DNA from: Anadara kagoshimensis
Taxonomy: Eukaryota > Mollusca > Bivalvia > Arcoida > Arcidae
Length of the DNA: 64,000 nucleotides
Reading direction: 5' to 3'
Assembly: GCA_021292105.1 (NCBI GenBank)
Contig: CM037869.1
Location: 2,637,001-2,701,000, forward strand
The translations under genes and the position numbers were made by a program. The notes under the pieces were generated by a model. It was not told where the DNA came from. It saw only the letters and a program-made list of their open reading frames with translations, and made no database searches. How positions within the stretch are numbered: the stretch's first letter is position 1; every line of letters starts with the position of its first letter. Of the stretch, positions 1 through 64,000 are shown one piece after another.

Positions 1-600
1 GTACCTTTGTACTGTAGTGTGTGGCACTATGCCCAAAGGAACATGGCAGATACACACTATGGCATCTTTGTATTGTAGTGTGTGGCACCATACCTAAAGG
101 TACATGACAGATACACACTATGTCACCATTGTTCTGTAGTGTGTGGCACCATACCTAAAGTAGATGGCAGATATACACATATGTCACCAGTGCACTGTAG
201 TATGTGGCAACATACCTAGGTATATGACAGATACACACTATGGCCACTGTACTGTAGTATGTGGCACCATACCTAAAGGTACATGACAGATACACTGGCA
301 CCGTTGTACTGTAGTGTGTGGCACTACCTAAAGGTACATGACAGATACACTGTTTCCACTGTTATGTAGTGTGTGGCACCATACCTGAAGGTACATGACA
401 AATACACACTATGTCTCCACTGTACTGTAGTATATGGCACTGTAACAGAATGCAGATGACAGATACACACTATGTCACCACTGTTGTGTAGTATGTGGCA
501 CTATACCTAAAGGTAGATGACATATAGACATTGTGTCACTATATTACTGTAGTATTTGACATTATACCTCAAGGCAGATACATATTTTCCATTATCATGA
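1..600. repeat. minisatellite, about 55-61 bp unit
   Basis: About ten head-to-tail units share the core 'gtagtgtgtggcac' followed by 'ggtacatgacagatacacac'. The core recurs at about 14, 75, 136, 197, 254, 311, 366, 427, 488 and 549, giving spacings of 61 bp or 55-57 bp. Units degrade to the right and the array probably continues left of the window. No coding potential is seen. Confidence 0.9.
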
Positions 601-934
601 TTATGTGGCACCTTGCATTTAGATCATGTATGGAACAGTATTCATTTGCACAAATTTTTGCCAAATTTGATACAACATGCTAAAGCAAATCACATTAAGG
701 CCCAAAATTATCCAACCTGTTAAAATTCTTAATCTAAATATGTTCCAATTGTAACTTTAGATATTGCAAGACAAATTGTTACACCCTACCCCACCCCCTA
801 CAGACATAGTTCAATGCATAACTATCAAATCTATGCATGGATTTTGTTCAAACATGGGAACAAATCTATACCAACATGAGACAATCATCAGGAACCACAA
901 TTAGGTTGTAGGTCAAAGGACAAGGTCACATATC
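601..934. other. unannotated AT-rich stretch
   Basis: I see no gene, repeat or structured element here beyond a short C-rich patch near 782-800. Confidence 0.6.
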
Positions 935-1265
935 AGTGGTTGATTGATTGAATAGGGTTTTAAGTCCCAAGAATATTCACTTATATCGAGACATTACCAG
1001 CTATAGGTTAAATGACAGGAAATTTTTATGTTTGTAAAGCACTCTGGCAATGTGCAGGGAGGTTTCTTCAACATGCCATGAGGCATCAGTTTCTACGGCC
1101 TCTTCCGAAGGAGCTGTGACTTTGATTTCTCAATGCCAAGTGCTTTGTGAAAGAACAGCCACTACCTACTTTTAGGTCTTGGTCAGACTCGGACGGAGTT
1201 CTTACCCTTGTTACCCACAACCTTCCACATACAAAGGGAGCATTCTACCAATTGAGCTACCGTAT
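935..1265 (-). repeat. tRNA-headed SINE, reverse strand
   Basis: Read on the minus strand it begins with a tRNA-like head (A-box-like 'tagctcaattggtagaatg' near 1262-1240, B-box-like region near 1195-1210) and ends with a tail containing 'tctcgatataagtgaatatt' near 990-965. It shares the body motif of mollusc-type SINEs (a stretch around 1115-1160 corresponding to 'ctttcgccaaacactcagca' in the 44408 copy). Diverged, no clear target duplication. Confidence 0.7.
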
Positions 1266-2535
1266 GATGTAATGTCACATATCATTGATTTCAATAAAGC
1301 CAGCAAGGTGAAGAAAGTTGTATCCTACTTTTTTAGATTTGGTGGAAATAGGCAACAACCTTAATCCAAAAGTGAATCGCAGTATATGTAGTAAAACATG
1401 AGATGCCAATGACAGGATTTTTTATTGAGATATATATTTAGTTTTATGTTGGGAATAGAATATCATAGTATGTATTCAGAAGTTCAAAGAAAATTATCAT
1501 TTCATTTTATCCTTGGAAGCAAAATCCAGATCTAGCTGATGCTGATGGCTACAAAACTAGGATTTCCTTGTCACTGTATTAGTGATATGTACATCTAGTA
1601 CATGTTAAACACTCTTCGTTTCCACTCAAAGAACAAGAAAACTGGAGATACTAGCGTGATAGAAACCCTGGCAAGAGTAAAATGCAATTCAGTCTCTACA
1701 GAGTGAGGTGTAATACTCTAATCTATATGGACTCACTGGAGTGATCAAGCATGTAATATTTATTACACAACTCGAGTCGACTTAGGTGGGCAGACATGGA
1801 AGAGTGGTACTATCACTGGCTTTCGGTGTCAAAAGGTTTTGGGTTTGAACTTCATTCATAGCACTTGATGGGAATCGGTTCGATTTCATAATAGATGATC
1901 GAAACTACTAATAAGAAATAATTGTTTTTGTAACACATTGGAAATGAACATTTGTTCATTATTATGTACAAATATATGGACTTTCAGATGTTTTGTTTTG
2001 AACTGACATTTTCAGCTTAATTAATCTAACGTGAAGTTTGTGCCATGTGTACATAACTTGGAAAAATTAAAACATAACCATACCCTGCATCTAGTCTTAG
2101 ATCCAGGAGACCAGCCACTGATAACCTTCCACTGGGAAGAGCAGCAGCCATATCCCTGTGTTATTTCTTGTTTTCTGTCTATATATTCTTCCCATTAAAA
2201 AGGGAACCGATCATCAATCATTCAATAATTTAATCAAGCACTTAAAATCTAAGGTAGGCAAATTCGATCAATAGTCGATTAAATCCATCATTGGCACATC
2301 ATTACTCATTCTGGACTTGGAAATTTTCTGAGATGATTTTCATATCCTGTCCTTACTACTAAGAGTTGTATAAAGCTCAGTACTAAAGTAGTCTTTCTAA
2401 TGAGACTTGAAATCGAGGTCTCTTGTCTCCGTGCAAGCTAAAGACACCATTGTAGCGTTTGAAAAAGAGTAGACAGGCCACATGTGGTCGCTATAGGGGA
2501 CACTTACAGTTACAGGGATTGAAACAGACTGAGCA
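1266..2535. other. intergenic stretch with one tRNA-like patch
   Basis: No supported exon. Around 1775-1860 there is a sequence resembling a degraded leucine/serine-type tRNA head ('gtggtactatcactggcttt', then 'gggtttgaac'), possibly a SINE head. The rest is AT-rich with nothing recognisable. Confidence 0.4.
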
Positions 2536-2539
2536 AGAT

Positions 2540-2612
2540 AAGATAAGTGATGGAGTTTTACATCCCAGTAAAGATTCTTTCACTTATATCAATGTAGCCA
2601 GTTGGGGCATGG
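2540..2612 (-). repeat. SINE tail fragment
   Basis: On the minus strand this resembles the 3' half of the SINE at 44408-44760 ('gatataagtgaaagaatctt' then 'actgggatgtaaaactcc'). The head is missing. Confidence 0.5.
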
Positions 2613-2663
2613 CATAAGAAACTGGAGTCCCTGAAGAAAACCATCTGTACTTTCAGCAAGGGA

Positions 2664-3014
2664 ACTTGACAAACTTTCTCATGCTTAGATCTGTCCTGAG
2701 TCATGTTGAACTCGAAATATTGCTTCAACAAAGTGGGAAGTGCTGGGGGAAAAAGTGGGACAAGTTTGTATTTAAAAGTCAAATGATTTGGTTTTATTAG
2801 TGGGACGATTTGGTAACTTGACAAACTTTCTCATGCTAAGATCTGTTCTGAGTCATGTTGTACTCGGAATACTGCTTCTCATGCTAAGATCTGTCCTGAG
2901 TCATGTTGAACTCGAAATACTGCTTTAACAAAGTGGGAAGTGCTGGGGAAAAACTGGGACAATTTTGTATTTAAAAGAAATGATTTGGTTTTATTAGTGG
3001 GACGATTTGGTAAC
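2664..3014. repeat. local tandem duplication, three unequal copies
   Basis: A segment containing 'agatctgtcctgagtcatgt' occurs at 2664-2815, as a short partial copy at 2816-2876, and again at 2877-3014. The long copies end with the same 'ttattagtgggacgatttgg' sequence. Unequal copy lengths suggest slippage or repeated unequal exchange. Confidence 0.8.
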
Positions 3015-3044
3015 ACCAAATCGGTGTAAAAACCGAGACCAAAA

Positions 3045-3640
3045 ATGTTGGAGGATTGGGACCAGTGGTATCAAGACAACTTGTATCCAAGACAACTTGC
3101 ACTCAGGTCAACTCGTATCCATACCAAGACAACTCATACCAATACTAAGATAACTCGTACGCAAGACATCTCGTACCCAAAGACAATTTGTACCCAACCT
3201 GAGACAACTCATACCCAAGAAAACAATGGAAGGAAATAAACTGATAAAACTTCTTTTTAATCTCATAATATTTAATCATTTTTTATCTTTTAATGGATGT
3301 TATTTAACTATTTCAAAGTTATTAGTCATGACTAGAAAACCCCCTTCCCCACCCATTTCTTTCATCAATCAAGAATACTTACTCATGTTACTGCTAATAT
3401 TTTTCACACAAGTTTGTCAACTGAATTCCTGTAGGACAACTGTTAACTTTGATATTTGTGTGTTTAAATGTTAAAATTAATACTTATAGATCTAATACTA
3501 AGTTTTGAATTTAAAAAAATAATAAAACTTAATTTTCTTAAATTGTTTTTCTGGGTACGAGTTGTCTTGATGTAAAAAAAATGCATAGGTATAAGATTAT
3601 TATTGTCTCGGGTTGGGTACGAGTTGTCATGGGTAGGAGG
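3045..3640. mobile_element. fold-back element with arms of 18-20 bp repeats
   Basis: The left arm (3060-3225) is an imperfect tandem array of 'ccaagacaactcgtaccc'-like units. The right arm (3550-3640) carries the reverse complement ('gggtacgagttgtcttg'). The innermost arm sequences, near 3210-3235 and 3535-3560, also pair. The AT-rich centre has no convincing ORF. A second element of the same design lies at 44025-44385. Confidence 0.75.
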
Positions 3641-3873
3641 AACTTCCATTTGTACCTTCCACTAATATTTTAATTTTGACTGAAAAAGCCTAAAAATGAC
3701 AGAATCGAGCCATTTTGAATATTTCTGTGAACATCAGCCAAAAAATAAATTTTCACCAGTGGAGGGTACAAAGGAAGTCTTAACCATATCAGATATCAAA
3801 GCAGGCATGTGTGATTTTATGATTTTATTGATAAAAACTAGTGGCTAGTGCCTGTGCCCGATGCCCTAAGCGC

Positions 3874-3891
3874 GGGGGGGGGGGGGGGGGG
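3874..3891 (+). repeat. 18-G homopolymer
   Basis: An uninterrupted run of 18 guanines in an otherwise AT-rich region. It can form a G-quadruplex and is a likely place for length error in the assembly. Confidence 0.9.
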
Positions 3892-4340
3892 CAGAGACAT
3901 CGAGCGAGGTCCAAAGTAAACAATCGAACTTCAGTATTGCGTTTTGAGCATGTATACTCAGTTGAAAATAGTTCAAATTACCAAATTTTATTATATTCCA
4001 ATCGAATATTCTTTGTAAATTCGCCAAGGTGCGATGTCAACCAACACACAGCCACACTCGCATGACTCGAAAATAATTTGCCTGAATCGTGCTACTAGGC
4101 TGTCCAGTCGTTCAAACCTTTACACGAGTGTGGATAAATTATTTTATCAACCCATAATAATGTTTCTGATACGTGACATTAGTTGAAATTTCTTCAAATA
4201 TCCAAATTCCCCAGTGTAACTTGTTTGATTTCCGATATATGTCTGCTTCAGTGTTGACAAACGCAGCACGATGCAAGGACGATTCTGATTGGCTATCGGC
4301 TATCTAAGGGATAACAGAAAGTTACAACTCCCTATAGCTG
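3892..4340. other. unannotated intergenic stretch
   Basis: No gene or repeat recognised. The far right end contains the first 'ggctatctaagggataacag' type sequence that becomes amplified in the neighbouring palindromic repeat. Confidence 0.5.
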
Positions 4341-4344
4341 GTGC

Positions 4345-4993
4345 AAAATAGGGTTTGAAGTTTGTAATTCATACAAACCTCAGCTTTCAATGAAATACTA
4401 TTTTCTATCTCAGAATATCAGGAGGTATTGGGGGTTTTAATTCAGGTATCTATGGGATAACAGCAGGTATCTATGGGATAGCTGCCAGCTATCTATAGGA
4501 TAGCAGACAGCTATCCCATAGATAGCTGATTTATAACCCACAATACCTGCAGGTATCGAGAGTTACGGCCTGGTATCTATAGGATAACAGCCAGCTATCC
4601 TATAGATAGCTGAGCTATCCTAGGGTTAGCTGATTTTTGCATCAATTGGCGTGCCATACTGCGATCCTATAGATAGCTGAGCTATCCTAGGGTTTGCTGT
4701 TGCAAAAATGGGTTTGAAGTTATTAATTCATTAAAACCTCAGCTTTTAATGTAATACTTCTTTGCATCTCAAAATACCAGGAGATATAGGGGGTTATTTT
4801 TCAGGTATCTATGGGTTCGCACCTGCTATCTATGGGATAGCAGACAGCTATCCCATAGATAGCTGATTTAACTCACGATACCTGCAGTTATCGAGAGTTA
4901 CGGTCTGGTATCTATAGGATAGCAGCCAGCTATCCTATAGATAGCTGAGCTATCCTAGGGTTAGCTGATTTTTGCATCAATTGGCGTGCCATA
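4345..4993. repeat. two direct copies of a palindrome-rich unit
   Basis: Two copies (about 4345-4655 and 4693-4993, offset about 350 bp) share 'gggtttgaagtt', 'caggtatctatgggat' and end with 'tgcatcaattggcgtgcca'. Each copy is packed with short palindromes built on 'agctatcctatagatagctg' and 'agctatcccatagatagctg', so each can fold into stacked hairpins. No ORF. Confidence 0.85.
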
Positions 4994-5192
4994 GCTCCTC
5001 ATCAAATACTACCATTAACTCTTGTAAGTAGTTGGAAATAAGAGACAACTATTGACATCCAATATTTATGAGTGTCTTTGTGATGTTTGTGTAGTTGAAT
5101 TATTGTAAAAAAAACCACATTCTGCTGCAAGATTGTTTGTGGATGTGAATCATGCTGGAGTTAAAACCTTTAGAAGGAGCAAGATGACTATA

Positions 5193-5219
5193 CAGTATAT
5201 ATATATATATATATATATT
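5193..5219. repeat. AT dinucleotide microsatellite
   Basis: An uninterrupted run of TA repeats of about 13 units. Confidence 0.9.
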
Positions 5220-6045
5220 AACAAAGTCAATATATTGGTTAATTATAATAAATAATGCAGCATGATTATCATTCGGCTGTCGTGAAAATGGTGGCTATTT
5301 TGAATTTTACAAATGACAAATTAGTATAAATATTTAATTGTTCAAATACTCCAAATTTCAACTCAAATGGTTAAGCGGTTGATTTGTTTTTGAATTTCAA
5401 TACTAAAATTATCTTTTTGGTAGCCATCTTGGATTTGGCAGCCATATTTTCAGTACACGGAAAAGTCAAGGTGGAAACAAACTTAGACTAACTAAATACA
5501 TATAGGTAAATAACATCCACCATGTTTCATGCTTTGAACAACAACAGCAACAAAAACAAACAACTTTAGGGGTCAATAAAGGGGCTACTTTTTGAGATCT
5601 CCCGGCAACATTACTGTATCTATAACATATTTAGTTATTCACAATACAGTATTTAAACAAAATGTCAAATTATTGTATTATTAACATACGAGCAATTAAT
5701 ATACCGAATTACAGAATTGCCAAGACAAATTTCAGTCTAGCCCGCCTATGGATCTCTCATATAGGTTCTTATTATTAATTCTTGTAATAAAACACGTTAT
5801 AAGGCGTATACCAGTAAGACTAAATCGTTAGATATGTTAAATGCTCATGATCAGCTGTCTACTGTCTATATTTTGAATGAACAATATTGGTTGAAAATTG
5901 AAACTATAAAACCTGTTTTACGATTTTTCATGTAGTATATTGATACATGTATATCCTATCAAACCGGAAGTGATAAGGTGTCTTTCAGTATTTTGTGGCA
6001 CGTGTCCACAGCCAACAATATAACTGGATCCTATACGTACTTAAT
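5220..6045. other. unannotated intergenic stretch
   Basis: AT-rich; no ORF, hairpin or known repeat recognised. Confidence 0.5.
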
Positions 6046-6280
6046 TAAAACAAAAATATCAATCCATGTTCGAATCACAATCCAGAAGCAAAGTAAAATT
6101 CTTTGGAACTGACAAGTTAGGTTAAACACGTGGACTTCCATCAGGGAAGTGAGGTCTGGTGCTACGGAAGGGTAAGCACCTCCTGTTTAGCTAGCTTAAC
6201 CCGCCACGCGTGTATTATCGAAATTTGGTGAAAGTAACATGGAACTAGTTCCATGGGACGTCAAATATATACAGGACAAC
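6046..6280 (-). repeat. Penelope-like retroelement 3' end, truncated copy
   Basis: On the minus strand it matches the 3' untranslated end of the element at 27310-28364. Diagnostic blocks in plus orientation are 'ccatgttcgaatcacaatcc', 'cagggaagtgagg', 'ggaagggtaagcacctcctg' and 'acgtcaaatatata'. It is 5'-truncated, losing all reverse-transcriptase sequence, and shares the common 3' end of the family. Confidence 0.8.
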
Positions 6281-6296
6281 TTTTACAGTCGGATTT

Positions 6297-6466
6297 CAAT
6301 TAACCATTGAACTGTCTACAAATGGCGTTTATAGTGCTATAACTGCCATTGCCGTCCAAAGCAAACTGAATAATGTGCGTTAGCGCATTATGATTAGTTT
6401 GCTTTGCACGACAGTGGCAGTTATAGGACTATTTACGCCATTTCTAGACAGTTCAATGGTTATATT
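6297..6466. mobile_element. MITE with about 75-bp terminal inverted repeats
   Basis: The two halves are near-perfect reverse complements: the left half starts 'taaccattgaactgtctaca', the right half ends with 'gacagttcaatggttat', and the turn lies near 6378-6390 ('gcgttagcgc'). The element is almost all inverted repeat. Possible 'TA' flanks suggest a Tc1/mariner-type origin. A partial diverged relative starts at 7160. Confidence 0.85.
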
Positions 6467-7159
6467 TACATTTCCCATTTTTCGAAAATCTTATTTTGGT
6501 AATTTAATCCTAAAAAAGCTTTAAAACACTGTCGTGTACGACATGTATTTCTCATCGCTGGAACAGCCAATCAATGACGTCACGCGTATAGCCGCAAGGA
6601 AGATATGAGTGACGTCACATTAGCAATAGCATTTATACTCCTATAACTGCCATCTGGTCTTAAACAAAGTTTAATACATTAAAACATCACAAATGTAAAT
6701 ATTATGTAAATTAGACATTTAATAATTACTATATGGCTAGTGTTAAAACATGTTAGTATTTTGTATCTTCATTGGTTTAAGTTTTGTTGTGTTGCGATTC
6801 TTGCTTGTTGTTCTTTAATTTATATCCAGTGCATTTTATTTTACATTTTTCTTATCATCAGGTGCAGACAGTATGCCTGCTGATTTGTGTCATATAGTAA
6901 AGGAGTACTAGTTGAAATAACACAAATATACCACTCCCCAGTTTTATTGTGTTCATTTTGTACTATAAAACTCGCTCAAGACAAAATGTAATTATATTTC
7001 CACAATTTCCATTGATCACGCGACATTTCATTATTGGTGATGCGTGTAAGTGTGACGTCATTAATTGGTTGTTTCATTGACAGGTCATGCAAATCGTAAA
7101 CAGTTCTAAAATGTGTTTTATGATTATTATTTTATTACATATGCGAAATGAAATATAAA

Positions 7160-7260
7160 TATAACCATTGAACTGTTTTGAAATGGAGTTTACGGTGATG
7201 GTGCTATGCAGCATCTAATGCTGTGCAAATCAAAAAAATAAGTTGGACACATTATAGCAA
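7160..7260 (+). mobile_element. partial copy of the 6297-6466 MITE family
   Basis: Starts 'ataaccattgaactgttttg' like the full element, then diverges after the 'gtgctatgc' region. The second arm is absent or decayed. Confidence 0.55.
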
Positions 7261-7417
7261 TATAAATGCCATTTGTATACAGTAAATGGTTAACAACATA
7301 CAACTTAAGTTTGACAGTTTTAATACAACTAATATAATCAATAAAAAAGCCCAACAAAAACTTATCGGCATCTTCGATACTACTTTTTTGTACAAGTTAT
7401 ACAGAGTTTCGTTTTTG

Positions 7418-10400
7418 TCAGAGAAACTGTTCATCCCAGTCCTTCCAATATTTAGTTTTAATTCTCTCCAGATAGTTAGTAAGATTTGGTGATGATTCTA
7501 TGGTTTTCCGTTGCGGAAAATTTATTGGTATGTAAGCAATCTGTGATAAGAATCCAAACACGGTACAGTCCACCTAAATACACAAAGTAAAAATAAGTAT
7601 TATGATAGACAATACAGAACAACAACAAGAACGACATAGCATTATTATATTTACACACAGCGATCTCTGCTTAAGGATTACAAATATTGTTTATGTTTTG
7701 TTTGAAGCACCAAACCACTTGCATTGAAATACAAATATTTCATGGAGACTAATAGATGAATATCTCCAATTAATCCACGGTGAATCTCGTTTGTCGAACA
7801 TTTTTAGAAAACCCACTTCGGATAAAGCATTACAAGTCCAAAGTTGAATCTTGAATGAATTGAGTAAAAGAAAATGTGAATTCGAATTGTGCTGAATAGA
7901 GATCGAGTTAGTTTCTGACGTCATGTCATAATAATATATCTATGAGCACCCGGTCTCACTTCCCTGGTGGGAGTTTACTTGTCCGTTTCACAGTTTTTAC
8001 TTTACTTCTGGATTGTGTATCTGACATGGATAAGTATGTTTGTTTTTTTATATCTATTTATATAATGGACATTAGAGGGAGAATACCAAACAAAAGACAA
8101 AGATCATCTGTGATGGAACAGTTATATATAAACAATACAAAGGAATTGACTTATAGAACCACGAACATAGTTGAACACAGGAGTATTAAGGTTATGTCCG
8201 TTACTAATGACCGGCAAAAATTAAAGACCACCGGAATAATATGGTAGGGCAAAGTAAAGCAATGCATCAAGCTTCCAAACGGCTACTCCCCGTATGTAGC
8301 AAAGGAGATACGAGGTACAATAATGGCCAAAAAACATAACAGGACAGTTGAGTTGAGTTGTAATGATGTTTAACGTCCCAGTCAAGAATATTTCACTTAT
8401 ATCGACATGTCGCCAGCTATAGGGGAAAGTGCAGATAAAACGAGCACCCGTGATAAATACTCACCAATGTAGGTTTATCTCCCATCATATACTCCTTATC
8501 TCCGAGATGGTCTGATATTGCCTGAATATCCTCGCTGCTTAATTGGTATATTTCCTTGTTAGAGTGACGACCGATACCGTGGTACCGGGCAGCTTTTCTA
8601 ACCTACAATGGATATCCAAGATACATTACTAACGCATACAAATTAAGTGTTCGGGCTCCAGTTTCATAATACCCCCTATCTTAGTTATCCTTTTTTAAAC
8701 TTAAATATAAATATTTTTGACAAAATTGAATGTAAATGTTTTAAGCTAGAAGTGATTTTCAAAATGACACCTTTACTTCCCGAGTGTCTGAAAAATTAAC
8801 AAAATTATTCAGATTTAAGTTCAGGCGGGGAATCTCAGTTAAGGAATGACTGTGAAACTGGAGTCGGGTCCAAGCTTTAACGATGGTTTTCCTGAAAGTC
8901 AACGCAAGTTAATTTGAAGTTGAGCGCATTATGGCTATCTTTTTTCCAACTACAAATCGACATTTTTGACAAAACTACATATAGGTGTTATAAGCTTGAA
9001 TTGATCTTCCAGATGAAATTAAAACTTAAATTCTTAAAAAATTAATAAGATTTAAAATTTGCCAGATTTAAGTTAAAAGGTATATCTTAGCGAAGGAATA
9101 ATTGTGAAACAGGCTTCATTGATATAATACCCTTATGTTATATATATGTTAGATGGTCACCGTTAGGAAGATCAAATCTGATCCTCGGTCATATATGTAA
9201 TAAAACATCCAAATACTGTCAGTTCATTATCACAGGACAAAACAATGAGACGCATTCTGAGTGGAACAATAACAGGACCGGTTCATTAAAGCACTAAGGT
9301 AACCAAAAACATTTTAGTGACAACGACATCATAAATTCTATGGATTCAGCTGTTTTGTCTGGAAACAAAAACTGAACTCCGTGGCAACTAAATGATCCGG
9401 TCCCGAGGTTGATTCGTGTCAAATATCCTTTATAATTATCTCAATTTTATTCTTGTTGACAACATAACCAAGTTCGAAATTCTGTGGAAATGGCACTAGG
9501 CCTAGGTAATGTCACCCATATCCAGGACTTGTTGACAATGTAACCGAGTCTGAAAGCATGCTGTAGTACCACAAGGCGGCAACGTATTAAAAGTTGTCAT
9601 ATTAGTAATATTGTAGTTGGGATAGCAAGGGCCTGCATTTCAAAACTGAAACTTTGATCGTATTAAATAACCTGAATATGGCTTGAAATACGAAAATCAA
9701 TCAATCCATAATACGTATCTTTTTATATACTTACATTTTTGCAAATATTGTTAAATAAAAACCATCGGAACAGGAAGTTACCGGGAATTCTTAGATAATG
9801 AACGTATTCGTCTTCGCCATGATCCACAAACTGATACCAAAATATTGTCCTGTATAAATGTAACAATAAATGTAACAAATATGTTACATGATTAGTCTCG
9901 TGTTCCGAATGGTACATTTATCACATTTTTAAAACACAATTTTAACACGTTTACCAAGTTTCGTTTAAATTAAATCTGAGAAAACTGGACATAAATATGA
10001 CATAGTATGCGTGTGCCAGAAAAAGGGGAGTAACTCTTTGCAAATTTCTCAAAGGTATGCCCTTGTATTTTCTTTCCTGTCGACTACTTGCACATTAATA
10101 CGAAACAAATCCGATTATACGATTATATTACAGACTTGAAATTTGAAAGATTGGGTTCTTCTCTCAAAAAGGGAATTTTTGAATTTTTCGCTTATATTAG
10201 TAACTCAACTCGGAATTCATAAAATTTTGCGACCGACATGTATGCCAGCGTGTGTCAGGATAATGTCCCGGATGGATTTTAATTACTGTCAACTGGACAT
10301 ACAGGAGTGATTTTGATAAAAGTATGGTTTTGTGATGTTAACAAGATAATTATATATCAAATAATTATATAAACAAACATACTAATGCATGTCCAAACCA

Positions 10401-11857
10401 CAATCCCAAGGCAAAGCAACACTTTGAAGCTGGCAAATTAGGCTTAACATGTGAACTTCCACCAGGAAGTGAGAGTACGTGCTTCGGAAGGTAAACACCT
10501 ATTGCCACGTATGCATTCAAAATTGGGAATGGGAGAAACATGGAACTATGTGATGTCAAATATATCAAAAGCAATTTTGGATACAACTTGGAGACATATT
10601 AGAACTTCTATATTTGTGTTTTAAGTTTGTAATTTTTTTCACCATTTTGTGTGGTTTTCAATCATCAACTGGAACGCCCTAGATGTTGCTTCTTCCTGTT
10701 TACTAAGTCCGGAGTCGATCTTGAAGTACTGGGACAAATACTCAATGATGAAATGAGTGTCCGGAATCTCCTCTTCATTGAACAGTATAAACGGACTCTG
10801 ACCCTTACTGGACATTCCGAAGAAGTCCACGATCTATTGAAAATAAAATAAAGATGTACATGTTATATGTATATAAAATATTCAAAAATGCATCATTGTG
10901 GTTCGCCGTATTACGTGATAACCATATCGTTTGTGCAGAATTATTCCAAAATTCGAAATGTTCACATACCTATACAATTCCAAACAGATATACAGTTTAT
11001 ATAATTTACAATCATTTCGTCTGTCATATGAGCATTTTTTTAAAACATTTATAATGAAATAATTTAAAGCAGCTCTTTTGAATATTTTAATTCACTACAT
11101 ACCGTCCTTACAATTTTTGGATGACACTTAACTTAGTAAAAACGGTATTTTTTTCATAAATACATCACTGAATGAATTATATTCACAAACAGACAAGACA
11201 ATAAACATAAAACAAGAACAATTTCTTATATAAGTCAGACTTATTAAGATACCAATGTTTTATTCTATACTTAAATTAAAAAAAGTTAATAAAACTTTTT
11301 CTTTGAATGATGTTAAAAAGTTTTCACTTATATCGAGACGGTCAGTTCAGGAATGGTGGAGGAAACAGGAGTACCTGGAGAACATCACCGACCTACGAAA
11401 AGGGAACAATAGAATCTGTCCCGAATGGGATTCGAACCTATATGCGGTAATACGCGCTGTGATCCGTAGGTGCACGCTTTAGACCACTTGACACTTACCA
11501 AATTTTGAACACACTAAATAAAGTAATTTTGAACACATCATATGGATGAGTTTTAGAGTTATCTCGCTTAGTTAAAAAGTGTCACATTACCTCGTATGGA
11601 ATGTTATTGATGCGTAGCCAGGTTTCTAACTTCATAGCATACGGAGACATGTTTGGAACTGATTTGGCCATATTCCTGGGAAACACGTGTAAATATACAA
11701 CATCCTTCTTCCATTCTTGTCTCCAAAGATTTCTGGTTTTCTTTGTTCGCAGTTTCCTGTAACACACATACGATATACCAACAGCAGCGGCAACAGCTAC
11801 AATCCGGGTCGGATTATTCTTCAGAAACGTCGTGATACCGGTATACCATGCCATCAT
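7418..11857 (-). CDS. FAXC: FAXC / failed axon connections-like protein, complete
   Basis: Five coding exons, read from high to low coordinates: 11857-11591, 10833-10643, 9849-9735, 8602-8465 and 7573-7418. All introns are GT-AG and the reading frame closes across every junction, giving 288 aa and a TGA stop. An N-terminal membrane anchor spans residues about 19-33 (IVAVAAAVGISYVCY). It is followed by a thioredoxin-like GST-N module (VVYLHVFPR; SPYAMKLETWLR) and a GST-C module (FIIEYLSQYF; YHGIGRHSNKEIY; GDKEYMMGDKPT; DCTVFGFLSQ). These match the metaxin-like GST architecture of FAXC and Drosophila Fax, but the protein is shorter than the roughly 410-aa relatives because it lacks their long tails. 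The family acts at membranes in axon development; a role here is inferred. The start is the first of two adjacent Met codons. Introns hold SINE and retroelement fragments. Further 5' untranslated exons could exist upstream. Confidence 0.9.
7942..8048 (+). repeat. Penelope-like 3' end fragment in FAXC intron 4
   Basis: Matches the last about 105 nt of the family: 'gagcacccggtctcacttcc', then 'tctggattgtg' and the shared 3' end 'taagtatgtttgttttt'. Antisense to the host gene. Confidence 0.8.
8351..8432 (-). repeat. SINE tail in FAXC intron 4
   Basis: On the minus strand: 'tcgatataagtgaaatattc' then 'ttgactgggacgttaaacat'. It ends about 30 nt from the exon 4 donor. Confidence 0.75.
8690..9075. 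repeat. diverged internal duplication in FAXC intron 3
   Basis: Two related blocks, about 8690-8860 and 8935-9075, share 'tttttgacaaaa' followed by similarly spaced 'gttataagct'/'gttttaagct' and a run of A/T-rich matches. Old and low identity. Confidence 0.4.
10367..10600 (-). repeat. Penelope-like 3' end, truncated copy in FAXC intron 2
   Basis: In plus orientation it begins 'aacaaacatactaatgcatg' and carries 'caggaagtgag', 'ggaaggtaaacacct' and 'gatgtcaaatatatc', the usual family order. It is inserted in the same orientation as the gene, just downstream of exon 2. Confidence 0.8.
11290..11500 (-). repeat. tRNA-derived SINE in FAXC intron 1
   Basis: On the minus strand the head reads 'gtcaagtggtctaaagcgtg' (A-box-like, near 11495-11475) and 'ataggttcgaatcccattcg' (B-box, near 11440-11420). 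The tail has 'gtctcgatataagtg' near 11340-11320. This is a different tRNA head from the copies at 935 and 44408. Confidence 0.65.
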
Positions 11858-12142
11858 AACATTACAAACAAAAATTCAGACACTACAGAGATCTGCGTCG
11901 TGTTTATTTTCCACTCAATTCGATGAAGTATGCATGGCCTTGATAGCAAGCTATAAATAGAACATTGTGGTCAAAGTAGGGCATTTAAACGCAGATTTTA
12001 GATATATAGATCTAATATGCATTTCCTTCACACACCACCAATGAACAATGTTATAGAGAATGGTATTTTGAAAGCAACACCTTTTTGGTAATTCAATACC
12101 AAGATGTTTTAATGTCTCTGTATCAAAAACATACTGAATACA

Positions 12143-12362
12143 TTTCATGTCCCATAGTTCCATGTCCTTTCGTTTTCAATTTTGATTTCACACGTGACGG
12201 ATGTAAAAGTAGCGAAACAGAAGGTGCTTACCTCTCCGAAACACCCGGTCTCATTTCCCTGGGAAATTGGTGTGTTAAATTTATTTTCCGGTTTTCACAG
12301 TTTATACTTTGCTTTTTGGAGTGCAATTGTGATTTTAACATTGATTATTATGTTTGTGTTTG
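12143..12362 (+). repeat. Penelope-like 3' end, truncated copy
   Basis: Carries 'ccatagttccatgtcctttc', 'acacgtgacggatgta', 'cacccggtctcatttccctg' and the terminal 'attattatgtttgtgttt' in family order. Confidence 0.75.
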
Positions 12363-12837
12363 ATAACTGTCAATTTTTGTATTTTATTCCTTGGCTTTGT
12401 TTTAGAAATTTCACTGATATGACAAGACAAATAATAGTCAAATCTGCAACATTCTTGTCTAAATCAACAATGTCCTGTTTTCATAGGGTTTTTGTCATGT
12501 GCTGATTATGATTTTGTTATTAAAATAATGCATTCAAAATCAGCACAAGGCATTTTGAATATAAGGAGATTGAACATCAGACTGATAAAATAATTATCTA
12601 AAATTTTTAGTTTCAAGTATTTCGTATGCTTTTTTATGAACAATATATATCAAGACATGTTCAACTTATAAGTAACGCGTTTGATTTATAAAATCATCTT
12701 TAATAATTCAGATTTCACTGTAGCAAATGTTCTATTTGAGAACCACGACATCAATATACCATTCTACAACGCTTATTTATGTAGCTCTGTTCCAGTTTCT
12801 ACCATGCATCTTTGACAGCTAAGGTAAAGTAATTTTC

Positions 12838-13285
12838 TTTTTCTATGCAGCAATATACCTGCTTCTCCTGCTTATGGTGTATTTGTTTCCCAATTAATAT
12901 GCTATGGTAGAGGTTGTTCCCACAATGGGGACTTTGTACAACGAAGCAGGCTGCTTGCAAATAAATTGTTAGTCCAAGGATATTGCAAGCCTAGCCTTAT
13001 CAAGGCCATCATCACAGTATTGTTGATGCGATTGATGTCTCTGTGTCAAGGATTGCCCTGGATATACTTGACGTCCAATAGTTCCATGTTCCTTTTATCA
13101 AATTTTGATTACACGCGTTGCGGATGAAGGTAGCTAAACAGTAGGTGCTTACCCTTCCGGAGCACCCGGTCTCACTTCCCTGGTGGAAGTTCGCGTGTCT
13201 ACCCTTACTTGTCAGTTTCAAAGTCTTTACTTCACCTCTGAATTGAGATTCGAATATGGATTGGTATGTTTGGCTATGGCATAGC
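12838..13285 (+). repeat. Penelope-like element, 3' copy retaining RT C-terminus
   Basis: Starts inside the reverse-transcriptase coding region; in the 27310 copy the matching stretch is about 27903-28360. It includes the region specifying the conserved 'GYCKPRLIKAL'-like tail (near 12978-13010), then the 3' untranslated end. Coding sequence is damaged by small indels. Confidence 0.75.
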
Positions 13286-13572
13286 TTATTCCAAATACGG
13301 AAATTTTATACAACGAAGAAAACTTGTTGACTTAGGATCAGCACGTATGATGTCTGTGTATATGAATTTATCCTTGATATATTTCTGTTCCTCCCATTCT
13401 CAATTTTGATTTTACACATAGCAGGTGTAGCTAGCAGAACGTGCTTACCATTCCGGAACATCCGGTCTCACATCCCTGGTGGAAGTTTACGAGTTTTTCT
13501 TAATTTGCCAGTTTTCAAAGTTTTTATCTACCTATGGAGTTGTGAATAGAAATGGACTGGTATGTTTGTTTC
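13286..13572 (+). repeat. Penelope-like 3' copy with internal deletion
   Basis: A piece with 'atacaacgaagaaaacttgt' (RT-tail region) joins early to the 3' untranslated blocks 'ccggaacatccggtctcaca' and 'ccctggtggaagttta', ending at 'ggtatgtttgttt'. Most of the coding tail between them is missing. Confidence 0.65.
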
Positions 13573-13993
13573 TCAAAACGCCCAGGCGTATTTAACTCCA
13601 GTCGTGCTAGTTGATGCGAAATTATGACTCAATCAGTGACTTAATATATAGATCCCGCCAAGGACACTTCACTTGTTTGTGATGGGCCGCCAGTGCATCA
13701 CAAGGTTACCCTCAGCATATTGCCGGTGGTAATCATTTATTTTGCAGCTCGGTGAACTGGTGCAATGTGGAATAAATGCCTTAGTCAAGGGTATACCAGG
13801 CAATTCTTTGTAGATTCGAACACATGGACACAGCCCATAGATTATAAAACCGCAATCTTAATAATTAGCCGCGTGTTTCCAAAAACTATAGTGCTTTTTT
13901 TGTTTTGTTTTTTTTTTCTCCTCCAAACATCAGCACAATTAACTCCAAGTTTAATGTCATAAATCTGTTATTACAATTATTACCAAACTTTTT

Positions 13994-14040
13994 GCAGTAC
14001 TATACGGCCGTTTCGGAATGCATTCATTATCAGTACTATT
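13994..14040 (-). ncRNA. degenerate type-I hammerhead ribozyme motif
   Basis: On the minus strand the order is CTGATAA (normally CTGATGA), a stem II hairpin around 'gaatgcattc', CGAAAC, a four-base 'ggcc' stem III loop, then GTA at the cleavage position. Stem I pairs only partly. The G8-to-A change in the core argues against activity. Confidence 0.5.
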
Positions 14041-14386
14041 ATAATGTTAAAATGAGGAAAATTTAGTTTCGCATAGATGAATAATTCCGTATACATGTTC
14101 AACAGGTAAATTATTTTTTTTTACAAAAAAAAAACCAGTCCTGTATTTTAAGACGTTACTTTTTGTGAAATATTTCAGTACTGATGTACCCATCCAATTA
14201 ATGTGCATATATGTACAATACAATAGGGGGGTTCCCCTGCTATTTGACAGAAATATCACGTGCTTTTTTCATCAAATAGAAAACCGCCACTTGGCGATTT
14301 TGTTATTGGACTACGTGGATCCAGCCATATTACGTCATACCAAACAGATTGACAACAACAACAAACGTTAAGCGAGTCGAGAGGAC

Positions 14387-17300
14387 ATGGGGGAAGCTGG
14401 GAGGAACGAAAGGAAATCAACAGCTGTGACACGGTAAGATAGTTTCGTAGACGCGGTCTGGTGTTCGAGGCATAATACATTATTATACTTTTCAGTGGTT
14501 CTCAATAAGTTTGTCTAATTGTTAACTTACATAACCTTTTTACATTGATATTAAATTTCTGTCCAGTGATCTGATGCTTAAATCATTAAATAAATCATCT
14601 GCATTTTAGGTACACAACTTTGTATAATGCAAATATATTTCATTATTCATGCAGATCTATGTGTCTAAGCTATATTACACAGAAACGAAAATAGGTTATA
14701 AGCATATAAAGGAAAAATGAAGATTTATATGTTAATAAGAGATGCTAGATACAAAAACAATAAAATAATTGATAACTTTATCTTTGTTATAAGTTAAGGG
14801 GTCAATCAGATGTCAAGAGAATGATTATACTCGTATCACGGTTGGGGTTTTCCATAACTATTTATAGAAACAACTCAAAATCAGGTGATTCTTTACACCA
14901 ATTTAACAGTTAACGTATCATCAAAGGACTTTAATATACTAGGAGCTATTACAACGTTTTATCAACTATGTAATACTGGTTTTAAAACCAGAGTACACAC
15001 ATGTCAGTGACGTCAGAAACCCAGGTAGATAATGTTGGCATTTAAATAGCAAGGCTCTTGTGGAATTTAATGATGTTTTATCGTCTGTTAATTAATATTT
15101 ATATATGAAAACCAAAGTAGAAATAATTAAATGAAAATGACCTTGTTCCGCTAGGAAATATTCCAGGTGATAGCATGTTCCAAATAAAAAACACATAAAA
15201 ACCATGTCCAAACCATGATCCCAGATCAAAGTAAAATTTTGAAAACTGGCAAATTAAGTTCAACATGTGGCCGTCCATCAGGGAAGTGAGACCGGGTGTT
15301 CCGGAAGGGTAAGTACCTCCTGTTTAGCTAAAAAAAACTAGCACATGTGTAACCAAAATTTAGAATGAAAGGAACATGGAACCATTGACGTCAAATATAA
15401 ACAGGGCAACCAGAATACAAACAAAATGTAACCGACTGAATTTAAATAAAACTATATTCGCTAATTAAGATTTAAATGAGAAAGTACCCAATATTTGAAA
15501 ACACTGGAAATGGACGTTGATTATGAATAACATCAGCAACATGTTTCCTGAAAGTATAGAGTATAGAGGGGAGTAATTTGTAGCTGACCGCGTGTTGGTT
15601 TGGTAATTGCACTCTTGGGGGAAACACAACTAAACTATTCCACTCAATTAATGACAAATACCACAAATTAGAATTATATACATTTATTTTACAATGGTAA
15701 GGGTTATCAAAATGATAAGCTTAAACCATGGATGTTATTAACATTATAAAAACTCTCTAAATTGATTAATGAATGAAGTATTGGAGTTTTATTCCCAAAT
15801 CAAAACTTTCGAAAAGCGAACTGACAAGCCTTCTCACACTATAAGTACAAGCATTAAAACCCTATTGTCATGGTTATTCAATATATATTTTCTTCACGAT
15901 TCTTACTTTTTAGAACTTTCCAAGTGAAAAGTGCAGTGGATAATTCAGCAAGGTATCGCATTAACGCCAGCAACATCGACGAATTAATGATTAATATAAA
16001 AACACGGTTCAAGTTTAAAGAAGCCGACCATATAGAGCTGCGAAACGATTCCGATTCAACGCTGGTACAATCAGATAGCGACTTGCAGAACAATTTCGAG
16101 TTTCTGGTTGTTTATAACCGGACAAGAGGAGAATGCTTTCGCTGTATGTATTTTATTATATTATCTTTCACCATAATCTTTGAACTCATAAGCACAATAT
16201 TCCCGTAAAAATGGAGCACGCGAGCTTATTTCCCTGTTGGAGGTGCTTGTGTTAAAGTTAATTTGCCAGTTGCAAAGTTTTTACTTTGCTGTAGTTTTCG
16301 AATTGTGATTTTAGCATGGACCGGCATGTTTGTTTTTAATTACAGAGGTAATTGGGGTTTTTATGATGTAAGATCATATCCGCAGTATTTAAGATGAATT
16401 TTGTATGTTTGTTGTAGCAAATAATTAACAATTTACCACCAAAAATTAAAGTGTGACATTATATATTATTTTCGAGATCAAGACAAATGTGGAAGTTTGA
16501 TATGTTTTTTACATTTTGTTATTTATATAGTTAGTCTTTGCTTTTGACGCGAACATGTTATTGTTAAATCTTTGTTGTTAGTTTTTATTTTATCAAAATT
16601 TGTTTTATTTTATTTTTTTATTTGTTTTAAACAGCTTTCGGAATTCAAGTTCCTCCCAGGGAAATAAGAACAGTTTGGATTAAAAACGTATGTATGTTAT
16701 TGTTTTAAAATATTTTGCTATCAATTCTATTTTCATATACCATTATCTTTGAAGATTTTATGAATCAGTACATTTATAAAAATGATATATGACAATATCA
16801 AATACCATATTTTTGATCTATTAAATGATAAAGGTATAATGGTATCAAAAACAAACTTGAACTTTGAAACTGGCAAATAAGTTTACAACGCGAATATCCA
16901 CAATTTGAGAATTTGGCGAATACAAACTTGCTTTAATTTTCCCCTAAAAATTATGTTCTAGGTAAAAATACTACATCAAATAAAAATAAAAATTAATCGA
17001 TTTATTGTGTGAGACAATTTGCCAGTCTCTCACTTTTAAGGGCCTCAATATGACAGGGATCAGTGTCTATATAATTTCTTAGGGTTTTAAATGCTATCGC
17101 ATGTGTACAATCTTACAATTATACAATATATATCTATTTTATTGGTTCCTAAATAACAATATATTGATGAAAAAGTGTTTATTCTCGGAGATTTAATCAT
17201 CAGAAATCATCCTAAGAATTTGATCATTACACAAACCAAAAAATTACATTTTCAAATCAAGATGCTTAGATAAAATATGTTAGTGCCTATCAATATACAA

Positions 17301-18797
17301 TTAAAGACATGATAAAAAAATCTATAGCAACAAGAAAAGGGGAGTAGGAGCATTTTTCAAGATTATGGGGACAAATCTTAACAATTTTAAACTAAAAATG
17401 ATAGTCTCGCTCTGTCACACACACACCACACACACACACACAGAGATATATAAAAAAGTCAACATTACACTGGTAGGACATATGTTTTGTGCATTTGTTT
17501 CCTATATTTATTGTTGTAATATTTGTAAAGATTTAATGCTTACATAATCGTATTTGTATGTATGTTTAATGCCAAAACGATAAAAAAATTATATGTTTAA
17601 CATGGATCAAATTGGTACCTTTTTTACATACACAGTCCTAAACCTTCTTAATCAGGTCCAATATATCCCCATTTTTTGGCCTCAACCCCCTATAATAACT
17701 GCTGTATTTGACACGTTTGGTCATTATCCCTCTAAATTCTAAATTCTGGATTTTAAATACAAATTACCTCTACATCAAGTTTTGATTTGTTTAAGTCCTG
17801 TATTTAACTTGTCAGATAACCAAGCTTTCTCATGTCAACAAGGTAATTTGAGTCAATTTTATCGTCACCCAGATTTTTGTAATGTTGAATTTCAATTTTT
17901 TTTCAATATTCCGAGTAACCGAGTATGCAGTTGACAGAGATACATTAAGGTGTTAAGCTATGGCTAGCTAGCAAATGACTTGAAGTGCTAAAACTAAGGG
18001 ATGTAACTTTCAGTACAAAAAATGGCCTTTAGTTGTAGGATCTAACCACTTACACCACCCCTGGATTGTTGTCCAGGTTAAAATTGGCATCTGAAAAATT
18101 TTAAGTAATTGCTAAAATATGATTTTGAAAAATTCTAAATAATTATCAGGAATACTGCACCGCAAGTATGGTAATTTTTAAGAAAAGAAATAAGGTTTCT
18201 GATTTAAACAAATGCATTTACATGCACTAATAAATACTATTTCTTTTTAGACTTATATCATTGAAAGTGTTGAAAATATGCAGATTGGAAAAGAAAATGC
18301 TGCAGAGGTAACTTTATCTCTATAGATATGCCCATCCTGGCATTCATTCTTGTTTCCTTATCTTGTTAGTGACGCTTCCTTGCACAAAAAGCATGTTGGT
18401 CTGATTTCAAGTCTAAACTTGTATTATAATAGCAAAGGTTTGTTAGCTGTAGCATTTAAAAAAAAATCGGGCATGTTAATAGAGGACAATTTTGAAAGAA
18501 AAAAATACATAAATGTAAGATCCTATTTTTCCATTAAGATTGATTTACAACCTACATTTTTGTTAACTGCAATTGCCATATCTTTTTTATAATTTATAAT
18601 TATTATTTCTACAAACACAAAGCCTTACTTACCTGTTTAAAGTTAATTATGATTACATAATTTGTCATTTTACCTTGTTTTGGGATCGTGATTCGAACAT
18701 TTGTAAATGATTGTCAAATCTTTAATATTTTATATTTTTTTCTTCTTAGGTGAATTGTTTAGAAAGAAAAACAAAGGGAAAGGAAACTACAGTATAG
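14387..18797 (+). CDS. small CIDE-N-like domain protein
   Basis: Proposed coding exons: 14387-14433, 15914-16143, 16635-16687, 18251-18307 and 18750-18797. All have GT-AG borders and consistent phases, giving 144 aa. Exon 2 (residues about 17-90) looks like a CIDE-N domain, the ubiquitin-like fold of DFF40/DFF45 and CIDE proteins: TFQVKSAVDNSARY, NASNIDELM, then a basic/acidic stretch, LRNDSDSTLVQSDSDL and FEFLVVYNRTRG. This matches the family pattern of a strand, 'aSsl.EL', a helix, 'L..DGT.V' and 'flvL'. The remaining exons encode a short tail (FGIQVPPREIRTVWIKN; TYIIESVENMQIGKENAAE; VNCLERKTKGKETTV) that I do not recognise. There is no nuclease or caspase-cleaved chaperone region, so this would be a stand-alone CIDE-N adaptor. 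A PB1 domain is the main alternative. Exons 1, 4 and 5 are short and rest on splice-frame consistency. Confidence 0.6.
15183..15425 (-). repeat. Penelope-like 3' end in CIDE-N gene intron 1
   Basis: In plus orientation it has 'ccatgtccaaaccatgatcc', 'catcagggaagtgagaccgg', 'ggaagggtaagtacctcctg' and 'gacgtcaaatataaacaggg', the standard family order on the opposite strand to the gene. Confidence 0.8.
16210..16345 (+). repeat. Penelope-like 3' end in CIDE-N gene intron 2
   Basis: Only the last about 130 nt: 'tatttccctgttggagg', 'aaagtttttactttgct' and the terminal 'ggcatgtttgttttt'. Confidence 0.7.
16690..18248. other. intron 3 of the CIDE-N-like gene
   Basis: Low-complexity AT sequence with a short CA-rich patch near 17418-17444. 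No other element recognised. Confidence 0.5.
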
Positions 18798-20883
18798 AAA
18801 AGAAAAAACGAACATCAGAGTAAAATGTATGTGTTTTAGGGTTTGTACAGTGCTACTATATATTTTGTTTTAGAAACACATGAAATTATCACTATTTGTC
18901 GCTAATTATTTGTTATTTTTTAGGTTTGTAAAATTAAGACATAATGAAGGTAATATTAATTTGGACTTTTTGCATAGCAAAACGTTGAATTGTCAATTTA
19001 TTTATCAATAGGTGCTTGCTGTTCATGTCAGAAGAAAAACCACAATTACAAAATTGATGTTGATTCGTATATTACATATTAAGGATGATTTCTTCTAAGA
19101 AGCCAAAACATTTTCTGCATCAAATTTTCTTTTTTCTGTTTCTAATTTCGGAAAGTTGTGGTAATAAAACAATGGCTTATGAAGAGATATTTATATGGCA
19201 ATGCAATACCTTATTTCGATTGGGTCATGTAAGTATGCCCACAATTTGAGAATTTGCACATGATTTATCCATGTTTACCAATTTTCGAGGCATTTAAATA
19301 TTTCACAACTTATGTTTCGTACTTTCCCCGAGATAAATTGAAATATATAGCGCAAAATACATAAAGGTTAGTCTTAATCTAAGAAACTTTTAAGAAATGT
19401 TGCTTTGCTTGATAAAGACATTTCTGTTAAAATTGTGTTTTTTCGATGTTTTTAAAACAAAAAACTTGATGCTATTTTCAAAAAGAAAATACATGATTTT
19501 AATAATGCATAACAAAAAAAAAAAAAAAAAAAAAAAAAAAATAGATAACATTAACCACTATGGAATGTGCATTTAGTTTGTAAAACGATTTTTTGTAGAT
19601 GTCACCCTTTTTCTTTATACTTTGGCCGAAGGTTTTGACCTTTTTCAGTTATGAAACTTAAAAAGTATCTTAATAAAAAACTACTTGTCACAAATACAAA
19701 ATTTTAATTGTTTACTTTATACACAATTGTCTTCAGTGAAATATATTATGGAACCTATTTTATAAGCGAATTGAAACACAAGAAAAATACATCCTTAATT
19801 AGTAAATAGGTGTCAAAGAATTGCGAACAGACATTACACACGGAATATAACAACACATTAATCATTAATTTTTTTTGTTTTAAAAAATATCAATTTCATA
19901 TTTGAAAGTAAAATATATTCCTGTTACAAATTATCAATAAATGTTTTTCAACTATCGGATATTCTTTTTAAAAAAATTGTAATGATTAACCTTAAATAAA
20001 CCAGAATAAAATACGGCCCTAAATTGCTAAAATGAAACCTGATTTTTTTGTGTGTGCATAGAACTAGAATAAATCCCTTAAAATATTAGAAAAAAGAATT
20101 AAATAATAGGATATTTAGCAACATGAATAAATAATCAATAAAATAAATAGATAAAATGAGGAAATATTTATTGGTTAATTAATATATTTTATATTACATT
20201 TCTACAGTTTTGATTTTGGAAAGGGAGTGGGAATATCATTTGTAACAGGGATATATTTTACAAATGTAATATATTAAATGTATTTGATGTAAACACCTCA
20301 TGTGTGTATGAGTGTGTGCCATATATGTAATGTTAGAGAAACAATAATCACTGTCGGTCAGACATAGGGAATCATACAGTGCATATATATTTCGGCTAAA
20401 TAGATATAACAAATTTTATAAATATCTTATATCGTTATCAATTTTGGAGTTTAATGAATGTGATGTAGAACTAGTCATTTACAAATATTCAAATTTAAAT
20501 TGTTCAATTGAACAATAAATAAAATTACAAATGCACTCGTATATTTTTTGGATTTTATTTTTGACAAAACGTAATTGAAGCCGTTCGCATTATTACAAAA
20601 TAACACAAACAATGTATCGCACGTTAAAATTTCCAAACCTGTCTCCCATGTCACTCGCAAATGATCGCTGTAGTATTGTTGTATAACTACATTACGTTTC
20701 CTTGAAAGTGATTTCAAGATGCTGTGTATGTCTATAATAAATCAGTTTAAATATTTATATATTAGATGTATGCAGGAGAACGGCATTGGCAAATATAATG
20801 GTATTCCAATTAACTCGCTCATCTACTTTGAATACTACTTTGAAATATGTTCCGATTATTACCAAACCTAATTTAATTTTGCA
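18798..20883. other. intergenic stretch with a 38-A run
   Basis: No gene seen. A pure run of 38 A at 19514-19551 could be a retrotransposed tail, but no recognisable body precedes it. The rest is AT-rich unique-looking sequence. Confidence 0.5.
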
Positions 20884-20927
20884 GCACTAGACGGACATTT
20901 CGGAATAAAATACTTCATCAGTTGTGC
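20884..20927 (-). ncRNA. hammerhead ribozyme motif, near-intact core
   Basis: On the minus strand: stem I 5' strand GCACAA, core CTGATGA (exact), stem II region, GAAA (exact), a short stem III around 'tgtccg', GTC at the cleavage site, and stem I 3' strand TAGTGC. Stem I has five pairs with one mismatch. Stem II is weak (the first pair is A-C), so activity is doubtful. Confidence 0.55.
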
Positions 20928-23572
20928 ATGAATCAAAACTGACTTTTATCAATATTTCTAAGATGTTGAAATGAGAAAAAAGCAGCTTAAAATGTATTAT
21001 TTTATTTTATTTCCTAGTGTACGGTTTTTTATAAATTGACTTCTTCAAATAATTTTACAGGTTAAGTTAGACTATGTACACAAATAATTTGCTACATCTC
21101 TCATTAGAAACCACAGTCTTTGTTACGTTATGCCTTGATTTTTTGAAATATTAAAACCAATTTTGAGCACATCCAACATATTTGAATTTAAAAATAAAAT
21201 AATGTCGAAATCCTCAACAATAATATCAGGAATATTCCCCACTGGGGAAAATATACAGACTTGGGTTTTTTTTGTCAAGATAAAACGATTTTAAGCTGAG
21301 AAAAGTTAACTTATAGCAATATTTATATTTTCAAAAAAGTAATTTTATGAAGATGTTTCTTCCGTAATAAAATGGGTAGTTTTAAACATGTATAATTTAC
21401 AGATTTGTTATAGTTCGTCTGCGATATTGTGCAAGAGTGTTTAAAAACATGGGCAAGTTTATATAATGCAAAGAGGGATCATATTTAGGTGGTTTTGATG
21501 AATGAACACATGAAGGCGTAGATATACGCATAAAGTAACACAGTATGGATATCTATTTGTGTAATTAAGACTCACCCCTGTTTAAAAGCGCTGCTTAAAT
21601 ATTGCCGACGGACTATACTCGCAATATGATTTTGTTCTTGTTTAATAAAACTTTTTTAGTTGATTGGAAACCATGCCTTATGCCGATTCTCAAACTTCAG
21701 GATAACACTGTACTATATATATAGTAAATGTATATGGTTTCATAAAACTAATACCAATTTCGGTAAAAAAAAAAACTAAACGATATGTCGTTGACTTAAA
21801 TTTTAATATTTTTTTTTATAAAAATTATAAAATGCATTAACATATTCAACATAAATATTTCTCTCTATATAATACGGTGTTATCTGCTTCATTTGGAACA
21901 TGAAGCTTTACAAGGTACCTCGAGGTCAACGGTTAGTGTTTATAAAAGGAATTATATCATCAATAAAAATATTTAATAAATTAAAATTAAATTAAAAAGT
22001 AAAAATCGAATTTTAAATTATAAATCCTTTGAGTTTTCTTATTCAGTGTTGAAATTGAAACAAAAAGTCATTAGGGGGTTATGCAAATCATAATTTTATT
22101 TTTGCGCAAATGCAATAAATGAATTTTAAGATGATTTCCTACTTAAATTTTCGGTATTATATTGGCAACATTTATACAATATATATATTAATACCAAACA
22201 GAAAGGTTAATTTTTCTTTATATTGTTTTTATATTGTTGCTTTCATGGAAAGTGTATGTTTGGTAAGCTCGATTCCTATAATACACAATATATACATAAG
22301 CCAATTGCCAATGAGGTTACCTTCAAGTCGGGGTAATATTGTATCATTTTATACTGAATTGGACTTTATTTCAAAATTAATACTGTAGATTTAAAATATT
22401 ATATACTTAGTTAGTACTACAAGAAGATAATCAAAGGTTTTTCAGACATCCAGAATTTCAAAAGTATCAAAATTTGACGTGTTTTGGGCCTCTTTAATAT
22501 AGAAATCTAAATGATTCTGTCTATTGTTGCTATAAGAATGTAAACATAAGTTTAGTCTATGATCTTTATTAATCTAGGACAGAATTCTAAATATCCTATG
22601 CAATCTGTTTTGTTTTTCAAGCATACGTTAAATGAAAGTATATAAATCTTAGAATGTGTATAAATAGCACTAATCCTTCTAGTTGAACAAAACTATGATT
22701 TTAACAAACATGCAAAGGAAAAGATGGGGGAAAAGGGGAAAAAAATTATTATGGTTTTAATAATTGTTCCTTTTCTGTTGTGAATGATACTATATTATCT
22801 TGTGGTATTAACCACAAAACTTTATGCTGTCGTAAGCATCCAGATCGGATAGCTGTGAAGAAGCGACGCGTTGTTATGCGATTATACGCAAATAATACAA
22901 AAATTCATGGCACACATAGATTACGCTACAGGTGTTACGTATGGATTTTAATGTTCGATATTACATGTATGATGCCATCATTTGTTTTGTCACAGTCGAC
23001 ACATTTTAACTATCACCATCTTCTGACGTTTATTAAAATCTTTAAATTATACTGAAACATTTGGTATATGAATTACCATTTCTATAAAACAAAACTTAAA
23101 CAATTTTAATTTACTTGAAGTTGAAACAATGAAAAACGGAAACTTTGTATTCCTTTTAATATTTACAAATGTAAAATGACCTACGTTTTTGCGTTCTTTT
23201 ATTAGGTTTTCTGTTCATTTTTTTTTTACAAAATTGACAGCGTATCAACCTTTTCTTTTTTAATATTCCTACCTAATTAGGAACTGCGAAAACACACTGC
23301 ATCTATATAATAGTATTGAATTAAGATGATAATAGTTGGAATGCATCGACTGTCATTTTGCATATAGATCAAACATTGAAGTAATATTGACATTAACAAT
23401 CCTGAAGTATGTAATAATATGGTAACCGAACCATAGCTTACCTGATGAGGGGTAAATCCCCGAAACAGCTTAAGTGTATCTCAGCACAAAGACTAACATT
23501 CACATTGAATAAAACGTCACAACTAACTGTTTTATTTAGGTTTTGGGTGAAACTATAAAAGAATTACAATTA
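20928..23572. other. unannotated AT-rich intergenic stretch
   Basis: No exon with believable splice borders or family resemblance. A hammerhead-like core without matching outer stems lies at 23442-23466 (see rejected list). Confidence 0.45.
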
Positions 23573-23573
23573 A

Positions 23574-23661
<88 letters not shown>
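23573..23661. repeat. compound CT/TA microsatellite
   Basis: About 22 CT repeats pass directly into about 22 AT repeats. Confidence 0.95.
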
Positions 23662-23663
<2 letters not shown>

Positions 23664-24309
23664 CATTAATGTTATTTATTCATTTTGGTTTAGAGATAAC
23701 GCAAAGATACAGCGAACTCGAAATTATTAATACATATCAGTAATGATATAATATCTTTATTTTCACTCTATGGTTCATTCATGTGCACTAATTATTACAG
23801 TTTTTTATATTTGAAAACAATTCTTGATTTCGGCTGCATTAAAGATTCGTTAAACAAAGTTCAGTGTAACAAAACTATGTCTTGATGGAAGATATCCTGT
23901 TTTAAAAACTTTTTGTACTTTAATTCGGTTATTAAAATAGTTAAGTCTTCTGCAGTCTCTGTGAATTTAGTCTTTGTACTTTGATATTTTAGCTAAAGCA
24001 GCAGAGTTTTTCGATATTTTCTCTGCTGCTCTAGCTTCGTGTATTATACTCATATTGTATATATAAGGCATCAAGACTTGTTATTATTCTTTATTATATA
24101 ATAGATCGTTTGGGATTTCAGTATTTGGTAGCGGGCGTTATGTTGTTATTGATATACATGTTTTATATAACTACTTTCTAGTTTTATTTTTCATTTTTTT
24201 CTGAATCATCTTTATCTTATAGAATAAAACGATTTAAAAAAAGAAGATTCGTTTTTTTGTATTTTGACTTTGCAATTACATATATTACATATTATACCAG
24301 TGGTACTTG

Positions 24310-24560
24310 TACAGGCCCAGACGACCTATATTATTTCTCAACAGTAGTGCTTGGACCAAAATTGTGAAACCAAATGTTGGGAATTTTTCTGGGAAAGAAG
24401 AGAGTTGGAAAAATATCCAAAGAACCAAAATATATTTAACAAATTTAACCTAGACAATACTTTGCAAGAGGGAGTATACCATAGTTTTTTGAGGATTTTC
24501 AGCTTTTAACTAGTAGCAAATTTAGACTATAGTATATTTTTGACAAGACAAGCCTCGTCT
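24310..24560 (-). ncRNA. decayed hammerhead unit
   Basis: The 24310-24351 stretch keeps the stem I strand AGCACTA and 'CTGTTGA' in place of CTGATGA, but has lost the GAAA arm. The adjoining 24352-24560 matches the body of the units at 28429 and 34028; in plus orientation the shared blocks are 'atactttgcaagagggagta' and 'ttgaggattttcag'. It is a dead copy of the same unit. Confidence 0.5.
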
Positions 24561-24887
24561 TAGATACAATTATTACAATTAGTTCACGTATATCGAGCCA
24601 TTATCAAAGAAATCTTTGCGTTAAAATACAAGTGCCAGTTTCAATTGTAAAACTCCTCTAACTCAGAACATTTCAATATTACTTTTTGCGATTACGAGAG
24701 CTTTTTGATGTGATATTATTATACTTTAATTAAAATTATAAACTATGCTTATTATGTATTTAAAAGTAAAAATTTGCTTACTTTAAACTACCTTTAGGGG
24801 TGTACATATGCAACAAAAAGTATGGTTGGCCCTTAAATAAAGTTTATAAAAGACAATTTTTATATATAGAAAGAGATGCTTATATAT

Positions 24888-25290
24888 AAAACAAACATAC
24901 TAATCCATGTCCGAATCAAAATCCAAAAGCAAAGTAAAAAGTTTTAAACTGAAGTTAGATTAGACACGTGAACTTCCACTAGGGAATTGCGGCCGGGTGC
25001 TTCAGTGGGTAAGCATCTTCTGTAACGCTAGCAACACCCGCTACGTGTGTAATCAAAATTGTGCGATAGGTACATGGAACTATGGAACGTTAAATATATC
25101 CATGGCAATTCTGGACACAGAGACATCAAACTTATCAACAATACTGTGATGGCGGCCGTAAAACTTACAATACTGCGATGGCGGCCATAAAACTTTTTGA
25201 GGGCTTTGGTAACCCTAGGCTTGCAATATTCCTGAGTCAACAATGTATTTGCAAGCAGCCTGCTTCGTTGTACAAAGTCCTAGCTTGTAA
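24888..25290 (-). repeat. Penelope-like 3' copy retaining RT C-terminus
   Basis: On the minus strand it starts in the RT tail ('acaaagcaggctgcttgcaa'-like, near 25275-25250), covers a 'TQEYCKPRVTKALKKFYGRH' reading frame near 25238-25180, then the 3' untranslated end to 'tagtatgtttgtttt'. The 27-bp 'atactgtgatggcggcc' segment is locally duplicated at 25141-25190. Confidence 0.8.
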
Positions 25291-25409
25291 TTGGAACTGT
25301 ATATGTGAGTAACTAATCGCTTACCAATTACCTACGACAGTAATCTCCCTTTATATAATCAGACAAAATGTGAGCACACCTTCCATTTAAAATGTTATTA
25401 TAAATTCTG

Positions 25410-25625
25410 CAGAAACTAATGCATATCCAAACCACAATCCCAAAGCAAAATGAAAACTTTCAAACAAAAAAAATTGGAACGTGAACGTGAACTTCCATCA
25501 AGGAAGTGATACCGGGTGATCTAGAAGAAAAAGGACCTCACTACACCAGCCACATGTGTAACACAAACTGAGAATGTAAGGAACATGCAACTATGGTTCT
25601 TCAAATACAGGCACATTAATTTTTG
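25410..25625 (-). repeat. Penelope-like 3' end, truncated copy
   Basis: In plus orientation: 'aactaatgcatatccaaacc', 'ccatcaaggaagtgata', then 'acatgcaactatgg'. More diverged than most copies. Confidence 0.7.
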
Positions 25626-26069
25626 ATAAATTATAAAACAAGATTGTGATGCCGGATATTTTGAGTTACTATACTGTAGCCCAATATAATTTTAACGACT
25701 CCATATATTTCCATATTAGGTCATTACTTCATGTAACCAATTTCCCCATGGAAGATTCAACATGTTTTCGCAAACCGCTTTGACAACGCCACTGTTGATT
25801 TAGGCTATATGGAACGTAATCACTATTGACCGAATATTCCACAGTCTCTAATGACATGATATAACCTAATTGACCAATAGGAATAAAGGATTTTTATCTG
25901 AGGTGGGATAAAGCAGATTTCTTTGATGCCGATACTGATATGTATGAATGGACAAAGACAAACATAAAATTTTCCTATTTTGCAGGCTTATATATAACAA
26001 ATTGTGAAGTTACTAGACGTATTATGCTTTGGGTCACTGCTTTGTATTACATAATTATGTAAAAAAAAA

Positions 26070-26480
26070 ACCACAATACAAAAGTTTAGTAAAACATTTA
26101 AAACTGGCAATTTCCATCAGGTAAGGGTAACCACCTCCTGCTTAGCTAACCACACCGGCACGTTTGTATTCAACATTGAGAATGAAGGTAACATTTAGAT
26201 TTTGCATGGTAATTTTACATACCGAGACACCAAACTTACAAGAATCTTTTATGCAATAGATTCATCCGGGACCAAAAGTTGTGTTACAAGGTATTCCATG
26301 TATCTTTTTGATGTGCAATGCAATGCCTAATTTAACTCCATTACGGCAAAATACCAGAAGAGCTTTGATAAGCCCGTATTGCATTTGCTGTGTCAACATT
26401 ATTGTTTTAACTAGTTTGCTTCGTTGTATAAAGTTCACAAAGCGGGAGAATTCCCTAGCACAGCATATTGTAAAAATGCA
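26070..26480 (-). repeat. diverged Penelope-like 3' copy
   Basis: 'tccatcaggtaagggtaacc', 'acctcctgcttagctaacca' and 'tttgcatggtaattttacat' follow the family order at 26110-26230. The RT-tail motif 'tttgcttcgttgtataaagt' is at 26418-26440. Heavily degraded between. Confidence 0.55.
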
Positions 26481-26874
26481 CCGAATGTATCCTTTCATGT
26501 GTCAGATAAGAGGTATAAGTCTAATATAAAGAATAATCAGTAAGTACTCTCATAATGTAGGATATATTTTGTTTGATCGAACAAATGCAATAAAGAGCAC
26601 ATGTGTAGCGATAAAAACATTGAAATAAGTCACGACGAAATATCATTTCCTAATGCAATTCCAAATATGATGATACATATATGTATATCGTTTGTTTGCC
26701 ACGTTTGGGTTTTTGTCTGTTTCATAAGATAGAAAATGCATCACTGCATTCATGCGTTTAAAGAGAGAAAAGTCTGTCACCGAATGTTAGAAGATCTGTT
26801 GGTTTAACCTGACATTTGGTACATATTTTTATTCCATATATGCAACAAATGCCTTAAAAATTAAGGTGTTAATT

Positions 26875-27010
26875 TCACAGTCAAAAACATTCTAAATCAC
26901 AATCCCAAACTAATAACGTAATTGGCAAATTAGTTTTAACACATACAATTCCACCAGGAAAAAGGGGTCGGGTGCTCCGGAAAGATAAGCATTTTTGTAA
27001 GGCCACCTAA
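26875..27010 (-). repeat. diverged Penelope-like 3' end
   Basis: 'aaatcacaatcccaaactaa' and 'ttccaccaggaaaaaggggt', then 'gggtgctccggaaagataag', place it in the family; the right part is lost. A GT-rich low-complexity patch follows at 27044-27095. Confidence 0.55.
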
Positions 27011-27309
27011 GAAAAAAAGGCCATGTGAGCTTATGGCATAAAAGAGTGTGTGTGTATGTGCATGCGTGTTTGCGTACGTATGTATGTGCGTGCATCGTTA
27101 ACACCTATTTCCGACTTCTCCTGGACAGATTTTAATTTAACTTGATAAGAAGTACATATGGGCCTGTGCAATTCACTTGTGGCAATGTCATGGCTACCAC
27201 AACAAGATGAACTAGGGCAGAAAAATTTTTAAAAAATATTCTTCTTCGAAACTAGCCATAGTACAGAAAATCTGATGTGATATTTGGTTTCTATAGGATC
27301 CTAGGCGGC

Positions 27310-28364
27310 CTATAGTTTATCCCTCATTATAAATTGAAAAAACGTCTTAAAGAAATTATTCACTTGTCTTTCTTTTCTTTTTTTAAGCCAAGATACAAAT
27401 ATCTGGTGCTGAACAGGGATTCTGGTCATTTTGTCAAGCACCATACGGATTCCAAACAAAAATATACTGAAGATATCATAAACAAAATGTTGGAGTTTTT
27501 GATAGATAACATATTGTGTTTGGTAATATAGTTTTTCAGCAAACAATCGGTAAACCGATGGGTACAAACTGTGCACCATTGCTTGCTGATTTGTTTCTTT
27601 ATTCTTACGAAGCAAAAGTTATGCAGAACCTTATTAAATCAGGAGAGAAGACTGTCGCCAAATCATTCAATTCAACATACAGATATATAGATGACGTTCT
27701 GTCTCTTAACAATCCTAAATTTGGAGACTATGTAAATGGCATTTATCCTAGTGAGCTTGAAATAAAAGACACGACTGATTCCTCAAGTTCTGCTTCATAT
27801 TTAGACTTATACCTGTATTATGACGCACACGAAAGGCTACATTTGAAACTTTATGACAAACGTGATGACTTCAATTTTTCTATTGTCAACTTTCCCTTTT
27901 TATGCAGCAAAATACCTGCTTCTCCTGCTTATGGTGTATTTGTTTCCCAATTAATACGCTTATGGAAGAGCCTGTTCCCACTACAGGAACTTTGTACAAC
28001 GAAGTAGGCTGCTTGCAAATAAATTGTTGACTCAGGGATATTGCAAGCCTAGGCTTATTAAGGCTCTAAAAAGTTTTATGGCCGTCATCACAGTATTGTT
28101 AATAAGTTTGATGTCTCTGTGTCCAGGATTGCCTTGGATATATTTGACGTCTCATAGTTCCATGTTCCTTTCACACAATTTTGATTACACACGTGACGGG
28201 TGTAGCTAGCTAAACAGGAGGTGCTAACCCTTCCAGAACACCCGGGCTCACTTCCCTGGTGGAAGTTCACGTGTCTAACCTAACTTGTCAGTTTCAAAGT
28301 TTTTACTTTGCTTCTGGATTATGATTCGGACATGAATTAGTATGTTTGTTTTTGATTATGATGT
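27310..28364 (+). pseudogene. Penelope-like retroelement, longest RT copy
   Basis: This 5'-truncated copy holds about 280 codons of reverse transcriptase in broken frames. The first block (27325-27531) ends in YLVLNRDSGHF and KMLEFLIDNI. After a small deletion near 27515-27530 the frame changes to 27516-28007, with the motifs IGKPMGTNCAPLLADLFLY, the catalytic box YRYIDDVLS, the SYLDLYLYYD motif and LKLYDKRDDFNFSIVNFPF. A second break near 28000 separates the tail (near 28024-28075, TQGYCKPRLIKALK). The order of motifs resembles Penelope-like elements (MGxxxxPLLAxLFL, YxDD, FLDL, then a YxKxxDxxxF block). No GIY-YIG endonuclease is seen in this fragment, so the assignment is probable rather than certain. 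The 3' untranslated end (about 28150-28364) is the source of the interspersed family across the window. Confidence 0.7.
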
Positions 28365-28428
28365 AATAAACGATGGGGAAGAAAGTTTGCGCAAATTCAA
28401 TATAAACTGCGAAATAATTTGCGGTCGT

Positions 28429-28718
28429 CTCGCAAATTCAGTCGGCAATAATTTCGTATTATTGTCAGAAATATACTATAATTGTCTAAATTTCTTGCAA
28501 GTTAAAATTTGAAATTCCTCAAAAACTAAGGTATACTCCCTCATGCAAAGTATTTCCTTAGCTTAATTTGGTAAAATATATTTTGGTCCATTTGATAGCT
28601 TTTCCACGTTTTCAAAATAATTTTGATTTTATAATTTTGGTCCAAGCACTACTGGTGAGGAATTGTATTCCGAAACGGCCGTCTAGTGCTGTAAAATTAA
28701 AACTGGTATAATATGTAA
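28429..28718 (+). mobile_element. about 290-bp hammerhead-bearing insertion, absent from arm B
   Basis: Flanks 'ataatttgcggtcgt' and 'ttttcttagattggtatt' are adjacent, apart from about 5 nt, in arm B near 45380-45403. The 290 bp between them exist only in arm A. The unit has a hammerhead near its 3' end and a body shared with 24352-24560 and 34028-34273. It resembles a monomeric retrozyme or a terminal repeat of a Penelope-like element. Confidence 0.65.
28645..28690 (+). ncRNA. type-I hammerhead ribozyme
   Basis: Stem I 5' strand AGCACTA (28645-28651); core CTGGTGA (28652-28658); stem II GGAAT-TGT-ATTCC (28659-28671); GAAA (28672-28675); stem III 'acggccgt' with a tiny loop; cleavage triplet GTC ending at 28683; stem I 3' strand TAGTGCT (28684-28690). 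Stem I is seven perfect pairs and stem II five. The short palindromic stem III is typical of hammerheads in Penelope-like elements and retrozymes. One catalytic-core base differs (A6 to G), which should lower or abolish activity. Confidence 0.8.
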
Positions 28719-28719
28719 T

Positions 28720-31170
28720 TTTCTTAGATTGGTATTTGTCATGTTCGTTGTTACCTTAGGTGAAGGTACTTGCTTTTACAATAAAACTTTCTTCTATAGT
28801 GAATATGTATAGGCTTTGCTTACCTTTCCGGATCACCAGCATCACCCAGCATCACTTGTCTGGTGGAAGCTTGTGTTTTTATTTTGAATTGCCAAAGTTT
28901 CTTCAAGGGGATGAAAAAGTATCCGAAAGTTCTGACAAAACAAATTATTGTCTCCTGAGTTTGTGATATCAATATCATAAGAGAAAATTCCACCAGCAGA
29001 GATACCGGGTCAATGCTTATTGATTGATGAACATATATACTATTTGAAGTAAGTATTAGAAACATTTGAACATGCATCATATTTTATTAAAATCTACGAC
29101 AAATAAAAAACACGAACTTCCCGGTTGGTGTGTAATTTACGATCTAAATGTTTTTTTTTGCAAACTTAAAACGGGTAAAATAACAAATGCATGTATCTCA
29201 GACGAGAAGTGGTTGCAAACAGTGTGGATGCATTCGGAAGTGTCTTGTTTATTTGTTAAAGGTATTTGTTTTTATATTTCTGTTTTTACCATGATATTCA
29301 ATTTAAGTATTATCAATTTTGCTATGAATCATTTGTATTTTTGATAGCTATAGTCTGATACTTTTTAATTAGGAAAATATTCTTTCTGGAAGATGTTAAT
29401 TTATATATGTTTTTGAGATTACCGTTTGAATTCAAATTTTGTCTTTTTGTGCTCAAATGATCATCAGTACTTGTTAAGTGTCCAAACGACAATTAGTTTT
29501 GTGATCTTAATGACTAAAAAAATAGAATGCAATTGTTAAACAAAAACTCGCGGTTAACAAAAGCCAAACATTTGATAAAAGGTGAGGCACAAGTCGTATT
29601 GTCAGATACTAAATATCAATAAAATTGCTATTTGTAGCAATGTATCCTTTAACAGAACATGAGAAATCATTTTTACATCTTTACACTTTTCCACATTTTT
29701 CTTACAGAAAAATATATAAGCGTATCTGCAATTCTTACAATTTAATAGTAGGTGTTATAAAGCCTGGTTTTAAATCTATTTAACTATGTACTATACATAT
29801 GTTATATAAGAATCGCCGTGTATGTCTTTTATTGTGTCATTGTCTACACCATGACCTTCAAGGTATTACTGGATTTCGATCAAACTTGAAACAAATGTAC
29901 ACCATTCGACGATGTGTCCTGGTCACATAAAGGTCAAGATCAAAAGATCAAATCGTAGATTTTGCGGGGGCAGTTTTGTTTTTATGCAGTTGCCTCAAAA
30001 ATCAACTGTTTTATTTTGAGTACATTTGTAAGAATTCTGTCCGATTCGTTTCAAAGGTAATTTTATTTATTTTAGATATTGACTAAAAAGGGCAATGTCT
30101 AGGCATTTGATAGCACATTCCTTAACAGGCAAATGTAAGGGCTCTAATTTTAGTTTGTTGTCGGCAAAATAACCATAAATGCATATAATATCGATAGATA
30201 TTCAAAGAAGGTCATTGTCGCTTCTGCACTTCACATTCTGCATATAAAACCTATTGTAGTGTAATAAATTACAACGCATGTACAATATCCAAAAGACCCC
30301 CCTTTACTTTAATGAAAGATTTATAAATGCCAACATATATATCAAGGAGTTTCTTTTATATAACCAACTTATACTTATATCGAATTTGTAACAGTTTGAT
30401 TTATTGTGTTAGACAAATATAATTAGCTGTTTGGTGTAGTGAGGTAAGAATAAAAAATGATCTTTTTAAAAAAACATATATCAAACCAAAACAAACATAC
30501 CATTCTATGCCAAAGCAACGTTTCTAAAGCAAATTATAAAAACTTAGCAAATTAGGTTGACTATCTGAATTTCCTTAAGGGAAGTAAGACCGGGTGCTGC
30601 GGAAGGGTAAGTACTTCCTGTTAAGCTAGCTGGACCGTCAACGTGTTGGTGTGTTATTGTTTTCCCCTGCATAAGCATTTTTTAAACTATTCGGGCCTGC
30701 AAACTGTAAAAGATACAATAGTATCAATAGCATATTATACTACTGTAAAACAATATTAAACAGAATTTTATCAAAACAAATGCTTACCTGATAAGGATCA
30801 GTTGTATCACACAGGTTAAAATTTAAAAAAAACTTGCATTGATGATGCTGAGTAACAACAAAAGCTATCCTTTGAGGGTGCAACGTCATCAAAATCCAGC
30901 AAAATACGTTAGACAGATTGTTGCCCTTGACAAGGAACACGTTATGGGGATTGCATCCCTTTAAAATTAAAGTATGTTTTAAATGGCTATGATCGATATA
31001 TCAGCGCCCAAATAACATTTTTCTGTACTTGGATAAAGTTCTCAATCCCAGACAAACCTAAACTGTTCTTGATCATTCCGATTATTTAACTATAGATGGT
31101 TCATATAACTGTAGACACAGAATTTTTATTATCTTGATTTAGTCCAAATTAAACGTTCAACAAAATAAAT
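28720..31170. other. duplicated non-coding stretch of arm A
   Basis: Collinear with about 45404-47905. Contains a short Penelope-like fragment (about 28800-28910) and otherwise no exon that stays open in both copies. Confidence 0.5.
30490..30650 (-). repeat. Penelope-like 3' end, arm A copy
   Basis: 'ggaagggtaagtacttcctg' and 'cttaagggaagtaagaccgg' in family order. The same insertion is present at 47160-47325 in arm B, so it predates the duplication. Confidence 0.7.
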
Positions 31171-31174
31171 AAAA

Positions 31175-31670
31175 CAAATGTACAAATCTATGTCCAAGTC
31201 ACAATGCCAAGAAAGTGAAATCATTAAAACTGACAACTTAACTTAAGCACGTGAACTTTCAATAGGGAAGTGAGACCCGGGTGCTCCGGAAGAATAACCA
31301 CATCCTGTTTAGCTAACTACAACCGGCATATTATTTATTTATTTATTTATTATTTATTATTATTTATTACTATAGAATGTCAAATATCTTCAGCGTAATT
31401 TTCTATACAGATACATCGTACTTATCAACAACACCGTGATGACAGTCATTAATCGTTAATAAGTCTGGGCTTAAAATATCCGTCATCAACAATTTATTTG
31501 TCAGCAGCTGTCATTACTGTTTAAAGATTTCGCAGTGAGAACAATCTTTACCAAAACGTACAAGTTGTGAAACATATACAACATAAGCAGGAGAAGCAGA
31601 TATATTGCATTGGAAAGGAAAGTTGACAATTCAAAAATTGAAGTCATCATTTCACGTTTTTCATGTGTTT
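31175..31670 (-). repeat. Penelope-like 3' copy with RT remnant, arm A
   Basis: The 3' untranslated blocks at 31190-31320 are followed, on the minus strand upstream, by RT-tail sequence, including 'acataagcaggagaagcaga' (31578-31600) that matches the 27905 coding region. Shared with arm B at 47905-48365. Confidence 0.7.
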
Positions 31671-31953
31671 CAACTTATGTCAATTACATTGAATCGGTAC
31701 TAGTAAGCATCCTATAGTTATAAATTAAGTGGGGTTCAAAAACTTTTGTAGATAAATAAGTTTAACCCATAGAAACTTTATAGAATGAAGTAAAATGTTC
31801 GACCCAAGGAGACAAATAATGTGTTTACAAGTAGTAATATCAGTCGTGATACTTCCATTTACAAGTTATTGACGATAAAAAAGTGATTTACGTTTTGAAA
31901 ATCGTCATTAAAATATTTTTATTTTGTAGATACTTTGTTTCCTTTAAAGCATC

Positions 31954-34546
31954 ATGGAGCCTGGCACTACCGCACAACCACCACCACCACCACCGCCATA
32001 TTATCTACCAGGGCAAAATTCAGCTGCCCCTAACCTACCTAACCAACAACAACCAGACAGTATTGTTATTGTACAAGATCCAAATTATCAACCGTAAGAT
32101 TCTCTTATGAATTTGTATATTTGCAAACACCATACATTGTATTTAAGAAGTAATTGATACAAGAGGCCCATGGTCCTTGACGCTCACCTGAGGAAGAGTA
32201 CATATCTTATGCAGAGGTTCAATGGTCAATGACATTAATAAAAGAGAATATCAAAATTTTCAGCAGTAAGGGCCAATAATATGCAAGTATTTTTGCAAAT
32301 TAATTATAATAATTATTATATAAGTATGCTATATATAACATATTTAAAGTCTAGCTACAATATATTATTTATAAATAGCTACAACATCTGTATATTAAAA
32401 TGTGCATTAGGCCAATACCTACAATATTCCAATATAGATGCCTTTGGCTCAGGTGAGCTAAAAAACTGTATAGCCCCACTTTTGAGTTAAACAAAAGTTT
32501 CAAATTGTTTTTTGCCTTTTCAAATTGCCCCGTATTACAAGTTTTGTAAGTTTATATCTAACGACATACTCCATGATTTTTTTAGTAATGTTTGTATCTT
32601 TTTGCCTTATTATGCAACAAAATATTTTTGTTCATTTTATTTCTCGCTCAAAGAGAGTTTTTATACGCAATTAATTTGATCATTGCTCGCTCGCCTCTAA
32701 TTTTTGTCAAGGAAATCAGTAGAACTATTAATTAATTTAGAGTGGCCTTCAATTGAATTTTGCTTATGACAATTCAATGCAAACAACGATGCATAATATA
32801 TTGTGTTTAATTTGAGAATTAATTTTACATGCAGGGAAGAGTGTTGTACTTGTTTTTGTACGATAAAATGGATTCTTATTGTGCTCCTCGGAATAATTTT
32901 GTTACCAATTGTTCTGGTTATAACAATTGTAAGTATATAGCTTAAATAAAATAACAAATATATTGACCCATGTCCGAATCACAATCCAGAAGCAAAGTAG
33001 AAACTTTGAAACTGACAAGTAATAAGGTTATACACGTGAACTTCCACTGGGAAAGTGAGGCCAGATGTTCCGGAAGGGTAGGTCCCTCCTGTTTAGCTAG
33101 CTACACTCATTACGTGTGTAATCAAAATTGAATGAAAGTTAAACTTAGTAAAGCAGCAGTTATAATACATCTTTGACGTCAGTGCTAGGAGTAGAGTGAC
33201 TCGGAATGGAGTAATGTTTACAGCGCTCCAGTAAGGATTTTGTCACTTTATATGAAAAAAACCGGTGTTCAGAGAGAACCACCTATATTCGGTAAGCGAC
33301 GTGACATATGTTCTGAATGAGATTCGAAACTAAACGTTGATTGACAAATCCGTAAGGTAGTGCTGAAGAACAGCCGGTCACCGAGTCTTCGTTGGAGTGT
33401 TAGTGGCCTGTAGATACTTTTGTTGAAGGGCGCTTTATGCCATACACAGAGCAACACGACTGATGAGATGAACATATCCAATCAGACCAGACGTGGTTCA
33501 AGGTTCAGTCGATATTTATTTTTATGACACGTTTTCCTTACCTGGAAAAAGTATGATGTGAAAAATAAATTCGAAGTTTCGTCCGTTTTTCTGTCCGTCC
33601 ATACACTTCTTGTCCGGACTTTTTCTTAAATAACTATGAAGCACAATTTTATGAAACTTATTTGAATTATCCAGAGTTGCTTTACTCACTGTTCTGGAAG
33701 TTACGGATTTTGCCTGCCTTATAAAACCTTAAACGGTTATATTTTCTACGCATGGCTGTAGACAAAATCCGATGCGATAGTCATAACTTATAATTTATAT
33801 TTTATATTTTATATTTTGCAAAATTTGCTCGAAAAATTCGTTATGCCTTTTTGCTATAAAAATTTGAAAAATGCCTTCAAATTGTTATGTTCTTACACTT
33901 CTTGTCCGAAGTAATTCTCTGAAGCACGAATCTTTATATTATATTTATCTTCATATTACATTTATACCAGTATTAATTTAAAGTACGAGGCGACTGTATC
34001 GGAATACAATTCCCTATTAGTAGTGCTCTGACAAAAAAGGGTTGAAAATAATCAAGGACCAAAAATATTTAACAAAATTTAAGTAAATCAATACTTTGCA
34101 ACAGGGAGTTTATCTTAGATTTTGAGGATTTTCAGTTTTTAACAAGAAGCAAATTTTGACAAACGTATACAAGTGCATTGCTTACTGAGTTTATTATATA
34201 ATCGATGATGCTTAGTCCACCAGCAGAGGTACACGCTCATTGGTTGCAATTACATTTTTACCGGTGTTTTTAACCACTAGACGGTTGTTTCGGAATACAA
34301 TTCCTCATCAGTAGTGCTTGGATCAAAATTGTGAAACCAAATTTTGTTCAAGGGGTTTACATATCTGATTTAATTTACCCTACTGGGGTGTAGGCGTTTC
34401 TTAATCATCGCCATATTATATTCCCCGTTTTGTTAGTTCATCGTTTCTTTTTAGTTATTATTGATATTGTATTTCAGGTCGCAATAATGTTCTGTCCTGA
34501 CCTCGCCAATAAAAAGGTTGAACATGGAAATGAAAGAAATATGTAA
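31954..34546 (+). CDS. proline-rich single-pass membrane protein, copy A
   Basis: Coding exons 31954-32093, 32835-32928 and 34478-34546, with GT-AG introns and consistent phases, give 100 aa. A 5' untranslated acceptor is visible just upstream ('attttgtag' at 31921-31929). Residues 1-46 are Pro/Gln/Tyr rich (QPPPPPPPYYLPGQ; DSIVIVQDPNYQP). Next come a cysteine cluster (EECCTCFCTIKW), a long hydrophobic segment (about residues 57-83) and a short tail (FCPDLANKKVEHGNERNM). The layout, with a Pro/Tyr-rich N-terminus, an 'SIVIV' patch, a Cys cluster, one membrane helix and a terminal 'CP', resembles BRI3-type small lysosomal membrane proteins, but the match is weak. No signal peptide is seen. A 94-aa paralogue at 48641-50610 shares the exon structure. 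Confidence 0.75.
32160..32461. mobile_element. 302-bp insertion specific to arm A
   Basis: Arm B reads directly 'taattgataaaaactgtat' at 48831-48849. Arm A has 302 bp inserted after 'taattgata'. The insert begins 'caagaggcccatggtccttg' with 'gctcacctgag' and ends 'ggctcaggtgagcta', so its ends carry a short inverted repeat (ctcacctgag / ctcaggtgag). It lies in intron 1 of the copy A gene. Confidence 0.8.
32945..33145 (-). repeat. Penelope-like 3' end in intron 2, arm A
   Basis: 'acccatgtccgaatcacaat', 'acacgtgaacttccactggg', 'ccggaagggtaggtccctcc' in family order. Present at the same place in arm B (49475-49665). Confidence 0.8.
33146..33984. other. intron 2 sequence, copy A gene
   Basis: Collinear with arm B. 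About 33205-33260 resembles a SINE tail on the minus strand, much decayed. Nothing else recognised. Confidence 0.4.
33985..34027 (-). ncRNA. decayed hammerhead motif, downstream member of a pair
   Basis: On the minus strand AGCACTA, CTAATAG (core lost), an intact stem II hairpin, then GATA in place of GAAA and GTC. It corresponds to the single decayed hammerhead of arm B at 50367-50409. Confidence 0.6.
34274..34318 (-). ncRNA. type-I hammerhead ribozyme, intact core
   Basis: Minus-strand order: stem I 5' strand GCACTA; CTGATGA (34311-34305, exact); stem II GGAAT-TGT-ATTCC, five pairs; GAAA (34291-34288, exact); short stem III 'acaaccgt'; GTC (34282-34280); stem I 3' strand TAGTGG. Stem I has five perfect pairs. 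All invariant core positions I can check are present, making this the best active candidate of the window. Cleavage here and at 33992 would release a 288-nt RNA. Confidence 0.8.
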
Positions 34547-34789
34547 TCAGTTCGACATGCTTGAAAAAGTAACTGCAAATATAAGAAGCTTATTATATAC
34601 CCGGTTCAATGAACTGAAAAAGCCAGAAATGTGTATAATTCTAAGAGCCTTTGTGTTAAAAGAAAATATCGACTATTTATTTATTAATATAATAATCTCA
34701 AAAAATGAATAAGTTTACTTGTCGGTTTTAAATACTAGTACATACTTATTAGTAAATTAATAAAGTGTTTTGATATACATTAAACGTTA

Positions 34790-34905
34790 ATGGAGGATTA
34801 TATATACCTCAACAGAGGATGCTTACCCCATCTGGAGCACCAAATCTCATTTCCTGGTGTTTGTCAGTTTCATACAAGAATGTGGATGACGTTGTCACAC
34901 GTAAT
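34790..34905 (+). repeat. diverged Penelope-like 3' fragment, arm A
   Basis: 'gatgcttaccccatctggag' and 'ctcatttcctggtg' match the central 3' untranslated blocks. Matched by 50850-50965 in arm B. Confidence 0.5.
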
Positions 34906-35009
34906 TTCAATAATTATTGATGCATCTTCACATGTTGACCTTCCAATGTACGAGCAGCCGTATCTCGTGTCTCACGATATGTTGTTGACGCTCTCTATCC
35001 TAGTGAGCT

Positions 35010-35430
35010 AGAAATAAAAGATTTAACTTATTTTTCTTTTCTCCTATATATATTAAGACTTATGCTTCAATCATGATCCCAACAAAAGACTGTATTTGAA
35101 ACTATATGACAAACGTGATGATTTCAATTGTCCTATTGTCAATTTTCCGTTTCTAAGCATCAATACACCTACTTCTCATGCTTATGATATATATGTTTCA
35201 CAATAATTACGCTACGGTTGAGCTTGTTTTAACTTCAGGGACTTTATACAGCTTTATACGATGATCAATTAAAGGAGTTACTTCTAACTATATACATCGA
35301 AGCAAGCTGCTAACAAATACATTGTTGACCTAGTATATTGCAACGCTAGGCTTATCAAGGCCGTATAATGAACGTCATCACAATATTGTTGATAACTATT
35401 ATATCTTTGTATCCTAAATTACCCTGGATA
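35010..35430 (+). pseudogene. Penelope-like RT fragment, left part, split by LINE
   Basis: Encodes damaged pieces of the same reverse transcriptase: 'tatatgacaaacgtgatgat' near 35105 matches the YDKRDD region, and 35330-35430 matches the C-terminal tail. The remaining 3' part resumes at 40187 after the LINE. Confidence 0.75.
35419..35430 (+). repeat. LINE target-site duplication, left copy
   Basis: 'ttaccctggata', repeated exactly at 40187-40198. Up to three further A residues could belong to it but merge with the poly-A tail on the right. Confidence 0.95.
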
Positions 35431-35481
35431 AGAATGTTGTGTGTTTATATGTAGAATATGTAATACTTAAGATTTATAATT

Positions 35482-38400
35482 ATGACTTTGTTTAATATTT
35501 TAACTGTAAACTGTCAGGGACTGGGAGACTCAGAAAAGAGACGAGATGTATTCAATTATCTAAAATGCAAAAAATACAATATCTACTGTCTACAAGATAC
35601 TCATTTTGATAAAAAAATGGAACCATATATACAAAACCAATGGGGATATCAATGTATTTTTAATTCATACTCTACCAACTCACGAGGGGTAGCAATATGT
35701 TTTAATAATAACTTCGAATATAAAGTCCATAGAGTTAAAAACGATTTATATGGAAACTGTTTGATCTTAGACTTAACTATAAATGAAAAAAGATTTACCT
35801 TAGCAAATATCTATGGGCCTAATGAAGACAATCCAAATTTCTACCAAAAAATGTTTTTAGATATCGAAGAATTTGAAAATAATTATGTGATAATTTGCGG
35901 GGATTTTAATTTAGTACTTGAACAAAATCTTGACACAATGAATTATAAACACGAAAATAATTTGAAAGCAAAACAGATAATAAAGGAACATAAAGATCTA
36001 AACAATTTCATTGACCCTTTTAGAGAATTATTTCCAGAAAAAAGAATGTATACCTGGAGGAAAAGAAATCCCTTAAAGCAAGCAAGACTTGATTTTTATC
36101 TAATAAGTGATACATTAATACAGGATGTAGAAAATATTAAAATAGAAAACAGTTATAGATCAGACCACTCTGGAGTAGTGCTATCTTTAAAACTAGACAA
36201 ATTAAAACGGGGGCCCGGTCTATGGAAATTCAATAATTCACTTTTAAAAGATCAAAAGTATGTTAAAACAATTATAGAACTTATTCAGCAAATAAAGATT
36301 CAATATATGATACCCGTATATAATATCGAAAACATAGAATCGATATTAGACAGTGAATTTCAGTTCAGAATTGACGATCAATTATTCTTTGAAATGCTGC
36401 TCCTTGAAATAAGATCTAAAACAATATCATACGCTATTTTTAAAAACAAACAAAACAAACTAAATGAAACTAAACTTATTAAAGAAATAAACGAATTAGA
36501 ACAAGATGAAACTGCTGTACAATCGGAAAGTTTAGAAAACAAACGAGAAGAATTAAAAACACTAAGACAAATTAAAATGAAAGGACATTATATAAGATCA
36601 AGGGCTCAATTCATTGAGGACGGGGAAAAACCAACTAAATACTTTTGCAGCTTAGAATCTAGAAATTACACAAATAAATTAATTTTAAATCTGGAAACCG
36701 AAAGTGGAAATTCAATAACGGAACAAAATGAAATACTTAAAGAAATGAGAAAATTTTATAAAAAATTATATTCTTCCAGAGACACAAATAATAATATCGA
36801 ACTGCATGATATATTACGTAACTGTTCTTTTGAAAAATTAAGTGATAATGAAGCTTTACAACTGGAGGGGGATATTACATATACAGAAGCGCTTGACTTT
36901 TTGAAGACAATGAAAAATAACAAAAGCCCTGGGTCTGATGGTTTTACTGCAGAATTTTTTAAATTCTTTTGGAAAAATTTAGGGGTATATTTAGTTCGTT
37001 CCATAAATTATGGTAATAAAGAAGGTGTTCTATCTGTTACACAAAAATTTGGAGTAATAACATGTTTGCCAAAACCGAATAAACCCAAAAAATATATAAA
37101 AAATTGGAGACCCATTAGCCTGTTGAATATTACTTACAAAATTGCCAGTGGGTGCATAGCAAATAGAATTAAAAGGGTATTAGACAAACTTATCAATAAG
37201 GATCAAACGGGGTTTCTAAAAGGTCGATACATAGGGGAAAATATTAGATTAATTTACGACATTATGCATTATACTGAAAAACACGACATACCTGGTCTGT
37301 TAGTACTTATAGATTTTGAAAAAGCTTTTGATTCGGTTTCTTGGGATTTTATAAAAGACGTTTTAAAACTGTTTAATTTTAAAGATTCAATTATTAACTG
37401 GATTACTACTTTTTAAAAAATTCAAATTCAGCAGTTCTACAAAATGGATTTTTGTCCGAAAGTTTTACTTTACAAAGAGGATGTAGACAAGGAGATCCTT
37501 TATCGCCCTATATTTTTATTCTGTGTGCAGAAGTGATGGCTATCCTTATAAGAAATTCTAAAGAAATTAAAGGTATTGAAATAAATGGAGAAGAATATAA
37601 AATTTCGCAGTATGCGGACGACACAAGTCTCATTTTAGATGGGTCTCCCAAGTCTCTAAACAGTGCACTTCAAGTATTGGATTTATTTGCTCAAATATCG
37701 GGGTTATGTATTAACACGTTAAAAACTAAAGTTATATGGATAGGTAAGAAAAAATTTTCAAGAGATGTATATCACCATGATAGGTGGAAGCTGGAATGGG
37801 GGTCGGAAAATTTTACTTTATTAGGTATAAACTTTTCAGTTGACCTATTTAAGATGAATGAATTAAACTATACACACGTGCTCCAGAAAATGAAAAACAT
37901 TATGAACCAATGGGGTAAGAGAAAATTAACTGTGATTGGCAGAATTACACTTGTGAAAACTCTAATAATTTCTCAAATGGTTCATTTACTAATATCCTTG
38001 CCCAACCCGCCAGTTAAATTTTTAGATGAGTTAAACAAGTTATTTTATAATTTCATATGGCAATCAAAAATAGAAAAAATTAAAAGAAAGATATTAAATA
38101 AGAACCATGATGAGGGGGGTTTAAAAATGATAAATATTTACAATTTTTTGATTGCTCTTAAGACATCATGGATAAGAAGACTCATTTTCAATGATTCAAA
38201 ATGGAATTATCTGTTTGAGTCTGAAACAAATTCTAGTATCAATGAACTTATGAATTTCGGAAATGATTATACTATTTTGCTGATGGAAAGAACTAGTAAC
38301 CTTTTTTGGAAAGATGGTTGTATAGCTGGGGTATAGTACAAAATAAAGCTAAATTATCAGAAAGAGAAAATTTAGAATTACATAATATATGGTATAATAA

Positions 38401-39292
38401 GGACATAGCAATAGGGGGGAAAACACTTTTCTATAAAAATTACTGGAAAGCAGGTATTATATATATAAATGATATTTTAGACAAAAATGGTAAATTTCAA
38501 AATTTTGAAGATTTTAAGAAGACATTTGGAATAAAAACAAATTTTTTGGAATATGCCACGTTAATTAAAGCAATAAAGCTATTTTTAGTTAGATATGATG
38601 GGAATAGTATATCTTCTAAAGCATCACAGCCCTTTATACCTCAAAATATGAAAGTTTTGATGAGTTACAAGTCAGGTTGTAAACCAATCTATGAAATTTT
38701 ATGCAAATGCAACACTACTCCCACGGCACAGTCTAAGTGGACAGAATTTGGATACGATTTTCCAGAAGAACAATGGAAAAAGAACTACGTACTATCTTTT
38801 AAATGCTGTCAAGAAACTGCTGTACAATGGTTACAATATAGAATCTTACACAGAATTTTGGCTACTAATTCATTCCTGTATAAAATTAAAATTGTTAATT
38901 CAAACTTGTGCACCTTTTGCGATATCCATGATGAAACCATTGAACACTTATTTTTCCAATGTAGTTACGTAAACAAAATATGGGACAGCTTGCAAAAAAT
39001 GCTTGAAATTAAATTTAGAAAAACATTTCGGTTAGATAAGCAAACAATCGTTTTTGGTACAGAATTCGCTGGTAAAGAAAATAAAGCACTGAACTGGTTA
39101 ATATTAAATACTAAATGTTTTATCTACAGCAAAAGATTACAAAAACAAAAGCCAAATATAAATTCACTAAGGCACTATATTGAAACCAAATTGGCAGCTG
39201 AAAAATATTTGCTATTTAAAAATTGTAACTACAACGTATACTATGAATATTGGCATATATTGGAAAATATTTTTGAGTATGAAACATTATAA
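35482..39292 (+). pseudogene. LINE ORF2: AP endonuclease, reverse transcriptase, Cys/His C-terminus
   Basis: About 1270 codons in three frames: 35482-37416, about 37417-38320, and about 38320-39292. The N-terminal apurinic endonuclease-like domain has NCQGLGD, QDTHF, YGPNED, GDFNL, RLDFYLIS and SDHSGVV. The reverse transcriptase has WRPISLLNITYK, DQTGFLKGRY, LVLIDFEKAFDSVSW, QRGCRQGDPLSP and the catalytic QYADDTSLIL. The C-terminus has CTFCDIHDETIEHLFFQC, a Cys/His knuckle. The combination fits the L1/Tx1 group. Two breaks are seen: a one-base loss in a T/A homopolymer near 37411-37420 and a second shift near 38310-38335. All catalytic motifs are otherwise intact. Confidence 0.9.
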
Positions 39293-39626
39293 TGTTATAT
39301 TCTTAAATTTTTGTTTACACATTTCACGCATGACAGGATTTACTTTGATAACTTAGCCTTAGCAAAAGAACACTCTTTCAATATATTTAGTTTTAATAAA
39401 TTATCAAAAAATATATAGAAAGATAACTTACGGTACAAAATAACAATAAAATCCATATCTTTATATACATCATATATATCACAAACACAGCATTTTTATA
39501 TCCACGGTATTATACACCACATGTATTGACCTCTTTAAAGTCACGCACGGGATATTCATGCGTGTTTTAGCGTTTGTACATCGATTTAGTGCGTCAGAAC
39601 TCGCAAGGATGTCGGGCGCCATCCTC

Positions 39627-39702
39627 TCTCTCTCTCTCTCTCTCTCTGGCTCGCTCTCTACAACACACTTCACACACACACACACACACGCACGCAGTTT
39701 TT

Positions 39703-39740
<38 letters not shown>

Positions 39741-39770
39741 TTTTTTGGCACACACACACACGCACACTTT
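39627..39770. repeat. CT and CA microsatellites in the LINE 3' region
   Basis: A CT run (39627-39649) followed by two long CA/ACGC runs up to about 39768. Confidence 0.9.
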
Positions 39771-39794
39771 TTCTATAGAATGTATTTATTGTTA

Positions 39795-40006
39795 CAGTAC
39801 AGGCCTGGCGGAAGTTTAACACTGAGCTAACGAATGGATGTCGAATCGAAAGCTAATCGCCTACTTTCGTTACATATACATATAACAGCTGTTGTCGTAT
39901 ATATATCAGCAGCTTCGGTCACTAGTTATTCATACATCGGAGTTCGGCAGCTGATCATCAATTCTTTTCGTTACCTCAGTGTTAAACTGTAGACAGATCC
40001 GTACTG
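39795..40006. mobile_element. 212-bp TIR element with TA flanks, nested in the LINE
   Basis: About 40-bp terminal inverted repeats: the left end starts 'cagtacaggcctg', the right end finishes 'cagatccgtactg', and the inner parts share 'agtttaacactgagctaacg' and its reverse complement. TA dinucleotides flank both sides, as for Tc1/mariner-type MITEs. The same TIR family bounds 43932-44895. Confidence 0.8.
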
Positions 40007-40138
40007 TATATATATATGTATTATAATTTATTAATTAATTACGTATTTACTATCTTATATATTGCTGTAGTATAACAAATTTACTCACACATATTGTGTG
40101 AAGGATTGTGAATTCTATGGAAATAAAACACATTACAA

Positions 40139-40186
<48 letters not shown>

Positions 40187-40188
<2 letters not shown>

Positions 40189-40443
40189 ACCCTGGATATA
40201 TTGGACGTCCTGTAGTTCTTTTCATACCCGGTTTTGATTACTTACACGTGGCTCTTGTAGCTAGCTGAACAGGAGGCGCTTATCCTTCCGGAGCATCTGA
40301 TCTTACTTCCCTGGTGGAATTTAACGTGTTCAACGTAATCTGTTAGTTTCAAAGTTTTTACTTAGCTTTAGAATAGTCATTTTGAACATGAATTGACGTG
40401 TTTGTTTGGTTTTTTAAATATTTTCTCGACACGGTAATTTCCA
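40187..40443 (+). repeat. Penelope-like fragment, right part after the LINE
   Basis: Resumes exactly where 35430 stopped, beginning with the second target-site copy, then 'tattggacgtcc' and the 3' untranslated blocks to 'tgacgtgtttgttt'. Matches 51545-51798. Confidence 0.85.
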
Positions 40444-40539
40444 GAAATTATATAAAATAGTCTTTTAACGAATATAAGTTAACAAAACACCATGTACTAA
40501 GACCATAAACATTGCTTTTTTACAAAGGTTATATAATGG

Positions 40540-40690
40540 GGGTGTCCAAACTTTCTTGTTGGACCTGTATAGCTAGCTACACCTGCCACGTATATATATA
40601 AAATTGTGATTTTAAGGGATTTGTAACTATGGGTAGTCAAATATATCTAGTGTAATTTTGCAAAAAGACATTATATTTATAAAACATATT
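40540..40690 (-). repeat. diverged Penelope-like 3' fragment
   Basis: 'tatagctagctacacctgcc' and 'gtagtcaaatatatctagtg' follow the family order for a minus-strand copy; the 3' end is missing. Confidence 0.5.
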
Positions 40691-40984
40691 GTGATATTGA
40701 ATGGACAAAGAAAACAAATTGTCGGCTCATACATTATATAATTTGCATTCACTTGGCGTATCATGCGAAAGACCAATAGCCTTATTACAATGTATGGCAT
40801 ATGTCGTCTTGTATGCAAAGGTAACTTTTTATTTCTGCAGATACATATGTTCTCAGAAGGGATTTGATAAGCCTAGGCGTGTAGGTTTATTGCTGCATGT
40901 ATATGGAAAACATAAAAATCACGTTTGACGTAAAGTTTAAAATGGAGCAGAAATCGAAGAATAAGTAATTACTCTCATAATTAA

Positions 40985-41960
40985 CCCTTTCCCGTTCTGG
41001 ATAAAATGCCAGGTTTTCATGGGATTTCAGGTGCGGTTTAATAAGTGTAAATTACAAGATGATTGAAAGGGACAGTGCTACGGTGTGTGGTACCATTGTA
41101 GAGCATATATGTCGGGCAAGATTTTAAAATGATTGCCGATTCTAAAAATAGAATATAGGTCACGTGATCTGGGGTCAAAGGTCAATAAAAATCACGATTT
41201 GTAGCCGAAAGTAAGCTTTTTTCGTAACAAATATCTCAATTCTGTCAACCCTTTGTACAAATAGGGTGAGGTGACTCTTGATTCTTAAAGAATATTTAGT
41301 CCTTAAAGTAATACTTATGAAATTTTGAAAATGAGACATTGCCCATAGCAACTAGAAGGTCAAAGGTCACGTGTACTTTTTACCAAATTTCATGCTTTAA
41401 AGGTGTTATTATCAACGTAAAGTTACCGGTTAACTAAAACCGACATTAACTGTAACAATCTTGTGTAGAGACTGTAGTTTGAGTTTCAGAAGACTTTCCC
41501 GCCAAAATTAGTCTTTCTAAAAATGGCATAAAAGGTCACGTGACCTTGAGTCAAAGGTCAAACTTAATTAAGACTAAAAGAAAATCACGCTGCCTTGCTG
41601 CTTATTTGTCATTTGTTACATCAAAGAGTAAAGACAAGACCAGATGACTTGTAGATAATCAACAAGAATGGGTGTTAAAGAATTTCGGGTGTTATTTTCA
41701 TAATAACACGATTCCCATGGCAACCAGAAGGTCAAAGGTCAAAGTCCCTGTTGTTGAAAAACTGCTGAGCTTGAATGGGAAATCGGGTGGGCAATTTGAA
41801 AATTCAAAGGACAATTTGAATAATCATTTAATTGCATTGTTATACCTGTATCAAGCGTACGGTATCATATTTTAGAGGTAAGGCAGATAAAATAGTAATT
41901 TTTGTTTCTAAAAATAGCATGAGAGAACACGTGATCAGGGATCAAAAGTCACATGGATAA
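40985..41960 (+). repeat. about 190-bp tandem repeat carrying CACGTG and AGGTCA motifs
   Basis: A recurring block 'gtcacgtga ... ggtcaaaggtca' has its CACGTG or paired AGGTCA at about 41161, 41357, 41537, 41729 and 41932, i.e. spaced 180-205 bp. Several pairs are exact or near-exact DR1 sites (AGGTCAAAGGTCA at 41357-41369 and 41729-41741). The repeat starts at 'ttaaccctttcccg' (about 40981). A reverse-oriented relative lies at 54590-55437. No ORF. Confidence 0.7.
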
Positions 41961-42454
41961 TCTGAAATCAACTATATATCATGCGTTTGTACATTAAAGA
42001 TACATTGTATTTTGCATTTGACTCTTTACAAATGTAAAGTTATTTCATTACGCAGCAATGCGCCTCTAATTATGGATAGCTAATATACATACATTTGTTT
42101 CAGTATAGGGCCTCTTATACTAAGTATTTATAGAATTTGATATATGGAAGGTCCTATACTAAAGCAATAATCTGCTGTGGTGGATCTGGGGGCATATATA
42201 CACTCCAACATGATTTGAAATTAGAACTTAATTTTCTAAATTCTATAGACCACATGAATTACTTTTTCCCTGTATCTTTTAGTAACATAAGTTGATAGTT
42301 CAAATCTCAAGCCGCAGCCATTTGGTCGTAAAATAAACAGCGTTGACTCAAAGTTGGGAGTAAAACTTCGCGGACCAGTTTGATTGAATTTCAAATTTCC
42401 GAAGAAATCAACTGATTTTCCGCGTGAAGTTTATAAAGTTTCCCAGTCAGACCA

Positions 42455-42571
42455 GGTTCGTACTTCAGATGGTTTATGTATCGAAAAAATCCTCGCACCG
42501 GGTTCGTACTTCAGATGGTTTGTGTATCGAAAAAATCCCCACACCGGGTTCGTACTTCAGATGGTTTGTGA
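42455..42571 (+). repeat. 46-bp minisatellite, 2.5 copies
   Basis: Copies start at 42455, 42501 and 42547 with 'ggttcgtacttcagatggtt'; copies differ at a few positions. The open frame across it is a by-product of the repeat. Confidence 0.9.
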
Positions 42572-42984
42572 ATAACAAATTCGTGACTCGTCAGGAAATT
42601 ATTTATTATCAACATGAAACTTTCTGCGATTTTAATTTCAGGAGTTCTATACAGATCAACTTATAGTAAAATTGAACGAAATGAATACACACATTGACTA
42701 TTTTATGTTGAGACGTTCAAAGTTAAAATCGTTTGTGTATGTTCAAGATCAATTATTGATAGAGTGTCTAAGCTGTTTTAACCGTTGAAAAATTATTGTT
42801 TGGTGACCCTACCTTGTCCTTCGAACAAAATAAAATAATATTTCTAACAGTACAGGAATTCATTTTAAAAAGTAAACGTTTTACTTAACACTATTTACTG
42901 TTTCTCATTGGTTCGAAGTATGTAGCTTGTATTATGGATATTTAATATATCATGGCTTTATTATTTTTACCATTGTCAATCATA

Positions 42985-43247
42985 TTATTATTATTATTAT
43001 TATATTATTATTATTATTATTCATAGTACAGGCTGCATGTTTTGAGCTAATGAAGAACAGTAAAAAGTATTGTATTATGAATATTCAACACATCATGGCT
43101 TTATTATTATTACCATTGTCAATCATATTATTATCATATTAATTACTTGTTACACACCAAATGTATTTAATTAATTTCATTTTTATGAATTTTTCAATGA
43201 TATATGAATACACCCATGCATCTATTTTTTGCACATGTACACACTTT

Positions 43248-43291
<44 letters not shown>

Positions 43292-43350
43292 TATAACAAT
43301 TTAATTTTTTTATACTATTAGTAATATTATAATCATAATCATTCCACCGA

Positions 43351-43387
<37 letters not shown>

Positions 43388-43520
43388 CCATTATTATTAT
43401 AATTATTATTCACAATTTTATTATTATTATTGTAATTATTATTATTCTATCACAATTTCCTATTATTATTATTATTATTTTTATTATTTATTATTATTAT
43501 ATTATTACCATATTTTTACT
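42985..43520. repeat. ATT trinucleotide-rich region
   Basis: At least six runs of (TTA)n/(ATT)n, the longest near 43249-43292 and 43354-43385, separated by short unique AT-rich spacers. A 'catcatggctttattatt' block is duplicated at 42949 and 43090. Confidence 0.9.
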
Positions 43521-44024
43521 ACTACTATTATTATGTAATTTATTATACACCTTTATTAGATGTTTAAGTTGTTTAAGGAGACTGGTTAATATTAGAGATA
43601 TTCTCTAGTTCCAGAATCCTATTAATTAATTATTTATAATGTTATATCTATTGTATTTAAATTTATCAAATAAATACTGTTTAAACTAAGCAGTTTTCGA
43701 TCATGTCTAAATGACTGGAAGTTCTCCCGATATGTTTGTATCCGTAGTCTTCTAGAGTTACGTTTTACCATTTCATGGAACATTGTCGGATTGTATTGGA
43801 AACTGTTGAAATTAAACTCCGTCTCAATTGCTTAATACTTACCATTTTATTTTTAAATTTTTAATACAAAATATGCATAACAGGACGTTGAAATGTGTGT
43901 ATTTGTAAGACGCGTCGATTTGTAAAACTTACAGTACATGCCTGTCGAAAGTTTAACACTTAGCTAACGAATTAATTAGTGCCGAATCGACCGTTTAAAT
44001 CGAATCCCTCATTAGCGAATGTTG

Positions 44025-44385
44025 GACAACTCGTGTCCAAGACAACTCGCACGCAGGACTCGAACCCATAATGAGACAACAAGACCCAAGACACCCTGTA
44101 CCCAAGCCGAGACAAGAAAACAATTTAAGAAAATTTACATCCGTTTTTGTCTTCCTATCTATAAGGGTTTATAAGATTTATTTAGAAAAAACAGTTTTCT
44201 AGCAATACCTAATTATTTTGTACTAATTACATAAAATATATTTAAAGGTATCAAAATATCTAAGTTTAAGATTTTAAAAAAATGTGTTAATTTTCTTGGT
44301 TTTTGGGTACAAGTTGTCTAAGGTTGGGTGCGGATTGTCATGATGTGGAAACACATGGGTACGAGTTGTCTTGATACCCTCGATA
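44025..44385. mobile_element. fold-back element, second copy of the 3045-3640 type
   Basis: Left arm has 'ccaagacaactcgcacgc' and 'acccaagccgagacaagaaa'. Right arm has 'gggtacaagttgtcta' and 'gggtacgagttgtcttg'. The interior differs in length from the first copy. Confidence 0.75.
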
Positions 44386-44407
44386 GCTATGTACATCTCG
44401 ACAGCTT

Positions 44408-44760
44408 TTCGCAACCACTGCGGTAGCTAAGTTGGTAGAGTGCTCGCTTCGTAAGTGGTCTTGAGGTCGTTGGTTTGATCCCCGGCCGGGTCTGACACAA
44501 GATTTGAAAGTGGGTAATGACTGTTCTTTCGCCAAACACTCAGCATTACGAAATGAAAGCCACGGTTCTTTCGGATGGGAACTTAAAATAAACGAGGTCT
44601 TGTGTCACGTTGGGCTTGGCACGCTAAAGAATCCTGATGTATAATGCCATCAGCGCAACACATAGGCAAAATATCTGCACCTTCGACTACCGCTGGCGAC
44701 GTCTCGATATAATAAGTGAAATATTCTTGACTGGGACGTTAAACACCATGACTCAACTTA
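44408..44760 (+). repeat. tRNA-headed SINE, full length
   Basis: Head: 'tagctaagttggtagagtgc' (A box) and 'ttggtttgatccccg' (B box) at about 44424-44486. Body: 'actgttctttcgccaaacac'. Tail: 'gtctcgatataataagtgaa', then 'gactgggacgttaaacacca'. Best SINE copy in the window. The A and B boxes could serve RNA polymerase III. It is not a functional tRNA: the fold is lost. Confidence 0.85.
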
Positions 44761-45027
44761 ATTCGACAGCGTTTCGACACGGCAATTATCTATCTCTTGT
44801 CTACTAGCTTTATTCTAGTACATGTATATCTCGGCTACTCGATAGCTTCGACCTTTTCGTTAGCTCAGTGTTAAACTTTAGGCAGGTCTGTACTGCACTT
44901 TTATACATGAATTACATTTATGTAATTCTTATTAGTTGTTACAGTTAATACTCTTGTAAACATGGTGTCTCTCGATTCATCATACACTAGAGATATACGA
45001 CAAGGATAAATTTCTTTTAAAGCACTT

Positions 45028-45103
45028 GTTTGGACCATCGAACCCACGGCAGTGAGATGCCTTAAGTTTGAAAGCTAACGCTATGACCACCTCGACCGCA
45101 ACA
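45028..45103 (-). repeat. tRNA-like SINE head, reverse strand
   Basis: On the minus strand 'gtcgaggtggtcatagcgtt' (A-box-like) and 'ccgtgggttcgatggtcc' (B-box-like) are spaced as in a tRNA, but the acceptor stem does not pair well. Probably a SINE head. Confidence 0.45.
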
Positions 45104-47159
45104 CCATAAACATATTCATGTGTGTGTGTGTGTTTTTTTCTTACCGTTTAAATTACTCTGATGGTGACTTTTGACTTTATGTGACAGTTTGATATTTTAT
45201 TGTCGTGAATAGTGAATAAATTTTTTTTCTCAAACGGTCGCATTCTGTGAAGTACTGTATTAGATGGTGTTTTTTTTAGCTGTAAATATATGAATTTACC
45301 TAGTGTTTGGAGTCGTTTATGAGGTGATAAACGACGGTGAAGGAAGTCTGCGCAAATTCAATATAAGCTGCGAAATAATTTGCGGTCGTATGGCTTTTCT
45401 TGAATTGGTATGTGCCATGTTCCTTGTTTCCTTAGGTGACGGTACTTTCTTCTATAGTGAATATGCATAGGCTTTGCTTACCTTTCCGTAGTGTCCAGCA
45501 TTACTTGTCTGTTGGAAGTTTGTGTTTTTAATTTGAATTGCCAAAGTTTCTTCAAAGGGATGAAAAAGTATCCGAAAGTTCTGAAGTTCTGACAAAACAA
45601 AGCATTGTCTCCTGAGTGTGTGATACCGATATTATAAGAAAAAAATCCACCAGCAGAGATACCGGGTCAATGATTAGTGATTTATGAACATATATACTAT
45701 TTGAAGTAAGTATTAGAAACATTTGAACATGCATAATACATGTATTTTAATAAAATCTACGACAAATAAAAACACGAACTTCCCGGTTGGTGTGTAATTT
45801 ACGATCTAAATGTTTTTTTTTTTGCAAACTTAAAACGGGTTAAATAACAAATGCATGTATCTCAGACGAGAAGTGGTTGCAAACAGTGTGGATGCATTCG
45901 GAAGTGTCTTTTTCATCCGTTAAAGGTATTTGTTTTTTTATTCAGTTTAAGCATTATCTGTTTTTGCTATGAATCATTTGTATTTTTGAAAGCTACAGAC
46001 TGATACTTTTTAATTAGGAAAATATTCTTTCTCGAAGATGTTAATTTATTTTTGTTTTTGATTTATATTATTCGAGATTACCGTTTGAATTCAAATTTTG
46101 TCTTTTTGTGCTCAAATGATCATCGGTACTTGTTAAGTGTCTAAACGATAATTAGTTTTGTGATCTTAATGACTAAAAAATACAATACAATTGTTAAACA
46201 AAAACTCGCGGTTAACAAAAGCTAAACATTTGATAAAAGGTGAGGCACAAGTCGTATTGTCAGATACTAAATGTCAATAAAATTATTATTTGTAGCAATG
46301 TATCCTTTAACTGAACATGAGAAATCATTTTTACATCTTTACACTTTTCCACATTTTTTCTTACAGAAAAATATATAAGCGTATCTGCAATTCTTACAAT
46401 TTAACAGTGGGTGTTATAAAGCCTGGTTTTAAACCTATTTAACTATGTACTATACATATGTTATATAAGAATCGCCGTGTATGTCTTTTATTGTATCATT
46501 GTCTGCACCATGACCTTCAAGGTATTACTGGATTTCGATCAAACTTGAAACAAATGTATATCATTCGACGATGTGTCCTGGTCACATATAGGTGAAGATC
46601 AAAAGATCAAATCGTAGATTTTGCGGGGGCAGTTTTGTTTTTATGCGGTAATCTCAAAAATTAACTGTTTTATTTTGAGTACATTTGGAAGAATTCTATC
46701 CGTTTCGTTTCAAAGGTAATTTTATTTATTTTAGATATTGACTAAAGAGAGCAATGTCTAGGCAGTTGATAGCACATTCCTTAACAGGCAAATGTAAGGG
46801 TTCTAATTTTAGTTTGTTGTCGGCAAAATAACCATAAATGCATATAATATCGATAGATATTCAAAGAAGTTCTGCACTTCACATTCTGCATATAAAACCT
46901 ATTGTAATGCAATAAATTAAAACGCATAAATATGTACAATATCCAAAAGACCCCCTTTACTTTAATGAACGATTTATAAATGCCAACATATATATCAATG
47001 AGTTTCTTTTATATTACCATCTTATATCAGTAACAGTTTGATTTATTGTGTTATTGTTAGACAAATATAATTAGTTGTTTAGTATAGTGAGGTAAGAATT
47101 AAAAAAATGATCTTCTTCAAAATACATCCATGTTTTGTTTATTAAACATATATCAAACC

Positions 47160-47325
47160 AAAACAAACATAATATTCTATGCCAAAGCAACGATTCTAAA
47201 GCAAATTATAAAAACTTGGCAAATTAGGTTGACTATCTGAATTTCCTTAAGGGAAGTAAGACCGAGTGCTGCGGAAGGGTAAGTACTTCCTGTTAAGCTA
47301 GCTAGACCGTCAACGTGTTGGTGTG
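47160..47325 (-). repeat. Penelope-like 3' end, arm B copy
   Basis: Counterpart of 30490-30650, with the same boundaries. Confidence 0.7.
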
Positions 47326-47904
47326 TTATTGTTTTCCTCTGCATCAGCATTATTTAAACTATTCGGGCCTGCAAAATGTAAAAGATACAATAGTATCAAT
47401 AGCATATTATACTACTGTAAAACTAAATTAAACAAAATTTTATCAAAACAAATGATTGCCTGATAAGGATCAGTTGTATCAGACAGTTTAAAATGTAAAA
47501 AAAAAATGTATTTCATTATTTCATTTAAAAAGTTCCTGCGAAAGCTTAATATTTGATGTCCAATGACATCTTGCATTGATGATGCTGAGTAACAACAAAA
47601 GCTATCCTTTGAAAGTGCAACGTCATCAAAATCCAGCAAAATACATTAGACAGATTGTTGCCCTTGACAAGGAACACGTTATGGGGATTGCATCCCTTTA
47701 AAATTAAAGTATGTTTTAAATGGCTATGATGGATATATCAGCGCCCAAATAACATTTTTCTGTACTGGGATAAAGACAAACCTAAATTGTTCTTGATCAT
47801 TCCGATTATTTAACTATAGATGGTTCATATAATTGTAGAGACAAGAATTTTTATTATCTTGATTTGGTCCAAATTAAACGTTCAACAAAATTAATAAAAC
47901 AAAT

Positions 47905-48365
47905 ATACAAATCTATGTCCAAATCACAATCCCAAGAAAGTGAAATCATTAAAACTGACAAATTAACTTTCAATAGGGAAGTGAGACCCGGGTGCTCCGG
48001 AAGGGTAACCACATCCTGTTTAACTAACTACAACCGGCATATTTATTATTGGGAATGAAAGGAGCATGGCACTATAGAACGTCAAATATATTCAGCGTAA
48101 TTTTCTATACAGATACATCGTACTTATCAACAATACCGTGATGACAGTCATTAATTGTTAATAAGTCTTGGCTTAAAATATCATTTATCAACAATTTATT
48201 TGTCAGCAGCTGTCATTACTGTTTAAAGATTTCGCAGTCAGAACAATCTTTACCAAAACGTACAAGTTGTGAAAGATATACAACATAAGCAGGAGAAGCC
48301 GATATATTGCATGGGAAAGGAAAGTTGACAATTCAAAAATTGAAGTCATCATTTCACGTTTTTCA
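47905..48365 (-). repeat. Penelope-like 3' copy with RT remnant, arm B
   Basis: Counterpart of 31175-31670, with a few small indels; 'gggaagtgagacccgggtgc' near 47978. Confidence 0.7.
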
Positions 48366-48640
48366 TGTGTTTCCCCTTATGTCGATTACATTGAATCGGT
48401 ACTATTAAGCATCCTATAGTTATAAATTAAGTGAGATTCAAAACGTTTTGTAGATAAATAAGTTAAACTCATAGAAACGTTATAGAATGACGACCCAAGG
48501 GGACAAATAATGTGTAATTAGTAATATCAGTCCTGATATTTCCATTAACAAGTTATTGACGATAAAAAAGTGATTTACGTTTTGAAAATCGCCACTAAGA
48601 TATTTTTATTTTGTAGATACTTTGTTTCCTTTAAAGCATC

Positions 48641-50610
48641 ATGGAGTCTGGCACTACCACACAACCACCACCACCACCATATTATCTACCAGGGCAAACT
48701 CCAGCTGATCCTAACCTACCTAACCAACAACAACCAGACAGTATTGTTATTGTACAAGATCCAAATTATCAACCGTAAGATTCTCTTATGGATTTGTATA
48801 TTTGCAAACACCATACATTGTATTTAAGAAGTAATTGATAAAAACTGTATAACCCCACTTTGAGTTAAACAAAAGTTTCAAATCGTTTTTTGCCTTTTCA
48901 AATTGCCCCGTATTACAAGTTTTGTAAGTTTATATCTAACGGCATACTCCATGTTTTTAAAGTAATGTTTGTATCTTTTTGCCTTATTATGCAACAAAAT
49001 ATTTTTGTGCATTTTATTACTCGCTCAAAGAGTGTTTTAATATGCAATTAATTTGATCATTGCTCGGTCGCCTCTAATTTTCGTTGAGGAAATTCGTAGA
49101 ACTAAAAATTAATTTGGAGTGGCTTTCTATTGAATTTTGAATATGACAATTGAATGCAAACAACGAATGCATAATACATTGTGTTTAATTTGAGAATTAT
49201 TTTTACATGCAGGGAAGAGTGTTGTACTTGTTTTTGTACGATAAAATGGATTCTAATTGTGCTCCTCGCAATAATTTTGTTACCAATAGTTCTGGTTTTA
49301 TGTATCGTAAGTATTAGAATATTATATTTTTTGTCATTGTGGTTTGGGCGTGGGTTGATATGTTTGGATTATTTGACTCTGATCGTTAAAATTGATTGCC
49401 ACTGTACCCACCGTGATAGTGTCTACGCTTATTGTCGATTAGGTCTCATAGCAAATATTATAAGTATAAACGGCTTAAATAAAAACAAACATACTAATCC
49501 ATGTCCGAATCATAATCTAGAAGCAAAGTAAAAACTTTGAAACTAAAAAGTCAGGTTAAACACGTAAACTTCCACCAGAAAGTGTGGCCAGGTGCTCCGG
49601 AAGGGTAAGCACCTCCTGGTAAGCTAGCTTAACCCGTCACGTGTGTAATCAAAATTAAATGGAAGTAAGAGTTAGTAAAACAGTTATAATACAGATTTGA
49701 CGTCAGTAAACTAAGTTAGAAACTAAGCGTTGAGTGAGAAATCCGTAAGCTAGTGCTTAAGAACAGTCCGTCACCGAGTCCTCGTTGGAGTGTTAGTGGC
49801 CTGTAGTCACTTTTGTTGAATGGCGCTTTATGCCATATAGACTGCAACACGAGTGATGAGATGAACATATAAAATCAAACTAGACATGGTTCAAGGTTCA
49901 GTCGATATTTATTTTTATGACACGTTTTCCTTACCTCAAAAAAGTAGAGAAAAATAAATTTGAAATTCCGTCCGTTTTTCCGTCCGTCCAGACACTTCTT
50001 GTCCGGAGTAATTCTCAAAAAAATATGAAGCACAATTTTACAAAACTTGGTTCAAAGTACCCGGAGTTATGGATTTTGCAAACCTAATACAACCTTAAAC
50101 GGTTATATTTTCTAAATAGCATGACTGTTGGCAAATTCCGATGCCATATTTGGTTTTCTATAGTCTGATCTTATAATTTATACATTTCGCGAAATTTGCT
50201 CGAAAAAAACCTTTTTCACAATGCCTTTTTGCGTTAAAATTTGAAAAAAGTCTTCAAATTTTTATGTTTTAGCACTTCTTGTCCGAAGTAATCATCCAAA
50301 ACTATGAAGCACGAAACTTGATGAAAAATATCTACAAATTGCATTTATACCAGTGTTGATTTTAAAGCCAAACGACTGTATCGGAATGCAATTCCGCTTC
50401 AGTAGTGCTTGGATAAAAAAGGGTTTACATATCTGATTTAATTTACCCTGCGTGGTGTAGGCGTTTCTTAATTGTAAACATCATATTATATCCCCCTTTT
50501 GCTTTTTGTTAGTTCATTTTTACTTTTTAATTATTATTGATATTGTATTTCAGCTCTGTCCTGGCCTAGGCCATAAAAAGGTTGAACATGGAAACGAAAG
50601 AAGTATGTAA
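48641..50610 (+). CDS. proline-rich single-pass membrane protein, copy B
   Basis: Coding exons 48641-48774, 49213-49306 and 50554-50610; GT-AG introns; 94 aa. It is a close paralogue of the 31954-34546 gene. The N-terminal proline run is two residues shorter (QPPPPPYYLPGQ), the Cys cluster is identical (EECCTCFCTIKW), and the membrane segment ends LLPIVLVLCI and joins directly to LCPGLGHKKVEHGNERSM. Exon 3 lacks the 12 nt that encode VAIM in copy A, so the hydrophobic segment is four residues shorter. Both copies keep an open frame and splice sites despite many intronic changes, which suggests both are functional. A BRI3-like role is possible but unproven. Confidence 0.75.
49475..49665 (-). 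repeat. Penelope-like 3' end in intron 2, arm B
   Basis: Counterpart of 32945-33145; starts 'aaacaaacatactaatccat'. Confidence 0.8.
50367..50409 (-). ncRNA. single decayed hammerhead motif, arm B
   Basis: On the minus strand AGCACTA, CTGAAGC (core damaged), stem II around 'ggaattgcattcc', GATA instead of GAAA, then GTC. It lies where arm A has two hammerheads 291 bp apart. Confidence 0.6.
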
Positions 50611-51109
50611 TCAGTTCGACATGCTTGAAAAGTAACTGCAAATATGGGAAACTTATACCTGATTCTATGAAGTGAAAAAGCCAGAATTTTGTATGATTTT
50701 GAGTGCCTTTGTGTTTAAAGAAAATATCGACTATTTATTTATTAATATAATAATTTCAAAACATGAATAAGTTCACTGATCGATTTTAAATACTAGTACA
50801 TACTTAATAGAAAATAAATATAGTATTTTGATACAAATTAAACGTTTATGGAGGGTTGTATATAACTTAACAGGAGGTGATTACCCTATCTGGAGCACCC
50901 AAATTTATTTCTTGGTGGAGGTTCATGTGATTAACTCAATTTGTCATTTTCAAATACAAGATCAAACGTGGCTGACATTGTCACACGTAATTTGCATCTT
51001 CGCATGTTGACCTTCCAATGTACAAGCAGCCGTATCTCGTGTCTCACCATCACCACATACAGATATGTTGTTGACGCTCTATTTCTCAGTAATACTAAAG
51101 TTTTATATC

Positions 51110-51798
51110 TATCCTAATGAGCTAGAAATAAATGATTTGACTTATTATTCTTTTCTCTTATATATTAAGACTTATGCTTCAATCATGATCCAAACGAAAG
51201 ACTGTATTTGAAGCTATGACAAACGTGATAATTTCTATTGTGCTATTGTCAACTTTCCATTTCTATCCATTAATGTACCTATTTTTCCTGCTTATGATAT
51301 ATTTGTTTCACAATAATTACGCTACGGAATAGCTTGTTCCAACTTCGGGAACTTTAGACAGTTTTGTACGATGATTGATTGAATGAACGGAAAGGGGTTA
51401 CGTCCAAACTATATACAACGAAACAATGCGCTTACAAACAGATTGTTGACCTAGTATATATATTTCAATGCTAGGCTTATCAAGGCCGTATAATGAACGT
51501 CATCACAATATTGTTGATAACTATTATATCTTTGTATCTTAAATTACCCTGGATATATTGGACGTCCTGTAGTTCTTTTCATACCCAGTTTTGAATACTT
51601 ACACGTGGCGGTTGTAGCTAGCTGAACAGGAGGAGCTTAACCTTCCGGAGCATCTGACCTTACTTCCCCGGTGGAATTTAACGTGTTTAACATAATCTGT
51701 TAGTTTTAAAGTTTTTACTTAGCTTTAGAATAGTAATTTTGAACATGAATTGACGTGTTTGTTTTTTTTAATATTTTTTCTCGACAGGGTAATTTCCA
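51110..51798 (+). pseudogene. Penelope-like RT fragment, arm B, uninterrupted
   Basis: Counterpart of 35010-35430 plus 40187-40443. Damaged reading frame of the RT C-terminus (51200-51545), then the 3' untranslated end. 'aaattaccctggatatattg' at about 51541 is the empty LINE target. Confidence 0.8.
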
Positions 51799-51804
51799 TG
51801 CGGG

Positions 51805-51895
51805 TATAGCTAGCTTGACAGAATGTGTTTACACTTCCTACTCACTCCACTGGAAGTTTATATGTGTTTAACTTAATTCGTCCTTAATCACACGG
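51805..51895 (+). repeat. diverged Penelope-like 3' fragment
   Basis: 'gcgggtatagctagcttgac' and 'ccactggaagtttatatgtg' match central blocks of the family; the ends are missing. Confidence 0.45.
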
Positions 51896-52281
51896 GTACC
51901 AGAACTGATAACAAAAGTGTGTCAATTGGTGTGTTTAAACTCTATAGGCATATGTTGTATCAGATAATTTGTAAGGATTTGTAATACTAGCAATACGTTC
52001 GTGTTTGGTTACAAATCTTCATGGTTAAATCTTTATTATAGTATGTTTGTTTTTGTAAAAGGTAATATAAATATTTCATTTTATACCGTCGTATTTAACA
52101 CATTTTACGTATTTATTACCGATACAATTACACTCTAACATTAATATATGTCCTGAATATATTAGAAATATAAATCACAGGCTGTTAAATTCGAGTATAA
52201 TAAATTATATCTGTTACAGCTTTAACTCCTTCAGCCTCGTTAAACCCATACAGCGCCAATCTGATTCAGACAGTTTTATAA

Positions 52282-52375
52282 GTTATACAGGCCTTTGGCA
52301 GGTTACAATGACCCAATGTAACCGCCAAAGATTTATGTACCCTGAGCCGTGTAACCTGCCCAAACCCTGTATAAC
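52282..52375. repeat. 94-bp hairpin with 26-bp arms
   Basis: Left arm 'gttatacaggcctttggcag' plus 'gttaca' pairs with the right arm ending 'aaccctgtataac' over about 22 of 26 positions. An inner 'ggttacaatga..aatgtaacc' also pairs. Likely a MITE remnant. Confidence 0.65.
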
Positions 52376-52654
52376 GTTTTTATCATCCTTCAAAGCGTTA
52401 CCAGTTCGATCATTTTAACTTCCAATTTGTATTTTGTGTGACTTGTGCGAGACACGTAAGCTGTCGCCATGTTTGTTTACCGTAAATAGACGTACGCGAT
52501 GTACGAGTTTCTTCCCTTTTACCGTTAAACGTCCCGTGTGTTTATGTACCCCGGCAAGTTAACCAATCGCTATGCGAGAAATTTCTTTGGAGGGTGACAC
52601 ATTTTAATGTAAGTCGTAAATACGAACGGATCTATGTTTTTTTTGTATTGCTAT

Positions 52655-52880
52655 AATCAAAAACGAACATACAAATCCTTATGCATGTCCAAATCACAAT
52701 CCCAAAGTAAAACCGTTGAGAACTGGCTAATTAAATTAAACACGTGAACTTCTAATTCTATCACGGAAGAGATGCCAGGTGCTCCGGAATGGTGAGCACT
52801 TCCTGTTTAGCTAGCTACACCCAAAACGTGTCTAATCAAAAATGAGAATTAGAGGAGTATAGAACAATTAGACATGCTAT
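52655..52880 (-). repeat. Penelope-like 3' end, truncated copy
   Basis: 'catgtccaaatcacaatccc', 'ggtgctccggaatggtgagc' and 'acttcctgtttagctagcta' in family order for the minus strand. Confidence 0.8.
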
Positions 52881-52924
52881 ATTATATATGTTGGTTTGTT
52901 TCTGATAACCAATTTCAACTCAAC

Positions 52925-53060
52925 CATTGAGCCCTGGTGTACAATGACATCAGCGCAACGCGCAGGCAAAATTTTTACACCTTGGCTTATTGCTGACGGT
53001 GTCTCGATATAAGTAAAATATTATTGTCTGGGACGTTAAACACAATTACTAAACTACTCA
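52925..53060 (+). repeat. SINE 3' half
   Basis: 'tgacatcagcgcaacgcgca', 'ggtgtctcgatataagtaaa', 'gtctgggacgttaaacacaa' match the 44408 SINE body and tail; the head is absent. Confidence 0.8.
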
Positions 53061-53154
53061 CGAACATTAACTGGCATGAAAAATTTCTGATTTACAGTAT
53101 CCATTGAAAATATCTAGAATCACCCCAGTGAACATGTAATCCTGAAGTATTCTA

Positions 53155-54030
53155 TTTACAGTACATAGAAGTAGGTCTGCTGTGGCAAGGTCAATATAAG
53201 CAGTCTTTACTTTATTTACATAGAAGTAGGTCTGCTGTGGCAAGGTCAATATAAGCAGTCTTTACTTTATTTACATAGAAGTAGGTCTGCTGTGGCAAAG
53301 TCAATATAAGCAGTCTTTACTTTATTTACATAGAAGTAGGTCTGCTGTGGCAAGGTCAATATAAGCAGTCTTTACTTTATTTACATAGAAGTAGGTCTGC
53401 TGTGGCAAAGTCAATATAAGCAGTCTTTACTTTATTTACATAGAAGTAGGTCTGCTGTGGCAAAGTCAATATAAGCAGTCTTTACTTTATTTACATAGAA
53501 GTAGGTCTGCTGTGGCAAAGTCAATATAAGCAGTCTTTACTTTATTTACATAGAAGTAGGTCTGCTGTGGCAAGGTCAATATAAGCAGTCTTTACTTTAT
53601 TTACATAGAAGTAGGTCTGCTGTGGCAAGGTCAATATAAGCAGTCTTTACTTTATTTACATAGAAGTAGGTCTGCTGTGGCAAGGTCAATATAAGCAGTC
53701 TTTACTTTATTTACATAGAAGTAGGTCTGCTGTGGCAAGGTCAATATAAGCAGTCTTTACTTTATTTACATAGAAGTAGGTCTGCTGTGGCAAGGTCAAT
53801 ATAAGCAGTCTTTACTTTATTTACATAGAAGTAGGTCTGCTGTGGCAAGGTCAATATAAGCAGTCTTTACTTTATTTACATAGAAGTAGGTCTGCTGTGG
53901 CATAGTCAATATAAGCAGTCTTTACTTTATTTACATAGAAGTAGGTCTGCTGTGGCATAGTCAATATAAGCAGTCTTTACTTTATTTACATAGAAGTAGG
54001 TCTGCTGTGGCATAGTCAATATAACCAGTG
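53155..54030. repeat. 55-bp satellite array, about 16 units
   Basis: Near-identical 55-bp units ('tagaagtaggtctgctgtgg', then 'tcaatataagcagtctttac'). One position pair distinguishes unit types, in order: caagg, caagg, caaag, caagg, caaag x3, caagg x6, catag x3. The first and last units are truncated. The low divergence indicates recent expansion. Confidence 0.95.
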
Positions 54031-54133
54031 GACTATAATTACCGATGTCTTAAACTTCGATTAAAGAAATAAACGAAGCCGTTATACATGAACATTCAAA
54101 GTTTTGGCAATGTGTATATCATAAACATAAACC

Positions 54134-54167
<34 letters not shown>

Positions 54168-54168
54168 G
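54134..54168. repeat. TA microsatellite
   Basis: Interrupted run of TA repeats. Confidence 0.9.
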
Positions 54169-54196
54169 CTACATGCTAGATTTGATCTAAACATAG

Positions 54197-54364
54197 CCGA
54201 TAGGAGCCAGACACTTTCAAAGCATTTATGTTTTAATTGTGCACCATGATACACTTTTGTACGGCACACAAATGTCATTTGTACTTTAATTGTGTACCAC
54301 AAAAGTACAACGCGGTACACAATTGAAACATAAATGCTTTAAAAGCGCCTGACTTCTATTGGCC
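54197..54364. mobile_element. MITE-like hairpin with about 49-bp inverted ends
   Basis: Left arm 'ccgataggagccagacactt' through 'ttaattgtgcacc' pairs with the right arm ending 'gcctgacttctattgg' at about 80 percent of positions. The shared inner core is 'aaagcatttatgttt'. About 168 bp in total, no ORF. Confidence 0.75.
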
Positions 54365-54589
54365 ATCGTAGAAAACCCTACAACACTTAAACGTAACCAA
54401 GAACACAACGCAATACACTCAAATGATAGAAACAGCACAACAAGACAAGACAGACAAAGCACATGTTGGGACCTCAAACTATAACATTACCGACTTTAGA
54501 CGGGCATTGGAGCAAATATCCAGTGGTGTGGTTATAAAACTATCGGTGACTTTTCACAATTTAGTTGTCATGCTTGTTATAGCTCGGAA

Positions 54590-55437
54590 TTTCACCCAGG
54601 TCACGTGATTTATATTTTTTAATGATTGATATCAAATAAAATTTCTCTGTCTACATTAGATTATTACAATGCATGGGATCTTGTCAAAGTACCTTTGTTC
54701 TTCTGGCTGCCATGAATATTGCTTACATTTTAAACTTTGAAAGATAGTGTTTTAGAATTACTAAACTGTAGTCTCTTGACCTTTCTTGTTAACATGGGTG
54801 ACAAAACTGACAAAATGTTACAAAAATTCCAATTTTCCCTTTAAATCGTGATTGGTATTGACTTTTGACCCCGGATGACGTGATCATATTTTGTCTTAAT
54901 AAAAACCTCAAACCTTTTAAAATATTACCCGACACACGTGGCAATTTTTATACCTTAGAAATGTCTCAGTAGGTTAAGGAACTTTAGAAAATTTCCTCAC
55001 AAAATAGTTAAACCTGATTTTTTTTTTTTTTTTTTTGCTTAAAATCTGATGTTAGTGGTGTAGAGTTATTTCCCTTTATTATATAAATAGAAGGATACAT
55101 TAAATCCAACTTTACCATATATTAACAACATTACTTGTGGCTATCTGATTATATAAGGTTTTCAATACTAAACCAAAAGGTTGTACACAGAAGGCGAAGA
55201 AAGTTAAAAGATGTTAAAAAATGACCTTCAATGTCAAATTTGAACTTGAATCACGTGATCTAAGTCACTCTGGTACATGCGAATTAAAGTATTGGGTTTC
55301 CCCTACAAGTTAATACCTAGGTTACATAATTATAACAATATAATAATGCATTACGACACGCGGATATGATTTTGTTGTAAACTGTATGGGTTGGGCGCAG
55401 AAAATGCGCAAAAATGCCTAGTCAACAAAGGGTTAAA
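54590..55437 (-). repeat. relative of the CACGTG/AGGTCA repeat, reverse orientation
   Basis: Contains 'ggtcacgtgat' at 54600, 'ttgaccccggatgacgtgat' at about 54866 and 'gaatcacgtgatctaag' at 55250. It ends with 'caaagggttaa' near 55427-55437, the reverse complement of the start of the 40985 copy. More decayed than that copy. Confidence 0.6.
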
Positions 55438-55489
55438 ATTGAAGATGTGATTACATATACAAAATATATATTTATAATACAAATGGTAA

Positions 55490-56096
55490 CACCGGTGTGT
55501 CAACTAGTTTTGGCTATGAACAATATTTATCCATTCTCCCAGAGTATTATTGGGTTTATATGCTTAAGTTCAGAACCTCAAATCATAAGTTACCTATAGA
55601 ATCTGGTAGGTGGAATAGAACTCCTAGAGATGAACGTTTTTGTATTTTTGTCAAAATATTATGGGAGACGAATTTCATTTTTTGTTTCAGTGTAAAAAAT
55701 TAAAAAATATAAGGTCAAAATACATTAAAGAACGTTTCTGGAAAAGACCAAATACACTCAATTTATATCAATTATTTAACAGTCAAGATTTAGATACACT
55801 TATTAATCTCAGTAAATATATTAAAGAAGGTCTTAAATGTTTTAGTTGAATTTCGGACAATACACTTACACTTATTACTGGAAAATATGTACTTCTTTTA
55901 TTCTTAGATGTAAACTTAGATGATATACAGTATTATAAACAATGTAGAACTATGTATTTATATTTAATGTTTGTATGTATGAAATGTATATATATTTATT
56001 GTAAACATTGTGATGCAGGCATCGGATTTATATTATATGTAAATATACCTCTTGTACCACCTCCGGTGGTTTAGAGTGAATAAAGTTTGAATTGAA
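55490..56096 (+). pseudogene. C-terminal fragment of a second non-LTR retrotransposon
   Basis: Reading frames 55497-55650 and 55640-55849 join across a one-step frame change near 55640. They give LKFRTSNHKLPIESGRW, PRDERFC, then FCQNIMGDEFHFLFQCKKLK, a Cys/His motif of the kind found at the C-terminus of LINE polyproteins, followed by the stop at 55847-55849. An about 245-nt 3' untranslated region ends in 'gaataaagtttgaattgaat', a typical LINE 3' terminus. Unrelated in sequence to the 35431 LINE. Confidence 0.65.
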
Positions 56097-56097
56097 T

Positions 56098-56195
56098 CAA
56101 CTGCAATGTCCCCGTTGGGATTCGAACACAGGGACCTTGGATCTACCAACTTTTATTACCTACATGGTTCCATCACTTAGCTACATGCTTCCGTT
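56098..56195 (-). repeat. tRNA-like SINE head, reverse strand
   Basis: On the minus strand 'atgtagctaagtgatggaac' (A-box-like) and 'gtgttcgaatcccaacgg' (B-box) are spaced as in tRNA-derived SINEs. No clear tail. Confidence 0.45.
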
Positions 56196-56439
56196 GTACT
56201 ATGTAAAGTAAACATGCCAGCTTTCACGGTGGATCAATTTCAAATTCAAATATCACGTAGTAAAATTCATTATCGTCAATAACGCAATCTTTTGAGATAA
56301 AAATCTAGGCTTTGTTAGATAAGTTTGAAGGTTTTGTAGTTCCAAAACATTAAGTTAAAACATTGTGTCGTTCTTTGCCAAACATGTGTAATAAATAAAT
56401 ATTATTTATCATTTTGTTGTTTGTGCTGTTTTACCTGTT

Positions 56440-56915
56440 GTCAATTCAGAAACAAGTATAGGTAAACAGCTTTGACCTGTCCGCTTGACCTTTCATTTAA
56501 ATCTTTATCACTGACCAAGTATAGGTAAACAACATTGACCTGTCCGTTTGATCTTTAATTAGGAATATTCATATAGGAGGGTCCACCCAATGAATAAGTA
56601 GTGTTAAGATTCAAGTTAATACATACACATAAATGCACATGTTTACTCTATGAGGTGAGTATATCTCATGATGTATACAAAATAAACACCTGTGCTCCCT
56701 ATACACAAATGTACTTGGTAAGTGATAAATATTTCAATGAAAGGTCAAGCGAACATCTATGTATAGGGAGCACATGTGTTTATTTTTCAGTGTGTACTGT
56801 GTATGTGTTAACTTGGATCTTAACACTACCCATGTATTAAGTGGATCCTCTTATATCAATATTCTCAACGAAAGGACAAGCTGACAGGTCAATGTTGTTG
56901 TCTATACAATGGGTT
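56440..56915. mobile_element. large fold-back element
   Basis: The two halves, about 56515-56712 and 56745-56912, are imperfect reverse complements. Examples: 'aacaacattgacctgtc' with 'gacaggtcaatgttgtt', 'tagtgttaagat' with 'atcttaacacta', and 'acctgtgctccctataca' with 'tgtatagggagcacatgt'. The left end motif is duplicated once more at 56455-56500. No convincing ORF. Confidence 0.8.
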
Positions 56916-57137
56916 ATTCCGTGGCGTATACTGGTTAGGAAGAGAAACGCCTGTATAAATCCGTATCGCGTGAATACGGATTAGCCAATCAGAACCTAAT
57001 TATGAATTACTTGTAAATACGAATGAAGCTGTTGAATATGCCATATCAATAAATCCGAGGGGCAACAGCTACCTTTCAATTATTTGCTAAATTTCGACTC
57101 CTCAAAACTAAAAAACTACAATGAAAAAAATTAACCA

Positions 57138-57412
57138 CGTAGATAGAAAGATGGTATTTTAAATACTTACTTTTAAAATACGACTGCAAGTATTTATTTC
57201 TCAACAAACTTTTATCGAAAAAGTTCATTAAAATTTATTCATATAAAGTAAAAGCAAAAAATTAAAAAGGTTAGAATATCTGCAAAAATATTCAATGTTC
57301 TTATTACACATGTGAAATTTCAATTCTATTGAAGTTATATCAAGTGAGATATCTAAGTTTGAAATGCACCACCCATTCAAAACATGTTTATCCTTATTGA
57401 AAATGTCATCGG
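57138..57412 (+). repeat. direct repeat upstream of the transporter gene, copy 1
   Basis: About 275 bp, roughly 85 percent similar by eye to 58696-58980. Shared blocks: 'agatagaaagatggtat', 'tatttatttctcaacaaact', 'ttcttattacacatgtgaaa', 'gaaaatgtcatcgg'. Confidence 0.85.
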
Positions 57413-57947
57413 ACTATAAATGAAACCCAACACTTAATTTTATAAAAACATTTTTAACTTTAAAATATTGTGCAATAATAATCAACATTTCATCATACCA
57501 AGCATTGAAGTGTTTTTCGTTCATGGGAGATAACCGTTGTAGCATGCATAGAACAGGTGCGTTTTTCAACCAGTAGATGACCTTTGTTAACGTGATTTCA
57601 AGAGCGTATGTTAACTAGAGTGTATTATTAAGTATCAGATTTATTTACCAAGGCGGGGATGATCTAAAAAGTAAGTCACCATCATAAACACAGATATAAT
57701 CATCATTATAAGTCGTCGTCGTCATCGTTCGACCAGCATCGCCATTCGTAGACTGGCAGATTCCTGATCTCCGATATTTATTGATTGTAACGAGTTTGTT
57801 GCCGTTCACCTCAAGAATGTTTTATAAATAGAACGTTGGCATACATTGTCAGTTAACTTAAATCATGATCTGTATATAAAATGATGACTTTAATCTTCTT
57901 ATTAACATTACTTAATATGAGTTACAGTTTAAATCTCCCGCTAACGT

Positions 57948-58239
<292 letters not shown>

Positions 58240-58695
58240 TCATAGAACATAAAAATATATAATTATACAATCTTGTCTTGAATAATAGTAATCAAAACAG
58301 GACATTCGATATTATTACTTGGAAAAGATTCTGCGCGGTTATTATAAAATCCCAGGTATCTGGATGATTAAATTCCAGAATCGCCCTGGGACACACGTGT
58401 CCTGACAGTGTAATAATGTACTATATTTCCATACAGCACTTAAATGACTTTATATGTATATATAAAGATAAACAACGAAGTCGTGACCTAAAGGATTTTT
58501 TTTTCATTCGCATACAGTAGAATAAACTGGCAATGGAGGTAATCAATTTGAGTAGGAATTGGTTACGATCTTAAGTAAGTAGTTACGGAAGCTGTCTAGT
58601 GCCACTATCATAAGTATCTACGGAAGCTGGCTAGGGCCACGATAGCAGTTTGGCGGCAATCCATAATTACTTTGTTTTATAGTTTAGAGCTAATA

Positions 58696-58980
58696 GATAG
58701 AAAGATGGTATTTTTAAATACTTATTTTTAAATGAAGACTGAAAGTATTTATTTCTCAACAAACTTTTATTGAAAAAGATTATTAGAATTTATCCATATA
58801 AATTAAAAGCAAATGATTAAAAAAGCTGAGAATCCGCAAAAAATTCAAAATATGAGAAAAATGTTCTTATTACACATGTGAAATTCCAAGTCTATTGAAT
58901 TTATATCAAGTGAGATATCAAAGTTTGAATCATACCACCTATTCAAAACATGTTTTTTCCTCACTGGAAATGTCATCGGG
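58696..58980 (+). repeat. direct repeat upstream of the transporter gene, copy 2
   Basis: Second copy, ending about 200 bp before the first coding exon of the SLC16-like gene. It could overlap its promoter or 5' untranslated exon. Confidence 0.85.
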
Positions 58981-59182
58981 TCGAAAACTGATTAAGTTTG
59001 CCGAAAGTCGGTTGTTTTTCTACGTCACTCTGGTCATCTCGACCATTCACGAACTAACCGACTTAATAAAGGTGAAATCTTGATTGGGTCGTAAAACTCC
59101 ATTACTCCACTCTCATGTCTGCCGGACTAGAAGATTGATTAATTCTACCTTCTCTTTACAGGAACATACAAAGTGTATAACA

Positions 59183-62100
59183 ATGACATCACATCAGACA
59201 AGAGACCTACCTATAGACAGAGGCTGGGCATGGGTAGTGTGTGCAGGTAAAATTGCTAATTACGAAAACATTTTGCGGTTACTACGGGTTTTCACATGTG
59301 GCGGGTGTAACTGGCTAAACAGGAGATACGTAACCTTCCGGAACACCCGGCCTCACGTGCACTTCCTTGGTGGAAGTTTACGTGTCAGTTTTAAAACTTA
59401 TACGTTGCTTTGGGATGGTGATTTACACATGGAATATTTGTTTTTGATTGGCTTAATGTTATTTTGAATATAATTGACGTAAGTTATTCCGTGTTGCTTT
59501 CAATCTCAATTTTGGTTTTACACGTGGAAGGTGTACCTAGCGACACAGGAGGTTATCCGGAAGCACCCTGAAATTGACCATGGACTGGTATGTTTTTTTT
59601 TGACTCTTTGATAACATATTTTTGTTTTAACTCGCATAAACATTTTTTTAAAATAAATCATCACAAGATAATAATCAAAATAAATAAAAATGTTAATAGG
59701 TGCATAAACATGTACAACAACTATGAATTGACTATTTGGCAAAATAAGGCTTTTTGTTACAACATGTTTCGTTGAAATATTTCTGTTTTGAGGCGTGGTT
59801 AAGTCGTTTTGTATTTTTTGTTACAGCATGTTTCGTTGAAGTTTTTCTGTTTTGAGGCATGGTTAAGTCGGTTTGTATCTTTTTGTTACAGCATGTTTCG
59901 TTGAAATATTCCTGTTTTGAGGCATGGTTAAGTCGGTTTGTATCTTTTTGTTACAGCATGTTTCGTTGAAATATTCCTGTTTTGAGGCGTGGTTAAGTCG
60001 TTTTGTATCTTTTTGTTACAGCATGTTTCGTTGAAGTATTCCTGTTTGGCGGCGTGGTAAAGTCGTTTTGTATTTTTTTGTTACAGCATGTTTCGTTAAA
60101 GTATTTCTGTTTTGAGGCGTGGTTAAGTCGTTTTGTATTTTTTGTTACAGCATGTTTCGTTGAAGTTTTTCTGTTTTGAGGCATGGTTAAGTCGTTTTTT
60201 TTATCTTTTTGTTACAGCATGTTTCGTTGAAGTATTTCTGTTTTTCGGCGTGGTAAAGTCGTTTTGTTTCTTTTTGTTACAGCATGTTTCGTTAAAGTAT
60301 TTCTATTTTGAGGCGTGGTTAAGTCGTTTTGTTTTGTTTTTTTTTTTGTTACAGCATGTTTCGTTGAAGTATTACTGTTGGAGGCGTGGTAAAATCGTTT
60401 TGTATCTTTTTGTTACAGCATGTTTCGTTGAAGTATTCCTGTTTGGCGGCGTGGTAAAGTCGTTTTTTATTTTTTTGTTACAACATGTTTCGTTGAAGTA
60501 TTTCTGTTTTGAATCGTGGTTAAGTCGTTTTGTATCTTTTTGTTACAGCAAGTTTCGTTGAAGTATTTCTGTTTTGAGGCGTGGTTAAGTCGTTTTGTAT
60601 CTTTTTGTTACAGCATGTTTCGTTGAAGTATTCCTGTTTTGAGGCATGGTTAAGTCGTTTTGTATATTTTTTGTTACAGCATGTTTCGTTGAAGTATTCC
60701 TGTTTTGAGGCATGGTTAAGTGGTTTTGTATCTTTTTGTTACAGCATGTTTCGTTGAAGTATTCCTGTTTTGAGGCGTGGTTAAGTCGTTTTGTATCTTT
60801 TTTGTTACAGCATGTTTCGTTGAAGTATTCCTGTTTGGAGGCGTGGTTAAGTCGTTTTGTATATTTTTTGTTACAGCATGTTTCGTTGAAGTATTCCTGT
60901 TTTGAGGCGTGGTTAAGTCGTTTTGTATCTTTTTTGTTACAGCATGTTTCGTTGAAGTATTCCTGTTTGGCGGCGTGGTAAAGTCGTTTTGTATCTTTTT
61001 TGTTACAGCATGTTTCGTTGAAGTATTCCTGTTTGGCGGCGTGGTTAAGTCGTTTGGTATCTTTTTGTTACAGCATGTTTCGTTGAAGTATTCCTGTTTG
61101 GCGGCGTGGTTAAGTCGTTTGGTATCTTTTTGTTACAGCATGTTTCGTTGAAGTATTCCTGTTTGGCGGCGTGGTAAAGTCGTTTGGTATATTTTTTGTG
61201 GAATACCTAGAAGCCTATGACACTACAGCATCAAACGTCTCATTGATCATATCTGTACAGTTTATAATGTCCAGTGTAATAGGTAAATATACGCATACGT
61301 TTATAACTATCAATTCGAATTGTCTTTTAATAAATTTAATTCGTTTAATGATTTTTCAATCTCATTCAGGAGAAATTCATTGATATGGAGACGTCACCAG
61401 CAATAGGGGAAATGGTAGAAACATTTACCTTTGATATGCGTCAGGGTAACGTTTCAGGGAGGGTGTTTAACGTCCCAAGCCTTACGTGACACGGGACATC
61501 GATTTTTAAGGTCTCTTCTGAAGTTCCCTGTGACTTTCATTCCTGAATGCCGAGTGCTTGGCGAAAGAACAGTCGATTTTAATTTCAAGTCTCGATCAGA
61601 TCCCGACTCGAACCCACGATCTCCCACATACTAAGCGAGCACTCTAGCAACTGAGCTACCGTAGTAGTTGATCACATTGTAGGCGAACGCTCTAAATTAG
61701 TGTTTAACATTTGATATTCCCAGGGATTATAAAAATTACATGCCAAACAACCCTCTGCAAAATCTAAAGCAATATTGATTACTAGATAACCCCAATGGTG
61801 ATTTCAATGTTAATTGTATCAACAAAGAAACTAGCTGTTAGATGACCAGTGCAATGACTTAATGTCTTACCACTTTGACACAACTTTATATTCGGATAAT
61901 ACAAGGAGTTTATACACAAATCAGTGAACTCAATTTTCACTTCGTAACCGATTTCTTAAGACCCAACTCTCCTGCCGAGCTGTGTTCTGCTTTTAAATTT
62001 ACATGTAGTTTTTCGCGTTCAAATAATACTTCTTTAGTTTTATTTTGCCGTCTTTTTTAGGATTATTAGCCCTGACCATTGGACCCTTGTTTTTCTCACA

Positions 62101-62640
62101 TCGATGTCTGACAATTTTTGGCGGGATTATGTGTTCGTCTGCCTATGTTGTAAATGCCTATGCTCCTAGTATATCTGTTGTCCTCGTCGGAACCGGCATA
62201 CTGTACGGTAAGTAATCAGTAAGTGAATCTAAAATCTCACCATAACTTTGATCACAACTGTAATAGCTAACTAAATACATGTAGTCTCTTCGGGGCAAAT
62301 GCCTGCTTAGGCGACATCGCATCCGGGGCAAAGTACTCGATGTATTTTAAGTCCAACAGTGCCATGTTACATTTATTCTCAATTTTGATTACACGACTAT
62401 GGGGAGTAGCTTGCTTAACGTGATGTGCTTACACTTCCTGATCACACCCGGTCTCTTTTTCATGGAATTCACGTGTTTTAACTTTAGCTACCAGTTTCAA
62501 AGGTTTTACATAGGTTTGGGATTGTGATCTGAATATTGACTGTTGTGCTTCGTTTTGATCAAAGGGAATGAACGCAATATTTTCAATTTGTAACATATGT
62601 ATACATTTGCCGCTTTCACAGCTTGTGATGTGCAGTAGCT

Positions 62641-62689
<49 letters not shown>

Positions 62690-63919
62690 ATTTGTTTACT
62701 TTTTCAAACAATTTTTAAATACATCGTCCTATTCTCGTTTCAGGAATAGGTGGATCATTTACGCATGGACCTGCAACTATCATGATCGGTAAATACTTTA
62801 AAAAAAGACTTGGATTTGCAAATGGCGCATTTAAAATCGGAGCAGGACTCGGAAGTTTTGCGTTCCCGCCAATTCTTCGTTACCTGTTAGATACCTATGG
62901 ATTGCAAGGCACACTTTTAATTGTATCAGGGCTGTTGTTGAATATCATTCCATGTGGCGCACTTCTACGACCGATTGAGTTTTATCAAAAGACAAACAAA
63001 GAACAAGATAAAGACACAGAAAAAGAAGATTTGTTAAAACCGCGTGCACTAAAAGAAAACACGAAAAACGTACAGGAAAATATCAAGAACGGAAATGGGT
63101 ATATGGAGTTATTTCCCTTTGCTTCAAGTGACAATATTTCTAAAAATGAATATACAAGAGTTAGGACTTATACCGAATCTGATTATAAACCAAAAACAGA
63201 AATTAAAAAATCCAAACCACATGCTAACCATTTCTTAGATTCTTTATCCACAAATAGTGCGGCTCTATGTGGAAGTGTAGGTGATGTGTGCGGAAGTATT
63301 CCCTTCATCGACAAGACACGAAAAGAAACCATTACAAATAACGATAACAAAAATGATGTCAATTCTGATATACAGACCAAATCGGCATATACCGATGACT
63401 ATAAGGATGATAAAAAGACGAAATCTATTAATATAAAGGAAATTTTAAAGACGATATTTAACAGAAAACTGTTACGCAATAAATTATTTATACTTTTCTT
63501 GGCATCAACGTCGTTAGGTTTATGTGGCACAGCTTTAATAAATAGTTTTATTCCTCCACATGCAAAAGATATCGGTATAAGCGACCAAAATATTGCTATT
63601 TTAATATCAATCTTTGGAGGTGCAGATTTACTGGGGAGATTTTTAATGGCAGTAATTGCAGATCACTGCGTAAGACGATATGCATTGTTAGGTTTTGTGA
63701 TGGTCGTTGCAGGCGTAGTGTGTCAGTTGATTGCTTTCTTACAGACGTTCTGGAGTCTTGCATTATTTGCTTCCATAACGGGTTTGTGTTCTGGAGTTTA
63801 TTTTGCTGTTATCGCTGTTGTGTTAATTGATTTTGTTGGTATAGAACATCTGTCCGGAGGATATGGTATTTGTCAGTTAATTAATGGTATGACACTAACG
63901 GCTGTATCGCCTCTCCTAG
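59183..63919 (+). CDS. SLC16 / monocarboxylate-transporter-like protein, 3' end outside window
   Basis: Coding exons seen: 59183-59246, 61139-61282, 62061-62207 and 62744-63919; GT-AG introns, phases consistent, 510 residues so far. A 5' untranslated acceptor sits just before the start ('tctctttacag', ending 59160). Residues 12-17 (DRGWAW) are the family signature before helix 1, normally [DE]G[GS][WF][GA]W; Arg replaces the first Gly. Helix 1 reads CFVEVFLFGGVVKSFGIFFV. The second half of the N-domain has GKYFKKRLGFANGAFKIGAG. A long hydrophilic loop (about residues 202-354, rich in Lys/Glu/Asp/Asn) separates the two six-helix halves. The C-half begins LFILFLASTSLGLCGTALIN and runs to CQLINGMTLTAVSPLLG at the last donor. 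The substrate cannot be told; many invertebrate members are orphan solute carriers. Intron 1 carries a minisatellite made from its own exon 2 start. Confidence 0.92.
59285..59460 (+). repeat. Penelope-like 3' end in SLC16-like intron 1
   Basis: 'cacatgtggcgggtgtaact', 'taaccttccggaacacccgg' and 'cttccttggtggaagtttac', ending 'aatatttgtttttgattggc'. Confidence 0.75.
59510..59605 (+). repeat. short Penelope-like 3' fragment with internal deletion
   Basis: 'ttttacacgtggaaggtgta' and 'ggaagcaccctg' run directly into the terminal 'tggactggtatgttttttt'. Confidence 0.6.
59751..61190 (+). repeat. minisatellite of exon 2 acceptor plus exon start, about 22 units
   Basis: Unit of about 64-67 bp: a T-rich tract, 'tgttacag', then 'catgtttcgttgaagtattc' and a 'ggcgtggttaagtcgtttt' end. 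The final unit, at 61126-61190, is the genuine start of coding exon 2, whose acceptor AG is at 61137-61138. Unit length varies mainly in the T run. Most upstream copies have 'ttttgaggc' where the real exon has 'tttggcggc'. The copies nearest the exon (from about 60950) are the most similar to it. Confidence 0.95.
61365..61668 (-). repeat. tRNA-headed SINE in SLC16-like intron 2
   Basis: On the minus strand the head is 'tagctcagttgctagagtgc' (A box, near 61658) and 'cgtgggttcgagtcggga' (B box, near 61608). The body has 'actgttctttcgccaagcac', and the tail reaches 61370. Confidence 0.8.
62315..62560 (+). repeat. Penelope-like 3' end in SLC16-like intron 3
   Basis: 'tggggagtagcttgcttaac' and 'acacccggtctctttttcat' in family order. 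It begins within the RT tail region ('ggcaaagtactcgatgtatt', diverged). Confidence 0.65.
62646..62687. repeat. GA microsatellite in SLC16-like intron 3
   Basis: About 21 uninterrupted GA repeats. Confidence 0.95.
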
Positions 63920-64000
63920 GTAAGTTGGAGTATAGACAAACAACGCTTTTGCATGTTTACTTGACTATTGCTTTAAATATTGATTATTAGCCGATTCATT

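Follow-up and report, generated by a model that had tools for sequence, protein, structure and literature searches.

Introduction

Tandem repeats known as mirage minisatellites have been described in amphioxus, in Adh3, the globin genes BflGb6 and BflGb9, TnC and PGBD5 (PMC3087553, PMC3902484). In the accessible text of these two reports, regular splicing is said to be undisturbed by the repeats, and a role in the creation of introns is proposed. Within the literature searched (partial in coverage, without bioRxiv preprints and with few subscription papers), no boundary-spanning minisatellite was recognised outside amphioxus. Here we describe such repeats in a mollusc, where they occur in at least two unrelated gene families, starting from a window of 64,000 nucleotides of the genome of Anadara kagoshimensis.

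As far as the amphioxus accounts are accessible, the ladder of repeats in the window resembles the mirages in being a tandem repeat over an exon–intron boundary with splice signals in its units, and it has the layout of BflGb6, that is, the 3′ end of an intron together with the 5′ part of the next exon. Mirage copies are homogenised between neighbours and unstable in number; in the window ladder, neighbouring units are the more alike. The differences are that the host is a bivalve, from another phylum, and that the window ladder has 22 units of about 65 bp, whereas the units of BflGb6 measure 150-160 bp and are given as 6 in one haplotype and 3 in the other (PMC3087553). Splicing of the amphioxus mirages is reported to be regular, while the window ladder is known here from DNA alone. 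The ladder is thus probably a mirage minisatellite, apparently in a phylum new for this kind, probably neutral, and situated in a genome where ladders recur. The first-pass annotation of this DNA had called the structure unusual, which holds against the textbook, but less so beside the amphioxus cases, as their accessible text presents them, and the further ladders of the same genome.

Intron gain by tandem genomic duplication (the AGGT model, with the potato RdRp gene as an example; PMC4974935, accessible text) also starts from a short tandem duplication involving splice signals. We rejected it for the window, where the copies lie inside an existing, lengthened intron and no open isoform retains a decoy.

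A tandem array of exon starts in an SLC16 gene

When the ATG exon (59183-59246) was joined to 61139-61282, 62061-62207 and 62744-63919, an open product of 510 residues was obtained, which matched MFS_1 in Pfam (E 7.1e-37), MCT2 (E 9.4e-38) and MCT1 (E 1.8e-29) in PDB, and, among bivalves and other animals, proteins with MCT names. The SLC16/MCT match spans the N-terminal half. By these matches the host gene is an SLC16 (monocarboxylate transporter) gene, with its last exon outside the window, at about 785-928 of stretch L017. Among the protein matches the best, P0001 (80% identity over 95%), comes from a 1813-base cDNA-like contig and starts inside the true exon, so the upstream junction is outside its reach. 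An annotated protein of Tegillarca granosa (KUTeg_011571, P0003) has its start close to the equivalent of exon 4 (MTIGKSCYTTRVYT), which looks like an annotation that missed the exons before it; a ladder in the corresponding intron of that species may be one explanation of the late start. Gene models across ladder-bearing introns may break in general, which is a warning for annotation.

In the intron ahead of the true exon, TRF reported a tandem array at 59750-61196 (period 65, 22.1 copies, 91% matches). Cutting at the acceptor gave 22 head-to-tail units, mostly of 65-66 bp (starts 59763, 59827 ... 61074, 61139), each combining an acceptor region with the opening ~55 nt of the SLC16 exon, with a consensus close to CATGTTTCGTTGAAGTATTCCTGTTTTGAGGCGTGGTTAAGTCGTTTTGTATCTTTTTGTTACAG. 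Among the 21 spacings, 64 bp occurred three times, 65 bp 11 times, 66 bp five times, and 67 and 72 bp once each. Twenty-one units are decoys and unit 22 opens the true exon of the MFS_1/MCT protein, in agreement with the first-pass annotation, which had read about 21 decoy acceptors, an exon boundary amplified in tandem within the intron and the real exon in the last unit. Its further statement that ttacag stands in every unit applies to 20/22 units; before units 1 and 12 the sequence is TTACAA, leaving AG intact at 20/22 acceptors.

Recursive (ratchet) splice sites read AG directly followed by GT. The ladder is similar in placing several acceptors in one intron, and it was set apart from such sites since its unit junctions join A(G/A) to CA in 22/22 units. 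GTAAAG inside some units (directly after GTG) is a possible weak donor, with a base other than G at +5.

A 23-mer over the acceptor found 22 matches with at most three mismatches, whereas 100 shuffles that kept dinucleotide composition averaged 0.00. A 25-mer version, searched at up to two mismatches in the 1.115-Gb genome, gave at least 22 forward matches, all at the window locus; one further 2-mismatch match was found on contig C4, and the backward control also gave one. A DNA search of the genome with the ladder sequence returned at least 16 places, all at the window locus. Together with the TRF array and the unit splitting, these searches establish the ladder as real, and a dispersed satellite is ruled out as far as they reach, the counts being lower bounds. 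An assembly that had inflated or partly invented the units is very unlikely: long arrays are hard to assemble, and the accessible text on amphioxus mentions an aberrantly assembled mirage in the draft genome (PMC3087553), but the units carry individual variants, the array sits within a 59-Mb contig, and independent ladders of other sequence and period stand in other genes.

In the intron 5′ of the ladder, 59290-59449 has about 10 other matching places in the window at 68-82% and represents a dispersed repeat. The window also holds a 55-bp array at 53162-54029 (15.8 copies, 99% matches), apparently very recent.

Table 1 Features of the window gene (window positions) and of exon-edge ladders in other genes (positions in the named stretch)
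Feature	Position	Strand	Description and basis
Upstream exon	59162..59246	+	Start codon ATG 59183; phase 1; donor GTAAAA at 59247; direct reading: TTTACAG before, CAG then GTAAAA after
Original intron end	59751..59762	+	TTTTTGTTACAA; first TTTTTGT copy and dead acceptor (AA); sequence reading
21 decoy units	59763..61138	+	Unit 12 acceptor (60482-60483) also dead (AA); 19 decoy acceptors with AG; TRF and unit splitting
True acceptor region	61110..61138	+	All in unit 21: candidate branch site TTAAG (A at 61113, -26), pyrimidine tract TTTTTGT (61127-61133), AG; sequence reading and linear-search rule (PMC1431707, accessible text)
True exon	61139..61282	+	144 nt; encodes CFVEVFLFGGVVKSFGIFFVEYLEAYDTTASNVSLIISVQFIMSSVIG; second TTTTTGT copy 61193-61199; donor GTAAAT at 61283; reading and protein matches
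Next coding exon	62061..62207	+	147 nt
Large coding exon	62744..63919	+	1176 nt
L053, homologous exon start	L053:5881-6946		13 acceptors at 83 bp; own sequence and period
L055/L051, exon 3 end			39 donors GTGAGTAT at 80-86 bp
L051, exon 4 start			17 acceptors by exact pattern
L028, exon 5 start	L028:585-1550		11 acceptors
L056/L023, close duplicate of the L055/L051 gene	G000 C13:58246000-58253900		6 donors; at least 5 exon-4 acceptors (3 in L056, 2 in L023)
L070 (P450), decayed donor ladder	L070:1266-1440		GT kept in copies 1324 and 1384, lost at 1440
L082 (P450), acceptor ladder	L082 62-534	reverse	At least 5 copies at 118 bp; runs to stretch end

Proposed origin of the unit at a word shared by intron and exon

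The intron flank ahead of unit 1 (AAGGCTTTTTGTTACAA) and the true exon (GGTATATTTTTTGTGG) have in common the 7-nt word TTTTTGT, which lies in the polypyrimidine tract of the intron and in the Phe-Phe-Val codons of the exon. The unit is the stretch from the intron TTTTTGT to the exon TTTTTGT, repeated 22 times, with the complete exon only after the last copy. In every unit after the first, the pyrimidine tract consists of the exon's Ile-Phe-Phe-Val codons fused to the intron TTACAG. A T-rich tract had been noted in each unit at first pass; it is present, but its source is copied exon (GGT ATA TTT TTT GTG), not copied intron. As we read the sequence, the likely branch site TTAAG, whose A lies ~26 nt before the exon, equals the exon's Val-Lys codons, so that the region directly ahead of the true exon is derived from exon codons except for its last few bases.

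In human introns, a linear search takes the first AG 3′ of the branch site, and one lying less than 12-15 nt away may be skipped, according to the accessible text of PMC1431707. By this rule, as far as that text gives it, unit 21 should contain the branch site used with the true acceptor. Both the branch site and the pyrimidine tract of that acceptor would then now be unit-21 copies of exon codons, and the intron would end in a copy of the gene's own exon. The array may have started by slippage or end-joining at TTTTTGT, with later growth and homogenisation presumably by ordinary unequal exchange. The length of the shared word counts in favour of this reading: over window 1-53000, words of at least 7 nt were shared by 13 of the 37,980 end-pairs spaced 65 bp apart, and by 7 to 15 per about 38,000 at the other seven spacings tried.

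Splice signals might attract duplication through words they share with nearby codons, making exon edges hot spots. Two of five SLC16 ladders have the shared word in a splice signal, the TTTTTGT pyrimidine tract in the window and the GAGTAT donor in L055. In the alignment, as we read it, the other three share just 2-3 nt, so the word-seeded route is not general. For a control outside the family, 28 P450 exon pieces were taken from 97 matches, picked for their spread over contigs and not at random. Clear ladders were seen in two of them: L070, with a local score of 51 versus at most 27 in 2000 shuffles, and L082. A third flag, in L069, came from a weak and ambiguous self-match and was left out of the clear cases, and a TRF array near the P450 exon of L063 was read as intronic and not exon-derived. 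In the self-duplication test, 3/56 P450 edge sides were flagged (two of them clear), against 16/400 random one-sided positions in window 600-58000, the query windows of the two sets differing slightly (-40/+30 against +/-35). No enrichment of duplication at exon edges was seen in this comparison. Exon edges do not appear to be preferred; more likely, a general tendency to tandem duplication also reaches them and the result is tolerated; hot spots are an unlikely account.

Choice of acceptor and consequences of decoy use

Local strength cannot explain the choice of acceptor, since the pyrimidine count over -20..-3, which is 13/18 positions at the true site, is equalled or exceeded in all 19 AG-bearing decoys, and decoy 21 is identical to the true site from -77 to +37. 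The true site is set apart by its downstream context (the rest of the exon and the donor at 61283) and by its distance to the upstream donor. As only these differ, exon definition is the most economical account: the gene would be spliced normally at its last acceptor, 61139 being picked because it alone has the remaining exon and the donor 61283 within exon length. If the search for an AG instead ran linearly from a branch site of the original intron, upstream AGs would be favoured, which counts against this reading. Acceptor use is here read from sequence, and on that footing we consider it likely that the ladder is an exon-boundary minisatellite of the mirage kind, neutral, with the last acceptor used through exon definition and any misuse ending in nonsense transcripts. 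The ladder requires no selected function. Since its copies match each other in their immediate flanks, any influence of position and of the downstream donor on splice-site choice stands by itself at this locus, and this ladder and similar ones offer a natural test of how the right site is chosen, a long-standing question.

The effect of misuse was assessed by joining the upstream exon in turn to each of the 21 upstream sites. None of them (0/21) gave an open frame through the true exon, and stops appeared at residues 30 to 135. The coding frame is intact in the true unit, while 13/21 decoys carry TGA in frame at one glycine codon, and one further decoy, unit 10, is frameshifted. Frameshift or nonsense products would be the predicted outcome of decoy use, and occasional use of an upstream acceptor would lead to a premature stop and presumably nonsense-mediated decay.

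In-frame units could in principle extend the transporter by added helix-1 segments, as the first-pass annotation had suggested from an in-frame pair near 60949-61070. That pair is real (units 19 and 20), and units 17-18 are also joined in frame, but reading on from the pair goes out of frame and ends at a stop ahead of passage through the true exon, so that for the window gene the extension is refuted at the level of the reading frame. No database protein matched the unit-19 isoform (0/5 candidates, E <= 0.001). In the paralogue L028, use of two of the decoys would make the protein longer by 27 or 54 residues without loss of frame; even so, a protein-extending repeat is extremely unlikely.

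Decay and homogenisation of the units

Adjacent units are more alike than in shuffled order (permutation p 0.0016), and similarity to the true exon increases toward it (Spearman -0.60, p 0.004), with no signal of a higher-order repeat at lags 2-12 between units. The cluster evolves in concert. Over 52 columns, unit 5 differs from the true exon at one site, unit 11 at two, and units 19-21 at one each; the distant units 5 and 11 thus match it roughly as well as units 19-21 do, and exchange over distance probably also occurs. When the block around the acceptor was compared with the remainder for reduced variation, p was 0.16, 0.67, 0.19, 0.04 and 0.08 for 12, 16, 20, 24 and 26 columns, respectively; this is not a convincing trend, although a weak constraint on the decoy acceptors may exist.

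Exon-edge ladders in SLC16 paralogues

Further ladders were found in SLC16 paralogues of the same genome (Table 1). Units of the L053 ladder are almost identical, all 12 decoys are closed by a stop, and the coding part of the unit carries 4 differences from the true exon, by our reading all of them synonymous. Joined to exon 4, none of the 38 decoys of the L055/L051 donor ladder is open; in the exon-4 ladder of L051, 15/16 decoys are closed and one is open within exon 4 but out of frame. In L028, read to L028:1700, 8/10 decoys are closed and the last two are open in frame. The self-duplication test flagged 2 of 30 SLC16 loci, L028 and L046 (the window gene); it covers the ends of the matched piece only, so that the exon-4 ladder near L022 was missed. 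An array is absent from the homologous exon of the L052/L024 paralogue and from exon 4 of L025, in the L053 gene.

Exon 3 of L056/L023 differs from that of L055/L051 at 2/144 nt by our reading. The duplicates have 6 and 39 donors and at least 5 and 17 exon-4 acceptors, respectively, the window locus being known from one assembly, and these counts suggest that copy number changes fast between duplicates. A reader might take this as regulation, with upstream acceptors used at a real rate, nonsense transcripts made and unit number tuning the amount of functional transporter. The strong difference between the duplicates would suit such a scheme, as would the 19 AG-bearing decoys of the window with pyrimidine counts not below the true site and the stop met from all 21 upstream sites. 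Stops are, however, expected in most frame-shifting, unconstrained insertions and show no sign of design, 2/10 decoys of L028 are open, and the amphioxus mirages are reported, in the accessible text, not to disturb regular splicing (PMC3087553, PMC3902484); we regard this tuning as improbable. A broader form of the idea is similarly doubtful, namely that ladders at exon edges are so frequent in this genome as to form an architectural layer of its genes, with dozens of near-identical sites per intron, copy number shifting between recent duplicates as a dial on productive splicing via nonsense-mediated decay, and the true site found only by exon definition. The neutral mirage-like ladder stays the preferred reading.

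The L055/L051 gene departs from the amphioxus mirages in the number of copies, which reaches 39 donors, and in that a single intron bears a donor ladder at one end and an acceptor ladder at the other. Within L055:1765 to L051:7400 (G000 C13:58159964 to about 58168100), the 39 donors stand at the start of this intron and the 17 acceptors (exact pattern) at its end.
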